Shown piece by piece: positions 1 through 64,000 of a stretch of DNA of 64,000 bases (within the stretch, counting starts at the first letter, position 1; every line of letters begins with the position of its first letter). Location: contig NZ_FZPC01000002.1 of the NCBI RefSeq assembly GCF_900187975.1, positions 186,001 through 250,000 on the forward strand, written 5' to 3'. A program made the position numbers and the translations under genes. The notes under the pieces were generated by a model. That model made no database searches, was not told the origin of the DNA, and saw nothing but the letters and a program-made list of their open reading frames with translations. This stretch comes from Pseudomonas delhiensis. GTDB lineage: Bacteria; Pseudomonadota; Gammaproteobacteria; Pseudomonadales; Pseudomonadaceae.

Positions 1-1485
1 GCCGCAGGGCTGGGCGATGGGGGCGATCAGCTCGATGCCCATCTGCGTGCCGCCGCCGCGGACCTGGCGGATCCAGCGCACCACCGCGACGCTCCAGCTG
101 TGCCCGGGGGCGTCCTGGATGCCGAGCAGTTCGCCGGCCTGCAGCTGGCTGGGGATTTCCTTCGGCCAGGTCAGGCAGTAGCCGCCGGGGCTGTGGTTGA
201 CGATGGGCAGGGTGAAGACCGGGTACTCGTCGCTGGCCGCGGCCCCGGAAGCGTCGGGCGAGCCCTGGTCCGCCGAGCGGAGCGGCTGGTACTCGATTTC
301 CTCCAGCGGCATGCCCGGTTGCCAGTCGGTGACCTTCTGCGCGTCGAAGGCATTGGCCCAGGCGTCGTTCACTTCCGCCTGGAAGGTCGCCTGCACAGGT
401 TCCGGCAGCTTGAGCAGGTCGGCGAAGGCGCAGCGGCCGGACAGGTAGTAGTGCAGCGCGCTCATGCCGATGCACAGGGTCAGTTGGCCCTGGCCGGAGG
501 TGCGCTGGAAGCTGCGCTCGGCGATGTCGCCCCAGGCGCTGGCCAGGTGCTGCAGCAGGTCGATGCTGATGCGCTCGCCGCCCTTGAGCGGCAGCTTGTC
601 GCGTTGCTCGGCGGGGGCCTGCAGGTATTCCTTGATCGCCGCCACCAGGCGCTGCGGGTCCATGCCCAGGCCGTTGTGCAGGTCGCTGGCCTTGTACAGC
701 GAACGGTAGCGCGGCGGGCCGTCCACCTGCGGGGCGACCACGAACAGGCTGGACGGCAGGTCGGCCTCCTGCAGGCGTACCAGCGAGCCCCAGGCCTCCA
801 GGGCCTCGGCCACCTGGGCGATGCCGGCCTGGCGCATCTGGTTGCAGCGGGCGCAGCCCAGCAGCAGGGCCACCAGGTAGGCCTGCTCGACGTTCAGGCT
901 GTTGCCATGCTTGGCAAGGTCGTCACGGACCGCCAGCCCCTGCACGCCCTTGCTGCGGGCCAGCTGGTAGAGCTGGTGCAGCTCCAGCCACAGGCTTTCC
1001 GGCACCGGGCAGTAGAGCTGCTGGGCGCGGATCAGCGGGCCGCAGAGGCTGCGGATGGCCCGCTGCAGGGCAAGGGTGAGGATCTGTGCGCGTTCGCGGG
1101 TGAAGCGCGGTGCCTCGCGCACCACCACCAGCTTGTAGCCCACGGCCAGGTGGTTCTGCAGGGCCTGGCAGAGGTTGGCGACCTTGCGCGGGCGCTCGTC
1201 GAGGACGATGGACTGGTTGAGGAAGTGGCGTTCGAGGTTGTGGCAGACCGACTGGACTTCCGGGCGGAACAGCTCCAGCAGCTGCAGGCGGGCCTCCACC
1301 GGGAGCTTCAGCTGGTTCAGCTCGATCAGGCCCTGGTAGAGCTGGCGTGCGGTCTCGCCGAGGTTGGCCTTGGGCAGGTGGTCCAGCCAGTATTTGATAT
1401 CGCGCGCAGTGACGTTGCAGAAGCTCAGGCTTTCCTGCGTCGGGGTGGGAACGCGCAGCAATTGCTGGGGACTCGTATTGTCCAT
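1..1485 (-). CDS. PilZ-like domain protein, C-terminally cut by the window edge
   Basis: The reading frame is open from an ATG at 1485 down to base 1, giving 495 residues (MDNTSPQQLL...) without a stop, so the gene continues beyond the window. Most of the protein is an alpha-helical region of unknown function. From about residue 415 a PilZ-like segment begins, with an N-x-S-x-x-G motif (NHSPGG, near residue 430) followed by beta-rich sequence. PilZ domains bind cyclic di-GMP, but I did not find a clear RxxxR arginine motif, so binding is uncertain. The position upstream of psd matches PA4958 in P. aeruginosa, by memory. The ATG is the first in frame after the divergent spacer; no strong ribosome binding site is evident. 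Confidence 0.7.
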   Translation of the reverse strand, partial: MDNTSPQQLLRVPTPTQESLSFCNVTARDIKYWLDHLPKANLGETARQLYQGLIELNQLKLPVEARLQLLELFRPEVQSVCHNLERHFLNQSIVLDERPRKVANLCQALQNHLAVGYKLVVVREAPRFTRERAQILTLALQRAIRSLCGPLIRAQQLYCPVPESLWLELHQLYQLARSKGVQGLAVRDDLAKHGNSLNVEQAYLVALLLGCARCNQMRQAGIAQVAEALEAWGSLVRLQEADLPSSLFVVAPQVDGPPRYRSLYKASDLHNGLGMDPQRLVAAIKEYLQAPAEQRDKLPLKGGERISIDLLQHLASAWGDIAERSFQRTSGQGQLTLCIGMSALHYYLSGRCAFADLLKLPEPVQATFQAEVNDAWANAFDAQKVTDWQPGMPLEEIEYQPLRSADQGSPDASGAAASDEYPVFTLPIVNHSPGGYCLTWPKEIPSQLQAGELLGIQDAPGHSWSVAVVRWIRQVRGGGTQMGIELIAPIAQPCG

Positions 1486-1668
1486 GGTCGGATGAGGTGC
1501 TCCACGATCTGGGCCGTTCGCTGGACCGTTGTGCCGGTCTTGGGCGCCGGTTTTTCCAAACTCTAGCAGTATCCACCTGAGAAGGCAGCCCGTTCCCTGG
1601 TTGGGAGACGGGCCTGCCGCCGGCTTTCAGGTAACAGGCCGGTTACAGGGGCCCCGGCTTGCGCCGGC

Positions 1669-2538
1669 TCACGCCTGGCGGGCGTTGCCCAGCAGCTGGC
1701 CCATGCGCACCGGGCTGCCGGCGGCCAGTTGTTCGGCCCAGGCGACCTGCTCGGGGCCGAACAGCACGATGGCGGTGGAGCCCAGCTTGAAGCGCCCCAG
1801 TTCCGCGCCTTTTTCCAGCTGGATGGGCTGGCGGGCCGCTTCGTCGTAGGCGAAGGCCTTCAGCTCGCGCCTGGGCGGGGTAACCAGGCCGGCCCACACG
1901 GTTTCCACCGAGGCCACGATCATCGCGCCCACCAGCACCACGGCCATGGGGCCGCGTTCGGTGTCGAACAGGCAGACCACGCGCTCGTTGCGGGCGAACA
2001 GCTCCGGTACCTGCTCGGCGGTGAGCTGGTTCACCGAGAACAGCCGGCCGGGCACGTAGACCATCTCGCGCAGGGTGCCGGCCAGCGGCATGTGCACGCG
2101 GTGGTAGTCCTTCGGCGAGAGGTAGACGGTGGCGAAGCTGCCGCCCATGAAGGGCGCGGCGCGCTCGGCGTCGCCGCCCAGCAGCTCGCTCAGGCTGAAG
2201 CTGTGGCCCTTGGCCTGGAAGATGCGCCCGTGCTCGATGGGGCCGAGCTGGCTGATGGCGCCGTCGGCCGGGCAGAGCACGCCGCCGGGCGTCTCGTCCA
2301 GCGGCCGCGCGCCCTCCTTGAGGGCGCGGGTGAAGAAGGCGTTGAAGTGCTCGTAGGCCTGCAGGTCTTCCACCAGCGCCTCGCGCATGTCGACCTGGTA
2401 GCGGCGGGCGAACCAGCCGATCAGGCGGTTCTTGAACCAGGCGGCGCGGCATTCGGCCGCGCAGCCGACCAGGCGCGACAGCAGATGGTGCGGCAGCAGG
2501 TACTGGCCGAGGATGAACAGACGATCTTTGAACGACAT
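1669..2538 (-). CDS. psd: phosphatidylserine decarboxylase proenzyme
   Basis: This 289-residue protein decarboxylates phosphatidylserine to phosphatidylethanolamine at the inner membrane. The self-cleavage site LGST is visible near the C-terminus ([11 protein letters not shown], serine about residue 254), where the proenzyme splits into beta and pyruvoyl-bearing alpha chains. Length and architecture are normal for the bacterial family. The gene starts 3 bases after the rhodanese stop, so the two are almost certainly co-transcribed, as in other Pseudomonas. Confidence 0.96.
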
Positions 2539-2541
2539 TCC

Positions 2542-3357
2542 TTAAACCTCTACGGGGGTGTCGGGGTGGTTGCCCCATTCCGACCAGGAGCCGGCGTAGC
2601 CCTTGACCCGCGGGTAGCCGAGGGCCTTGGCCACCAGGTAGGTGAAGCCGGAACGGTGGTGGGTCTGGCAGTGGGTGATCACTTCCTTGTCCGGGGTGAT
2701 GCCCAGGTCGCGGAGGATCTGCGCCATGTCGGTGCGGATGCGCAGGGCGCGGGCCGGGTCCATGCCGGCGGTCCACTCGAAGTTGACCGCGCCGGGGACG
2801 TGCCCGCCCTTGGCCGCCAGCACCTTCTGGCCGCTGTATTCGCTGGGGTTGCGCGCATCCCAGACGGCCAGGTCGGCGGCGCCCAGGCGGCTCTGCAGGT
2901 ATTCGCGGGTGGCGGTGGGCTCGTCGTGCAGCGTCAGCGGCAGCGGGCCGCCGGCTGGCGCCGGGACGTCGCGGCTCAGCTCGCGGCCTTCGGCCAGCCA
3001 GGCGTGCAGGCCGCCGTCCAGGTAGTGGTAGTGCGGGTGGCCGATGACGTCCAGCAGCCAGATGAAGCGCCCGGCCCAGCCGCCGCCTTCGTCGTCGTAC
3101 ACCACGTACACGGCGCCCGGGTCGTGCCCCAGTTCGCCGAACAGCGCCTCCAGGTCGGCCTTGGCCGGCAGCAGGCCGGGCGCCGGCGGCTGGCCCCACT
3201 GGGTGCGCGCGGGGGCGACGAAGCGGGCGCCGGGCAGGTGGCCCTCGGCGTAGCGCGCCGGGCTGGTCAGGTCGACCAGGATCAGCTCGGGGGCGTCGAG
3301 GCGGGCGGCCAGCTCGGCCGGTTCTATCACCAGGGGCAGGTCGGAAAAGGCGGACAT
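2542..3357 (-). CDS. rhdA: thiosulfate sulfurtransferase (tandem-domain rhodanese)
   Basis: This 271-residue protein has two rhodanese domains, an inactive N-terminal one (about 10-130) and a catalytic one (about 150-270). It moves sulfane sulfur from thiosulfate to cyanide or other thiophiles in the cytoplasm. The active-site loop reads HCQTHHRSG with the cysteine at residue 230; this CQTHHRS loop is the RhdA type described in Azotobacter vinelandii and differs from the CRxGx(R/T) loop of common rhodaneses. It is directly followed by psd. The start ATG at 3357 has the expected N-terminus (MSAFSDLPLVIEPAELAARL). Confidence 0.95.
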   Translation of the reverse strand: MSAFSDLPLVIEPAELAARLDAPELILVDLTSPARYAEGHLPGARFVAPARTQWGQPPAPGLLPAKADLEALFGELGHDPGAVYVVYDDEGGGWAGRFIWLLDVIGHPHYHYLDGGLHAWLAEGRELSRDVPAPAGGPLPLTLHDEPTATREYLQSRLGAADLAVWDARNPSEYSGQKVLAAKGGHVPGAVNFEWTAGMDPARALRIRTDMAQILRDLGITPDKEVITHCQTHHRSGFTYLVAKALGYPRVKGYAGSWSEWGNHPDTPVEV

Positions 3358-3485
3358 GTCGGCATCTCCCTGAAGGCGGGTGTCGTGGGACGGGATGGCG
3401 TGAGCTGGCGCCCTGGGCTACCCGCGAAACCCCGCAGTTTAACGAAAAAGCGCGGGGCGCTGGCGGGCAATCGCTTCAGGGCGTG

Positions 3486-5021
3486 TCACTGGGCCGGCGC
3501 CGCGCCGAATTGCTGCAGGGCGCGCTCGATGCACTGGCAGGTCTTGTCGAAGGCCTGCCCCTGGACCTCGCCGATGGGGTGGCCGTGGCGGTCGGCCACC
3601 ACCAGCATCACCACGCGCTGGCCGCGGGCCAGGGAGCGCAGCAGCAGGTGGTCGCCGGGCAGCGCCGCCTTCAGGCGGCCGGGCAGCAGCGCGGAGTACT
3701 CGGCCATGTTGGCCGGGGTCAGGTGCAGGCGCGCCGGGCGTTCCAGCAGGCGGCGCAGCAACTGGCTGGCGGCCACCGGCAGCTGCAGGTTCTGCTCCGC
3801 CGGGGCCAGGCCGAAGCTGCGGCGGGCCTGCAGCAGGTTCTGCTGGCGGTCGGCGAGCAGCAGCACGGCGCGGTCCAGGCCGCAGGCGTGCAGGGCTTCG
3901 GCCGCGCATTCCAGCAGGGGCGCCAGGTTGCCGAACGGGCTGGGCGCGCGCAGCAGTTCGGCGCACAGCCGGCGCCATTGCCCGGGGTTGCCGGCGGCGG
4001 GGGCGGGGGTGGCCGCCGCGGGGGCGTGCCGCGGCTGCCAGCGCTGGCTGTCCCAGGGCCAGAGCAGCGCCTGGGCCGGGTGCCAGTAGCGGGCGTCGGC
4101 GTCGCGCCGGGCGCTCTCCACGGCCAGGGTGTGGACCTGTTGCTGCAGCGCCTCCAGCGGCTCCTGCAGGTAGAGCGCGGTGAGCCGCTGCCAGCGCAGC
4201 ATGTGCGGCCCGCCCCAGGACTGGTGCGCGGCCATCGCCAGGCTGTTGGCCAGGAGGATGGTGTTGGCCGGGCGGGTCAGCCAGCGCGCCAGCTCGGGGT
4301 CGGCGTCCAGGCGCTGCTGCTGGGCCAGCGGTTCGCTTTCGGCGTGGGCCAGGTGCAGGGCGCGGACCAGCAGTTCATGGTCCTCGCCGAGCAGGCGCAG
4401 GCCCTGGCCGATCCACTCCGGCAGGCGCCAGCGCTCGGCCAGGGCCGCGCACAGCGGCAGCAGGCGCATGCCCAGCAGTTCCTGTTCCACCTCGGCGCTG
4501 GCGCGGCCTTCGCCGAGCACCTGCTGCTGCCATTCTTCGAGCAGCTCCGGGCGTGCCGTGGCCAGCGCCCAGACCGGCGCCAGGATCAGCAGGCTGCCCC
4601 AGTGGATTTCCTGCCACAGGCGCGCCAGGCGGCTGGCGAACAGGCCGCTGGCCTGGTGCATGGCGTGGCGGCTGATCAGCAGCATCTGCCCCAGGGCCGG
4701 CGGCATCTGCGCGGCGGGCACGCTGGGCAGGCTCTCCAGCAGGGCCGTGGCGCGCACCAGGCCGAGGCGGCTGAGGGCCACCTCCAGGCTTTCCGCCGGG
4801 TTGTCCCGGGCCATGCGCGCGCGGTTGGCTTCGCGCAGGATGGCCAGGGCCAGGGTCGGGCAGTCCTGCAGCAGGTCGGCGATGTCGCGCAGGGACCGGC
4901 GGTTGTCCGCCAGGGCGCGGCGCACGCGCTCGTGCTGTTCGGCGGGCACCGGCAGCGGCAATTCCTCCAGCAACTGGAGCCAGGAGGCGAGGCGCTGCGG
5001 GTCGGGTGTCTGGATGGGCAT
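3486..5021 (-). CDS. HDOD domain protein with C-terminal GAF-like domain
   Basis: The 511-residue protein begins with an HDOD domain (about residues 10-230: LPVPAEQHERVRRALADNR, then PTLALAILREAN, typical of the HDOD fold) and ends with a GAF-like sensor region (about 340-505: LLECAAEALHACGLDRAVLLLADRQ). HDOD proteins lack the HD metal-binding residues and serve as signalling or regulatory scaffolds; no enzymatic role should be assumed. It sits upstream of rhdA-psd on the same strand and divergent from motA. A spacer of 128 bases separates it from rhdA, so rhdA-psd may also have a separate promoter. The ligand of the GAF domain cannot be told from the sequence. Confidence 0.8.
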   Translation of the reverse strand: MPIQTPDPQRLASWLQLLEELPLPVPAEQHERVRRALADNRRSLRDIADLLQDCPTLALAILREANRARMARDNPAESLEVALSRLGLVRATALLESLPSVPAAQMPPALGQMLLISRHAMHQASGLFASRLARLWQEIHWGSLLILAPVWALATARPELLEEWQQQVLGEGRASAEVEQELLGMRLLPLCAALAERWRLPEWIGQGLRLLGEDHELLVRALHLAHAESEPLAQQQRLDADPELARWLTRPANTILLANSLAMAAHQSWGGPHMLRWQRLTALYLQEPLEALQQQVHTLAVESARRDADARYWHPAQALLWPWDSQRWQPRHAPAAATPAPAAGNPGQWRRLCAELLRAPSPFGNLAPLLECAAEALHACGLDRAVLLLADRQQNLLQARRSFGLAPAEQNLQLPVAASQLLRRLLERPARLHLTPANMAEYSALLPGRLKAALPGDHLLLRSLARGQRVVMLVVADRHGHPIGEVQGQAFDKTCQCIERALQQFGAAPAQ

Positions 5022-5143
5022 GCTTGGGCCGCCGAACTGGTTTTTACAATTTGCAGCCTATAGTCTTGCGCGGTTTCTCCGATAACAAGAGGGCGGCGCA
5101 TATTGGCGCCCCCGTCCCGTCCACCGTTCCAGTCGACTCTTCA

Positions 5144-5995
5144 ATGGCAAAAATCATCGGCATCATTGTCCTGCTGGGCAGCGTCCTCGGCGGCTACCTG
5201 CTCTCCGGCGGCAAGATCATGGCCATCGTGCAGCCCTTCGAAGTGCTGATCATCGGCGGTGCCGCGCTGGGCGCCTTCCTCCAGGCGAACCCCGGCAGCA
5301 CCTTCATGACGGTGCTGAAGAAGGCGCCGAAGATGTTCAGCAACCGCTTCACCCACGTCTTCTACCTGGAAGTGCTGGGCATGCTCTACGAGATCCTCAA
5401 CAAGAGCCGCCGCGAGGGCATGATGGCCATCGAGGCCGACCTCGAGGAACCCGCCTCCAGCCCGATCTTCAGCAAGTACCCGGCGGTGCTGAAGGACGAG
5501 CGCATGACCGCCTACATCTGCGACTACCTGCGCATCATGTCCTCCGGCAACATGGCCCCCCACGAGCTGGAGGGCCTGTTCGACATGGAGCTGGGCAGCC
5601 TCAAGGAGGACTTCGAGCATCCGTCCCACGCGGTCACCCGCGTCGCCGACGCGCTGCCCGGCTTCGGTATCGTCGCCGCGGTGCTGGGCATCGTGATCAC
5701 CATGGCCCTGCTCGGCCAGGGCAGCCAGGCGGAGATCGGCCACCACGTGGCCGCCGCGCTGGTCGGTACCTTCCTCGGTATCCTCGCCGCCTACGGTTTC
5801 GTCGGCCCGCTGTCCAACGCCCTGGAGCACGACGCCAAGGAAGAGCTGAACCTCTACGAGGCGATCAAGGCCTGCCTGGTGGCCTCGGCCTCGGGCATGC
5901 CGCCGTCGCTGGCGGTGGAGTTCGGCCGCAAGGTGCTGCTGCCGGCGCACCGCCCCAGCTTCTCCGAGCTTGAGCAGGCAGTGCGCGGGCGCTAA
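5144..5995 (+). CDS. motA: flagellar motor stator protein MotA
   Basis: The 283-residue inner-membrane protein has four membrane segments and a large cytoplasmic loop between segments two and three. With MotB it forms the ion-conducting stator that drives flagellar rotation. Conserved prolines near the cytoplasmic ends of TM3 and TM4 are present (ALPGFGIVAAVLG, YGFVGPLSNALE). I use the ATG at 5144 (MAKIIGIIVLLGSVLGG) because the frame upstream lacks MotA similarity and runs through the promoter region. motB follows after 3 bases. The P. aeruginosa genus carries a second stator pair (motCD); the position next to rsgA and orn identifies this copy as motA by synteny. Confidence 0.95.
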   Translation: MAKIIGIIVLLGSVLGGYLLSGGKIMAIVQPFEVLIIGGAALGAFLQANPGSTFMTVLKKAPKMFSNRFTHVFYLEVLGMLYEILNKSRREGMMAIEADLEEPASSPIFSKYPAVLKDERMTAYICDYLRIMSSGNMAPHELEGLFDMELGSLKEDFEHPSHAVTRVADALPGFGIVAAVLGIVITMALLGQGSQAEIGHHVAAALVGTFLGILAAYGFVGPLSNALEHDAKEELNLYEAIKACLVASASGMPPSLAVEFGRKVLLPAHRPSFSELEQAVRGR

Positions 5996-5998
5996 GCG

Positions 5999-7045
5999 AT
6001 GGACAACAACCAGCCGATCATCGTCAAGCGCGTCAAGCGCTACGCCGCCGGGCACCACGGCGGCTCCTGGAAGATCGCCTTCGCCGACTTCGCCACGGCG
6101 ATGATGGCGTTCTTCCTGGTGCTGTGGCTGCTGTCCTCGGCCACGCCGGAGCAGAAGAAGGCGATCTCCGGCTACTTCCAGGACCCCATCGGCTTCACCG
6201 AGAGCGCCAGCCCCTACGTGATCGACCTCGGCGGCACCCCGACGCCGGCCCCGGACAAGACCCTCAACCCGCAGATCCAGGCACAGCCGGAGGCGGACGA
6301 GACGCGCATCAGCCCGGAGTCGGAGAAGGAGGTCAACCCCGCCGAGGCCGAGCGCCAGGCCGAGCAGATCGAGCACGAGCGCCTCGAGCTGCTGCTCCAG
6401 GAACTGCAGAACAAGGTCGACGAGAACCCCACGCTGCGCCGCTTCAAGGACCAGATCCTGTTCGAGATCACCCGCGACGGCCTGCGCATCCAGATCGTCG
6501 ACGCCGAGAACCGGCCGATGTTCGACCTCGGCAGCGCGCGCCTGCAGCCGTACTTCGAGGACATCCTGCTGGCCATGGCCGAGACCATCAAGCAGGTGCC
6601 GAACAAGATCAGCATCAGCGGCCACACCGACGCCAAGCCCTACGCCGGCGACGAGTTCGGCAACTGGGAGCTGTCGGCCAACCGCGCCAACGCCGCGCGC
6701 CGCGCCCTGGTGGCCGGCGGCTACCCGGAAGAGCAGATCGCCCGGGTGGTGGGCTACGCCTCGTCGCAGCTGTTCGACCGCAAGAACCCGCTGAACCCGG
6801 TGAACCGGCGCATCGACATCATCGTCCTGACCAAGCGCGCGCAACGCGCCATCGAGGGCCAGGACGGCACGGCCGAGGAGCCGGCGGCCAGCCAGCCGGC
6901 CACGCCGCCGGCCGGCGCCGCACCGGCGCCCCAGGGCAGCGCGCCGGCGCCTGCGTCCCAGCCGTTGCCGGCCGGGCAGGTGCGCGAGAAGCTCAACCTG
7001 TTCGACGACGGCAAGCTGAAGCTGGACGAGCTGAAGAAGCAGTGA
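5999..7045 (+). CDS. motB: flagellar motor stator protein MotB
   Basis: The 348-residue partner of MotA has one N-terminal membrane helix with the ion-binding aspartate (D30 in IAFADFATAMMAFFLVLWLL), a linker, and a periplasmic OmpA/MotB peptidoglycan-binding domain (about 165-285, including SGHTDAKPYAG and SANRANAARRAL). The tail (about 290-348) is rich in Ala, Pro and Gly and low in similarity to other proteins. Together with motA it anchors the stator to the cell wall. The pair ends at a strong palindrome shared with the convergent rsgA. Confidence 0.96.
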   Translation: MDNNQPIIVKRVKRYAAGHHGGSWKIAFADFATAMMAFFLVLWLLSSATPEQKKAISGYFQDPIGFTESASPYVIDLGGTPTPAPDKTLNPQIQAQPEADETRISPESEKEVNPAEAERQAEQIEHERLELLLQELQNKVDENPTLRRFKDQILFEITRDGLRIQIVDAENRPMFDLGSARLQPYFEDILLAMAETIKQVPNKISISGHTDAKPYAGDEFGNWELSANRANAARRALVAGGYPEEQIARVVGYASSQLFDRKNPLNPVNRRIDIIVLTKRAQRAIEGQDGTAEEPAASQPATPPAGAAPAPQGSAPAPASQPLPAGQVREKLNLFDDGKLKLDELKKQ

Positions 7046-7053
7046 GGCGCGCC

Positions 7054-7085
7054 CCGATGATCTGACGTGGGTGTCAGATCATCGG
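7054..7085. terminator. bidirectional hairpin between motB and rsgA
   Basis: Two perfect 13-base arms (7054-7066 and 7073-7085, CCGATGATCTGAC and its complement) surround a 6-base loop in the short gap between the convergent motB and rsgA stop codons. There is no long T tract on either side, so termination efficiency is uncertain. Confidence 0.6.
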
Positions 7086-7091
7086 CCTGGT

Positions 7092-8123
7092 TCAGTAGTC
7101 CGTTTCCGGAAGGCTGGCGAGAATGTGCCGGTAGCTGGCCATGCGCTGCGGGCTGATGCGGCCGTCCTCCAGCGCCTGGAGCAGTGCGCAGCCCGGCTCG
7201 CGGTCGTGCTTGCAGTCGCGGAAGCGGCAATGCCCGAGCAGGTCGCGGAACTCGATGAAGCCGGCCTCGACGTCGTCGCGGGTGACGTGGCCCAGGCCGA
7301 ACTCGCGGATGCCGGGGGAGTCGATCAGGTCGCCGCCGGCGGGGAAGTGGAACAGCCGCGCCGTGGTGGTGGTGTGGGTGCCCTTGCCGGTCACCTCGGA
7401 AAGATCGCCGACACGGGTGTCCACCCCCGGCAGCAGGGCGTTGACCAGCGACGACTTGCCCACCCCGGACTGGCCGACGAACACGCTGACGTGGTCGTTC
7501 AGCGCCGCGCGCAGGGCGTCCATGGCCAGGCCGTTGAAGGCCGAGACCTCCAGCAGCGGGTAGCCCAGGTCGCGGTAGGTGCCCAGCAGCGCGTCGATCG
7601 GCCCGGCGTTCTGCTCGTCGATCAGGTCGGCCTTGTTCAGCAGCAGCAGCGGCTGGATGCCGGCGTGCTCGGCGGCGATCAGGTAGCGGTCGATCAGGTT
7701 GGCGTGGGGTTCCGGGCGCGGGGCGAAGACGATGACGATGCGGTCGACGTTGGCCGCCACCGGCTTGAGCAGGCCGCGCATGTCCGGGCGGCACAGCTCG
7801 GAGGTGCGCAGCAGCTGCGCGACTATCACGCCGATGCCCTGGTTGCCCGGGCGCCAGACCACGCGGTCGCCGGTCACCAGCGGCGGCAGGTTGGCGCGCA
7901 GGTGGCAGCGCAGCACCTCGCCGGCGTGCTCGCCTTCCAGCGCCTCGACTTCCACCTGGACGCCGAAGTGGGCGATCACCAGGCCGTTCTGCTCCGGCCC
8001 CAGGTCGCCGCCTTCCAGCTCCTCCAGGGCGCGTGACTCGCGCTTGGCGGCGCGCGCGGCGCGCTCTTCCTGGATCTTTTCGATGCGCCAGCTCTGCCGG
8101 CGGGTGAGATGACGCTTGGCCAT
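7092..8123 (-). CDS. rsgA: small ribosomal subunit biogenesis GTPase RsgA
   Basis: This 343-residue circularly permuted GTPase helps late maturation of the 30S subunit. Domains in order: a basic N-terminus and OB fold (1-100), the permuted G domain in which the G4 motif NKADL precedes the P-loop [10 protein letters not shown] and the G3 DSPG, and a C-terminal zinc finger ([14 protein letters not shown]). I chose the ATG at 8123 ([18 protein letters not shown]); the longer frame adds 34 residues overlapping the orn promoter with no family similarity. It is divergent from orn. Confidence 0.95.
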
Positions 8124-8212
8124 AGGCAACCCGAGTGAAAAATCGCCGGCGAGTTTAGCATGCCCCGGCGCGCTTCCCGCTAAACTAGGGGGCTTGAGCC
8201 GAGGAGCGCAGC

Positions 8213-8755
8213 ATGCAGAACCCACAGAACCTGATCTGGATCGACCTGGAGATGACCGGCCTGGACCCGGACCGGGACCTGATCATCGAAATGGCCACCA
8301 TCGTCACCGACAGCGAGCTGAACATTCTCGCGGAAGGCCCGGTGATCGCCGTGCACCAGAGCGAGGAGACCCTCGCCGGCATGGACGAGTGGAACACCCG
8401 CCAGCACGGCCAGTCGGGCCTGACCCAGCGCGTGCGCGAAAGCACCATCGACGCCGCCCAGGCCGAGGCCATGACCCTGGCCTTCCTGGAGAAGTGGGTG
8501 CCCAAGCGCGCCTCGCCGATCTGCGGCAACAGCATCTGCCAGGACCGCCGCTTCCTCTATAGGCACATGCCGAAGCTGGAAGCCTGGTTCCACTACCGCA
8601 ACCTCGACGTCTCCACCCTCAAGGAACTGGCCGCCCGCTGGGCTCCGCAGGTGCGCGACGGCTTCAAGAAGGGCAATACCCACCTGGCGCTGGACGATAT
8701 CCGTGAGTCCATCGCCGAGCTGCGCTATTACCGCGAGACCTTCATCAAGGTTTGA
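8213..8755 (+). CDS. orn: oligoribonuclease
   Basis: A 180-residue DEDDh-family 3'-5' exonuclease that degrades di- and short oligoribonucleotides, including pGpG, the end product of cyclic di-GMP turnover. The first exonuclease motif ([11 protein letters not shown]) and the C-terminal [11 protein letters not shown] motif with catalytic His and Asp are present. Length is standard. It is a single gene; a REP/CT-palindrome region follows. Through pGpG removal it links to the cyclic di-GMP proteins at both ends of this syntenic block. Confidence 0.96.
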
Positions 8756-8768
8756 ACCCTCGCTTTTC

Positions 8769-8992
8769 GTAGGAGCGAGCTTGCTCGCGAACGGGGTTTC
8801 CAGGCGGCTTAGGTATTTCGGCTTGGCTCCGCTCCCTCTCTCCAGCCCTCTCCCTGAAGGGAGAGGGAGCTTGTCCGTGCCGACGGAGAGTATGGCGCTC
8901 GCCGGCTGCCTCCGTTGTTACCGGCTGACTCAGGAGCATCCGAATACTCCGAACGGTCCCCTCTCCCTTCAGGGAGAGGGTTAGGGAGAGGG
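8769..8992. repeat. REP element plus two CT-rich palindromes
   Basis: The 277-base gap between orn and queG holds a REP-type palindrome (8769-8792, GTAGGAGCGAGC then TTGCTCGCGAAC), a CT-rich palindrome (8846-8867, CCCTCTCCCT then AGGGAGAGGG) and a second CT-rich palindrome in similar form (8958-8992, with an extra TTAGGGAGAGGG arm). The same two families recur at 23.3, 39.3 and 42.0 kb. The matching inverted REP at the right end is not recognisable here. Confidence 0.85.
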
Positions 8993-9032
8993 CGCTCTTC
9001 AGGGCGAGCTCCGAACCCAACCGGCAGAACCC

Positions 9033-10100
9033 CTACCGCTCCACCCCATGCCGCCGCAGCGCCCACTCCACATGCTCGCGCACCAACTCCGACGGAAACT
9101 CCCGCCGCGCCTTCAGCGCCTCGACCACCGGGATGCTGGTCGGCGCGTTGCCCAGGCCCACCGCCAGGTTGCGCAGCCAGCGCTCGTAGCCGGCGCGGCG
9201 TAGCGGCGAGCCTTCGGTGCGGCTGAGGAATTCTTCCTCGCTCCACAGGAACAGCTCGGCCAGCCCGGCGTTGTCCAGGCCGTGGCGGGGCTGGAAGTCG
9301 CCCTGCTCGGTGGGCCGGGCGAAGCGGTTCCAGGGGCAGACGATCTGGCAGTCGTCGCAGCCGAACACCCGGTTGCCCATGGGCGCGCGCAGTTCCTCGG
9401 GGATCGGGCCCTTCAGCTCGATGGTCAGGTAGGAGATGCAGCGCCGCGCGTCCAGCACGTAGGGACCGACGAAGGCGTTGGTCGGGCAGATGTCCAGGCA
9501 GGCGCTGCAGCGCCCGCAGTGCTCGCTGCCGTGGGGCTCGTCCAGGGGCAGCGGCAGGTCGGTGAACAGCTCGCCGAGGAAGAAGTAGCTGCCGGCCTTG
9601 CGGTTGAGCAGCAGGGTGTTCTTGCCGATCCAGCCGAGCCCGGCCTGTTCGCCGATGGCCTTTTCCAGCACCGGCGCGCTGTCGACGAAGGCGCGGTAGC
9701 CGAACGGCCCGACTTCCGCCTGGATGCGCTCGGCCAGCTGCTGCAGGCGCTTGCGCACCAGCTTGTGGTAGTCGCGGCCCAGGGCGTAGCGCGACACGTA
9801 GGCCTTCTCCGGCTCGGCCAGGCGCTGCGCCATGCGCGTGTCGCCGGGCAGGTAGTCCATGCGCAGCGAGACCACCCGCAGGGTGCCGGGCACCAGCTCG
9901 TCCGGGCGCCAGCGCTTGCTGCCGTGGGCGCCCATGTAGTCCATCTCGCCCTGGTAGCCGGCGGCCAGCCAGCGCTGCAGGTGCTCGCCGTGGCTTTCCA
10001 GGTCCAGCCCGCCGATGCCCACCTGCTGGAAGCCCAGCTCGCGGCCCCAGGCCTTGATGCGCTCGGCGATGGTGCTGTAGTCGGAAGTGGAATCGTGCAT
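9033..10100 (-). CDS. queG: epoxyqueuosine reductase
   Basis: This 355-residue cobalamin-dependent iron-sulfur protein performs the last step of queuosine synthesis on tRNA, reducing epoxyqueuosine. The ferredoxin-type clusters are visible: CGRCSACLDICPTNAF and CDDCQIVCPWNRF, preceded by the DUF1730 region (about 60-140). The C-terminus carries HEAT-like sequence. It is transcribed divergently from nnrD with about 80 bases between starts. Confidence 0.95.
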   Translation of the reverse strand: MHDSTSDYSTIAERIKAWGRELGFQQVGIGGLDLESHGEHLQRWLAAGYQGEMDYMGAHGSKRWRPDELVPGTLRVVSLRMDYLPGDTRMAQRLAEPEKAYVSRYALGRDYHKLVRKRLQQLAERIQAEVGPFGYRAFVDSAPVLEKAIGEQAGLGWIGKNTLLLNRKAGSYFFLGELFTDLPLPLDEPHGSEHCGRCSACLDICPTNAFVGPYVLDARRCISYLTIELKGPIPEELRAPMGNRVFGCDDCQIVCPWNRFARPTEQGDFQPRHGLDNAGLAELFLWSEEEFLSRTEGSPLRRAGYERWLRNLAVGLGNAPTSIPVVEALKARREFPSELVREHVEWALRRHGVER

Positions 10101-10182
10101 GTGGGGGCGGGAAAGCGGGACCGGGGTAGGTATAATTCTGCCAGACCGCGCCGACCGGCGCCCGATTCCCCGCGGAAACCCG

Positions 10183-11685
10183 ATGAATTCGCACCCTCAC
10201 GACAGCCTGCCGACCGCGCTGTACAGCGCCCGGCAGGTGCGCGACCTCGACGCGCGCCTGATCGCCGCCGGCACCCCCGGCTTCGAACTCATGCAGCGCG
10301 CCGCCCACGCGGCCTGGCGCGCCCTGCGCCGGCGCTGGCCGGACGCCGGGCGCCTGACGGTGCTGGCCGGGCACGGCAACAACGCCGGCGACGGCTACCT
10401 GGTCGCCGCCCTGGCCCGGCGCGCCGGCTGGAACGTGCGCGTGCTGGCGGTGGGCGATACCGCGCGGCTGGCCGGCGACGCCGCCTCGGCCCATGCCGAG
10501 GCCCTGGCCGCCGGCGTGACCATCCTGCCCTGGCACGAACACGCCGAACTGCATGGCGTGCTGGTGGATGCGCTGCTCGGCACCGGCCTCGGCGGCACGG
10601 TGCGCGACCCGTACGCGGCGGCCATCGCCCGCATCAACGCCAGCGGCCTGCCGGTGCTGGCCATCGACATCCCCTCCGGCCTCGACGCCGACACCGGCCA
10701 GGTGCTGGGCTGCGCGGTGCGCGCCGACCTGACCGTGACCTTCATCGGCCTCAAGTTCGGCCTGTTCACCGCCGAAGGCCCGGACCAGTGCGGCGAGCTG
10801 GCCTTCGACAGCCTGGACGCCGACCCCGCGCAACTGCCCGGGGAGGCCCAGGCCACGCGCCTGGCGCCGACCAGCCTGGCGCACCTGGCGCCGCGGCCGA
10901 AGGCGGCGCACAAGGGGCTGTTCGGCCACCTGCTGCTGATCGGCGGCGACCACGGCATGGGCGGCGCCAGCCTGCTGGCCGGCGAGGCGGCCCTGCGCAG
11001 CGGCGCCGGGCTGGTCTCCGTCGCCACCCGCGCGGCCCACGTGCCGGCGGCGCTGGCGCGCTGCCCGGAACTGATGACCCGCGGCGTGTCCTCCTCCGCC
11101 GAGGTGCTGCGCGCCGCCGAGCGCGCCAGCGTGCTGGTGGTCGGCCCCGGCATCGGCCGCAACGCCTGGGGCCGCTGCCTGGCCAGCGCCGCGGCCAGCC
11201 TGGCGCTGCCCCAGGTATGGGACGCCGATGCGCTCAACCTGCTGGCGGAGGGCCAGGTGCAGCGCCCGTCGGGCAGCCTGGTGATCACCCCGCATCCCGC
11301 CGAGGCGGCGCGCCTGCTGGGCCGCTCCACCGCCGAGGTGCAGGCCGACCGGGCCGCCGCCGCGCGCGAGCTGGCCAGCCGCTACCAGGCGGTGGCCGTG
11401 CTCAAGGGCGTCGGCAGCCTGGTGGCCGCGCCGGACGGGCGTCTGGCGCTATGCTCCCATGGTCACCCGGCCATGGCCACCGCCGGGCTGGGCGACGTGC
11501 TGTCCGGCGTTGTCGGCGCGTTGCTGGCGCAGAAACTCGAGCCCTTCGACGCCGCCTGTCTGGCCGTCTGGCTGCATGCCCGCGCCGGCGAGGCGCTCGG
11601 CGCGCAGGGGCGGGGGCTCGCGGCCAGCGACCTGATTCCTGCCGTTCGTCAGTTGCTCGAGGAGTTCGCCCCATGCCTGAACTGA
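10183..11685 (+). CDS. nnrD: bifunctional NAD(P)H-hydrate epimerase / ADP-dependent dehydratase
   Basis: A 500-residue fusion that repairs damaged NAD(P)H hydrates. The N-terminal half (about 1-215) is the YjeF_N epimerase (GHGNNAGDGYLVAALAR). The C-terminal half (about 230-495) is a ribokinase-like dehydratase with the GLGD motif in ATAGLGDVLSG. I use the ATG at 10183 (MNSHPHDSLP); the open frame extends upstream but without similarity. The last 13 bases overlap tsaE, which is the first of a series of coupled overlaps (nnrD-tsaE-amiB-mutL). Confidence 0.94.
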   Translation: MNSHPHDSLPTALYSARQVRDLDARLIAAGTPGFELMQRAAHAAWRALRRRWPDAGRLTVLAGHGNNAGDGYLVAALARRAGWNVRVLAVGDTARLAGDAASAHAEALAAGVTILPWHEHAELHGVLVDALLGTGLGGTVRDPYAAAIARINASGLPVLAIDIPSGLDADTGQVLGCAVRADLTVTFIGLKFGLFTAEGPDQCGELAFDSLDADPAQLPGEAQATRLAPTSLAHLAPRPKAAHKGLFGHLLLIGGDHGMGGASLLAGEAALRSGAGLVSVATRAAHVPAALARCPELMTRGVSSSAEVLRAAERASVLVVGPGIGRNAWGRCLASAAASLALPQVWDADALNLLAEGQVQRPSGSLVITPHPAEAARLLGRSTAEVQADRAAAARELASRYQAVAVLKGVGSLVAAPDGRLALCSHGHPAMATAGLGDVLSGVVGALLAQKLEPFDAACLAVWLHARAGEALGAQGRGLAASDLIPAVRQLLEEFAPCLN

Positions 11686-12140
11686 AGCTGTTCGCCGACG
11701 GCGAGGAGGCCATGTACGCCCTGGGGGCGAGGATCGCCCAGGCCACCGGCGGGCGCGGGGTGATCTACCTGCACGGCGACCTCGGCGCCGGCAAGACCAC
11801 GCTCTCGCGCGGCATTCTGCGCGGCCTGGGCCACGCCGGGGCGGTGAAGAGCCCGACCTTCACCCTGGTCGAACCCTACGAGCTGGGCGAGGTGCGCGCC
11901 TTCCATTTCGATCTGTACCGCCTGGCCGACCCCGAGGAGCTGGAATATCTGGGCATCCGCGACTACTTCGAAGGCGACGCCCTGTGCCTGATCGAGTGGG
12001 CAGAAAGGGGCACGGGCATTTTGCCAAAGGCCGACCTGGACATTACCATTACTCCGCAAGCGGGCGGCCGCATGCTGCGCCTGGAACCGCACGGAGTGCG
12101 GGGCGAAGCCTGGTGCGCCGTCCTGGCTACGGGAGCATGA
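11673..12140 (+). CDS. tsaE: tRNA threonylcarbamoyladenosine biosynthesis ATPase TsaE
   Basis: The 155-residue P-loop ATPase supports the TsaBD complex in t6A37 modification of ANN-decoding tRNAs. The Walker A motif is GDLGAGKTTLS, near residue 35, and the family's SPTFTLVEPY segment is present. The ATG at 11673 lies inside the end of nnrD and the TGA overlaps the amiB start as ATGA, so translation is probably coupled. The size is standard for the family. Confidence 0.95.
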   Translation: MPELKLFADGEEAMYALGARIAQATGGRGVIYLHGDLGAGKTTLSRGILRGLGHAGAVKSPTFTLVEPYELGEVRAFHFDLYRLADPEELEYLGIRDYFEGDALCLIEWAERGTGILPKADLDITITPQAGGRMLRLEPHGVRGEAWCAVLATGA

Positions 12141-13585
12141 GAAAAAACATGGGTTGGGGGTTGCGCCTTCGGGCGCTGTTGGCCGGGTTGTTCATCCTGC
12201 TGGCGCTGGGCGCCGGCGAGGTTCTTGCCGCCGCGCAAATCACGCAGATCAAGAGCGTGCGCCTGTGGCGCGCGCCGGACAACACGCGCCTGGTGTTCGA
12301 CCTGTCCGGCCCGGTGCAGCACAGCCTGTTCACCCTCAGCGCGCCGAACCGCATCGTCATCGACCTCAACGGCGCGCAGCTGAGCACCGCGCTGAACCAG
12401 CTCAAGCTGAAGAACACCCCCATCACCGCTGTGCGCTCGGCCCAGCGTTCGCCCACCGACCTGCGCCTGGTGCTGGACCTGTCCGCCCAGGTGACGCCCA
12501 AGAGCTTCGTCCTGCCGCCCAACCAGCAGTACGGCAACCGCCTGGTGGTGGACCTGTACGACCAGGGTGCGGACATCACCCCCGACGTGCCCGCCACGCC
12601 CACGCCGAACCGGCCGGCCACCCCGGTGACGCCGACGCAGCCGGTGGCCAAGGCGCCGGTGCCGGCCGGCGGCAAGCGCGACATCATCATCGCCATCGAC
12701 GCCGGCCACGGCGGCGAGGACCCGGGCGCCTCCGGCCCCAGCGGCCTGCACGAGAAGAACATCACCCTGTCCATCGCCCGCGAGCTGCAACGGCAGATCA
12801 ACCAGATGAAGGGCTTCCGCGCCGAGCTGACGCGCACCGGCGACTATTTCATCCCGCTGCGCGGGCGCACCGCCATCGCGCGCAAGAAGGGCGCCGACCT
12901 GTTCGTCTCCATCCACGCCGACGCCGCGCCCAGCCGCAGCGCCTTCGGCGCCTCGGTGTTCGCCCTCTCCGACCGCGGCGCCACCTCCGAGACCGCGCGC
13001 TGGCTGGCCGACAGCGAGAACCGTTCCGACCTGATCGGCGGCGACGGCAGCGTCAGCCTGGACGACAAGGACCACATGCTCGCCGGCGTGCTGCTCGACC
13101 TGTCGATGACCGCCACCATGTCCTCCAGCCTGGACGTCGGCCACAAGGTGCTGACCAACGTCGGCCGCGTCACCTCGCTGCACAAGAGCCGCGTGGAACA
13201 GGCCGGCTTCATGGTGCTGAAGTCGCCGGACATCCCGTCGATCCTGGTGGAGACCGGCTTCATCTCCAACCCCGGCGAGTCGCGCAAGCTCAACACCGCC
13301 TCGCACCAGCAGGCCCTGGCGCGCTCGATCGCCGCGGGCGTGCGCCAGTACTTCGTGCAGACGCCGCCGCCGGGCACCTACATCGCCTCGCTGCGCGACG
13401 GCGGGCAGCTTTCCAGCGGGCCGCGGCAGCACGTGGTGCGCGCCGGCGAGAGCCTGTCGATGATCGCCGCGCGCTATGACGTGAGCATGGCCACCCTGCG
13501 CAGCACCAACAACCTGAAGACCGATAGCGTGCGCATCGGCCAGGTGCTGAACATCCCCGCGACTTCCCTGGCGGCGCAGCAATGA
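12137..13585 (+). CDS. amiB: N-acetylmuramoyl-L-alanine amidase AmiB
   Basis: A 482-residue periplasmic zinc amidase that cleaves peptide stems from glycan strands during cell separation. Order: signal peptide (to about residue 32, [19 protein letters not shown]), AMIN domain (about 35-135), a Pro/Thr-rich linker, Amidase_3 domain (about 180-405) with zinc ligand motif [17 protein letters not shown] and the glutamate in [10 protein letters not shown], and a C-terminal LysM (about 430-480). The start overlaps the tsaE stop (ATGA) and the stop overlaps the mutL start (ATGA). Confidence 0.95.
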
Positions 13586-15483
13586 ACGAAGCACGTCGCA
13601 TCCAGCTGCTAAGCCCGCGGCTGGCCAACCAGATCGCCGCCGGCGAGGTGGTCGAGCGCCCGGCCTCGGTGATCAAGGAACTGCTGGAGAACTGCCTGGA
13701 CGCCGGCGCCAGGCGCATCGACGTCGAGGTGGAACAGGGCGGCATCAAGCTGCTGCGGGTGCGCGACGACGGCGGCGGCATCCCCGCCGACGACCTGCCG
13801 CTGGCCCTGGCGCGCCACGCCACCAGCAAGATCCGCGAGCTGGAAGACCTCGAGGCGGTGATGAGCCTGGGCTTCCGCGGCGAGGCCCTGGCCTCCATCA
13901 GTTCGGTCTCGCGGCTGACCATGACCTCGCGCACCGCCGACGCCGAGCAGGCCTGGCAGGTGGAGACCGAGGGCCGCGACATGCAGCCGCGGGTGCAGCC
14001 GGCGGCGCATCCGGTGGGCACCAGCGTCGAGGTCCGCGACCTGTTCTTCAACACCCCGGCGCGGCGCAAGTTCCTGCGTGCCGAGAAGACCGAGTTCGAC
14101 CACCTGCAGGAAGTCATCAAGCGCCTGGCCCTGGCCCGCTTCGACGTGGCCTTCCACCTGCGCCACAACGGCAAGACCATCTTCAGCCTGCATGAGGCCG
14201 GCGACGAAGTGGCCCGCGCGCGCCGAGTCGGCGCCGTGTGCGGCCCGGCCTTCCTCGAGCAGGCGCTGCCCATCGAGATCGAGCGCAACGGCCTGCACCT
14301 GTGGGGCTGGGTCGGCCTGCCGACCTTCTCCCGCAGCCAGCCGGACCTGCAGTACTTCTACGTCAACGGCCGCATGGTGCGCGACAAGCTGGTCGCCCAC
14401 GCGGTGCGCCAGGCCTACCGCGACGTGCTCTACAACGGCCGCCACCCGACCTTCGTGCTGTTCCTGGAGGTCGACCCGGCGACGGTGGACGTCAACGTGC
14501 ACCCGACCAAGCACGAGGTGCGCTTCCGCGACAGCCGCATGGTCCACGACTTCCTCTACGGCACCCTGCACCGGGCGCTCGCCGAGGTGCGTCCGGACGA
14601 CCAGCTGGCGCCGCCGGGGGCCACCACCCTGACCGTGCCGCGCCCCACCGGGCAGGCCGCCGGGGAGTTCGGCCCGCAGGGCGAGATGAGCCTGTCCGAG
14701 AAGGTCCTGGAGGCGCCGGCCGCGGCGCGTACCTGGAGCGGCTCCGGAGGCTCCTCCGGCGGCGCTGGCGGCTATTCCTACCAGCCGCCGCGCCAGGACC
14801 TGCCGCCCGCCGCCGAGGTCCAGGGCGCGTACCGCAGCTATTTCGCGCCGCTGCCGGAGCAGTCCGCGCCGCAGCCGCTGCCCGAGAGCGCCCAGGACGT
14901 CCCGCCGCTGGGCTATGCCCTGGCCCAGCTCAAGGGCATCTACATCCTCGCCGAGAACGCCCACGGCCTGGTGCTGGTGGACATGCATGCGGCACATGAG
15001 CGCATCACCTACGAGCGCCTGAAGATCGCCATGGACAGCGAGGGCCTGCGCGGCCAGCCGCTGCTGGTGCCGGAGTCGATCGCCGTCAGCGAGCGCGAGG
15101 CCGACTGCGCCGAAGAGCACTCGGCCTGGTTCAGCCGGCTGGGCTTCGAGCTGCAGCGCCTCGGCCCGGAAACCCTGGCGATCCGCCAGGTCCCGGCGTT
15201 GCTCAAGCAGGCCGAGGCGACCCAGCTGGTGCGCGACGTGCTCGCCGACCTGCTGGAGTACGGCACCAGCGACCGCATCCAGGCGCACCTCAACGAGCTG
15301 CTCGGGACCATGGCCTGCCACGGCGCGGTGCGCGCCAACCGGCGCCTGACGCTGCCGGAGATGAACGCCCTGCTGCGCGACATGGAAATCACCGAGCGCA
15401 GCGGCCAGTGCAACCACGGCCGGCCCACCTGGACGCAGCTGGGCCTGGACGAGCTGGACAAACTCTTCCTGCGCGGGCGTTGA
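13582..15483 (+). CDS. mutL: DNA mismatch repair protein MutL
   Basis: A 633-residue GHKL ATPase that couples MutS mismatch recognition to strand removal. The N-terminal ATPase (about 1-335) contains [21 protein letters not shown] and the DDGGGI and GFRGEAL motifs. A Gly/Ser/Pro-rich linker (about 350-440) leads to the C-terminal dimerisation domain, which carries [12 protein letters not shown], fitting the D-x-HA-x2-E-x4-E endonuclease motif. This agrees with P. aeruginosa MutL being a nicking enzyme, unlike E. coli MutL. It overlaps amiB by 4 bases. Confidence 0.96.
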
Positions 15484-15575
15484 AATAAAGCCAGCGTTAA
15501 GCCAAGTGCAGTAAACTGCGCGCCAATCGATTCAGCGCGCGCTTGGCGCGCGCCCGTTGCGCCGAAGAGTTGCCG

Positions 15576-16541
15576 ATGTCCTCCCTGCCTCCCGCCATCT
15601 TCCTCATGGGCCCGACCGCCGCCGGCAAGACCGACCTGGCGCTGGAACTGGCGCGGCTGCTGCCTTGCGAGCTGGTCAGCGTGGATTCGGCGCTGGTCTA
15701 CCGGGGCATGGACATCGGCACCGCCAAGCCGTCCAGGGAGATACTCGAACAGTTCCCGCACCGCCTGATCGACATCCGCGACCCGGCCGAAAGCTATTCG
15801 GCGGCGGAATTCCGCGCCGACGCGCTGGCGGCCATGGCCGAGATCACCGCGGCGGGGCGCATTCCCCTGCTGGTCGGCGGCACCATGCTGTATTTCAAGA
15901 CGTTGCTGGAAGGCCTGGCGGACATGCCCGGCGCCGACCCGGCGGTGCGCGCCGAACTCGAGGCCTGGGCCGCGGCCGAAGGCTGGGCGGCCCTGCACGC
16001 GGAGCTGCGGCGGGTCGACCCGGAATCGGCGGCGCGCATCCACCCCAACGACCCGCAACGCCTGGTCAGGGCGCTGGAAGTGCAACGCGTCAGCGGCTTG
16101 TCGATGAGCGACCACCGCCGTCGCCAGGCGGCTGAAAATGCCGGTGCCAGCGCGCCAGGCGGGGTGCAATTGCCGTATACTGTGGCGCAACTGGCGATTG
16201 CACCTCAGCAGCGCCAGGTACTGCACGCGCGAATCGCGCAACGTTTTCGTCAGATGCTGGAACAGGGCTTCATCGCCGAGGTCGAAGCACTTCGCGCGAG
16301 AGACGACTTGCACGCCGCTCTGCCATCCATTCGTGCCGTGGGCTACCGACAGGTATGGGAATACCTCGAGGGCAAACTGTCCTACGCTGAGATGGAGGAG
16401 CGCGGCGTGATTGCCACCCGGCAACTAGCCAAGCGCCAGTTCACCTGGCTGCGCAGCTGGGGCCATCTACACTGGTTGGACAGTCTGGCAGGCGACAATC
16501 TGCCGCGTGCCTTGAAATATCTTGAGGCGGTCTCCATATAG
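15576..16541 (+). CDS. miaA: tRNA dimethylallyltransferase
   Basis: A 321-residue enzyme that adds a dimethylallyl group to A37 of tRNAs reading UNN codons. The P-loop [12 protein letters not shown] and the [17 protein letters not shown] segment are clear. The ATG at 15576 ([13 protein letters not shown]) is preferred to one 33 bases upstream because homologous N-termini begin just before the P-loop. hfq follows after a 100-base AT-richer leader, as in the conserved miaA-hfq-hflX-hflKC order. Confidence 0.95.
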
Positions 16542-16641
16542 GTTCGAGACCATAATTCAGCCGTCTATCCTTGGGGTTACCGACGGCAACAAGCCATTCG
16601 ACTACTACTAAATCTATTGATTCCCTAAAGGAGTGCGGCAT

Positions 16642-16890
16642 ATGTCAAAAGGGCATTCGCTACAAGACCCTTACCTGAACACCCTGCGCAAAGAGCGCGT
16701 ACCGGTCTCCATTTATCTGGTGAACGGCATCAAACTGCAAGGTCAGATCGAATCCTTCGACCAGTTCGTGATTCTGCTGAAGAACACTGTCAGCCAGATG
16801 GTCTACAAGCACGCCATTTCCACCGTCGTGCCCAGCCGTCCGGTGCGTCTGCCCAGCGGCGATCAACCGGCCGAGCCGGGCAACGCTTGA
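16642..16890 (+). CDS. hfq: RNA chaperone Hfq
   Basis: An 82-residue Sm-like protein that forms hexamers and pairs small RNAs with mRNAs. The Sm1 and Sm2 motifs are present ([19 protein letters not shown], and [12 protein letters not shown]). The length equals P. aeruginosa Hfq and lacks the long acidic tail of the enterobacterial protein. A strong AAGGAG site lies 9 bases upstream of the ATG. The 100-base leader before it is noticeably richer in A and T than the surroundings and may hold a dedicated promoter. Confidence 0.97.
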
Positions 16891-16902
16891 CGGTAGCCCG
16901 CC

Positions 16903-18204
16903 TTGTTCTTTGAGCGCCCGGGTGGTGGGGAACGGGCCATTCTGGTGCATCTGGAAGGTCAGGACCCCGAGGCGCGCGAAGACCCGCAGGAATTCCAGGA
17001 GCTGGCCCGTTCGGCGGGTGCGGAGTCGGTGGCGTTCGTCAACGTTTCGCGCCATCAGCCGTCGGCCAAGTTCCTGATCGGCAGTGGCAAGGTCGATGAG
17101 CTGCGCGACCTGGTGCAAGTCCAGGAAGTCGAGCTGATCATCTTCAACCACACCTTGACGCCCAGCCAGGAACGCAACCTCGAACGCGTCCTCGAATGCC
17201 GGGTGCTCGACCGTACCGGTCTGATTCTCGACATCTTCGCCCAGCGCGCCCGCACCCACGAGGGTAAGCTGCAGGTGGAGCTGGCCCAGCTCGAGCACAT
17301 GAGCACGCGCCTGGTGCGCGGCTGGACCCACCTGGAAAGGCAGAAGGGCGGTATCGGCCTGCGCGGCCCGGGTGAAACCCAGCTGGAAACCGACCGCCGC
17401 CTGCTGCGCGCACGCATCCGCCAGATCAAGCAGCGCCTGGAGAAGGTCCGCAGCCAGCGCGAGCAGGCCCGCCGTGGCCGGCGCCGGGCGGAAATCCCCT
17501 CGGTTTCGCTGGTCGGCTACACCAACGCCGGCAAGTCCACCCTGTTCAACGCCCTGACCACGTCCGAGGTCTACGCGGCCAACCAGCTGTTCGCCACCCT
17601 CGACCCGACCCTGCGCCGGCTCGAGCTGGAGGACGTCGGCCCGGTCGTGCTGGCCGACACCGTGGGCTTCATCCGTCACCTGCCGCACAAGCTGGTCGAG
17701 GCCTTCCGCGCTACGCTGGAAGAGTCGAGCAACGCCGACCTGCTGCTGCACGTGATCGACGCCCACGAGCCGGAGCGCGACGCGCAGGTGGAGCAGGTGC
17801 ACGCGGTGCTGACCGAGATCGGCGCCAACGAGCTGCCGATGCTCGAGGTGTACAACAAGATCGACCTGCTGCCGGACATGGACGCGCGAATCCAGCGCGA
17901 CGAGACCGGCAAGCCGGTGCGGGTCTGGCTTTCCGCCCGTGACGGGCGCGGGCTGGAACTGCTGGAAAAGGCGGTGGCCGAGCTTCTGGGCGACGACCTG
18001 TTCGTCGGCACGCTCTGCCTGCCGCAGCGCCTGGGGCGCCTGCGCGCGCAGTTCTTCGAGCTGGGCGCGGTGCAGTCCGAGGACCATGACGAGCAGGGAC
18101 GCGCCGTTTTGCAGGTTCGCCTGCCGCGTGTCGAGTTGAACCGCCTGGTCAGCCGCGAGGGATGGCAGCCGGCGGAGTTCATTGCGCAACACACTTTGCA
18201 ATAA
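16903..18204 (+). CDS. hflX: ribosome-rescue GTPase HflX
   Basis: A 433-residue GTPase that binds the 50S subunit and splits stalled ribosomes after stress. It has an N-terminal HflX domain, a coiled segment (about 150-195, rich in Arg and Glu) and an Era-like G domain (GYTNAGKSTLFN, DTVGF, NKIDL). The start is TTG at 16903 (reads as MFFERPGGGERAIL), 12 bases after hfq; no ATG alternative precedes the conserved N-terminus. Confidence 0.94.
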   Translation: MFFERPGGGERAILVHLEGQDPEAREDPQEFQELARSAGAESVAFVNVSRHQPSAKFLIGSGKVDELRDLVQVQEVELIIFNHTLTPSQERNLERVLECRVLDRTGLILDIFAQRARTHEGKLQVELAQLEHMSTRLVRGWTHLERQKGGIGLRGPGETQLETDRRLLRARIRQIKQRLEKVRSQREQARRGRRRAEIPSVSLVGYTNAGKSTLFNALTTSEVYAANQLFATLDPTLRRLELEDVGPVVLADTVGFIRHLPHKLVEAFRATLEESSNADLLLHVIDAHEPERDAQVEQVHAVLTEIGANELPMLEVYNKIDLLPDMDARIQRDETGKPVRVWLSARDGRGLELLEKAVAELLGDDLFVGTLCLPQRLGRLRAQFFELGAVQSEDHDEQGRAVLQVRLPRVELNRLVSREGWQPAEFIAQHTLQ

Positions 18205-18298
18205 AGCCCGGGACGGTGCTTTTGGCACCGAGGCGGGCATTCGGTAGCATGGGTGGTCGCGCCGCAGGCGCGTTTCGCGTTACTAGATGGAGAGCGCT

Positions 18299-19468
18299 AT
18301 GGCTTGGAACGAGCCGGGTGACAACTCGAACAAGAATGATCAGGACCCCTGGGGTGGGCGCCGTGGTGGCGGCCGCCAGGGCCCTCCGGATCTCGATGAG
18401 GCCTTCCGCAAGCTGCAGGACAGCCTCAATCGCATCTTCGGCGGCAAGAAGCCGCGCGGCGGCAGCCCCGTCGGCGGCAAGGGCGGTGGCCTGGGCCTGT
18501 TCGGCATCGGCCTGGCCGTGCTCGCCGTGCTCTGGCTGTACAACGCCATCTACGTGGTGGACGAGCAGGAGCAGGCGGTCATCCTGCGCATGGGCAAGTA
18601 CTACGACACCGTGGGCCCGGGCCTGAACTTCTACTTCCCGCCGATCGACCGCCGGTTCCAGGAGAACGTCACCCGCGAGCGTGCCTACAGCAAGCAGGGG
18701 CAGATGCTCACCGAGGACGAGAACATCGTCGAGGTTCCGCTGACCGTGCAGTACAAGATCAGCAACCTGAAGGACTTCGTGCTCAACGTCGACCAGCCCG
18801 AGGTCAGCCTGCAGCACGCCACCGAGAGCGCCCTGCGCCACGTGGCCGGTTCCACCACCATGGACCAGATCCTCACCGAGGGCCGCGAACAGATGGCCAC
18901 CGATGTGCGCGATCGCCTGCAGCGCTTCCTGGACACCTACAAGACCGGCATCACCGTCACCCAGGTGAACATCCAGAGCGCCGCCGCCCCGCGCGAGGTG
19001 CAGGAAGCCTTCGACGACGTGATCCGCGCCCGCGAGGACGAACAGCGCGAGAAGAACCAGGCCGAGGCCTACGCCAACGGCGTGGTGCCCGAAGCCCGTG
19101 GCCAGGCCCAGCGCATCATCGAGGAAGCCAACGGCTACCGCGACGAGGTGGTGTCCCGCGCCGAGGGTGAGGCGGATCGCTTCAGCAAGCTGGTCGCCGA
19201 GTACCGCAAGGCGCCCGAGGTGACCCGCGAGCGCCTGTACCTGGACTCCATGCAGGACGTGCTGTCGCAGAGCAGCAAGGTGCTGGTCACCGGGCAGCAG
19301 GGGCAGAACAACCTGATCTACCTGCCGCTGGACAAGATGATCGACGGCCGTGGCTCGGCGACCCCGGGCAGCGGCACGTCAGGCACGACGAGCAGCACGC
19401 CGGACATCGGCTCGCGGGTCGCCAGCGACCTGCAGCAACGTGACCTGCGCACCAGGGAGAGCCGCTGA
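18299..19468 (+). CDS. hflK: FtsH protease modulator HflK
   Basis: A 389-residue inner-membrane SPFH/prohibitin protein which with HflC surrounds the FtsH protease. A Gly/Asp-rich cytoplasmic N-terminus is followed by one membrane helix (about 62-82, LFGIGLAVLAVLWLYNAIYVV) and a periplasmic SPFH domain and coiled coil. I use the ATG at 18299 (MAWNEPGDNSNKNDQDPWGG), with GGAGAG just upstream; another in-frame ATG lies 12 bases earlier. The last base overlaps hflC. Confidence 0.94.
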   Translation: MAWNEPGDNSNKNDQDPWGGRRGGGRQGPPDLDEAFRKLQDSLNRIFGGKKPRGGSPVGGKGGGLGLFGIGLAVLAVLWLYNAIYVVDEQEQAVILRMGKYYDTVGPGLNFYFPPIDRRFQENVTRERAYSKQGQMLTEDENIVEVPLTVQYKISNLKDFVLNVDQPEVSLQHATESALRHVAGSTTMDQILTEGREQMATDVRDRLQRFLDTYKTGITVTQVNIQSAAAPREVQEAFDDVIRAREDEQREKNQAEAYANGVVPEARGQAQRIIEEANGYRDEVVSRAEGEADRFSKLVAEYRKAPEVTRERLYLDSMQDVLSQSSKVLVTGQQGQNNLIYLPLDKMIDGRGSATPGSGTSGTTSSTPDIGSRVASDLQQRDLRTRESR

Positions 19469-20337
19469 TGAGCAACAAGTCCCTGATCGCCCTGATCGCC
19501 GCCGTGGTGGCTGCCGTGGCGCTGTGGAGCAGCATCTACGTGGTGCAGCAGACCGAGCGTGCGGTGCTGCTGCGCTTCGGCCGCGTGGTCGAGCCGGACG
19601 TGCAGCCCGGCCTGCACTTCAAGATTCCGTACGTCAACCAGGTGCGCAAGTTCGACGGCCGCCTGCTGACCCTGGACTCGCCGACCCAGCGCTTCCTCAC
19701 CCTGGAGAAGAAGGCGGTGATGGTCGACGCCTACGCCAAGTGGCGCGTCTCCGACGCCGAGCGCTTCTACACCGCGACCTCGGGCCTCAAGCAGATCGCC
19801 GACGAGCGCCTGTCGCGGCGCCTGGAGGCCGGCCTGCGCGACCAGTTCGGCAAGCGCACCCTGCACGAGGTGGTGTCCGGCGAGCGCGACGCCCTGATGG
19901 GCGACATCACCGCGTCGCTCAACCGCATGGCGCAGAAGGAGCTGGGCATCGAGGTCATCGACGTGCGCGTCAAGGCCATCGACCTGCCGAAGGAAGTCAA
20001 CCGCAGCGTGTTCGAGCGCATGAGCACCGAGCGCGAGCGCGAGGCCCGCGAGCACCGCGCCAAGGGCCGCGAGCTGGCCGAGGGCATCCGCGCCGACGCC
20101 GATCGCCAGCGCCGCGTGCTGCTGGCCGAGGCCTATCGGCAGTCCGAGGAAACCCGCGGTGAGGGCGACGCCAAGGCGGCGGCGATCTACGCCAAGGCCT
20201 ACAGCCAGGACCCGGAGTTCTACGCCTTCACCCGTAGCCTCAAGGCCTATCGCGACAGCTTCGCCGACAAGAAGGACGTCCTGGTGCTGAGCCCGGAAAA
20301 CGAGTTCTTCCGATACCTGGAGAAGTCCAAGCCCTGA
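19468..20337 (+). CDS. hflC: FtsH protease modulator HflC
   Basis: The 289-residue partner of HflK has a short N-terminus, one membrane helix (LIALIAAVVAAVALWSSIYV) and a periplasmic SPFH domain with a long helical tail. The ATG shares its A with the last base of the hflK TGA, so translation is coupled. Two hairpins follow the gene, the second with a U tract. Confidence 0.96.
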   Translation: MSNKSLIALIAAVVAAVALWSSIYVVQQTERAVLLRFGRVVEPDVQPGLHFKIPYVNQVRKFDGRLLTLDSPTQRFLTLEKKAVMVDAYAKWRVSDAERFYTATSGLKQIADERLSRRLEAGLRDQFGKRTLHEVVSGERDALMGDITASLNRMAQKELGIEVIDVRVKAIDLPKEVNRSVFERMSTEREREAREHRAKGRELAEGIRADADRQRRVLLAEAYRQSEETRGEGDAKAAAIYAKAYSQDPEFYAFTRSLKAYRDSFADKKDVLVLSPENEFFRYLEKSKP

Positions 20338-20344
20338 GTGGGGT

Positions 20345-20416
20345 TCTCCGGCGGGCGGCAGCGCCCGCCGGAGAAAACGTGTTATCATGGGTCAGCCGGG
20401 AAATCCCGGCTTTTTT
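20345..20416 (+). terminator. double hairpin after hflC, second is a rho-independent terminator
   Basis: The first stem has 13-base perfect arms (20345-20357 and 20362-20374) with a 4-base loop and no T tract on this strand. The second (20394-20411) has AGCCGGGA facing TCCCGGCT followed by six Ts to 20416, a canonical intrinsic terminator. It lies before the small DUF2065 gene, so that gene may depend on read-through or a separate start. Confidence 0.8.
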
Positions 20417-20444
20417 GCGTCCGCGAGATCTGTGTACAAGGGCC

Positions 20445-20630
20445 ATGTGGCAGGAATTCGGCAAAGCGTTCTGTCTGTTGCTGGTGCTGGAGGGCATCCT
20501 CCCTTTCCTGTATCCGCGTGGCTGGCGTGAGGCCGTCAGCGGGCTCGGTCGCCTCGACGACCGGCGCCTGCGGCTCATCGGGCTGGGCAGCATGCTGCTC
20601 GGCACCGGCCTTCTTTACTGGATTCACTAG
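20445..20630 (+). CDS. DUF2065 family small membrane protein (YjeT-like)
   Basis: A 61-residue protein, MWQEFGKAFCLLLVLEGILP onward, with two hydrophobic segments (about 8-22 and 44-60), as in the DUF2065/YjeT family that follows hflC in many gammaproteobacteria. Its function is unknown; by neighbourhood it may relate to HflKC-FtsH. I chose the ATG at 20445 since the family begins there; the longer frame passes through the terminator hairpin. hisZ follows after 35 bases. Confidence 0.85.
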   Translation: MWQEFGKAFCLLLVLEGILPFLYPRGWREAVSGLGRLDDRRLRLIGLGSMLLGTGLLYWIH

Positions 20631-20665
20631 ATGAATTGCCGCCCGGCTGAAAGGGGAGAGGCGAC

Positions 20666-23214
<2,549 letters not shown>

Positions 23215-23250
23215 TCCGCCGCGGCGCTAGCTGCTGCGAAGGGTGTGAAG

Positions 23251-23282
23251 AGCCGCTTCTCCTGATGGGGAAGCGGCTTTTT
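23251..23282 (+). terminator. rho-independent terminator after purA
   Basis: The arms AGCCGCTTC (23251-23259) and GAAGCGGCT (23270-23278) enclose a 10-base loop and run into a T tract (23278-23282). Confidence 0.85.
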
Positions 23283-23303
23283 CGTTTGGGGCTGGGGCTC
23301 TTC

Positions 23304-23494
23304 GTAGGAGCGAGCTTGCTCGCGAACCGTGCCAGCCGGTGGCGTAGGTGTCTTGGGTTTACTCCGCTCCCTCTCCCTAACCCTCTCCCTGAAGGGAGAG
23401 GGTTAGGGAGAGGGTGCTCTCGGGGCGAACGCCAAACGCTCACCAATAAACACCCTTCGCGAGCAAGAACTAGGCGTCCCCCTCGCTCCTACGA
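23304..23494. repeat. composite repeat: REP, long CT-rich palindrome, interrupted inverted REP
   Basis: The 394-base gap between purA and the chemoreceptor gene holds a REP (23304-23327), a perfect palindrome of two 22-base arms around GA (23369-23414, made of CCCTCTCCCTAACCCTCTCC type sequence), and the inverse REP at about 23457-23494. That last REP is split: GCGAGCAAG and CTCGCTCCTAC are separated by 14 extra bases (AACTAGGCGTCCCC). The rest, 23495-23608, shows only the ribosome binding site of the next gene. Confidence 0.85.
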
Positions 23495-23608
23495 AAAAGC
23501 CCCCAACCCCACTCCGCCGGTAAATGGCCACCTCGACGGCACGCCCCTTGCTGGCAAATGGCATCGGCGCATCCCGCGCCAGTATTCCGTTACCCGAGGA
23601 GGCACTCC

Positions 23609-25543
23609 GTGTCCGCCGTCCTTTCGCTTTTGCGCAGCCGCCTGCTGCGCCCCGTGTTCATCGCCCTGGGCCTGGCGCTGCTGGTGCAGTTGCTGATCGC
23701 CCTGTGGCTCACCCGCAGTACCGTGGACCAACTGGTGGCCGACCTGGGCGAACGCCTGGGCGGCCAGTCGCAGCGCCTGGCCGGCGAACTGGAGCGCGCC
23801 GGTGGCGAGCTGAGTTCCGGGCTGACCGAGTTGTCCGCCCGCACCCGCGAGCGCCTTGGCGCCGCCTTGTCGGCGCGCCTGGAGGAGGAGCGTGGTGAAA
23901 CCCGCCGGAGCCTCGAACAGAGCCTGCGGCAATCCGCCGAGCAGCTCGCCCAACTGCTCGCCGCCGTGGCGCCCAAGGCCATGTGGGACAATGACGTGCC
24001 GACGCTCTCCGAGTACGCCCGGCGCGCCCAGGCCAACCCCAACGTGCTCTTCGTGGTCTACGACGATGCCCAGGGGCAGCACCTGACGCGCTACCTCAAC
24101 CGCGAGGACCCGCGCATCCAGGCGCTGCTCGCCAAGGGCCAGGGCGAGCGGGCCCTGGACAAGGTGCTGGAGGCGGCGGCCCACGACGATTCGGTGATTC
24201 TCGCCAGCGTGCCCATCAGCCCCAATGGCGTGGTGATAGGTACCGTGCGCCTGGGCATTTCCACGGCCGAGGTGGAAAAGCAGGTGGAGGCCCTGGACAA
24301 GCGCTTCTCCGCCCTGATCGCCAGTGGCGACCAGCTGGTGGCCGACAGCCTGGCCGGCGCCGCCGCGGACAGCAACAAGGCGCTGAGCGCACGCCTGCAG
24401 GCGGCGCAGCAGGCGGCTGGCGAGATGAGCCAGGGCGCCCGCGGAGCGGTGGAAGCCTCCGCCAGCAGCCTGCGCTGGCACATCGGTCTGGGGCTGTTGC
24501 TGGTGGGGCTGGGTGTGCTGCTGGTGCTGGCCCTGGTGCTCGGGCGGCGGGTGGTCAATCGCCTGCGCCTGTTGATCGATGCGCTCGACGACCTGGCGGC
24601 CGGGGAGGGCGACCTGACCCGCCGCGTGCGCCTGGACAGCCGTGACGAGGTGGGCGAGATGGCGACCGCGGTGAACCGCTTCGTCGACAAGCTGCAGCCC
24701 ATCGTCCGCGAGGCGGGGCAGGTGGCGCAGCGCACCGGCAGCGAGATCGCCGCGCTGGCCTCGCGCAGCGCCAGCGCCGAGGCGGCCGCCGACCGCCAGC
24801 GCAACGAGGTGGCGGGCAGCCTGGAGGCGCTCGCCGGCATGGCCGCGGAGGCCCAGCTGGAAAGCCAGGCCATGCAGGAGGCGCTGCTGCGCGTGGCGTC
24901 CATCCGCAAGGCGGCCGACGACAACGCCGCCATCGCCCGGCGCGTCGGTGGCCTCATCGAGACCCTGGAGTCCCGCGTGCAGAGCGGCGCCGGGGTGATC
25001 GAGAAGCTGGCGCAGCAGAGCGAGCAGATCGAGGTGGTGCTGTCGGTGATCCACGGCATCGCCGAGCAGACCAACCTGCTGGCGCTCAACGCCGCCATCG
25101 AGGCGGCCCGCGCCGGCGAGAGCGGCCGCGGCTTCGCCGTGGTGGCCGACGAGGTGCGGGCGCTGGCGAGCAAGACGCAGCAATCCACCGGCGACATCCA
25201 GACGCATATCGACGCCTTGCAGCGTGGCGCGCGCGAGGCGGTGGAGGCCATCGGCCAGGCGCGCGAGCAGGCGGTGCAGGGGCTGGCCGCGCTGCATGAC
25301 AGCGAGCGCCTGCAACGCGAAGTGCAGCGGGCCGTGGAGGAGGTGCATGGCGCCATCGAGTCGGCGGCCCATGCCGCCGAGCAGCAGGCCGCCGGTGCGG
25401 TCGCGGTGCGCGGGCGCGTCGAGGTGATCCACGTCGAGGCGGGGCGCGCCGCGGAAGCCGTGGCGGCAACCGCCAGCAGCGGGCGTGTGCTGGATGGCCT
25501 GGCGGCGCAGCTGCGCGCCAGCCTGGGGCAGTTCAAGGCATGA
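23609..25543 (+). CDS. methyl-accepting chemotaxis protein
   Basis: This 644-residue transmembrane chemoreceptor has TM1 (about 14-36), a long helical periplasmic sensor region (about 37-289), TM2 (about 290-315, [19 protein letters not shown]), a HAMP domain (about 316-370) and a cytoplasmic signalling domain. The conserved hairpin tip reads [20 protein letters not shown] near residues 486-505. GTG at 23609 is preferred over the ATG 51 bases upstream because GAGGAGG sits 6 bases before it. The ligand is not predictable; the periplasmic part does not show an obvious four-helix or dCache signature that I can identify by eye. No che genes are nearby. Confidence 0.88.
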
Positions 25544-25594
25544 GGAGAGGGGCCGGGCGATGTGCCCGGCCCGCACCTGCGAACGACGGAAACG

Positions 25595-25621
25595 AAAAAG
25601 CCGAGCAGTGCTCGGCTTTTT
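25595..25621. terminator. bidirectional intrinsic terminator
   Basis: The stem GCCGAG/CTCGGC (25600-25616) is flanked by AAAAA on the left and TTTTT on the right, so it can stop both the chemoreceptor transcript and the tRNA transcript coming from the right. Confidence 0.85.
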
Positions 25622-25631
25622 CGCTTGAAGA

Positions 25632-25718
25632 TGGTGCCCAGGAGAAGACTCGAACTTCCACGGTGTTGCCACCGCTAGGACCTGAACCTAGTGCGTCTAC
25701 CAATTCCGCCACCTGGGC
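25632..25718 (-). tRNA. tRNA-Leu (anticodon CAG), copy 2
   Basis: The 87-base gene on the minus strand begins GCCCAGGTGGCGGAATTGG and ends with an encoded CCA. The acceptor stem GCCCAGG pairs with CCTGGGC, the long variable arm of a class II tRNA is present, and the anticodon loop TTCAGGT gives CAG, reading CUG. It is identical to the copy at 25855-25941. Confidence 0.97.
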
Positions 25719-25854
25719 ATGCTTTTCAGCATGGGGTGCGATGATCGCTCATCGTCTTGCGGTATTGCAACCTTTCGGTCGCTTCGGCGTCTCAATGTCC
25801 GGTTATCAGGGTTCCGAACCGCCGCGATACAGCCATTGGCTCTATCGTGAAAAA

Positions 25855-25941
25855 TGGTGCCCAGGAGAAGACTCGAACTTCCACGGTGTTGCCACCGCTA
25901 GGACCTGAACCTAGTGCGTCTACCAATTCCGCCACCTGGGC
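25855..25941 (-). tRNA. tRNA-Leu (anticodon CAG), copy 1
   Basis: Promoter-proximal 87-base copy, identical to the other one in every base including the encoded CCA. The 136-base spacer between them shares a leader motif (GCGATGAT, C or T, GCTCATCG) with the DNA upstream of this copy, pointing to a tandem duplication that included the 5' flank. Confidence 0.97.
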
Positions 25942-26004
25942 ACTGGATGCGATGATTGCTCATCGATTCCGTGTTACAACGTCTCAGCGACGCTGTGGGC
26001 GCGA

Positions 26005-26033
26005 ACTATACGGAGCCCACTTTGGCTTGTAAA
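26005..26033 (-). promoter_or_regulatory. sigma-70 promoter for the tRNA-Leu pair
   Basis: Reading the minus strand, TTTACA (26028-26033), a 17-base spacer and TATAGT (26005-26010) form a near-consensus promoter upstream of the first tRNA-Leu gene. Confidence 0.75.
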
Positions 26034-26147
26034 CCCCTGATGCGATAAAAAATTTATTCTTGGTCAAAGCTGACCGACGAGCGGATTTCGCGCTTCAATA
26101 AGCAGATGACGCTCATATCTATAGACGAATAAGGTGCTCTCACCCTG

Positions 26148-28874
26148 ATGGCCGATTGGCAAACCCTCGATCCCGAGGCCGCCCGCGAAGCGGAAAAATA
26201 CGAAAACCCCATCCCCAGCCGCGAACTCATCCTGGCGCACCTCGCCGAACGCGGCGCGCCTGCGACCCGCGCGCAACTGCTGGAAGAATTCAAGCTCGCC
26301 GACGAGGAGTCGGAAGAAGCCCTGCGCCGTCGCCTGCGCGCCATGGAGCGCGATGGCCAGCTCATCTATACCCGCCGCGGCGCCTACGCCCCGGTGGACA
26401 AGCTCGACCTGATCCGCGGCCGCATCGCCGGCCACCGCGACGGCTTCGGCTTCCTGATCCCCGACGACGGCAGCGACGACCTGTTCCTCAGCCCCACGCA
26501 GATGCGCCTGGTGTTCGACGGCGACCGCGCCCTGGCGCGGGTCTCCGGCTTCGACCGCCGCGGCCGCCGCGAAGGCGCCATCGTCGAAGTCATCGAGCGG
26601 GCCCACGAGACCCTGGTCGGCCGCTACTTCGAGGAAGGCGGCATCGGCACCGTGGTCGCCGACAACCCGAAGATCCAGCAGGAAGTGCTGATCGCCCCGG
26701 GCAAGAACGGCACCGCCAGGCACAACCAGTTCGTCCAGGTGCGCATCGACCAGTGGCCCAGCGTGCACCGCCAGGCCCAGGGCGAGGTGGTGGAAGTGCT
26801 GGGCGACTACATGGCGCCGGGCATGGAGATCGAAGTCGCCCTGCGCAGCTACGACATCCCCCACGTCTGGCCCGAGGGCGTGGAGAAGGAAGCGGCCAAG
26901 CTCAAGCCCGAGGTGGCGGAGAAGGACAAGGAGAAGCGCGTCGACCTGCGCGCCCTGCCGTTCGTGACCATCGACGGCGAGGACGCCCGCGACTTCGACG
27001 ACGCCGTCTATGCCGAGAAGCGCAAGGGCGGCGGCTGGAAGCTGTACGTCGCCATCGCCGACGTCTCCCACTATGTGAAAGTGGGCTCGGCGCTGGACGA
27101 GGAGGCGGCCAAGCGCGGCAACTCGGTGTACTTCCCCGAGCGCGTCATCCCCATGCTGCCGGAAATCCTCTCCAACGGCCTGTGCTCGCTGAACCCGCTG
27201 GTCGACCGCCTGGCCATGGTCTGCGAGATGAACCTGTCCAAGGCCGGCAAGATGACCGGCTACCAGTTCTACGAGGCGGTCATCCACTCCCACGCGCGGC
27301 TCACCTACACCAAGGTCAGCCAGTACCTGGAGACCCCGGACAGCCCCGAGGCCGCGCGCCTGGCCGAGCAACTGCCGAACGTGGTGCCGCACCTGCGCAC
27401 CCTCTATGACCTGTACAAGGTGCTGGTCGCCGCCCGCCACGTGCGCGGCGCCATCGACTTCGAGACCCAGGAGACGCGCATCGTCTTCGGCGCCGACCGC
27501 AAGATCTCGGAGATCCGCCCGACCCAGCGCAACGACGCGCACAAGCTGATCGAGGAATGCATGCTGGCGGCCAATGTGGCCACCGCCAAGTTCCTCGAGA
27601 AGCTGGAAATCCCCGCGCTGTACCGCGTCCACGACGGCCCGCCGCAGGAGAAGCTGAACAACCTGCGGCAGTTCCTCGGCGAGCTGGGCCTGACCCTCTA
27701 CCGCGGCAAGGGCGAGCCGACCCCCGGCGACTACCAGGCGCTGCTCGAGTCCATCCAGGGCCGCCCGGACTTCCAGCTGATCCAGACGGTGATGCTGCGC
27801 TCGCTCAGCCAGGCGGTGTACAGCCCGGAAAACCACGGCCACTTCGGCCTGAACTACGAGGCCTACACCCACTTCACCTCGCCGATCCGCCGCTACCCGG
27901 ACCTGCTGGTGCACCGCGCCATCCGCAGCGTGGTCCGCTCCAAGCGCGAGACCGACCTGGTGCAGCGCGCCGGCGCCGCCGGCATGGCCAAGGCGCGCAT
28001 CTACCCGTACGACGAGCCGCGCCTGGAACAGCTCGGCGAGCAGTGCTCGATGACCGAGCGGCGCGCCGACGAGGCCACCCGCGACGTCACCAACTGGCTG
28101 AAGTGCGAATACATGCGCGACCGCGTCGGCGAGACCTTCGACGGCGTGATCACCGCGGTCACCGGCTTCGGCATCTTCGTCGAGCTGACCGACATCTATG
28201 TGGAAGGCCTGGTGCACGTCACCGCGCTGCCTGGCGACTACTACCACTTCGACGCCGTGCACCACCGCCTGGCTGGCGAGCGCACCGGGCGCAGCTTCCG
28301 CCTCGGCGACACCACCCAGGTGGTGGTGGCGCGGGTCGACCTGGACGAGCGCAAGATCGACTTCGAACTGGCCGACAACGTGCTCAGCGCGCCCATCGGC
28401 CGCAAGAAGCGCGGCGACAAGGCCGAAGCGGCCAAGCCTGCCAAGGCCGCCAAGCCGGCCAGGGCCAAGGGCCAGCCGCGCGAGCTGGCGCAGGAAGTGC
28501 CGGAGCCGCCGCTGCCCAGCGTGCAGCCGCGCAAGCGCAAGGTCGGCGTGGTCCAGGCGTTGCCCTCGGTCGCGCCGGAAATGCTCGCCAAGGCCGACGA
28601 GATGCTCGGCAACACCGACGTCAGGAAGAGCCGCGCGCTGAAGCAGGCGCTGCTCGACGAGGCCAAGGTGGGCGGCAAGCGGCCGCCGGCCAAGGCCCAG
28701 GGAAAGCCGGCGAAGAATGCCAAGGCCGCTGCGGAGAAGCCGCGCAAGCCGTCGAAACAGAAGGCCAAGGCCGCCAAGCCGAGCAAGCATCGCAAGGGGC
28801 CGTCCAAGCCCAAGGCGGAAGGCACCGGCACCGGCCAGGGCGACGCGGCAAGCAAGCGTAAGGCGAAGCCATGA
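26148..28874 (+). CDS. rnr: ribonuclease R
   Basis: A 908-residue processive 3'-5' exoribonuclease that can degrade structured RNA, involved in rRNA and tmRNA quality control. Order: N-terminal helix-turn-helix (about 20-85), two cold-shock/OB domains (about 85-250), the RNB catalytic domain with the acidic cluster DGEDARDFDDAV (about 277-288), an S1 domain (about 655-740, DRVGETFDGVITAVTGFGIF), and a long Lys/Ala-rich tail (about 750-908). The tail is longer and more repetitive than that of E. coli RNase R. rlmB overlaps the end by 4 bases. Confidence 0.96.
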   Translation: MADWQTLDPEAAREAEKYENPIPSRELILAHLAERGAPATRAQLLEEFKLADEESEEALRRRLRAMERDGQLIYTRRGAYAPVDKLDLIRGRIAGHRDGFGFLIPDDGSDDLFLSPTQMRLVFDGDRALARVSGFDRRGRREGAIVEVIERAHETLVGRYFEEGGIGTVVADNPKIQQEVLIAPGKNGTARHNQFVQVRIDQWPSVHRQAQGEVVEVLGDYMAPGMEIEVALRSYDIPHVWPEGVEKEAAKLKPEVAEKDKEKRVDLRALPFVTIDGEDARDFDDAVYAEKRKGGGWKLYVAIADVSHYVKVGSALDEEAAKRGNSVYFPERVIPMLPEILSNGLCSLNPLVDRLAMVCEMNLSKAGKMTGYQFYEAVIHSHARLTYTKVSQYLETPDSPEAARLAEQLPNVVPHLRTLYDLYKVLVAARHVRGAIDFETQETRIVFGADRKISEIRPTQRNDAHKLIEECMLAANVATAKFLEKLEIPALYRVHDGPPQEKLNNLRQFLGELGLTLYRGKGEPTPGDYQALLESIQGRPDFQLIQTVMLRSLSQAVYSPENHGHFGLNYEAYTHFTSPIRRYPDLLVHRAIRSVVRSKRETDLVQRAGAAGMAKARIYPYDEPRLEQLGEQCSMTERRADEATRDVTNWLKCEYMRDRVGETFDGVITAVTGFGIFVELTDIYVEGLVHVTALPGDYYHFDAVHHRLAGERTGRSFRLGDTTQVVVARVDLDERKIDFELADNVLSAPIGRKKRGDKAEAAKPAKAAKPARAKGQPRELAQEVPEPPLPSVQPRKRKVGVVQALPSVAPEMLAKADEMLGNTDVRKSRALKQALLDEAKVGGKRPPAKAQGKPAKNAKAAAEKPRKPSKQKAKAAKPSKHRKGPSKPKAEGTGTGQGDAASKRKAKP

Positions 28875-29620
28875 GCCAGTGGGAAAAGGTCTACGGCGTA
28901 CACGCCGTGGAGGCGTTGCTGCGCCACCACCCCAAGCGCGTCAAGCAGCTGTGGCTGGCCGAGGGCCGGCACGACCCGCGGGTCCAGGCGCTGGTGGAAC
29001 TGGCCGGGCAGATGCGGGTGCCGGTGGGCACCCGTGAGCGCAAGGAGCTCGACGAGTGGGCCGAGGGCGTGCACCAGGGCGTGGTCGCCGAGGTCAGCCC
29101 GAGCCAGGTGTGGGGCGAGAACATGCTCGAGGAACTGCTCGAGCGCTCCCCGGGGCCGGCCTTGCTGCTGGCCCTGGACGGCGTCACCGACCCGCACAAC
29201 CTCGGCGCCTGCCTGCGTACCGCCGATGCCGCCGGGGCGCTGGCGGTGATCGTGCCCAAGGACAAGTCGGCGACCCTCAACGCCACCGTGCGCAAGGTCG
29301 CCTGCGGCGCCGCCGAAGTCATCCCGCTGGTGGCCGTGACCAACCTCGCGCGCACCCTGGAGAAGCTCCAGCAACGCGGCCTGTGGGTGGTCGGCACGGC
29401 CGGCGAGGCGACCCAGACCCTCTACGAACTGGACCTGACCGGGCCCACGGTGCTGGTCATGGGCGCCGAGGGCAAGGGCATGCGCCGCCTGACCCGCGAG
29501 CACTGCGACTACCTGGCCAAGCTGCCCATGGGCGGCAGCGTCAGCAGCCTGAACGTGTCGGTGGCCACCGGGGTTTGCCTGTTCGAGATCGTCCGCCAGC
29601 GCCAGGTGAAAAAGGCCTAA
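28871..29620 (+). CDS. rlmB: 23S rRNA (guanosine-2'-O-)-methyltransferase RlmB
   Basis: A 249-residue SpoU-family knotted methyltransferase for G2251 of 23S rRNA. The N-terminal substrate-binding domain is followed by the three SpoU motifs: NLGACLRTADAAG, VMGAEGKGMRRL and LPMGGSVSSLNVSVATG. The start overlaps the rnr stop (ATGA), the same gene pair as in most gammaproteobacteria. Confidence 0.96.
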   Translation: MSQWEKVYGVHAVEALLRHHPKRVKQLWLAEGRHDPRVQALVELAGQMRVPVGTRERKELDEWAEGVHQGVVAEVSPSQVWGENMLEELLERSPGPALLLALDGVTDPHNLGACLRTADAAGALAVIVPKDKSATLNATVRKVACGAAEVIPLVAVTNLARTLEKLQQRGLWVVGTAGEATQTLYELDLTGPTVLVMGAEGKGMRRLTREHCDYLAKLPMGGSVSSLNVSVATGVCLFEIVRQRQVKKA

Positions 29621-29621
29621 G

Positions 29622-29816
29622 AGCGGCTGCAAGCGACAAGCGACAAGCTGCAGGCAAGGGCGAAGAGCCAGTCCCGTCCCCCCTGTAGGAGCGAGCTTGC
29701 TCGCGAACCAAACCCGGCACCGTGCCCACCCGGTTCGCGAGCAAGCTCGCTCCTACGAAGAGCCCCGCACATGCTCTTCGCCTGCAGCCTGCAGCCTGCA
29801 GCCTGCAGCCTGCAGC
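29622..29816. repeat. nested inverted repeat: heptamer arrays around an inverted REP pair
   Basis: Most of the 364-base gap between rlmB and rpsF is repeat. From outside in: degenerate heptamers CTGCAAG-CGACAAG-CGACAAG-CTGCAGG (from 29626), then CGAAGAGC (29660), a REP (29685-29708), its inverted copy (29733-29756), GCTCTTCG (29773-29780), and five copies of GCCTGCA (29780-29814). The left and right halves are roughly complementary, so the whole region can fold into one long hairpin. After 29820 comes the rpsF leader. Confidence 0.85.
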
Positions 29817-29938
29817 TGCTCAATTATTCATCAATCCGCCTTGCGCCAACCCACCCCTTTCCCTAGAATGTCGCCCCTTGCCGTCCGGGCAGGCGTTTAC
29901 GCGTCCATCCGTCGGCAAGTCAAAAAGACATTCACTCC

Positions 29939-29968
29939 TTGCCTGACCGCATCGTCGGCAGGCTGCAA
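29939..29968 (+). promoter_or_regulatory. possible S6:S18 autoregulatory hairpin in the rpsF leader
   Basis: Just before the rpsF ribosome binding site the leader can fold as TTGC/GCAA and CTG/CAG with a bulge, then CCG/CGG around a 6-base loop. Bacterial rpsF leaders are known to carry a hairpin with an exposed CCG bound by the S6-S18 complex. The position and the CCG element fit, but I have not aligned it to the known consensus. Confidence 0.35.
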
Positions 29969-29984
29969 CCCGTAAGGAGCATTT

Positions 29985-30401
29985 ATGCGTCATTACGAAA
30001 TCGTGTTCCTGGTTCACCCGGACCAGAGCGAACAAGTCGGTGGCATGGTCGAGCGTTACACCAAGGTCATCGAAGAAGACGGTGGCAAGGTTCACCGCCT
30101 GGAAGACTGGGGCCGTCGTCAGCTGGCTTACGCCATCAACAACGTGCACAAGGCTCACTACGTTCTGCTGAACGTCGAGTGCAGCGCCAAGGCCCTGGCC
30201 GAGCTGGAAGACAACTTCCGCTACAACGACGCCGTCATCCGTAACCTGGTGATCCGTCGCGACGAAGCCGTTACCGGCCAGTCCGAAATGCTGAAGGCCG
30301 AAGAGAGCCGCAACGAGCGCCGCGAGCGCCGCGAGCGTCCCGACGCCAACGAAAACGAGTCCGCTGACGGCGAAGACAGCCGCGACAGCGCCGACGAGTA
30401 A
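29985..30401 (+). CDS. rpsF: 30S ribosomal protein bS6
   Basis: A 138-residue ribosomal protein that pairs with S18 on the platform of the 30S subunit. The S6 fold spans about 1-95 ([18 protein letters not shown]). The tail is acidic and ends in a Glu/Asp-rich stretch, the type of tail that RimK extends with glutamates in Pseudomonas and E. coli. An AAGGAG site lies 6 bases before the ATG. Confidence 0.97.
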
Positions 30402-30430
30402 TCCCGGACCAGTATTGAGGAGCCGATAAC

Positions 30431-30661
30431 ATGGCACGTTTCTTCCGTCGTCGTAAGTTCTGCCGTTTCACCGCCGAAGGCGTCAAGGAGATCGATTACA
30501 AGGATCTCAACACCCTGAAGGCCTACGTTTCCGAAACCGGCAAGATCGTTCCGAGCCGCATCACCGGCACCAAGGCCAAGTACCAGCGTCAGCTGGCGAC
30601 CGCCATCAAGCGCGCTCGCTACCTGGCCCTGCTTCCCTACACCGACAGCCACGGCCGTTGA
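30431..30661 (+). CDS. rpsR: 30S ribosomal protein bS18
   Basis: A 76-residue basic ribosomal protein ([17 protein letters not shown]), the binding partner of S6. It lies 29 bases after rpsF with a GAGGAG site upstream, and belongs to the rpsF-rpsR-membrane protein-rplI operon. Confidence 0.97.
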
Positions 30662-30696
30662 TCGGGCAGTCGACGTAGCTTTGATGGATAGATCGC

Positions 30697-31566
30697 ATGC
30701 GCGCATTGGCTGAATTCGTCATGCGAGGCCGCATGCAGGCGACCCTGGTGGTCGTCGCAGCCGCGGTACTGCAGCCGTTCTTCTGGCTCGGTGCCGCCGC
30801 CGGCAGCCTGGTGCTGCTGCGCCGCGGAGCCGGCGATGCCATTGGCATCCTGGCCTGGGCGCTGCTCCCGGCCCTGGCCTGGTGGTACCTGGGCGACCCC
30901 ACGGTCACCCTGGTGATGCTGGGTTCGGCGGCCCTGGCGCAGGTGTTGCGCACCAGCATGTCCTGGAATCGGGTCATGCTGGCCAGCGTGGTGTTGGGCG
31001 TGTTCTTCGTGCTGCTGTTGAGCACGGTGTCCGCCGGCCTGGTTGCAGGCCTGGCGGAGGCGTTTGGCAAGGTGCTGCCGCAGGTACTGTCGGAAGCGAA
31101 GCTTTCGGCGGACCAGCAGGCCGAGCTGCAAGCGGGGTTGGTCCCGGCCATTACCGGCCTGCTGGCCGCCTCGTTGCAGCTGATCAGCCTGTTGTGCCTG
31201 ATGCTGGCGCGCTACTGGCAAGCGGCGCTGTACAACCCGCAAGGGTTCGGCCGCGAGTTCCGCGCGCTGCGCCTGGCGCCGCCGGTGGCCATCGCGCTGC
31301 TGCTGGGCGTGCTGGTGGTGCCGTTGCTGGGCCCGCAGTTCGCCGTGGTGGCGCCGCTGTGCAGCGTGCCGCTGCTGTTGGCCGGGCTCGCGCTCGGCCA
31401 TGGGCTGGTCGCGCTGAAACGCCTGCCGGGGTTCTGGCTGGTGCTGTTGTACGGCCTGGCGCTGGTGCTGGGGAATGTGATCTGTCTGGTTGCTGTCGTC
31501 GATAGTCTGTTTGATTTTCGTGGTCGCCTGGTACGTCGCCAGGGCTCCACGAACGGTGAAGGTTAA
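30697..31566 (+). CDS. conserved polytopic membrane protein between rpsR and rplI
   Basis: This 289-residue protein is strongly hydrophobic with about eight predicted membrane segments and a short basic C-terminus (RGRLVRRQGSTNGEG). It resembles the DUF2232/YybS-like membrane proteins that occupy this same place in pseudomonads (PA4933 by position, from memory). Function is unknown. Its conserved location inside a ribosomal protein operon suggests co-regulation with translation, but nothing in the sequence shows a direct role. Confidence 0.8.
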   Translation: MRALAEFVMRGRMQATLVVVAAAVLQPFFWLGAAAGSLVLLRRGAGDAIGILAWALLPALAWWYLGDPTVTLVMLGSAALAQVLRTSMSWNRVMLASVVLGVFFVLLLSTVSAGLVAGLAEAFGKVLPQVLSEAKLSADQQAELQAGLVPAITGLLAASLQLISLLCLMLARYWQAALYNPQGFGREFRALRLAPPVAIALLLGVLVVPLLGPQFAVVAPLCSVPLLLAGLALGHGLVALKRLPGFWLVLLYGLALVLGNVICLVAVVDSLFDFRGRLVRRQGSTNGEG

Positions 31567-31587
31567 AAGTTAAGAGGTAAGACTCAA

Positions 31588-32034
31588 ATGGAAGTCATCC
31601 TGCTGGAAAAGATCGCCAAACTGGGCAACCTGGGCGACAAACTGAACGTCAAGGGCGGCTACGCCCGTAACTACCTGCTGCCGCAGGGCAAGGCCACCGC
31701 CGCCACCCCGGCCAACGTCGCTGCTTTCGAAGAGCGCCGCGCCGAGCTGGAAAAGGCTGCCGCCGCGAAGAAGGCTGACGCCGAAGCTCGCGCCGCCCAG
31801 CTGGCCGAACTGATCGTCACCATCGGCGCCCACGCCGGCGACGAAGGCAAGCTGTTCGGTTCGATCGGCACCCGCGACATCGCCGAAGCGGTTTCCGCTG
31901 CCGGCTACCCGCTGGAAAAGGCCGAAGTGCGCCTGCCCAACGGTGCCCTGCGCACCGTCGGCGAATACGACATCGAAGTGCAACTGCACACCGACGTCGA
32001 AGCGACCCTGCACGTGGTCGTCGTCGCCGAGTAA
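31588..32034 (+). CDS. rplI: 50S ribosomal protein bL9
   Basis: A 148-residue ribosomal protein with the N-terminal RNA-binding domain ([20 protein letters not shown]), the long connecting helix and the C-terminal domain. Length is standard. A strong terminator follows. Confidence 0.97.
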
Positions 32035-32093
32035 GCGATCCGTCGCTGCGACGCCGTGCACACCTTGCGTGGACGCGGCAGTTCGCTAACATC

Positions 32094-32131
32094 GGGCACG
32101 GTACCGCCGAGCGGTATCGTGCCCTTTGTTT
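32094..32131 (+). terminator. rho-independent terminator after rplI
   Basis: The arms at 32094-32107 and 32111-32124 are complementary at 13 of 14 positions, with a 3-base loop, and are followed by TTTGTTTTT. Confidence 0.85.
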
Positions 32132-32165
32132 TTCTGCTGCCCCCTGATTCCTTTACGCCGAGCCC

Positions 32166-33560
32166 ATGAACGACATCACCGTCCCCGAGCAGTACGACCT
32201 GCAAACGGCATCCCTCAAGGTGCCGCCGCATTCGATCGAAGCCGAGCAGGCGGTGCTGGGTGGCCTGATGCTCGACAACAACGCCTGGGAGCGGGTCTCG
32301 GACGCGGTGTCCGATGGCGACTTCTACCGCCACGACCACCGGCTGATCTTCCGCGCGGTGTACAAGCTCGCCGAAGGCAACCAGCCGATCGACGTGGTGA
32401 CGCTCTCCGAGCTGCTGGAGCGCGAAGGCCAACTGGCCCAGGTCGGCGGCCTGGCCTACCTGGCGGAGCTGGCGAAGAACACCCCGTCGGTGGCGAACAT
32501 CAAGGCCTATGCGCAGATCATTCGCGAGCGCGCCACCCTGCGCCAACTGATCGGCATCAGCAGCGACATCGCCGACAGCGCCTTCAACCCCGAAGGCCGC
32601 AGCGCCAACGAGGTGCTCGACGAAGCCGAGAGGAAGATCTTCGAGATCGCCGAGGCGCGGCCGAAGACCGGCGGCCCGGTGGGCATCGGCGACATCCTGG
32701 CCAAGACCATCGATCGTATCGATCACCTGTTCAATACCGACGAGGCGCTGACCGGCATCTCCACCGGCTTCACCGACCTCGACGAGAAGACCAGCGGGCT
32801 GCAGCCGGCCGACCTGATTATCGTCGCCGGCCGTCCGTCCATGGGCAAGACCACCTTCGCCATGAACCTGGTGGAAAACGCCCTGATGCGCAGTGACAAG
32901 ACGATCCTGGTGTACTCCCTGGAGATGCCCTCGGACTCGATCGTGATGCGTATGCTCGCGTCGCTGGGGCGCATCGACCAGACCAAGGTCCGTTCGGGCA
33001 AGCTCGACGACGACGACTGGCCGCGCCTGACCTCGGCGGTCAACCTGCTCAACGACCGCAAGCTGTTCATCGACGACACTGCCGGCATCTCGCCGTCGGA
33101 GATGCGTGCGCGTACCCGGCGCCTGGCCCGTGAGCACGGCGAAATCGGCTTGATCATGGTGGACTACCTGCAGCTGATGCAGATTCCCGGCTCCTCCGGC
33201 GACAACCGCACCAACGAGATCTCCGAGATCTCCCGCTCGCTCAAGGCGCTGGCCAAGGAGTTCAACTGCCCGGTGGTGGCGCTGTCGCAGCTCAACCGCT
33301 CGCTGGAACAGCGCCCCAACAAGCGTCCGGTGAACTCCGACCTCCGCGAATCCGGGGCGATCGAGCAGGACGCCGACGTGATCATGTTCGTCTACCGCGA
33401 CGAGGTGTACCACCCGGAGACCGAGTTCAAGGGCGTCGCCGAAATCATCATCGGCAAGCAGCGTAACGGCCCCATCGGCACGGTGCGCGTGGCCTTCCTC
33501 GGCAAGTACAGCCGCTTCGACAACCTCGCCCCGGGGATGTACAACTTCGAAGACGAATAA
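32166..33560 (+). CDS. dnaB: replicative DNA helicase DnaB
   Basis: A 464-residue hexameric 5'-3' helicase that unwinds DNA at the replication fork and recruits DnaG primase. An N-terminal domain (about 15-120) is joined to the RecA-like ATPase with Walker [11 protein letters not shown], Walker [11 protein letters not shown] and the C-terminal motif [14 protein letters not shown]. No intein is present. It follows the ribosomal operon after its terminator. Confidence 0.97.
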
Positions 33561-33589
33561 CCCTCCCTGCGGGGAGCGCCGTGTTTTTG

Positions 33590-33728
33590 TAGGAGCGGGC
33601 CCTGCCCGCGATTCGCGCGCAGGGCGCGCTCCTACAGGTGAATGCCGCGGGTGGCGTGGCGTAGGAGCGGATCTCATCCGCGATCCGCGCCGAAACCTCT
33701 AGCCATCGCGGACAAGGTCCGCTCCTAC
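33590..33728. repeat. two adjacent REP hairpins
   Basis: The gap between dnaB and alr holds one hairpin at 33590-33636 (GTAGGAGCGGGCC ... GCGCTCCTAC) and another at 33661-33728 (GTAGGAGCGGATCTCATCC ... GGTCCGCTCCTAC). They share the REP head GTAGGAGCGG with the elements at 8.8, 23.3, 29.7, 39.3 and 42.0 kb but have different inner arms. Confidence 0.85.
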
Positions 33729-33801
33729 GCCCATGTTTTTCTGCGGCGGCGGCGGGGCGGTTATGCTCCTCGTTCTGCTCAGCTTGTAGCTCGGGACCCC
33801 C

Positions 33802-34878
33802 ATGCGCCCCCTCATCGCCCATATCGATCTCTCCGCCATCCAGCACAACTACGCCCTGGCCAAGCGCTGCGCGCCGGGCCGCGAGGCGTTCGCCGTGGTC
33901 AAGGCCAATGCCTACGGGCATGGCGTGCGCGAGGTGGTGACCGCGCTGCATGACGACGCCGACGGCTTCGCCGTGGCCTGCCTGGAGGAGGCCGCCGAGG
34001 TCCGGGCGCTGCACGGCACCGCGCGCATCCTGCTGCTGGAGGGCTGCTTCGAGCCGAGCGAGTGCCTGGTGGCTTCGCAACTGCGCCTGGACATCGCCGT
34101 GCAGGGGCCCGAGCAACTGGCGACGCTGCTGGCCAGCAGCCTGCCGCGCCCGCTCAACGTCTGGCTCAAGCTGGATTCGGGCATGCACCGCCTGGGCTTC
34201 TCCGCCGCGGCCCTGCGCGCGGTCTTCCCGAGCCTGCGCGGCGCCGCGCAGGTCGCCGAGCTGAACCTGATGAGCCACTTCGCCTGCGCCGACGAGCGCG
34301 GCCACACGCTCACCGAGGACCAGCTGGAATGCTTCCTCGGCCTGCTCGACCTGGACTTCGACCAGCGCTCGCTGGCCAACTCCGCCGCCGTGCTGGGCAT
34401 CCCGGCGGCGCACATGGACTGGATCCGCCCCGGCATCATGCTCTACGGCGCCTCGCCCTTCGCCGACCTGGGCGCGGCCGAGATGGCCCTGCGCCCGGCC
34501 ATGAGCCTGCACGCGCAGGTGATGGCCATCCGCGAGGTAGCGGTGGGCGAGAGCGTCGGCTATGGCGCCACCTGGGTGGCCGGACGGCCATCGCGCATCG
34601 GCACCGTCAGCTGCGGCTACGCCGACGGCTACCCGCGCCATGCGCCCAGCGGCACGCCGGTGCTGGTCGACGGCCGCCGCGCGCCGCTGGCCGGACGGGT
34701 CTCCATGGACATGCTGGCGGTGGACCTCACCGACCTGCCCGACGTGGCCGTCGGCGCCCCGGTGGAACTCTGGGGCGCGCAGTTGCCGGTGGACGAGGTG
34801 GCCGCCAACGCCGGCACCATCGGCTACGAACTGCTGACCAAGGTCACTGCGCGGGTGCCTCGCAAGTACAGCGCCTAG
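33802..34878 (+). CDS. alr: alanine racemase
   Basis: A 358-residue PLP enzyme interconverting L- and D-alanine for peptidoglycan. The PLP lysine is K34 in [11 protein letters not shown]; the second catalytic base lies in the GYGATW region. Its location after dnaB marks it as the biosynthetic alr and not the catabolic dadX. Its TAG overlaps by 4 bases with the stop of the convergent gene (CTAG), so no terminator separates them. Confidence 0.95.
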
Positions 34879-36755
34879 ACCAACCGGTCCGAAGTCTTCA
34901 GCGTCTCCAGCCAGAAGTCGCCGTTGCCGCCGTCCTCCCCGGCCAGCGCGTAGCTGGCCCGGCCGCTGCCCTTGACCTGGTACAGCGCCTGGTCGGCGGC
35001 CTTGTACAGCTTGGCGAACTGCAGGGCGTGGCGCGGGTAGATGGCCACGCCGATGCTCGGGGTGATGCTCAGCTCCAGGCGGTCGAACTGCACCGGCCGC
35101 GACAGCTCGCTGAGCAGGCGCACGGCGATCTCCCGGGCGTGGCCTTCGGCGTCGGGGCCGGACACCAGCGCGGCGAACTCGTCGCCGCCCAGGCGCGCCA
35201 CGCAGTCGCTGGAGCGCACGCACTGGCGCAGGCGGTGGCCGACGTGCTGGAGCATGAAGTCGCCGGCGTCGTGGCCGTGGGTGTCGTTGATCGGCTTGAA
35301 GTGGTCGAGGTCGATCAGCATCAGCGCCAGGCTCTCGCCGTGCTGCTGGGCGTGCTGCAGCGCCTGCTCGGCGTGCTCCACCAGGTAGCGGCGGTTGGGC
35401 AGCCCGGTGAGCGGGTCGTTGTGCGCGGCATGGCGCAACTGGGCCTCGCGTTCCAGCAGCAGGCGGTTGCTCTGCGTCAGCTCGGCGGTGCGCGCCGCCA
35501 CGGCCTGTGCCAGGTCGTTCTGCGCGCTCTGCAGCAGGGTCATGCGCGCGCTCTTCTCGCGGTTGGCCTGTTCCAGGGCCTGGGCCTTCTCGCGCTTGAG
35601 TTCCTGGATGCGCGAGGTCAGGGCGAAGGAGAACAGGATGGACTCCATGGCCACCGATACCGGGAACAGGTAGGCGGTGGTCGGTGACGGCTGCACCACG
35701 CCCAGGGCGCGCATCACCGAGATGCTCACGCTGGACAGCACCAGGCCGAAGCCCACCAGGTACAGGCGCGCCGGCAGGGAGCCCTGCAGCGAGCGGGTGA
35801 TGGCCGCGCCGAGCGCTGCCGGGATGCCGACGAAGGTGGTGGTGGCCAGCACCCAGCCGGCCTCGGAGCGGCCGACGAAGACGTTGAGCAGCACCGAGGC
35901 GACGTACAGCAGGCAGTTCAGCGTCAGCAGGTGGTGCGCCCAGGGCACGTTGCGGCGGGTCTGCAGCAGCGTCTGGGTGAAGCGGGTGACGCACAGGCCC
36001 CACAGCGAGGGCAGGGTGATGCGGTTCAGCCACCAGGGCACCGCGGCGTCCGGCCAGAGCAGCTCGAAGGCGTGGCCGGTCATGCCCATGCTGAACAGCA
36101 GGGCGAAGCCGGTGGTGAGCACGTACCAGAAGTAGGCGCGGTCGCGCAGGCTGACCAGGATGAACAGGTTGTACAGCAGCAGCGCGGCGATCAGCCCGTA
36201 GACGCCGCCGAGGAACAGGTTGGTCTCGGCGCGGTGGTCCTGCAGGTCGTCCTGCGACCAGATGCGCAGCGGGAAGGAATTGCCGGCCGGGTCCAGGCTG
36301 CGCAGGTACAGGCGCAGCGGGCCCTCGCCGGCGGGCAGGTGGAACACCGGGCGGCGGTAGCTGCGGTCGCGGCCTTCGGCGAAGGGCACCGCTTCGCCCG
36401 AGCGCAGCTCGCGGTAGCCGCCCTGGCCGTCGGGCAGGTACAGGCGCAGGTCGAGCAGGTTGACCGCGTCCACCTCCAGCCACCAGCCGCCGGGCGGGGT
36501 GGCCTGGCGCTCCAGGTCCAGGCGCAGCCACCAGGGGTTGGGGCTCTGGCCGACGCTGGTGCGGCCCCTGGCGGGCACGAAGGCGGCGTCCCGCTCGCGC
36601 GCCTGTTGCAGGTCCAGGCGCGCGCCCGGGTCTTCCAGCAGCATCAGGCCGTCGTTCAGCCAGCGCCCGCTGGCCCGTTCGTCGAGTACCAGGGGCTGGG
36701 CCGCGGCGCTGGCGCAACCGAGCAGGAGAAACAACAGACACCACAGATGACGCAC
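34875..36755 (-). CDS. nicD: 7TM-DISM diguanylate cyclase (NicD-like)
   Basis: The protein of about 626 residues has a signal peptide ([20 protein letters not shown]), a periplasmic 7TMR-DISMED2 sensor domain (about 25-170), seven membrane segments (about 185-390), a coiled coil and a C-terminal GGDEF domain. The active site is intact (RLGGDEF) and an inhibitory I-site RxxD (RSSD) lies five residues before it, so it should make cyclic di-GMP with product feedback. I favour the GTG at 36755, with AGGGAG 8 bases upstream; another GTG lies at 36764. Its place between alr and YgiQ matches PA4929, which I recall as NicD, the glutamate-responsive dispersion cyclase; equivalence is inferred from synteny. 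Confidence 0.85.
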
Positions 36756-36916
36756 GGCTGACACTCCCTGTTCCCGGCCGCTGCGGCCAAGCCTGTTGAT
36801 ACGGTGGAGCGAGTATAGCCAGTTGCCATCGCGGCGGCTCCGCCAATCGTCCGCGTCCGGCGGTCGTCCGGCGCCGGGAAAAACCCCAGTGCTCCGGTCG
36901 GAATTGTTCACTTTTT

Positions 36917-36926
36917 GTGCTATATT
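36917..36926 (+). promoter_or_regulatory. extended -10 promoter candidate for the YgiQ gene
   Basis: The element TGCTATATT, an extended -10 form, lies about 50 bases before the ATG at 36979 in an AT-rich patch. No good -35 hexamer stands 17 bases upstream, as expected for extended -10 promoters. Confidence 0.45.
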
Positions 36927-36978
36927 CCGCGCCCGCGTTTTTGCGCCCCCTATTCCTAGAGATACCCCGGTGCCCGTG

Positions 36979-39234
<2,256 letters not shown>

Positions 39235-39250
39235 GAAGCATGACCGATGA

Positions 39251-39273
39251 CGGGGCCGCAAGGCCCCGTTTTC
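39251..39273 (+). terminator. rho-independent terminator after the YgiQ gene
   Basis: CGGGGCC and GGCCCCG pair around GCAA (39251-39268), followed by TTTT. Confidence 0.8.
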
Positions 39274-39291
39274 GTTTTCCGGGCTGCTTTC

Positions 39292-39463
39292 GTAGGAGCG
39301 AGCTTGCTCGCGAACGGAGCCTACCGGCAACGACGGAGCCTAGGATAAGTCCGCCCCTCTCCCCAGCCCTCTCCCTGAAGGGAGAGGGCTGGGGAGAGGG
39401 GCGGAGGTCGGTCTGATACCAGCGTATCCGGGAAACGCCGTTCGCGAGCAAGCTCGCTCCTAC
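39292..39463. repeat. composite repeat: REP, 52-base CT-rich palindrome, inverted REP
   Basis: The 316-base gap holds a REP (39292-39315), a perfect palindrome of 25-base arms around GA (39352-39403) and the inverted REP (39440-39463). This is the cleanest copy of the composite arrangement. A possible -10 element (TATAGT at 39509-39514) for the following gene lies after it, with only a weak -35. Confidence 0.9.
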
Positions 39464-39550
39464 AGGAAGGGAACCGCGTCCGGTCTATCCATCGAAACAT
39501 TTTGGTACTATAGTTCCAGAATCATAAAAACAAGACCGGAGACCCCCGCC

Positions 39551-40794
<1,244 letters not shown>

Positions 40795-40798
<4 letters not shown>

Positions 40799-41922
40799 CG
40801 CGAGCCGCCCGCGCCTGGCTGTCGCTCGCCCTGGCCGTCGCCCTGGCCGGGTGCGGGCAGGAGGCGAAGCCGCGCTACCAGCCCGAGGGCGACGACTACC
40901 CGCAGGTCCTCAGCGGCTGGGGCATGCTGCGCCTGGGCGACGGCCACCTGAAGCCCGCGCCAGAGGTGCTGCCCTACGACCTCAACACCCCGTTGTTCAC
41001 CGACTACGCGCACAAGCTGCGCACGGTGTGGATGCCCGAAGGGCAGGCGGCGAAATACGCCGACGACCACTTCGACTACCCGCTGGGCACGGTGCTGACC
41101 AAGACCTTCTACTACCCCACCGACGGCCAGGGCCAGTTGCTGGAGAACGCCCAGGACGACCGCGACCCGCAGCAGGGCCTGGACCTGGCGAAGGTGCGCC
41201 TGGTCGAGACCCGCGTGCTGGTGAAGCAGAAGGACGGCTGGACGGCGCTGCCCTACGTGTGGGACGCCGAGCAGAAGGAAGCCCGCCTGGAGCTGGCCGG
41301 CGACAGCCAGGCCCTGGAACTGCGGGATGCAGCCGGGCAGAAGGTGGCCTTCACCTACATGGTGCCGGACGCCAACCAGTGCTCCGAGTGCCACGCCGAG
41401 GCCAAGGGCGCCGGCATCGCCCCGCTGGGGCCCAAGGCCCGGCACCTGAACAAGGACTTCGCCTACGCCGAAGGCAGCGACAACCAGCTGCTCCATTGGC
41501 AGGCGCGCGGTTTCCTGCAAGGCCTGCCGGAACTGGCGCAGGTGCCGCGCAACGCCCTCTGGGGCCACCCGCGCGAAGGCGAGAGCCTGGAGCAGCAGGC
41601 GCGCAGCTACCTCGACGCCAACTGCGGCCACTGCCACAACCCCAAGGGCGCGGCGCGCACCTCGGGCCTGTACCTCGATGCCCACGCCGAGCTGGGGGTG
41701 AACTACGGCTTCTGCAAGCAACCGGTGGCGGCCGGCGGCGGCACCGGCGGGCGCCGCGAGGACATCCACCCGGGGCACCCGGAGCTGTCGGTGCTGACCT
41801 ACCGCGTCGGCAGCGACAAGCCCGGGGAGATGATGCCCGAGCTGGGGCGCGCGCTGGTGCACAAGGAAGGGCTGGAGGTGCTGGAGCGGTGGATCGCTTC
41901 GTTGCCGGGGAGTTGTAGCTGA
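40795..41922 (+). CDS. diheme c-type cytochrome lipoprotein (SO2930/HNE_0200-like)
   Basis: A 375-residue predicted lipoprotein with lipobox VALAGC and exactly two heme-binding motifs, CSECH (about 198-202) and CGHCH (about 277-281). Between them there is no other recognised domain. This agrees with the family of uncharacterised cytochromes paired with beta-helix proteins (TIGR03806 type, by memory). It would transfer electrons in the periplasm or at the outer membrane; the partner oxidoreductase is not in the window. The last residues include a C-terminal CS, and the start overlaps the beta-helix gene. Confidence 0.85.
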
Positions 41923-41969
41923 CGCCGTTCCACCCATCCTACGCCGCCCCATCCGCACCGCATTCCCAT

Positions 41970-42076
41970 GTAGGAGCGGGCCCTGCGCGCGAAATCGCGG
42001 GCAGGGCCCGCTCCTACAGGTTGATGCCGAACCTCTCGTCCGCACCGGACAGCTCCCTCTCCCTTCAGGGAGAGGG
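41970..42076. repeat. REP hairpin and CT-rich palindrome
   Basis: The 419-base gap after the cytochrome holds a REP hairpin (41970-42017, GTAGGAGCGGGCCCTG ... CAGGGCCCGCTCCTAC) and a CT-rich palindrome (42055-42076). In 42077-42341 I see only the ribosome binding site AGGAGG of the next gene and no convincing promoter. Confidence 0.85.
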
Positions 42077-42341
42077 TAAGACATCTCCCGACACACCGGC
42101 ACAACCGGGAGGCGCCGATCACAGGCATCCCATCTTCTCCCGCCTGTCACGCTGCAAGGTCTAGGCTAATCCAGCCGGCACACCTCATCGCGCCCCATTT
42201 CCGTGCACCCCCATGCCCGGCATGCGCCCCCGGGCCCCGCGATGGTGCCCGGCGCCCATGCGCAGCCCGTTCCACGGCCCCTGGCGGCTGGCACGGGACT
42301 TGCGCGGAAGCTGTGTCGCCCAGGCCCGCAGGAGGCCCGTC

Positions 42342-45300
42342 GTGTCGATCCATGTCGCCTTGCAGCACGTCACCCACTACCGCTACGACCGCGCCGTGAA
42401 CCTCGGCCCGCAGCTGGTGCGCCTGCGCCCGGCGCCGCACAGCCGCACGCGCATTCTCGGCTATTCGCTGAAGGTCGCCCCGGGCAAGCACTTCATTAAC
42501 TGGCAGCAGGACCCCCAGGGCAACTACCTGGCGCGCCTGGTGTTCCCGGAGAAGACCGAGGAACTGCGGGTTGAGGTGGACCTGGTCGCCGAGATGGCGG
42601 TGTTCAACCCCTTCGACTTCTTCCTCGAGCCCTACGCCGAGCAGTTCCCCTTCGCCTACGGCGCCGACGAGCAGCGCGAGCTGGCGCCCTACCTGGCGCG
42701 CCAGCCGGCCAGCCCGCGGTTCGCCGAATACCTCGCCGGGGTGCCGCGCGAGGCCAGCCCCACCGTGGACTTCCTGGTCGCGCTGAACCAGCGCCTGGCC
42801 GGCGACGTGCGCTACCTGATCCGCATGGAGCCCGGCGTGCAGACGCCCGAGCAGACCCTGGAACTGGCCTCCGGCTCCTGCCGCGACTCGGCCTGGCTGC
42901 TGGTCCAGCTGGCGCGCCACCTGGGCCTGGCGGCGCGCTTCGTCTCCGGCTACCTGATCCAGCTCACCGCCGACCAGAAGTCCCTGGACGGCCCCAGCGG
43001 CACCGAGGTGGACTTCACCGACCTGCACGCCTGGGCCGAGGTCTACCTGCCCGGCGCCGGCTGGGTGGGGCTGGATGCGACCTCCGGGCTGTTCGCCGGC
43101 GAAGGCCACATCCCCCTGGCCTGCAGCCCCGAGCCGTCCTCCGCGGCGCCCATCAGCGGCGCGCTGGAGGAGTGCGAGGTGCAGTTCAGCCACGAGATGC
43201 GCGTGGAGCGCGTGTGGGAAGCGCCGCGGGTGACCAAGCCCTACAGCGAGGAACAGTGGCAGGCGATCCGCGAGCTGGGTTCGCGCATCGACGCCGACCT
43301 CGCCGAGCAGGACGTGCGCCTGACCATGGGCGGCGAGCCGACCTTCGTCGCCATCGACCATCCCGACGACCCCGAGTGGAACACCGCCGCCCTGGGCCCG
43401 AACAAGCGCCGCCTGGCCGCCGACCTGTTCCACCGCCTGCGCCGCCACTACGCACCCAAGGGCCTGGTGCACTTCGGCCAGGGCAAGTGGTACCCCGGCG
43501 AACAGCTGCCGCGCTGGTCGCTGAACTGCTTCTGGCGGCGCGACGGCGAGCCGCTGTGGAACAACCCCATGCTCTATGCCGAGGAAGGCCGCAGCTACGG
43601 CGCCGACGCCGCCCTGGCCGCGCGCTTCCTGCGCCGTCTGGCCGGGCGCCTGGGGCTGTCCGGCGACACCCTGTTCGCCGCTTACGAGGACTGGTTCTAC
43701 TACCTCTGGCGCGAACGCCGGCTGCCGGCCAACGTCACCCCGGAAGACGCGCGCCTGAGCGATCCGCTGGAACGCGAGCGCCTGTGCAAGGTATTCGAGC
43801 GCGGCCTGGGCGAGGAAGTCGGCCAGGTGCTGCCGCTGGCCCGCAGCGCCGCCGGCGACGCCTGGGAGAGCGGCCGCTGGTTCCTGCGCGGCGAGCATTG
43901 CCGGCTGATTCCCGGCGACTCGGCCATGGGCTACCGCCTGCCGCTGGACTCGCAGCCCTGGGCCAGCGACGCCGACTACCCCTACGTCAACCCGGCCGAC
44001 CCGAGCGTGGCCCGGCCGCCGCTGCGCCGCGCCGCGCAGATGCAGCAGCCGAGCCGCGAACGTACCCCGGGCGGGCCGGACGCCACGCGCCAGCCGCTGA
44101 TGCACCAGTCCGCCGGCTGGATCACCCGCACCGCGCTCTGCGCCGAGCCGCGCGACGGCCGCCTGTACCTGTTCATGCCGCCGCTGGCGGAGCTTGAGGC
44201 CTACCTGGAGCTGGTCGCCGCCATCGAGGCCACCGCCGGCGAGCTGGGCTGCCCGGTGCTGCTGGAAGGCTACGAGCCGCCGGCCGACCCGCGCCTGGTG
44301 AACTTCCGCGTCACCCCCGACCCGGGCGTGATCGAAGTGAACATCCACCCCTCGGCGAACTGGGACGAGCTGGCCGAGCGCACCGAGTTCCTCTACGAGG
44401 CGGCGCGCCAGTCGCGGCTGTCCAGCGAGAAGTTCATGGTCGACGGCCGCCACGTCGGCACCGGCGGCGGCAACCACTTCGTCCTCGGCGGCGCCACCCC
44501 GGCGGATTCGCCCTTCCTGCGCCGCCCGGACCTGCTGCGCAGCCTGGTCAGCTACTGGCACAACCACCCCTCGCTGTCCTACCTGTTCTCCGGCCTGTTC
44601 ATCGGCCCGACCTCCCAGGCACCGCGGGTGGACGAGGCGCGCAACGACGCCCTCTACGAACTGGAGGTCGCCTTCGCGCAGATGCCCGAGCCGGGCGCCG
44701 ACTGCCCGCCCTGGCTGGTCGACCGCCTGCTGCGCAACCTGCTGGTGGACGTCACCGGCAACACCCACCGCGCCGAATTCTGCATCGACAAGCTGTACTC
44801 GCCGGACAGCGCCTCCGGACGCCTCGGCCTGCTGGAGCTGCGCGCCTTCGAAATGCCGCCCCACGCGCGCATGAGCCTGGCCCAGCAACTGCTGCTGCGG
44901 GCCCTGGTGGCGCGCTTCTGGGCCGAGCCCTACGCGCCGCCGAAGCTGGTGCGCTGGGGCACCGAGCTGCACGACCGCTTCCTGCTGCCGCACTTCGTCG
45001 AGCAGGACTTCGCCGACGTCATCCACGAGCTCAACGCCTTCGGCTACCCGCTGCGCAGCGACTGGTTCGCGCCGCACTTCGAGTTCCGCTTCCCGAAATA
45101 CGGCGACTACGCGGTGAAGGGCATCGACCTGGAACTGCGCCAGGCCCTGGAACCCTGGCACGTGCTGGGCGAGGAGGGCGCCAGCGGCGGCACCGTGCGC
45201 TACGTGGACTCGTCCCTGGAGCGCGTGCAACTGAAGGTGAGCGGCATGGCCGCGGAGCGCTACGTGGTCACCTGCAACGGCCGCCCGGTGCCGCTGCGGC

Positions 45301-45629
45301 CCACCGGCCAGGTCGGCGAATACGTCGCCGCGGTGCGCTACCGTGCCTGGCAGCCGGCCTCCTGCCTGCAGCCGACCATCGGCGTGCAGGCACCGCTGGT
45401 CTTCGACATCGTCGACACCTGGATGCAACGCTCCCTCGGCGGCTGCCAGTACCACGTCAGCCACCCCGGCGGGCGCAGCTACGACAGCTTCCCGGTGAAC
45501 GCCTACGAGGCCGAGAGCCGGCGCCTGGCGCGCTTTTTCCGGCATGGCCACACGCCCGGCAAGATGAGCGTGGAGGCGCCGCGCGCCGACGCCGAATCGC
45601 CGATGACCCTCGACCTGCGGCGGACATGA
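42342..45629 (+). CDS. transglutaminase-like / DUF2126 fusion protein
   Basis: A 1095-residue protein. The N-terminus (about 4-85, [20 protein letters not shown]) is a Transglut_N domain, followed by a transglutaminase/papain-like core with a complete triad: C180 (GSCRDSAW), H229 (DLHAWAEVY) and D245 (GLDATSG). From about residue 320 the DUF2126 region begins ([13 protein letters not shown]), with conserved blocks [30 protein letters not shown] and [16 protein letters not shown]2126 has been linked to amidoligase-like folds; I rely on memory for that. GTG at 42342 has AGGAGG 6 bases upstream; the longer frame starting at 42213 lacks this. First gene of a three-gene operon. It lacks a signal peptide, so it is probably cytoplasmic. 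Confidence 0.87.
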
Positions 45630-45679
45630 GCGCCGCCGCCCGCTAAAGTGAACAGGCCGCCTTGCACGCCGAGTCCCTG

Positions 45680-48178
45680 ATGTCCGAGTTGCTCGCCCAC
45701 TACCCGCTGTCCGCCACGGCGTACCACGAACTGCTGGACGCCGCGGGCGGCGTGCGCCCGCACTGGCAACGCCTGGTCCAGCGCCTGGAGCGCGCCAGCG
45801 CCGCGCAGCTGGAGCAGCGCCAGGCCCTGCTGGCGCGGCAGATCCAGGAAAACGGCGTGACCTACAACGTCTACGCCGACCCCAAGGGCGCCGACCGCCC
45901 CTGGGAACTGGACCTGCTGCCCAACCTGCTGTCCGCCGGGGAGTGGGCGGGCATCGCCGCCGGCGTGGCGCAGCGTGGGCGGGTGCTCAATGCGCTGCTG
46001 GCCGACCTCTACGGCGAGCAGCGCCTGCTCGCCCAGGGCGTGCTGCCCAGCGAACTGGTCTACGGCCACCCCAACTTCCTCTGGCCCTGCAGCGGCCTGC
46101 CGGTGCCCGGCGGCATCTACCTGCACAGCTATGCCGTCGACCTGGCGCGCGATGCCGACGGCCGCTGGCACGTGCTCGCCGACCGCACCCAGGCGCCCTC
46201 CGGCGCCGGCTACGCCCTGGAGAACCGGCAGATCATCTCCCGCGCCCTGCCGGAGCTGTACCGTGAACTGCGCGTGCAGTACCTGGCCGGCTACTTCCGC
46301 ACCCTGCAGGAAACCCTCGCGCACTGCGCCCCGGCCGACGGCGAGACGCCGCTGGTGGTGCTGCTGACCCCGGGGCGCTTCAACGAAACCTACTTCGAGC
46401 ACCTGTACCTGGCGCGCCAGCTGGGTTTCCCGCTGGTGGAAGGCCACGACCTGACGGTGCGCGACGCCACCCTGTACCTGAAGACACTCGGCGGCCTGAA
46501 GCGCGTCCACGCGGTGCTGCGGCGCCTGGACGACGACTTCTGCGACCCCCTGGAGCTGCGCACCGACTCCGCCCTCGGCGTGCCCGGCCTGCTGGATGCC
46601 GTGCGCCGCGGCCGCGTGCTGGTGGCCAATGCCCTGGGCAGCGGCGTGCTGGAATCGCCGGGGCTGCTGGGCTTCCTGCCCGCGGCCAGCCGCGCGCTGT
46701 TCGGCGAGGACCTGCTGCTGCCGGCGGTGCAGACGCGCTGGTGCGGCGAGCCGGGCGCCCTGGACATGGCGCTGGCCGAACTGGACCGCCTGGTCATCAA
46801 GCCGGCCTTCCCCTCGCAGAGCTTCGAACCCCTGTTCGGCCACACCCTGGGCCCGGCGGCCCGCGCCGAGCTGAGCCAGCGCCTGCGCGCGCAGCCCCAT
46901 GCCTACGTGGCGCAGCGCCAGGCGCAGCTGTCCCAGGCGCCGGTCTGGCAGCAACGCGGCGCGCGCGGCGAGCTGCAATCGCGCGCCATCGGCATGCGCG
47001 TGTTCGCCGTGGCCGGCAGCGACGGGCGCTACTGGGTGATGCCCGGCGGCCTGACGCGGGTGGCCTCGGCGGCGGACGCCGAGGTGGTCTCCATGCAGCG
47101 CGGCGGGGCCAGCAAGGACACCTGGGTGCTGGCCGACCGCCCGGTCCACGGCGAGCCCCTGCGGCCGCGCAACATAGGCGCGCGCGACCTGATCCGGCAG
47201 GACCCGTACCTGCCCTCGCGGGTGGTGGAGAACCTCTACTGGTTCGGCCGCTACGCCGAGCGCTGCGACGACAACGCCCGGCTGCTGCGCGTGGTGCTGT
47301 CGCGCTACGTCGACGCCGACGGCGACGAGCAGGCCCTGCGCAGCGCGCTGGACCTGGCCGGCGCCATGGGCCTGATCCCCCAGGGCGAGGCGCCGCTGGA
47401 GCAGCGCCTGCTGGCGGCCCTGCTGGACGAGCACTGGGGCAACAGCCTCAGCGCCAACCTGCGCCGCCTGCACTGGGCCGCCGCCCAGGTGCGCGGGCGG
47501 CTGTCGCGGGAGAACTGGCTGGCGCTGATGGAACTGCAGCGCGACCTGCAGGCGCTGGACGCGCGCGACACCGAACTGGGCGACGCCCTGGACTTCCTCA
47601 ACCGCCTGCTGATGTCGCTGGCGGCGCTGTCCGGCTTCGCCCTCGACGACATGACCCGCGACGATGGCTGGCGCTTCCTGATGATCGGCCGGCGCATCGA
47701 GCGCATCCAGTTCTTCGCCGACGCCATCGCCGGCTTCCTCGACGGCGGCGCCGCCTGGGACCCGGGCGCCCTGGAGTGGCTGCTGGAACTGGGCAACAGC
47801 ACCATCACCTACCGCTCGCGCTACCTCGCCGGGCCCCAGGCGATCCCGGTGCTCGACCTGCTGTTGCTGCACGAGCAGAACCCCCACGCCCTGTACTTCC
47901 AGCTGCAGGCCCTGGAGCGCTCCCTGGAGCGCCTGCACCAGGAGTTCGGCATGCCCCGCGAGCAGGAACTGACGCTGCTCACCGCGCGCCTGCTGGCCTT
48001 CGACTTCGCCACCCTGGAGAACGCGCTGTTCGGCAGCGCCGGGCAGGACGAGGTGCTCGCCGGCCTGGCGCGCCTGCTGCGCGAACTGGCGCAAGGCGCC
48101 GGCCAGGTCTCCGACCGCCTGGGCCTGCGCTACTTCGCCCACGTCGACGACATCAGCCAGCGCACGGTATCCACCTGA
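45680..48178 (+). CDS. circularly permuted ATP-grasp / alpha-E fusion protein
   Basis: An 832-residue protein. The first part (about 40-480) matches the circularly permuted ATP-grasp type 2 family (older DUF404/DUF407), with VTYNVYADPKG, LLTPGRFNETYFEH and VIKPAFPSQSFE. The second part (about 505-820) is the alpha-E (DUF403) helical domain, beginning with the typical ENLYWFGRYAERCDDNARLL. The domains are often separate genes, here fused. An ATP-grasp fold implies formation of an amide or peptide bond by an acyl-phosphate intermediate; the substrate is unknown. I use the ATG at 45680 rather than an upstream TTG. The 3' end overlaps the next gene by one base (TGATG). Confidence 0.87.
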   Translation: MSELLAHYPLSATAYHELLDAAGGVRPHWQRLVQRLERASAAQLEQRQALLARQIQENGVTYNVYADPKGADRPWELDLLPNLLSAGEWAGIAAGVAQRGRVLNALLADLYGEQRLLAQGVLPSELVYGHPNFLWPCSGLPVPGGIYLHSYAVDLARDADGRWHVLADRTQAPSGAGYALENRQIISRALPELYRELRVQYLAGYFRTLQETLAHCAPADGETPLVVLLTPGRFNETYFEHLYLARQLGFPLVEGHDLTVRDATLYLKTLGGLKRVHAVLRRLDDDFCDPLELRTDSALGVPGLLDAVRRGRVLVANALGSGVLESPGLLGFLPAASRALFGEDLLLPAVQTRWCGEPGALDMALAELDRLVIKPAFPSQSFEPLFGHTLGPAARAELSQRLRAQPHAYVAQRQAQLSQAPVWQQRGARGELQSRAIGMRVFAVAGSDGRYWVMPGGLTRVASAADAEVVSMQRGGASKDTWVLADRPVHGEPLRPRNIGARDLIRQDPYLPSRVVENLYWFGRYAERCDDNARLLRVVLSRYVDADGDEQALRSALDLAGAMGLIPQGEAPLEQRLLAALLDEHWGNSLSANLRRLHWAAAQVRGRLSRENWLALMELQRDLQALDARDTELGDALDFLNRLLMSLAALSGFALDDMTRDDGWRFLMIGRRIERIQFFADAIAGFLDGGAAWDPGALEWLLELGNSTITYRSRYLAGPQAIPVLDLLLLHEQNPHALYFQLQALERSLERLHQEFGMPREQELTLLTARLLAFDFATLENALFGSAGQDEVLAGLARLLRELAQGAGQVSDRLGLRYFAHVDDISQRTVST

Positions 48179-49113
48179 TGGCCGAAGCCCAGCTCCGCCC
48201 CGCCCCCGCGCAAGTGGCGCGCTACCAGGTGTTCCACGACACCCGCTACCGCTATGCCGCGCCGGTGTCGCTGTCGCAGCAGCTGCTGCACCTGTGGCCG
48301 CGCGAGTGCCCCTGGCAGCGCTGCCTGGGCCGCGAACTGCAGATCGAGCCGCAGCCCACCCAGCGCAGCGACGGTTTCGACGTGTTCGGCAACCCGCTGA
48401 CGCGCCTGGCCTTCGAACGCCCCCACGACGAGTTGCAGGTGAACGCCCGCCTGCAGGTCGAGGTGCTGCAGCGCCCGCCGCTGCAATTGCAGGCCTCGCC
48501 GGCCTGGGAACGGGTAGTCGCCGGCCTGGCCTTCAGCGGCCGCGCCCTGTCGGCGGAAGAACTGGAAGCCTGCCGCTTCCGCATGGAATCGCCCTACGTG
48601 CGCATCAAGCGCCAGTTCGCCGAGTTCGCCGCCGACTGCTTCCCGCTCGGGCGGCCGCTGCTCGAAGGCGCGGCGGCGCTGATGCAGAAGATCTTCGACG
48701 AATTCGCCTTCGACGCCGAAGCCACCCAGGTGGCGACGCCGCTGATCGAGGTGCTGGAACGCCGCCGCGGCGTATGCCAGGACTTCGCCCACCTGATGCT
48801 CGCCTGCCTGCGCTCGCGCGGCCTGGCCGCCCGCTACGTCAGCGGCTACCTGCTGACCCGCCCGCCGCCCGGCCAGCCGCGCCTGATCGGCGCCGACGCC
48901 TCCCACGCCTGGGTGTCGCTGTACTGCCCGGCCAACGGCTGGGTGGACTTCGACCCCACCAACAACATCCTCCCGGCCCTGGAACACATCACCCTGGCCT
49001 GGGGCCGCGACTTCGCCGACGTCTCGCCGCTGCGCGGGGTGATCCTCGGCGGCGGCAGCCACGACCCCGAGGTGCGGGTGACGGTGATGCCGCATTGGGA
49101 GCTGGCGGTGTAG
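48178..49113 (+). CDS. transglutaminase-like peptidase of the ATP-grasp/alpha-E operon
   Basis: A 311-residue protein with an N-terminal beta-strand Transglut_N domain (YQVFHDTRYRYAAPVSLSQQ) and a transglutaminase core with an intact triad: C200 (GVCQDFAH), H243 (DASHAWVSLY) and D257 or D259 (WVDFDPTNN). Bacterial proteins of this type are thought to be peptidases or amidases more than crosslinkers. There is no signal peptide. It is the last gene of the operon, starting inside the stop of the ATP-grasp gene. Confidence 0.9.
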   Translation: MAEAQLRPAPAQVARYQVFHDTRYRYAAPVSLSQQLLHLWPRECPWQRCLGRELQIEPQPTQRSDGFDVFGNPLTRLAFERPHDELQVNARLQVEVLQRPPLQLQASPAWERVVAGLAFSGRALSAEELEACRFRMESPYVRIKRQFAEFAADCFPLGRPLLEGAAALMQKIFDEFAFDAEATQVATPLIEVLERRRGVCQDFAHLMLACLRSRGLAARYVSGYLLTRPPPGQPRLIGADASHAWVSLYCPANGWVDFDPTNNILPALEHITLAWGRDFADVSPLRGVILGGGSHDPEVRVTVMPHWELAV

Positions 49114-49146
49114 GCGCGGATTGATCCGCGATGGCTGAGCCCGACC

Positions 49147-49390
49147 GTAGGGCGGATAACCGTTCGCGGTTATCCGCCGTTTCGCCTTCCTTGCCGGCAA
49201 CTTCGTGGTTGGGCTTGGCGCGGCTTGGGGGCGGCTTCGTGCTCGGCACCGAGCGGCATGGGGCCAAGGTCAAGCGGCGGATAACGCGGGGCGTTATTCG
49301 CCCTACGCCAAGCCCGCCATGGGCGTAGGGCGGAACACCGGTGCCCGAGGACAACGGCGGATAACGCCGTAGGCGTTATGCGCCCTACCG
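49147..49390. mobile_element. MITE-like repeat element, copy A
   Basis: From 49147 to 49306 the sequence begins GTAGGGCGGATAAC and ends with its inverse, GTTATTCGCCCTAC. Each end forms its own hairpin, with about 95 unique bases between. About 12 further bases, then a third hairpin of the same family at about 49349-49390, extend the homology. An almost identical inverted copy lies at 59790-60029. A few other short repeats (a REP-like piece near 49112 and CGTAGGATGGGTGGAGCGAA at about 49407) complete the 335-base gap. No transposase is encoded. Confidence 0.85.
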
Positions 49391-49448
49391 CAGGAAAAAC
49401 GCCATCGTAGGATGGGTGGAGCGAAGCGATACCCATCGCCCCCCGCCA

Positions 49449-49700
49449 TCAGGCCTTCCGATGGGCCTCCATGTAGCGGCGCAGCAACTGGTTGATGCGC
49501 GTCTGGTAACCGCTGCCCTGGGCCTTGAACCACTCCAGCACGTCCGCGTCCAGGCGGATGGTGACGGTCTGCTTGGCCGGGACGCGCAGTTCGGCGTGGC
49601 GGAAGAAGTCCTCGCCCAGTTCGGGAATGTCACTGGTGTCGATGGCATCGTCGCCCTGTTCCACCAGCCGCTTCCAATCAGTCTTCGATGCTTTCGACAT
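49449..49700 (-). CDS. brnA: BrnA-type antitoxin
   Basis: An 83-residue protein with an N-terminal linker and a C-terminal ribbon-helix-helix DNA-binding part (VTIRLDADVLEWFKAQGSGY, then QTRINQLLRRYME), as in BrnA. It neutralises BrnT and represses the operon. It follows brnT with a 23-base overlap, the usual toxin-first order of this system. Confidence 0.88.
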   Translation of the reverse strand: MSKASKTDWKRLVEQGDDAIDTSDIPELGEDFFRHAELRVPAKQTVTIRLDADVLEWFKAQGSGYQTRINQLLRRYMEAHRKA

Positions 49701-49956
49701 AGCGCCTCACCTCCTGGCGTGTGGCCTTGCGCGCCGAGATGATGCGGATCACCTCGCCCCGTCGTTCGGTATAGACCACCACGCCGACGAGCCGCCGGAG
49801 CCAGCCGATGGCTATCCAGCGCTCTTCGTCGTAGTCGAGTCGGTCATCGCGCAAGGCCAGCAGCGGGTGCTGGAAGATTTCCGGCACGTCGCGGAAATCG
49901 ATACCGTGCTTGCGGATGTTGGCCTGGTTCTTGGCCTCGTCCCATTCGAACTGCAT
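49678..49956 (-). CDS. brnT: BrnT-type ribonuclease toxin
   Basis: A 92-residue protein starting MQFEWDEAKNQANIRKHGID, the characteristic BrnT N-terminus, and ending with the RIISARKATRQEVRRYVES block. BrnT has a RelE-like fold and cleaves RNA. The ATG at 49956 is chosen over the longer frame because homology begins there and because the palindromic operator lies directly upstream. Confidence 0.9.
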   Translation of the reverse strand: MQFEWDEAKNQANIRKHGIDFRDVPEIFQHPLLALRDDRLDYDEERWIAIGWLRRLVGVVVYTERRGEVIRIISARKATRQEVRRYVESIED

Positions 49957-49965
49957 GGGATGTCC

Positions 49966-49992
49966 TGTATTTACAGTTGTAAATACACTATA
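49966..49992 (-). promoter_or_regulatory. brnTA operator and -10 element
   Basis: A perfect palindrome of two 10-base arms (TGTATTTACA, GT, TGTAAATACA; 49966-49987) sits 10 bases upstream of brnT and touches a -10 hexamer on the minus strand (TATAGT, complement of 49987-49992). It is the natural binding site for a BrnA dimer or tetramer. The -35 is not clear. Confidence 0.7.
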
Positions 49993-50087
49993 GCGCTTCC
50001 AGTGTGCTTGAGCACCTGTCCGGGCAAGCCGCGAACGGCGTGCTAGCTTTTCCCTGGTCATTTCCCAATCAACGGATGGGCCAGGCA

Positions 50088-50936
50088 ATGGGCGACACGA
50101 ACATCGTCAATGTGGGTACGGAGAAGTTCAACGAAATCTGGTCGCTGGTGCAGCAGTACGCCCTGGCCTTCGGCATCAAGATCCTCGCCGCCATCGCCTT
50201 CTGGGTGATCGGCCGCTGGCTGATCGGCATGGCGGTGGGCATGGTCCAGCGCGCCCTGGGCCGGCAGAGCGTCGACCCGACCCTGCTGCGCTACGTCGGC
50301 TCCTTCATCACCGTGACCCTCAACATCGTCCTGGTGATCGGCATCCTCGGCTACTTCGGCGTGCAGACCACCAGCCTGGCGGCGCTGATCGCCGCGGCCG
50401 GCGTGGCCATCGGCATGGCCTGGTCGGGGCTCTTGGCCAACCTCGCCGCCGGCGGCTTCATCATCGTCCTGCGGCCGTTCAAGGTCGGCGACTTCATCAC
50501 CGCCGCCGGGGTCACCGGCACGGTCAAGGAGATCGGCCTGTTCGTCACCGCCATCAACACCCCGGACAACGTGCTGACCCTGGTGGGCAACAACAAGATC
50601 TTCGGCGACACCATCCAGAACTACAGCCACAACGACTTCCGCCGCGTCGAGCTCAAGGCGCAGTTGTCCGGCGCGGCCGACTACGCCGCCGCCGCGGCCC
50701 TGCTCAAGGAGCGCATCGCGCAGGTCCCCAACGTGCTCGCCGAGCCGCCGGTGGACGTGGAGATCCTCGAGTTCAACCTGGTCGGCCCGGTGCTGGCGGT
50801 GCGCCCGTACTGCCACAACGACAACTACTGGCAGGTCTACTTCGACACCAACCGCACCATCAAGGAGGCCCTGGGCACCGGCTTCCCGGCGCCGATGCCG
50901 GCGCAGACGGTGATCGTGCAGCAGGCCGGCGGCTAA
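50088..50936 (+). CDS. MscS family small-conductance mechanosensitive channel
   Basis: A protein of about 282 residues with three membrane helices, the pore-lining TM3 rich in Gly and Ala (LIAAAGVAIGMAWSGLLANL) and the cytoplasmic MscS beta and alpha/beta domains. It would open under osmotic downshock. The ATG at 50088 (MGDTNIVNVGTEKF) gives a length close to E. coli MscS (286); an ATG 12 bases earlier is also possible. Divergent from brnTA; a hairpin follows. Confidence 0.93.
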   Translation: MGDTNIVNVGTEKFNEIWSLVQQYALAFGIKILAAIAFWVIGRWLIGMAVGMVQRALGRQSVDPTLLRYVGSFITVTLNIVLVIGILGYFGVQTTSLAALIAAAGVAIGMAWSGLLANLAAGGFIIVLRPFKVGDFITAAGVTGTVKEIGLFVTAINTPDNVLTLVGNNKIFGDTIQNYSHNDFRRVELKAQLSGAADYAAAAALLKERIAQVPNVLAEPPVDVEILEFNLVGPVLAVRPYCHNDNYWQVYFDTNRTIKEALGTGFPAPMPAQTVIVQQAGG

Positions 50937-50949
50937 GCGCCGCGCCTTA

Positions 50950-50979
50950 CACAAGGGCACCGCAAGGGTGCCCTTTGTG
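50950..50979. terminator. hairpin after mscS-family gene
   Basis: The arms CACAAGGGCACC (50950-50961) and GGTGCCCTTTGTG (50967-50979) pair with a single bulged base. No T tract follows. Downstream to 51216 I see no other feature. Confidence 0.55.
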
Positions 50980-51216
50980 CTTCCGAATGCGTTTTCCTAC
51001 GCCGTTGGGGATGGGCGGTCGCCAATCCTCGACAGCCGGTGAGCGCGCAGGAGCTTTCCTGCCGGCATAGGAAATTTCACCTTCCCCCGAGTGGGGAGGC
51101 CCCGCTGAAGCTGGCGATTCATCCTGCATATTCCCCCCCGCCGACAAGCGCACCCTGGGGTGGACCTCGACCGGCGCCTCCCGCACCGGTCGCCGTCTTC
51201 ATCGCCCGGGGGCCCG

Positions 51217-51681
51217 ATGCCACGCCATTCACGCTTCGCCGCTTTCAGCCTGATCGAGTTGCTCGTCACCCTGGCCGTGCTGGCCATCACCGCTGCCATC
51301 GCGGTGCCCGGCCTCACCCAACTGATACGCAACCAGCAGGTGCAGGGCGCCGCCCAGGAGCTGTACTCGCTGTTGCTTTATACCCGCAGTGAGGCGGCCA
51401 GCCGCGGGCGCTCCGTCACACTGAGGCCGGCCCAGGGCAGCGCCTGGACCGGTGCCCTGGCGGTGACGGCTGGCAGCACCAGCCTGCGGCAGGTGGCGCT
51501 GCGTGACGCTGTCGTCCTGGCCAGCGCTGCCAACAGCATCGTCTTCCGCGCCGATGGGCGCTTGGGCGGCAACGCGACCTGCATCAGCATCTGCCCGGCC
51601 GTGGACGGCGCGGCCTGCCAGCGCATCCGCATCCTCGCCAGCGGGCAGATAGCCTTGCCGGCCAGCGGGGGCTGCTCATGA
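51217..51681 (+). CDS. FimT/FimU/GspH-type minor pilin
   Basis: A 154-residue type IV minor pilin. The N-terminus has the prepilin-like segment AFSLIELLVTLAVLAITAAI, with Glu at position 5 of the mature protein but Ala in place of the usual Gly at position -1. The globular part shows the GspH/FimT pattern and has C-terminal cysteines (CISICPAVDGAAC, GGC). It is the first gene of the pilV-W-X-Y1-E cluster and overlaps pilV (ATGA). I cannot decide between FimT and FimU. Confidence 0.85.
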   Translation: MPRHSRFAAFSLIELLVTLAVLAITAAIAVPGLTQLIRNQQVQGAAQELYSLLLYTRSEAASRGRSVTLRPAQGSAWTGALAVTAGSTSLRQVALRDAVVLASAANSIVFRADGRLGGNATCISICPAVDGAACQRIRILASGQIALPASGGCS

Positions 51682-52211
51682 GGGCCGCGTGCGCAGGCGC
51701 CGGCCTGATCGAGGTGCTGGTGGCGCTGCTGGTGCTGACGGTGGGCGGCCTGGGCATGCTCGCCCTGCAGTCGCGGGCGGTGCAGAACACCCAGGAGGCC
51801 ACGCTGCAGGGCAACGCCGTGATGCTCGCCCACGACCTGCTGGAGATGATGCGCAGCAACCGCGACGCTGTGCTCGACGCGACGGGGCAACTGGACGGCG
51901 TGTCGTCGTATTTCAAGGCCGAGAGGGCGGCCTTTCCAGCCATACCCACAAACTGCGGGACGCGGGAGCGGGGCAGCGGTGGCGACGAGGTCGCGGCCGC
52001 TGACCTCGGCTGCTGGCGTGGCCGGATCGAGCGCTTGCTGCCGGTGACGCCAGGCATCCTGACGAATGATTTCGCGGTCTGCCGCAGCGCTTCGGACGAA
52101 ACCTGTTCCGACGCCGGCTCCCTGGTGATGATCCGCGTCGCCTGGGCCGACGAACGCTCGAAAATGTGCGACGGGGGCGTGTGCAGCTACGTGCTGCGCG
52201 CGGAGTTGTGA
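51678..52211 (+). CDS. pilV: type IV pilus minor pilin PilV
   Basis: A 177-residue prepilin with a short leader ending in Gly, then AGLIEVLVALLVLTVGGLGM with Glu5 and the PilV-type hydrophobic helix. The following sequence (LQSRAVQNTQEATLQGNAVM) matches the PilV N-terminal domain. PilV works with PilW, PilX, FimU and PilE to prime pilus assembly. Overlaps the FimT-type gene by 4 bases; pilW starts one base after its stop. Confidence 0.9.
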   Translation: MRAACAGAGLIEVLVALLVLTVGGLGMLALQSRAVQNTQEATLQGNAVMLAHDLLEMMRSNRDAVLDATGQLDGVSSYFKAERAAFPAIPTNCGTRERGSGGDEVAAADLGCWRGRIERLLPVTPGILTNDFAVCRSASDETCSDAGSLVMIRVAWADERSKMCDGGVCSYVLRAEL

Positions 52212-52212
52212 A

Positions 52213-52971
52213 ATGAGGAACTCTCATCTGCAGCATGTCCAGCAGGGCCTGTCGCTGGTCGAGCTGATGGTGGCGCTGCTGCTCGGCAGCGTGCTGATCA
52301 TCGGCGTCACCCAGCTGTTCCTCGACCAGAAGCGCCACGCCCAGTTCCAGTTCGGCCAACTGGCCAACCAGGGCAATGCCCGTTTCGCCACCCACGCCAT
52401 CGAGCGCCTGGTGGCCCGCGCCGGCTACCGGGCCAAACCCCAGGCGCAAATACCCGAGGAAGCCTTCCCGGCACGGGTAGCCGTCCATGGCTGCCCGGCT
52501 TTCACCTCCGGGCAGACGCTGGCCCTGGCCCAGGGCGGCAAGAGCGCGGCCTTGTGCGTGCGCTACCAGCGTGGCCTGGAGGCGCAAGAGGCAGACTGCG
52601 GCGGAACGTCGCTGCCCTTCTCCACGCAACCGCTCAACGTGGTCGCCCGCCTGGCGCTGGACAGCAATGCCGGAGAGCTGACTTGCGCCGCCTTCGTCGA
52701 AGGCGGAAGCGGCCCCGGCTCTGCCAGCGTGCTGGTCGAGGACCTGGTGGATTTCAGCTTCCAGCCGCTTTCCGATAGCGCCGAGCAAGTACAGCAGCTC
52801 GGTCTGTACTTGCTGTTCGCCGGCAAGGGCGGCCAGGGCGATGGCATCGCCAGCGGGGTGCGCGGCGACTGGCAGGCACTGAGTGGCCGAGCCCCCGCCG
52901 TCGCCGCCAGCGATACCCGTCCATTGCAGATCGCCATTGCCGCCATCGCCCAGAGGAGCCTGAAGCCATGA
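52213..52971 (+). CDS. pilW: type IV pilus minor pilin PilW
   Basis: A 252-residue prepilin with cleavage motif QQG-LSLVELMVALLLGSVL and PilW-type downstream sequence (VTQLFLDQKRHAQFQ). It belongs to the priming complex of the pilus. The stop overlaps the start of pilX (ATGA). Confidence 0.9.
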   Translation: MRNSHLQHVQQGLSLVELMVALLLGSVLIIGVTQLFLDQKRHAQFQFGQLANQGNARFATHAIERLVARAGYRAKPQAQIPEEAFPARVAVHGCPAFTSGQTLALAQGGKSAALCVRYQRGLEAQEADCGGTSLPFSTQPLNVVARLALDSNAGELTCAAFVEGGSGPGSASVLVEDLVDFSFQPLSDSAEQVQQLGLYLLFAGKGGQGDGIASGVRGDWQALSGRAPAVAASDTRPLQIAIAAIAQRSLKP

Positions 52972-53543
52972 ATGTCCGTGCAAGCGCAACGGTCCAGGGC
53001 GGCGCCGTGCTCATCGTGGCGCTGGTCATGCTGCTGCTGATGACCCTGTTGGCCCTGTCCGGCATTTCCGCCAGCCAGCTGGAGTTCCGCCTGGCCGGCA
53101 ACCGCGCGGAACAGGTGCGCGCCTTCAATGCGGCCGAGTCGGCTTTGCGCAGCGTCGAGCGACGCCTGGCGGATATCGCCGGCAGCGACGACCTGCGCGG
53201 CACCAGTTGCGCCGGGCGCCAGGGCCTATGCGTGTTGCAGGTGGGCAGCGTGCGGAGCGTCAACGCTCAGGGCGCCTGGCAGTGGGGCTGGCGCAGCGAT
53301 CCGGGGGCATGGTGGGAGAAGGCGCAGAACGCCATCGACTACGACGGCCAGGACGGCTTCGAGCGGACGCTGCGCCAGCACGCCGCCTACTTCGCCAGCG
53401 ATGGCGACGGCCTGAACCTGGGCAACCTCGACGAACCGCAACTGCGCACCGACTACTACTACGCCGACGCCTATGCCGGGAGCGATGACGGGCGCACGCC
53501 GGTGCTCCTGCAATCGGTCTTTGCCCGGCGCTACGTGAACTGA
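52968..53543 (+). CDS. pilX: type IV pilus minor pilin PilX
   Basis: A 191-residue protein with an N-terminal helix (QGGAVLIVALVMLLLMTLLA) that has a Gly before the cleavage position but no Glu5, as is usual for Pseudomonas PilX. The rest carries the PilX pattern (FRLAGNRAEQVRAFNAAESA). It is thought to link PilY1 to the tip complex. pilY1 begins 10 bases later. Confidence 0.9.
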   Translation: MNVRASATVQGGAVLIVALVMLLLMTLLALSGISASQLEFRLAGNRAEQVRAFNAAESALRSVERRLADIAGSDDLRGTSCAGRQGLCVLQVGSVRSVNAQGAWQWGWRSDPGAWWEKAQNAIDYDGQDGFERTLRQHAAYFASDGDGLNLGNLDEPQLRTDYYYADAYAGSDDGRTPVLLQSVFARRYVN

Positions 53544-53552
53544 GGAAAGCCG

Positions 53553-56500
53553 ATGAGCCTTCGCCTCCACTACCCCCGTCTCCTCCTTGGCCTGGCCGCG
53601 CCCTGGATAATCACACCGGCGAGCGCCGATAAGCTGCACATCAGTCAGCAGCCGCTGTTCCTCAGCCAGACGGTGGCGCCGAACCTGATCCTGACGATGG
53701 ACAGTTCCGGCAGCATGTGGGATGCCTATGTCCCCGATGACATCGAGAGGGACGCCTATAGCCGCCGGGCCAAGTCGGCCAGCTACAACGCGATGTACTA
53801 CAACCCCCGGCTGACCTACCGGGTGCCGAAGCAGGTCGGGTTCAGCAACGGCCAACTGACAGTGGGTGAATACCCTGTCAGCCAGGGCGGCGGCTTCGAT
53901 TTCACCCAGGTCAGGCGCAACGGTTTCGATGAACGACGCCAGACGGTCGACCTGGCCAGCGAGTACCGGGTGACCTGGAGTTATTCCCCGGATTCGTCGA
54001 GCGATTCCAGGACGGCGCTGCATCCCGAAAGGGATTTCAAACGCAGCGTCTCGCTGTCCTACGACGGGCAGACCTGGAGTGATGACCTTGCTCCCGGTCT
54101 GACGCTGAAGATCAAGCGTACGGGGCGGGACTCATGCGAGGCCCATCTCGATGGCAGGAAGGTCACCTGTTCCGAACACAAGTCGAAATACACGGTAGAC
54201 CTGACCAACAAGGGCGTACCGGCCTACTACTACAGGTTCGACCAGACGCAGTCTGGCTGCTCGGCGTCCGCGACTGATAACGACAACTGCTACAAGCTGG
54301 TCAAGGTCAGCGCGAACTCCGGCCCGAACGGCGAGGACGAGCGACAGAACTTCGCTATCTGGTATGCCTTCTACCGTAACCGCGCCCTGGCGACCCAGAG
54401 CGCCGCCAACCTGGCCTTCAACACCCTGCCCGAGTCCATCCGGCTGACCTGGCAGGATTTGGGCCGTTGCAGCCAGCTCAATGGGCAGTGGGGGTGCAAC
54501 GGCATCAGCTACAGCGGCGGCAATCTGCTGCGTCCATTCGCCAAGAAGCACCGCGCGGACTTCTTCCACTGGCTGTCGAGCGTCAATTTCAGCGGCGGTA
54601 CGCCCCTGCGCCAGGCGCTGGACCGGGCCGGCAAATTCATCGCCGACGAGGACGGCCCAGCCTACGACTTCGAGCCCGGCGGCAAGCAGGAGCCTAAATT
54701 CACCTGTCGCCCCAGCTACCACCTGATGATGACCGATGGGCTGTGGAACGGCAGGGGAGGCTCGGTGGGCGGCAACGTCGATGGTAATGGCAGGACGTTG
54801 CCGGATGGCACTCGCTACGCGGCCCGTTCGCCCTTCAAGGATGGAGCGAAGGACACCCTGGCCGACCTGGCCTTCCACTACTGGGCCACCGATGCGCGCA
54901 CGGACCTTGCCAACGAGCTGAAGCCCTACGTCGCCTTCTCCCAAACGGACGCCACCAGGCAATACTGGGACCCGCGCAACAACCCGGCGACCTGGCAGCA
55001 CCTGGTGACCTTCACCATGAGCCTGGGCCTGGGGCAGTCGCTGGTCAGCCCGAAATGGGCGGGCGGCACCTTCGAGGGGGCCGGCTACCAGGGCCTGGCC
55101 AACGGCAGCATCGCCTGGCCGCCGGCGAAGTCCAACGACAAAAACAACGTCTACGACCTCTGGCACGCTGCGATCAACTCCCGCGGCGAGTTCTTCAGCG
55201 CCGAGGACCCGCAACAGATGGTCGACGCCTTCGCCAGCATCCTCTCGCGCATCGCCAATCGCACCGCCTCGGCGGCGCGGCCGGCGGTGGCGGCCGGCGA
55301 GGTGAAGGACCAGGCGCATGTCTACGTCGCCTCCTTCTCCAGCGAGGACTGGAGCGGCGATCTGGTCAAGTACCTGCAGCCGGCGAACGCCGGCCGGCAG
55401 CAGCTGTGGAGCGCCAAGGCGCTGCTCGACGCGCGCAAGAGCCCGCGGCGGATACTCATGGGCAAGGGCAAGACCCTGGTGGACTTCGCCTGGAGCAACC
55501 TCGACAGCGGGCAGCGGCGCGCCTTCAACCAGACGCTCTCCGGCGACCAGGACTCCCGCGGCGAAGCGCGCGTGCAGTACCTGGCCGGCAAGCGCGACCT
55601 CGAAGGGAGCGAGTTCCGCAGGCGCGGCGGGCTGCTCGGCGACATCGTCAATTCGGCGCCGCTGCTGGTGACGGCGCCGTCCCGCCCGGCGCTGCCGCGC
55701 GACCGCCTGGAGAGCCCCGGCAATGGAGGCCTGAGCAGCAAGGACAACGCCTACAGCGAATTCAAGGCGGCGCAGGCCTTGCGGCGCAGCATGATCTACG
55801 TCGGCGCCAACGACGGCATGCTGCACGCCTTCGACGCTGAGACCGGCGAAGAGGTCTTCGCCTTCGTGCCCCGTCCCGCCCTGGCCGGCATGTACCGGTT
55901 GACCGACCCGCGCTACACCAGTGCGGAGCATCGCTACCTGGTGGACGGTCCCCTGGTCGCCGAAGACGTGTTCTTCGGCGGTGCCTGGCGCAGCGTGCTG
56001 GTCGGCGGCCTCGGCGCCGGCGGCCGCGCGCTCTTCGCTCTGGATGTCACCGACCCGCAGCAGCCGAAGTTGCTCTGGGAGATCGAAGGCGGCGCCGGCC
56101 CGTTCGCGCGCCTCGGCCATACCCTGGCGCGCCCGGTCATCACCCGCCTGCACAGCGGCCAGTGGGCGGTGCTGGCGGCCAACGGCTACGACGGCCTGCA
56201 GGACATGGCAGTGCTCTACCTGATCGACATCGCCACCGGCGCGTTGCTGCACGAACTCAACGTGAGCCAGGGCGGCGATGCCGCCAACGGCCTGTCCAGC
56301 CCCCGCGCTGCGGACATGGACGGCGACGGCATCGTCGACCACGCCTACGCCGGTGACCTGCTCGGCAACCTCTGGCGCTTCGACCTCTACAAGGCTACCA
56401 GCCAGGACGGATATGGCGGCCCCGACTCCGCCAGCGCCGCGGACTACCGGGTCGGGCTGGCTGGCCGGCCGCTGTTCCGCGCCCGCGACGCCTCCAGCAA

Positions 56501-57212
56501 TGTCCAGCCCATCACCGCGGCACCCTGGCTGGTCCGCCATCCCTCGGGACAGGGCGTGCTGGCGCTGCTGGGAACCGGCAAGTACTTCGAGGTCCACGAC
56601 GCCGAGGCCGACACCAGCCGAGCGATGAGCCTCTACGGCATCTGGGACAGGCTGGTCGCGGGAGAGCAGGGTGGCAACGACTCGACGGTGATGCGCAACA
56701 GGCTGCAGGCCCAGACGTTCAGCGAGACCACCGACAGCTACCGAAGCCTCAGCAGCAATCCGCTGGCCTGGGCGCCCGCTGCGCAGAAGCCCGGCTCGGG
56801 CGGCAACGGCAAGCATGGCTGGCTGCTGGACCTGCCGAAGACCGGCGAGCAGGTCGTCGCCGACCCGGCCAGCAGCGGCCGGCTGGCATTGTTCGCCACA
56901 CTGACGCCGAACGCCGACCCCTGTCAGGATGGCGTCAGCACCTGGTTGCTGGCGCTCAACCCTCTGACTGGCGGGGCGCCGCTGACGGACGCGCTGGACT
57001 ACAACAACGACGGTGTGGTCGATGCGCAGGACCGTGTCGACGGCAACAAGGTCGCTGGCGTGCTGCTGCCCGGCGGCCTGGGCGGGGCGTCCCTCGGCTT
57101 CGACCTGTCCAGCGGCCTGGGTGTCGCCCATGGCAGCGACGGGGCGGTGCGCTTCTACGACGGCATCCGCCCGGGCCGGCAGAGCTGGCGCCAGATGGAG
57201 GCATCCGAATGA
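53553..57212 (+). CDS. pilY1: type IV pilus tip adhesin PilY1
   Basis: A 1219-residue secreted protein: signal peptide to about residue 25, a von Willebrand A-like domain with the MIDAS motif D50-S-S-G-S (ILTMDSSGSM), a long variable region, and a C-terminal beta-propeller (about 650-1200) typical of PilY1. Calcium-binding loops are visible: DMDGDGIVD near residue 925 and DYNNDGVVDAQD near residue 1150. PilY1 sits at the pilus tip, opposes retraction and signals surface contact. It overlaps pilE by 4 bases. The first third reads less GC-rich and uses more rare codons (AGG, ATA) than the rest. Confidence 0.93.
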   Translation: MSLRLHYPRLLLGLAAPWIITPASADKLHISQQPLFLSQTVAPNLILTMDSSGSMWDAYVPDDIERDAYSRRAKSASYNAMYYNPRLTYRVPKQVGFSNGQLTVGEYPVSQGGGFDFTQVRRNGFDERRQTVDLASEYRVTWSYSPDSSSDSRTALHPERDFKRSVSLSYDGQTWSDDLAPGLTLKIKRTGRDSCEAHLDGRKVTCSEHKSKYTVDLTNKGVPAYYYRFDQTQSGCSASATDNDNCYKLVKVSANSGPNGEDERQNFAIWYAFYRNRALATQSAANLAFNTLPESIRLTWQDLGRCSQLNGQWGCNGISYSGGNLLRPFAKKHRADFFHWLSSVNFSGGTPLRQALDRAGKFIADEDGPAYDFEPGGKQEPKFTCRPSYHLMMTDGLWNGRGGSVGGNVDGNGRTLPDGTRYAARSPFKDGAKDTLADLAFHYWATDARTDLANELKPYVAFSQTDATRQYWDPRNNPATWQHLVTFTMSLGLGQSLVSPKWAGGTFEGAGYQGLANGSIAWPPAKSNDKNNVYDLWHAAINSRGEFFSAEDPQQMVDAFASILSRIANRTASAARPAVAAGEVKDQAHVYVASFSSEDWSGDLVKYLQPANAGRQQLWSAKALLDARKSPRRILMGKGKTLVDFAWSNLDSGQRRAFNQTLSGDQDSRGEARVQYLAGKRDLEGSEFRRRGGLLGDIVNSAPLLVTAPSRPALPRDRLESPGNGGLSSKDNAYSEFKAAQALRRSMIYVGANDGMLHAFDAETGEEVFAFVPRPALAGMYRLTDPRYTSAEHRYLVDGPLVAEDVFFGGAWRSVLVGGLGAGGRALFALDVTDPQQPKLLWEIEGGAGPFARLGHTLARPVITRLHSGQWAVLAANGYDGLQDMAVLYLIDIATGALLHELNVSQGGDAANGLSSPRAADMDGDGIVDHAYAGDLLGNLWRFDLYKATSQDGYGGPDSASAADYRVGLAGRPLFRARDASSNVQPITAAPWLVRHPSGQGVLALLGTGKYFEVHDAEADTSRAMSLYGIWDRLVAGEQGGNDSTVMRNRLQAQTFSETTDSYRSLSSNPLAWAPAAQKPGSGGNGKHGWLLDLPKTGEQVVADPASSGRLALFATLTPNADPCQDGVSTWLLALNPLTGGAPLTDALDYNNDGVVDAQDRVDGNKVAGVLLPGGLGGASLGFDLSSGLGVAHGSDGAVRFYDGIRPGRQSWRQMEASE

Positions 57213-57604
57213 GCGGGCAGAACGGCTTCAGCCTGCTGGAATTGATGATTGCCGTGGTCGTCGTCGGCATCCTGGCTAGCGTCGCCTATCCCAGTTACGT
57301 GGAATACGCGCGGCGCTCCGACCGCGCCGAAGGCCAGGCCCTGCTGATGGAGGCGGCGGCGCGCCAGGAGCGTTTCTTCGCGCAGAACCGCCGCTATGTG
57401 GTGGCCGATGCTGACATCGCCTCCCTTGGCCTGCAGGCGAGTTCGCGCAACGGGCGCTACATCCTGACGCTGGCGGCCGGCGAAGACGGCGATGGTGGCT
57501 ACCTGCTGAGAGTCGAGCCACAGCGCGATGATCCCCGCTGCGGCCCCCTGACGCTCAATGCCCTGGGCCAACGCAGCCCGGCCACCGCCGAGTGCTGGCG
57601 CTAG
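57209..57604 (+). CDS. pilE: type IV pilus minor pilin PilE
   Basis: A 131-residue prepilin with a classical leader ([19 protein letters not shown]) and the pilin sequence [19 protein letters not shown]. There are two C-terminal cysteines (CGP, ECWR), as in PilE. It closes the cluster; no pilY2 or ispH/lspA neighbours are present. Its TAG overlaps the LOG stop (CTAG). Confidence 0.9.
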
Positions 57605-58188
57605 GTCGGCGTGCGGTCGACCCACTTGGGCGCGGCCAGGGGCTTCCAGGCCTGCAGGGCGTCGACCAGCTCGGCCGGGGTGGCGCCGCGCTGCAGCATC
57701 TGGCGGTGTTCCGCGCGCACGAAGCGTTCCTGCACCAGGTGGTCGAGGAAGGCCAGCAGCGGGTCGTAGAAACCGTTCACCTCCAGCACGCCCAGCGGCT
57801 TGGCGTGGTAGCCCAACTGGCCCCAGGTCCAGACCTCGAACAGCTCCTCCAGGGTGCCGAGCCCGCCGGGCAGGGCGATGAAGGCGTCGCTCAGCTCGGC
57901 CATGCGTGCCTTGCGCGCGTGCATGCCGTCGACCACTTCCAGGCGGCTCAGGCCCTTGTGGCCGATTTCCGCCTCTTTCAGGCTCTGCGGGATGATCCCC
58001 ACCACCTCGCCACCGGCGGCCAGGGCGGCATCGGCCACCATGCCCATCAGGCCCACGGCGCCGCCGCCATAGACCAGGCGCAGGCCGCGCTCGGCGATGT
58101 GCCGGCCGAGGCTCTCGGCCGCTTCGCGGTAAATGGGGCTGGCACCGGGGCTGGCGCCGCAGAATACGCAGATGGAACGCAAGGTCAT
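57601..58188 (-). CDS. LOG family nucleoside 5'-monophosphate phosphoribohydrolase
   Basis: A 195-residue Rossmann-fold protein with the LOG motif [12 protein letters not shown] and N-terminal SICVFCGAS. Family members cleave N6-modified AMP or other nucleoside monophosphates to base and ribose phosphate; bacterial copies are often mislabelled lysine decarboxylase. The ATG at 58188 (MTLRSICVF) is preferred; the longer frame adds 21 residues without similarity. By position it corresponds to PA4923. Confidence 0.9.
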
Positions 58189-58314
58189 TGCCTGGAACTC
58201 CGTGACCGTCAAAACGGTCGTCAGAGTAACGGTTGCGTGCCCGCGCTCCAAGCCGCCATGTCTGTTCTAGCCGCCGCAGGCGCCCTGGGCATAGCAAGCG
58301 AGGACTTGCTGAAA

Positions 58315-58334
58315 AATTGTATACATGTTTGTAT
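58315..58334. promoter_or_regulatory. AT-rich partial palindrome in the LOG-azurin gap
   Basis: The sequence TTGTATACATGTTTGTATCC stands out in the GC-rich 374-base gap. It contains GTATAC and GTAT half-sites of the kind bound by GntR-family repressors, but no GntR gene is near. Elsewhere in the gap the ANR-type box is the only recognisable element. Confidence 0.3.
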
Positions 58335-58479
58335 CCGATTTGTCGTGCATGGCGACGCTCTCCGTCAGGCATCCGTGACGGTCTATGCTGGACGGGGCGC
58401 GCTAATTTGCCTCGTTGAAAGTTCGTATCAGCCTGATAGAACTGCATGCTGGCAAGATCATGGCGCCGCCCGCACCGAA

Positions 58480-58493
58480 TTGACCTGGATCAG
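58480..58493 (+). promoter_or_regulatory. ANR/FNR-type box upstream of azurin
   Basis: TTGACCTGGATCAG matches the FNR/ANR pattern TTGAT-N4-ATCAA at 8 of 10 positions, 70 bases before the azu ATG. Anaerobic control of azu by ANR is known in P. aeruginosa. Confidence 0.7.
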
Positions 58494-58562
58494 CAGGCGC
58501 CGCCCGACTATCGGGCAGTCTGCCGTTCCGGATTCTCCGCCCAACCTGCCCAGGAGGCTCGT

Positions 58563-59009
58563 ATGTTCCACAAACTCGCTGCTGTCACCCTGCTCGGTCT
58601 GTTCAGCGCCCCGCTGCTGGCTGCCGAATGCTCGGTGGACATTCAAGGCAACGACCAGATGCAGTTCAACACCAACGCCATCAGCGTGGACAAGAGCTGC
58701 AAGACCTTCACCGTGAACCTGTCCCACCCCGGCGCCCTGCCGAAGAACGTCATGGGCCACAACTGGGTGCTGACCACCGCCGCCGACATGCAGGGCGTGG
58801 TCGCCGACGGCATGGCCGCGGGCCTGGACAAGAACTACCTGAAGGACGGCGACGCCCGCGTGATCGCCCACACCAAGATCATCGGTTCCGGCGAGAAGGA
58901 TTCGGTGAGCTTCGACGTCTCCAAGCTCAAGGAAGGCGAGCAGTACATGTTCTTCTGCAGCTTCCCGGGCCACTCGGCGATGATGAAGGGCACCCTCGCG
59001 CTCAAGTGA
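58563..59009 (+). CDS. azu: azurin precursor
   Basis: A 148-residue precursor: a 20-residue signal peptide ([20 protein letters not shown]) and a 128-residue mature blue copper protein beginning [11 protein letters not shown]. Copper ligands are in place: G45-H46 (MGHNW), and C112, H117 and M121 in [12 protein letters not shown]. The Cys3-Cys26 disulfide pair is conserved. It carries electrons in the periplasm, for instance to nitrite reductase. An AGGAGG site lies 6-7 bases before the ATG, and a terminator follows. Confidence 0.98.
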
Positions 59010-59026
59010 GTTCGTCGGCCCGCACG

Positions 59027-59054
59027 AAAGCCCGGCTTGCAGCCGGGCTTTTTC
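59027..59054 (+). terminator. rho-independent terminator after azu
   Basis: AGCCCGGCT (59029-59037) and AGCCGGGCT (59041-59049) pair around a 3-base loop and run into TTTTT. Confidence 0.9.
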
Positions 59055-59111
59055 GTTTTACCTTATCCCTGTATGCGGCGCCTCGTGTTGCGGCCGCCGC
59101 CGGGGGGAAGC

Positions 59112-59744
59112 ATGTATCACGGTGAACGTTTCAATGCCTGGACCCACCTGCTCGGCGCCGTGGCGGCGCTGGTGGGCGGCACCTGGCTGGTGGTCGCCAG
59201 CAGCCTGCTCGGCGACGCCCTGAAGATAGTCGGCGTCTCGGTCTACAGCGGCAGCCTGCTGCTGCTCTACAGCGTCTCCACCACCTACCACAGCGTGCGC
59301 GGGCGGGCCAAGGCGGTCCTGCGCAAGCTCGACCACCTGTCGATCTACCTGCTGATCGCCGGCAGCTACACGCCCTTCTGCCTGGTCAGCCTCAAGGGCG
59401 CCTGGGGCTGGACGCTGTTCGGCATCGTCTGGGGCCTGGCCGTGCTGGGCATGCTGCAGGAACTCAAGCCGCGCTCCGAGGCGCGGGTGCTGTCCATTGT
59501 CATCTACGCGGTGATGGGCTGGATAGTGCTGATCGCCCTGGGCCCGCTGTACCGCGCCCTCGGCCCGGACGGCGTGGCCTGGCTGGTGGCCGGCGGGGCC
59601 AGCTACACCATCGGCATCCTGTTCTTCGCCTACGACGAGCGCTTCCGCCACTGGCACGGCATCTGGCACCTGTTCGTGATCGCCGGCAGCCTGCTGCACT
59701 TCATCGCGGTGTGGCTCTACGTGCTGCCGGCGCGGGGGGCCTGA
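59112..59744 (+). CDS. hemolysin III family membrane protein (PAQR superfamily)
   Basis: A 210-residue protein with seven predicted membrane segments and the family motifs at the N-terminus (GERFNAWTHLLGA), after TM2 (YHSVRGRAKAVLRKLDHLSIYLLIAGSYTP) and at the C-terminus (HWHGIWHLFVIAGSLLHF), whose histidines and aspartate form the putative metal site. It resembles YqfA/Hly-III proteins; no haemolytic activity should be assumed. I use the ATG at 59112 (MYHGERFNAWTH) with GGGGGAAG upstream. Confidence 0.9.
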   Translation: MYHGERFNAWTHLLGAVAALVGGTWLVVASSLLGDALKIVGVSVYSGSLLLLYSVSTTYHSVRGRAKAVLRKLDHLSIYLLIAGSYTPFCLVSLKGAWGWTLFGIVWGLAVLGMLQELKPRSEARVLSIVIYAVMGWIVLIALGPLYRALGPDGVAWLVAGGASYTIGILFFAYDERFRHWHGIWHLFVIAGSLLHFIAVWLYVLPARGA

Positions 59745-59787
59745 GCCGGCTATCGCGGATGGAGTCCTACATTCGAGGCGGTCGCGG

Positions 59788-59860
59788 GGCCCGTAGGGCG
59801 CATAACGCCTGCGGCGTTATCCGCCACCGTCATCGGCCACCGGCACCCCGGCCAACGGCG
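59788..59860. repeat. 73-base direct repeat, left copy
   Basis: This stretch (GGCCCGTAGGGCGCATAACG onward) recurs at 60051-60123 with three mismatches, so the two copies flank the MITE-like element. The first half is a hairpin of the same GTAGGGCG family. Confidence 0.85.
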
Positions 59861-59868
59861 GGCTTGGC

Positions 59869-60029
59869 GTAGGGCGAATAACGCCCCGCGTTATCCGCCG
59901 CTTGACCATGGCCCCATGCCGCTCGGTGCCGAGCACGAAGCCGCCCCCCAGGCCGCGCCAAGCCCAACCACGAAGTTGCCGGCAAGGAAGGTGAAACGGC
60001 GGATAACCGCGAACGGTTATTCGCCCTAC
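59869..60029. mobile_element. MITE-like repeat element, copy B (inverted relative to copy A)
   Basis: It starts GTAGGGCGAATAACGCCCCG, ends GGTTATTCGCCCTAC, and matches the reverse complement of 49147-49306 almost base for base (I count about five differences in 161). The homology continues outward on the left for another 12 bases strictly, then more loosely through the hairpin at 59791. The remainder of the 454-base gap up to nadE holds the direct repeat and one REP-like piece (about 60136-60161). Confidence 0.88.
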
Positions 60030-60050
60030 GCGAATCGCGGTGTAGCGGGT

Positions 60051-60123
60051 GGCCCGTAGGGCGCATAACGCCTACGGCGTTATCCGCCACCGTCATTGGC
60101 CACCGGCGCCCCGGCCAACGGCG
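60051..60123. repeat. 73-base direct repeat, right copy
   Basis: See the left copy at 59788-59860; three substitutions separate the two. Confidence 0.85.
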
Positions 60124-60198
60124 AATCGTGGGGCTGTAGGCGCGGACTCCGTCCGCGATTCGTGCGGGGGCTCCCCGGTCATTATCCGCCGCCGTTGC

Positions 60199-61026
60199 TC
60201 ACGGCGCCTTCGGCAACTGGCGCTTGTGGTGGGTCTTCTCGTAGGTGCGCTTGATGATCTCGAAGGCTTCCGGGCTGACCGGCTGGCCGTGCAGGAAGGC
60301 GTCGATCTCCTGGTAGGTCACGCCGTGGGCGTGCTCGTCGGGCTTGCCCGGCGCCAGGTCCTCGAGGTCGGCGGTCGGCACTTTTTCCACCAGGAACTCC
60401 GGGGCGCCCAGGCTGCGGGCGATGGCGCGCACCTGGTGCTTCACCAGGCCGGTCAGCGGGGCGATGTCGCAGGCGCCGTCGCCGAACTTGGTGAAGAAGC
60501 CCATCACCGCCTCGGCGCTGTGGTCGGTGCCCACCACCAGGCCCTGGCGGGCGTTGGCGATGGTGTACTGGGCGACCATGCGCATGCGCGCCTTGGTGTT
60601 GCCCAGGGCGAAGTCCAGGGTGCCGGCGGGCAGGCCGTCGAGGGCGCGGGTCTGCTCGGCCAGGGCCTGGACCGCCGGGCCGATGTTCACCGTGTGGCGC
60701 TCGTCCGGGGCGATGCAGTCCACCGCCGCCTGGGCGTCGGACTCGTCGCCCTGCACGTTGTACGGCAGGCGCACGGCGATGAAGCGGTAGTCCGGGTTGC
60801 CGGTCTGCTCGCGCAGCTCTTCCACCGCGCGCTGGCAGAGCATGCCGGCGGTGAGGGAGTCGACGCCGCCGCTGATGCCCAGCACCAGGGTCCTGGTGCC
60901 CGACTCGCGCAGGCAATCCTGGATGAAGCGGACGCGCCGCTGGATTTCGGCCTGCACCTGGGCATCGGACTGGAAGGGCGGCTGCACGTTGAGGTCTTTG
61001 GCGATGGCGTCTTGGATGGTCTTCAT
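60199..61026 (-). CDS. nadE: NH3-dependent NAD+ synthetase
   Basis: A 275-residue enzyme that amidates nicotinic acid adenine dinucleotide to NAD with ammonia. The PP-loop motif [11 protein letters not shown] and the family's [16 protein letters not shown] segment are present; there is no glutaminase domain. It is downstream of a LysR gene on the same strand, with a 105-base gap. It follows azurin at short distance, as in P. aeruginosa (PA4920). Confidence 0.95.
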
Positions 61027-61131
61027 GGGGCTCCTCGATCCGGCTGTGGACAGGACGCGCCTGTCGGATGCGGAAAAAATACCAGCCCGCGGCGCGCCGG
61101 GCGATGCCCGGATGGTCGCGGGACGCTGGGA

Positions 61132-62028
61132 TCAGGTTCTGGCCAGGTGCTCGCCGATCCACTCGACGAAGGCGCGCACCTTGGGCACCGCCGCGGCGTG
61201 CTCGGGGTAGGCCAGGTAGTAGGCACTGCGGCTGTGCAGGGCGTGGGGCCAGGCGACCACCAGCTTGCCTTCATGCAATTCCTCTTCCACCAGGAAGCGC
61301 GGCAGCAGGGCCACGCCGCAGCCGGCCTGGGCGGCGCGGATGCACATGTAGAAGGTGTCGAAGCGCGGCCCGTGGAAGCTGTGCTCGCTGCGCCGGTCGA
61401 GGCTGGCGAACCACTCGTGCCAGGCCTCCGGGCGGGTGGCGTTCTGCAGCAGCACCAGCTCGTCCAGCTGCAGCGGGTCGTCCAGTGGCTGCGCCGGGAG
61501 GATCGCCGGCGAGCACACCGGCAGCATCTCCTCGCCGAACAGGTGCAGGCATTCGGCGCCGGGCAGGGTGCCGGGGCCGAAGAAGAAGGCCACGTCGCAG
61601 CGCGAGTGCAGCAGGTCGTCCGGCTCCAGCTCCTGGCGCAGGTCCAGGTGGATGTTCGGATGGCGGTGGCGCCAGCCGTTGAGCAGCGGGATCAGCCAGC
61701 GCGCACCGAAAGTGGGCGGGGTGGACACGCGCAGCACCTCGGTCTCGCCGCCGTAGGACAGCAGGTAGCGGGTGGACAGCTCCACCTGGCTGAGGATCTT
61801 GCGCACCTCCTGCAGGTACAGCTCGCCCGCCGGCGTCAGCTGCAGGCGCCGGCGCACGCGGCGGAACAGCAGGTGCTGGAGCATCTCCTCGAGCTGCGCC
61901 ACCTGCTTGCTCACCGCGCTCTGGGTCAGCGCCAGCTCCTCCGAGGCGCGGGTGAAGCTCAGGTGCCGGGCCACGGCTTCGAAGCACTGCAGGGCGGTCA
62001 TGGAGGGCAGGTGGCGTTTGTTCAGCAT
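61132..62028 (-). CDS. LysR family transcriptional regulator
   Basis: A 298-residue regulator with an N-terminal winged helix-turn-helix (MTALQCFEAVARHLSFTRAS, then EELALTQSAVSKQVAQLEE) and a C-terminal LysR substrate-binding domain. It is divergent from amaB with 145 bases between starts, the usual arrangement of a LysR regulator with its target, so control of the lysine/pipecolate genes is likely. I chose the ATG at 62028 (MLNKRHLPSMTALQCF); the open frame extends 37 residues upstream without similarity. Confidence 0.9.
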   Translation of the reverse strand: MLNKRHLPSMTALQCFEAVARHLSFTRASEELALTQSAVSKQVAQLEEMLQHLLFRRVRRRLQLTPAGELYLQEVRKILSQVELSTRYLLSYGGETEVLRVSTPPTFGARWLIPLLNGWRHRHPNIHLDLRQELEPDDLLHSRCDVAFFFGPGTLPGAECLHLFGEEMLPVCSPAILPAQPLDDPLQLDELVLLQNATRPEAWHEWFASLDRRSEHSFHGPRFDTFYMCIRAAQAGCGVALLPRFLVEEELHEGKLVVAWPHALHSRSAYYLAYPEHAAAVPKVRAFVEWIGEHLART

Positions 62029-62173
62029 CGCTCGGTGTCCGGCCGGGGCGCCTGGCGCCCCTGGCATGAATTTACGGAATGATGTGCATAGGAAACGTCG
62101 TTTGTTGGCCGCCCGCAAGCCGGTTATTACTGCTTGCATTCCAATGGCTTAACCGACCGGCTCAGGAGACGCG

Positions 62174-63664
62174 ATGATTTCCGCACTGCTCGAGAAACTG
62201 GGGGTGGATTCCTCCCTCTACTCCAACGGCGACCATGTCATCCACAGCCCCATCGACGGCAGCCGCCTGGGCGCCGTGCGCCTGGAAAGCGCCGCCGAGG
62301 TGGAGCAGAAGATCGGCCGCGCGGCCCAGGCCTTCGGCGCCTGGCGCGCGGTGCCGGCGCCGCGCCGCGGCGAGCTGGTGCGCCTGTTCGGCGAAGAGCT
62401 GCGCGCGCACAAGGCCGAGCTGGGCGAGCTGGTGTCCTGGGAGGCCGGCAAGATCACCCAGGAAGGCCAGGGCGAGGTGCAGGAGATGATCGACATCTGC
62501 GACTTCGCCGTCGGCCTGTCGCGCCAGCTCTACGGCCTGACCATCGCCTCCGAGCGCCCCGGCCACCACATGCGCGAGACCTGGCAGCCGCTGGGCGTGG
62601 TCGGCGTCATCAGCGCCTTCAACTTCCCGGTCGCCGTGTGGTCGTGGAACACCGCGCTGGCCCTGGTGTGCGGCAACCCGGTGGTGTGGAAGCCGTCGGA
62701 GAAGACGCCGCTCACCGCGCTGGCCTGCCAGGCCCTGTTCGACAAAGCCCTGGCGCGCTTCGGCGACGCCCCGGCCTGCCTCGGCCAGGTGGTGATCGGC
62801 GACCGCGCCGCCGGCGAGGCCCTGGTGGACGACCCGCGCGTGGCCCTGGTCAGCGCCACCGGCAGCACCCGCATGGGCCGCGAAGTGGGCCCGCGCGTCG
62901 CCGCCCGCTTCGGCCGCAGCATCCTCGAACTGGGCGGCAACAACGCCATGATCCTGGCCCCCAGCGCCGACCTGGACATGGCCGTGCGGGCCATCCTGTT
63001 CAGCGCCGTGGGCACCGCCGGCCAGCGCTGCACCACCCTGCGCCGGCTGATCGCCCACGAATCGGTGAAGGACGAGATAGTCGCGCGCCTGAAGGCCGCG
63101 TACTCGAAGGTGCGCATCGGCCACCCGCTGCAGGGCAACCTGGTCGGCCCGCTGATCGACGAGCGCAGCTTCCTGGCCATGCAGGGCGCGCTGGAACAGG
63201 CGCGCGGCGAGGGTGGCGTGGTGTTCGGCGGCGAGCGTCAGTTGCAACAGCAGTTCCCCGACGCCTTCTACGTCTCCCCGGCCATCGTCGAGATGCCCGA
63301 GCAGAGCGACGTGGTGCGCAGCGAGACCTTCGCCCCGATCCTCTACGTGATCCCCTACGAGGACTTCGACGAGGCGCTGGCGCTGAACAACGCCGTGCCC
63401 CAGGGCCTGTCGTCCTGCGTGTTCACCACCGACGTGCGCGAGGCGGAAGCCTTCATGTCGGCCATCGGCAGCGACTGCGGCATCGCCAACGTCAACATCG
63501 GCCCCAGCGGCGCGGAGATCGGCGGCGCCTTCGGCGGCGAGAAGGAAACCGGCGGCGGCCGCGAATCCGGCTCCGACGCCTGGAAGGCCTACATGCGCCG
63601 GCAGACCAACACCGTGAACTGGTCGCGGGAGTTGCCGCTGGCGCAGGGGATAGTGTTCGATTGA
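62174..63664 (+). CDS. amaB: L-piperidine-6-carboxylate dehydrogenase (ALDH7 family)
   Basis: A 496-residue aldehyde dehydrogenase that converts alpha-aminoadipate semialdehyde/piperidine-6-carboxylate to alpha-aminoadipate in lysine catabolism. The catalytic Cys is C286 (GTAGQRCTTLRR) and the general base E252 (ELGGNN). The ALDH7-type stretch WQPLGVVGVISAFNFPVAVW is clear. The LysR-amaB-FAD oxidase order corresponds to the ama genes of P. putida. The stop is followed directly by a heptamer array. Confidence 0.88.
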   Translation: MISALLEKLGVDSSLYSNGDHVIHSPIDGSRLGAVRLESAAEVEQKIGRAAQAFGAWRAVPAPRRGELVRLFGEELRAHKAELGELVSWEAGKITQEGQGEVQEMIDICDFAVGLSRQLYGLTIASERPGHHMRETWQPLGVVGVISAFNFPVAVWSWNTALALVCGNPVVWKPSEKTPLTALACQALFDKALARFGDAPACLGQVVIGDRAAGEALVDDPRVALVSATGSTRMGREVGPRVAARFGRSILELGGNNAMILAPSADLDMAVRAILFSAVGTAGQRCTTLRRLIAHESVKDEIVARLKAAYSKVRIGHPLQGNLVGPLIDERSFLAMQGALEQARGEGGVVFGGERQLQQQFPDAFYVSPAIVEMPEQSDVVRSETFAPILYVIPYEDFDEALALNNAVPQGLSSCVFTTDVREAEAFMSAIGSDCGIANVNIGPSGAEIGGAFGGEKETGGGRESGSDAWKAYMRRQTNTVNWSRELPLAQGIVFD

Positions 63665-63720
63665 CTGCAAGCTGCAAGCTGCAAGCTGCAAGCTGCAAGC
63701 TGCAAGCTGCAAGCTGCAAG
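63665..63720. repeat. heptamer tandem array, CTGCAAG x8
   Basis: Eight perfect copies of CTGCAAG start with the base after the amaB stop codon. About 55 bases further, CTTGCCGCTTGCCG (about 63776-63790) could pair with it as the inverse. Confidence 0.95.
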
Positions 63721-63820
63721 CGCAAGACCAGGGTGTGACTTCTAGCCGTGGGTGAGGCGGCGGGCTCTTTCTTGGAGCTTGCCGCTTGCCGCTCGCGGCT
63801 CCTTGTACAAGGATCAGCGG

Positions 63821-64000
63821 ATGTCGCTTCGCCAAGAGTGTCTGTGGGAACACCTGACCCCCGAGCGGCCGCAGGCGCCGTCGTTGCTGGGGGAGCACAA
63901 GGCCGACGTGTGCGTCGTCGGCGCCGGCTTCACCGGGCTTTCCGCGGCCCTGCACCTGCTGGAGGCGGGGCGCAGCGTCTGCGTGCTGGAGGCTCATCGC
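63821..64000 (+). CDS. amaA: FAD-dependent oxidoreductase, probably L-pipecolate oxidase AmaA (5' end)
   Basis: Sixty codons to the window edge: MSLRQECLWEHLTPERPQAP onward, with the FAD-binding Rossmann motif VVGAGFTGLSAALHLLEAG. The DAO-family start and its place directly after amaB point to AmaA, which oxidises L-pipecolate to piperidine-6-carboxylate. It is truncated by the window, so the identity beyond the FAD domain is inferred from context. Confidence 0.75.
   Translation, partial: MSLRQECLWEHLTPERPQAPSLLGEHKADVCVVGAGFTGLSAALHLLEAGRSVCVLEAHR

Follow-up and report, generated by a model that had tools for sequence, protein, structure and literature searches.

A widespread DUF2126, ATP-grasp/alpha-E and transglutaminase operon in Pseudomonas delhiensis carries nitrogen-type upstream elements

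Organization of the locus

We analysed a 64,000-nucleotide window of the Pseudomonas delhiensis genome (contig NZ_FZPC01000002.1). It contains three genes in one direction, here termed P1, P2 and P3, and a group of candidate regulatory elements ahead of the first:

42190..42207, + strand: NtrC-like dyad 1, GCGCCCCATTTCCGTGCA (sequence reading, conserved block, half-site counts)
42233..42249, + strand: NtrC-like dyad 2, GGCCCCGCGATGGTGCC (sequence reading, conserved block, half-site counts)
42289..42303, + strand: sigma54-type -24/-12 promoter, TGGCAC-N5-TTGC (exact match, conservation)
42330..42335, + strand: ribosome binding site AGGAGG (read in the sequence; conserved in an alignment of 28 upstream sequences)
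42342..45629, + strand: P1, transglutaminase-like and DUF2126 (Pfam, AlphaFold2 with Foldseek and VIA, invariant residues)
45680..48178, + strand: P2, circularly permuted ATP-grasp and alpha-E (Pfam, 3n6x match, alpha-E model)
46799..46840, + strand: changed ATP loop of P2, KPAFPSQSFEPLFG, compared with K..GSGGYG in the Anbu-operon-like type (alignment, GGxG counts)
48178..49113, + strand: P3, transglutaminase-like protein with C200/H243/D259 (Pfam, triad, TGATG overlap)

P1 begins with a GTG codon preceded by the AGGAGG site. The start of P2 is uncertain (ATG at 45680 or TTG at 45662); Pfam was run on the reading frame from 45662, and P2 residue numbers count from the codon at 45683. The P2 stop overlaps the P3 start in the sequence TGATG, and the three same-direction reading frames of the initial annotation, the last two sharing this junction, are borne out by our reading frame and Pfam check. 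Of 140 related loci with a DUF2126 gene, 126 also carry an ATP-grasp/alpha-E fusion and 124 the third gene type, indicating that the three-gene grouping is not due to chance. P2 and P3 occur without P1 in three genomes.

Pfam divides P1 into Bact_transglu_N (residues 6-84), Transglut_core (136-246) and DUF2126 (276-1093; PF09899, 1359.8 bits), the last covering about 825 residues at approximately 43167-45620. P2 comprises CP_ATPgrasp_2 (6.3e-152; approximately 45920-47065) and Alpha-E (PF04168, 2.3e-68; approximately 47210-48136), in agreement with its earlier description as a circularly permuted ATP-grasp joined to alpha-E, and P3 comprises Bact_transglu_N and Transglut_core. Both of the Cys-His-Asp triads previously noted are complete and fully conserved, C180/H229/D245 in 141/141 P1-type sequences and C200/H243/D259 in 116/116 P3-type sequences, which favours D259 over D257 where the acid of P3 had been left between the two.

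In 2009 Iyer et al. reportedly predicted, from comparative genomics, a peptide-tagging or peptide-synthesis system built from a permuted ATP-grasp, a glutamine synthetase (GS)-like DUF2126, alpha-E, transglutaminase and Anbu. The initial annotation associated the operon with this prediction, and Pfam finds permuted ATP-grasp, alpha-E, DUF2126 and transglutaminase all in the window. The operon is a widespread member of this predicted system.

A conserved sigma54-type promoter and NtrC-like dyads

The predicted sigma54-type promoter lies 53 bp ahead of the P1 start and is the sole exact match within the window. A site with at most one mismatch is found 52-78 bases ahead of the start in 81 of 87 Pseudomonadaceae upstream regions, the other six having no recognisable site. 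The exact pattern occurs 23 times in 6.7 Mb, compared with 7 times for the reversed pattern. Among the wider set of loci, 43/140 carry the site (30/127 outside Pseudomonas) against 37/2720 background windows, and 97/140 lack a recognisable one.

Both dyads form conserved blocks in the alignment of 28 upstream regions. They are degenerate, and we call them NtrC-like by comparison with the NtrC consensus. The GTGC half-site of dyad 1 is present 86-96 bases 5' of the sigma54 site in 35/81 loci, as against 1-11 in intervals further out, the interval having been picked after viewing the 28-sequence alignment; that of dyad 2 is present 42-52 bases 5' of the site in 41/81 loci. Match and conservation together suggest that the upstream elements of the operon are of the sigma54/NtrC regulon type. 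The initial annotation mentioned neither a sigma54-type promoter nor a link to nitrogen.

Published data on related operons point to the same nutrient. According to PMC5491218, the Burkholderia cenocepacia H111 genes I35_5080-83 (DUF404/407, DUF403, transglutaminase and large transglutaminase) are among the common targets of sigma54 and NtrC. PMC7801951 reports that nitrogen limitation induces the Pseudomonas putida Anbu operon, which its authors credit to NtrB/NtrC, and PMC8050072 reports higher PP_2685 and PP_2688 on nitrate than on ammonium. Table 2 of PMC7801951 lists increases for PP_2686-2688 both in an rpoN mutant and in the wild type (14.16- versus 12.61-fold, 16.02- versus 11.04-fold and 19.61- versus 14.66-fold), so sigma54 was dispensable for induction of the P. 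putida operon in that study.

DUF2126 as candidate ligase

Structure prediction of DUF2126 had been proposed in the initial annotation as a check. Among the 50 matches listed by each of Foldseek and VIA, the AlphaFold2 model returned only chains of the GS family, including gamma-glutamylmethylamide synthetase (GmaS) and naphthylamine-GS, but Foldseek gave no match at E<=0.001 (best 1.2e-3, TM 0.18/0.34). The best VIA Z score, 9.8, is little higher than the 7-8 that the tool regards as normal when a model has no clear counterpart. The alignments, which bear on the circular permutation expected of the GS-like ligase in the 2009 system, span only 213-274 residues, with 7-15% identity in the aligned parts, and a PDB sequence search at E<=1 with a profile of 24 sequences found only two transglutaminase-domain sequences and no GS. 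The candidate catalytic residues are kept in 140-141 of 141 sequences. P. knackmussii B13, which also has the operon, shows 93% identity in its DUF2126 part. DUF2126 is, by this modelling, a predicted GS-fold protein. Our literature searches found no substrate assignment for it.

P2 has lost the glycine-rich ATP loop

The ATP-grasp part of P2 matches 3n6x at 1.4e-91, and the alpha-E part is an internal duplication (model pLDDT 92.3). The GGxG loop is present in 1/124 fused-type sequences versus 53/54 of the Anbu-operon-like type. The lysine on the strand ahead of the loop is kept in 64/124 fused-type sequences, among them the P2 of the window (K373), and R182, E239, D256, D288, N316, R439 and D479 are kept in 122-124 of 124; we regard these pocket residues as putative metal or substrate ligands. 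Loss of ATP-binding residues had been named in the initial annotation as evidence that would count against its reading. Because the GGxG loop is lost, this applies in part: the glycine-rich loop is gone, but the pocket and K373 remain. Since the phosphate-binding loop is lost and the pocket conserved, P2 is more likely an altered or non-ATP-dependent partner, although the retained lysine and pocket mean that the window's P2 may make some use of ATP. The lost loop and the predicted GS fold together shift the ligase role, and DUF2126 rather than the ATP-grasp part is more likely the amide-forming enzyme.

An alternative that extends the view of the initial annotation, but that we judge unlikely, is that the changed loop leaves P2 active as an ATP-dependent ligase, which would make the main amide bond, with DUF2126 acting as a second, sequential ligase. 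The seven pocket residues and K373 are consistent with this, as is the release of phosphate from ATP by the ATP-grasp of the Yersinia bercovieri Anbu operon (PMC6376114), but that enzyme is, judging from its operon, probably of the other, intact-loop type. The absence of GGxG from 123/124 fused-type sequences, and of the lysine from all but 64, argues against this alternative.

Anbu and a second operon

As stated in the initial annotation, the window contains no Anbu gene. The genome has two PF00227 genes, both outside the window: one on contig C30, which is presumably HslV-like, and Anbu, which the suggested search of the genome located on contig C74. Anbu retains T1, D17 and K32 in translation and sits in a separate ATP-grasp/alpha-E/transglutaminase/Anbu operon, to which the intact-loop type ATP-grasp belongs and which is also preceded by a sigma54-type promoter. 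Most likely, this operon and that of the window act in concert. DUF2126 occurs in 120 of 398 sampled genomes of the phylum, and the co-occurrence pattern anticipated earlier is strong, with alpha-E in 120/120 of them.

These data bear on a protein-tagging explanation, in which DUF2126 and an ATP-grasp would attach a small peptide tag to proteins and the transglutaminase domains and Anbu would remove the tag or degrade the tagged proteins, recycling protein nitrogen in starvation. We consider this improbable. It matches the 2009 prediction, and an Anbu match is found in 76/120 DUF2126 genomes versus 69/278 others; the genome's own Anbu keeps its T1, D17 and K32, and at 17/140 loci the cluster has a Peptidase_Mx-type gene no more than 250 bases away (family tested on one member). 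Yet 44/120 DUF2126 genomes have no Anbu match, and Anbu is inside only 7/140 DUF2126 loci. The small reading frames (22-95 codons) near the 140 loci revealed no shared tag candidate among the 14 largest groups listed, 13 of them confined to Pseudomonas and one without it, in a short-frame BLAST comparison that is insensitive. According to PMC6376114, standard peptidase substrates were not cleaved by Anbu of Y. bercovieri, Hyphomicrobium or P. aeruginosa, and Y. bercovieri Anbu was not found in a specific complex with its operon partners.

A proposed nitrogen-starvation amide module

Our favoured reading, with a probability of about 0.5, is that the operon encodes a module for amide ligation and transamidation that is induced by nitrogen starvation; the P. 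putida rpoN-mutant result lowered our estimate from about 0.55. Under nitrogen limitation, phosphorylated NtrC would bind the two upstream dyads and activate sigma54 RNA polymerase. DUF2126 of P1 would activate a carboxylate by forming an acyl phosphate, then couple it to an amine; P2 would hold the substrate through its duplicated helical alpha-E; and P3, together with the papain-like transglutaminase domain of P1, would hydrolyse or transfer the amide. The earlier scheme of one enzyme forming an amide and another cleaving or transferring it is kept, with its first role more likely played by DUF2126.

A small-molecule route is a doubtful alternative. Here DUF2126 would be the ligase and the transglutaminase domains amidases in a gamma-glutamylation-type pathway drawing nitrogen from amines or odd peptides, for which PuuA/PuuD and GmaS provide the model. 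We know of no role for two transglutaminase domains and alpha-E in known amine routes, which counts against it. Consistent with it are the nitrogen-type promoter and the predicted GS fold, whose listed matches include GmaS and naphthylamine-GS. In marine metagenomes the related domains Bact_transglu_N, DUF403, DUF404 and DUF407 fall into one group with domains of urea metabolism (PMC3597751). At 13/140 loci a member of a short-chain dehydrogenase family is encoded on the same strand, no more than 400 bases from the cluster (family tested on one member), but most loci lack it. Families of ABC-transporter ATPases (16 loci) and aldehyde dehydrogenases (15 loci) turn up repeatedly, but always at scattered or remote positions.

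Least probable is a single nitrogen-starvation circuit of both operons, a ubiquitin- or Pup-like cycle with GS-type chemistry in which the amide built by DUF2126 could be a protein or peptide tag, P2 would be a pseudo-ligase presenting the substrate, and Anbu and the transglutaminase domains would dismantle the product.

For the amide ligation and transamidation module, the conserved promoter gives a concrete condition, nitrogen shortage, under which to seek the product, and the reassigned ligase role names DUF2126 as the protein to assay first. The lost loop would account for a failed ATP assay on fused P2. New in this analysis are the conserved sigma54-type promoter and NtrC-like dyads, the predicted GS fold of DUF2126, the lost ATP loop and the alpha-E duplication.

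Comparison with known systems

The window shares its ATP-grasp, GS-like, alpha-E and transglutaminase families with the system of Iyer et al., and Anbu is in the same genome. It differs in that the genes form two separated operons, the ATP-grasp is fused to alpha-E and lacks the ATP loop, and the upstream elements are, by conservation, of the sigma54/NtrC type.

GS makes an amide bond via an acyl phosphate. DUF2126 shares a predicted fold with this family (for example 9n4x and 5dm3; gamma-glutamylmethylamide synthetase 7cql and 9qur), but is unlike it in its length of about 825 residues, its 7-15% identity in aligned parts, its fused transglutaminase domain and the lack of a sequence match in our search. 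The putative glutathionylspermidine synthase 3n6x is a sequence relative of the P2 ATP-grasp, but retains the GSGGYG loop, and its 474-residue chain stops where alpha-E would start.

According to PMC7801951, PMC8050072 and PMC6376114, the Anbu operons of P. putida (PP_2685-2688) and Y. bercovieri have the same ATP-grasp, alpha-E and transglutaminase families, but are four-gene operons with Anbu and without DUF2126, in which ATP-grasp and alpha-E are separate; their counterpart in P. delhiensis is the C74 operon rather than the window. B. cenocepacia I35_5080-83 are NtrC- and sigma54-dependent under nitrogen limitation and differ from the window in encoding ATP-grasp and alpha-E as separate genes (PMC5491218); their large transglutaminase is probably a DUF2126 protein, judging from a Burkholderia locus among the 140.

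Domain organization of the operon

The three genes run in one direction and the last two share a TGATG overlap, as the initial annotation described:

42342–45629, + strand: P1, with a GTG start, a transglutaminase N-region and core, then DUF2126
~45680–48178, + strand: P2, a permuted ATP-grasp followed by alpha-E
48178–49113, + strand: P3, a transglutaminase

None of the three proteins matches an NCBIfam model at E 0.001; the DUF2126 part of P1 is 93% identical to that of P. knackmussii B13. Both Cys-His-Asp triads claimed for the transglutaminases are complete, C180/H229/D245 of P1 being present in 141/141 aligned sequences and C200/H243/D259 of P3 in 116/116. The alpha-E domain of P2 is confidently predicted to be all-helical (pLDDT 92.3), and comparison of this model with known folds gave no reliable match. 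Internally, the domain consists of two homologous halves (hhalign probability 98.2%, E 3.9e-13, 144 columns), each with a GRxxER motif.

Just 3′ of the operon lies a BrnT-type ribonuclease toxin gene (49678–49956, − strand; PF04365, 4.6e-28), and at 51160–57212 there are ORFs that by eye resemble type IV pilus minor pilins, then PilY1 (PF05567, 1.3e-79).

The ATP-grasp loop and pocket

All 54 ATP-grasp sequences of the Anbu-operon-like type have the strand lysine and 53 of them the GGxG loop, whereas among 124 proteins of the fused type (ATP-grasp joined to alpha-E, as in P2) GGxG is found in 1 and the lysine in 64. P2 itself retains the lysine, with the loop sequence KPAFPSQSFEPLFG. By contrast, R182, E239, D256, D288, N316, R439 and D479 (P2 numbering, counted from the codon at 45683) are each present in 122–124 of the 124 fused proteins, which, as judged from alignment, points to purifying selection on the pocket and not on the nucleotide loop. 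Of 123 positions at least 96% conserved in the Anbu-operon-like type, 46 retain that residue in no less than 90% of the fused proteins. The loss of ATP-binding residues that the initial annotation named as a refutation is therefore seen in part: the GGxG loop is gone, but the pocket and, in the window, the lysine are kept.

Gene linkage and distribution

We compared 140 DUF2126 loci (80 with taxon names, from Pseudomonas to Verrucomicrobia, Planctomycetes and Acidobacteria; at least one genome is represented twice), labelling neighbours by best BLAST hit. Alongside DUF2126, 126 loci carry the ATP-grasp/alpha-E fusion and 124 the third gene type; 60 have an ATP-grasp of the Anbu-operon-like type, and 7 have Anbu. 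Of the 14 loci lacking the fusion, 6 come to an end no more than 2.7 kb from DUF2126. Among 398 sampled genomes of the phylum, 212 of them with alpha-E, this domain occurs in 120/120 DUF2126 genomes, so that the co-occurrence named as a test of the proposal is borne out. At least two alpha-E copies are present in 111/120 DUF2126 genomes versus 12/278 others, and an Anbu match in 76/120 versus 69/278.

A zinc-ribbon and Peptidase_Mx metallopeptidase gene, possibly a further protease of the system, lies near the DUF2126 gene in 20/140 loci (L180, L186, L275 and 17 more), within 250 bases in 17, and 13/140 (L249, L254, L263, L268 and nine more) have a short-chain dehydrogenase gene in the same orientation, no more than 400 bases from the cluster; each assignment rests on one family member tested by Pfam. 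At one locus of a relative (L130, G120:C1:2103995-2106444) the DUF2126 gene is split in two frames, with the remaining operon genes retained.

The window holds no Anbu gene, as initially noted, and a genome-wide search located one on another contig, C74. There it adjoins a second set of ATP-grasp, alpha-E and transglutaminase genes, so the genome has two related operons. The C74 Anbu translation carries T1, D17 and K32, the residues named for Y. bercovieri Anbu in PMC6376114. Near the contig end, a ~780-base stretch occurs twice in tandem (~98–880 and 882–1660; L123), holding the 3′ part of Anbu and the region downstream; the second Anbu piece (residues 98–244) is 98% identical. This could reflect a true duplication or an artefact of assembly. 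At loci L173 and L183 the fusion is absent and the DUF2126 gene adjoins Anbu and an Anbu-operon-like ATP-grasp/alpha-E pair; this compact arrangement suggests one combined system.

Promoter and upstream elements

In the window TGGCACN5TTGC is matched exactly just once, by TGGCACGGGACTTGC, 53 bases upstream of the P1 start; the five sites with at most one mismatch are not above chance. Exact matches number 23 in 6.7 Mb, versus 7 for a reversed control pattern, and one (C74:5230-5244) precedes the Anbu operon. By eye, an inverted repeat like a REP-type element lies at 41970–42020, in the stretch that separates the promoter region from the gene before it.

DUF2126 occurs in 88/198 sampled Pseudomonadaceae genomes (5/25 within the genus). 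One upstream region begins at a contig end; of the 87 scored, 81 have a sigma54-type site (at most one mismatch) 52–78 bases before the start, and the six without it are confined to two genera. The 37,512 positions outside the 48–58-base zone gave 12 sites of this kind, 10 of which are those already counted at 62–78 bases. Three genomes (G011, G027, G043) have no DUF2126 match, yet keep the promoter ahead of P2–P3. Across the wider loci, a sigma54 site lies within 250 bases in 43/140 (30/127 outside Pseudomonas) versus 37/2,720 background windows.

A GTGC half-site is found 42–52 bases upstream of the promoter in 41/81 loci and 86–96 bases upstream in 35/81, in zones picked from the alignment of upstream regions and then counted; comparison windows between or beside the two zones give 16–21 loci, and those further out 1–11. 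The two blocks read GCNCC-N5-(G/C)GTGC, which we take to be similar to the NtrC consensus. Together, the upstream elements offer a strong clue, at the level of sequence, to how the operon would be regulated.

Relation to nitrogen-responsive systems

B. cenocepacia I35_5080-83 are listed as both NtrC- and sigma54-dependent (PMC5491218), and P. putida PP_2686-2688 rise 11- to 15-fold in nitrogen limitation, attributed to NtrB/NtrC, with only a 1.12-fold rise for PP_2685 in the wild type (PMC7801951). PP_2685 and PP_2688 are raised on nitrate, and the PP_2688 promoter responds 3.7-fold to nitrogen depletion (PMC8050072). Related domains cluster with urea metabolism in marine metagenomes (PMC3597751). 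One result opposes strict sigma54 control of the sister Anbu operon: in an rpoN mutant PP_2686-2688 are still induced 14- to 20-fold, as is urtA, 11-fold (PMC7801951, same table), which weakens that reading.

The word DUF2126 appears in no paper of the literature searched, where coverage of subscription papers is sparse, and searches on the domain set, with subscription papers mostly outside, listed no study of a window-type operon promoter or of ATP-loop loss.

The best reading is a nitrogen-starvation-induced amide ligation or transamidation module, to which we give roughly even odds (about 0.5), lowered because of the rpoN result. The peptide-ligation system of the initial annotation survives in its membership of a predicted system, but the ligase role would pass from the ATP-grasp, its loop lost, to another part of the operon, probably DUF2126 with its predicted GS fold. 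The window operon is an ordinary member of that predicted, uncharacterised system.
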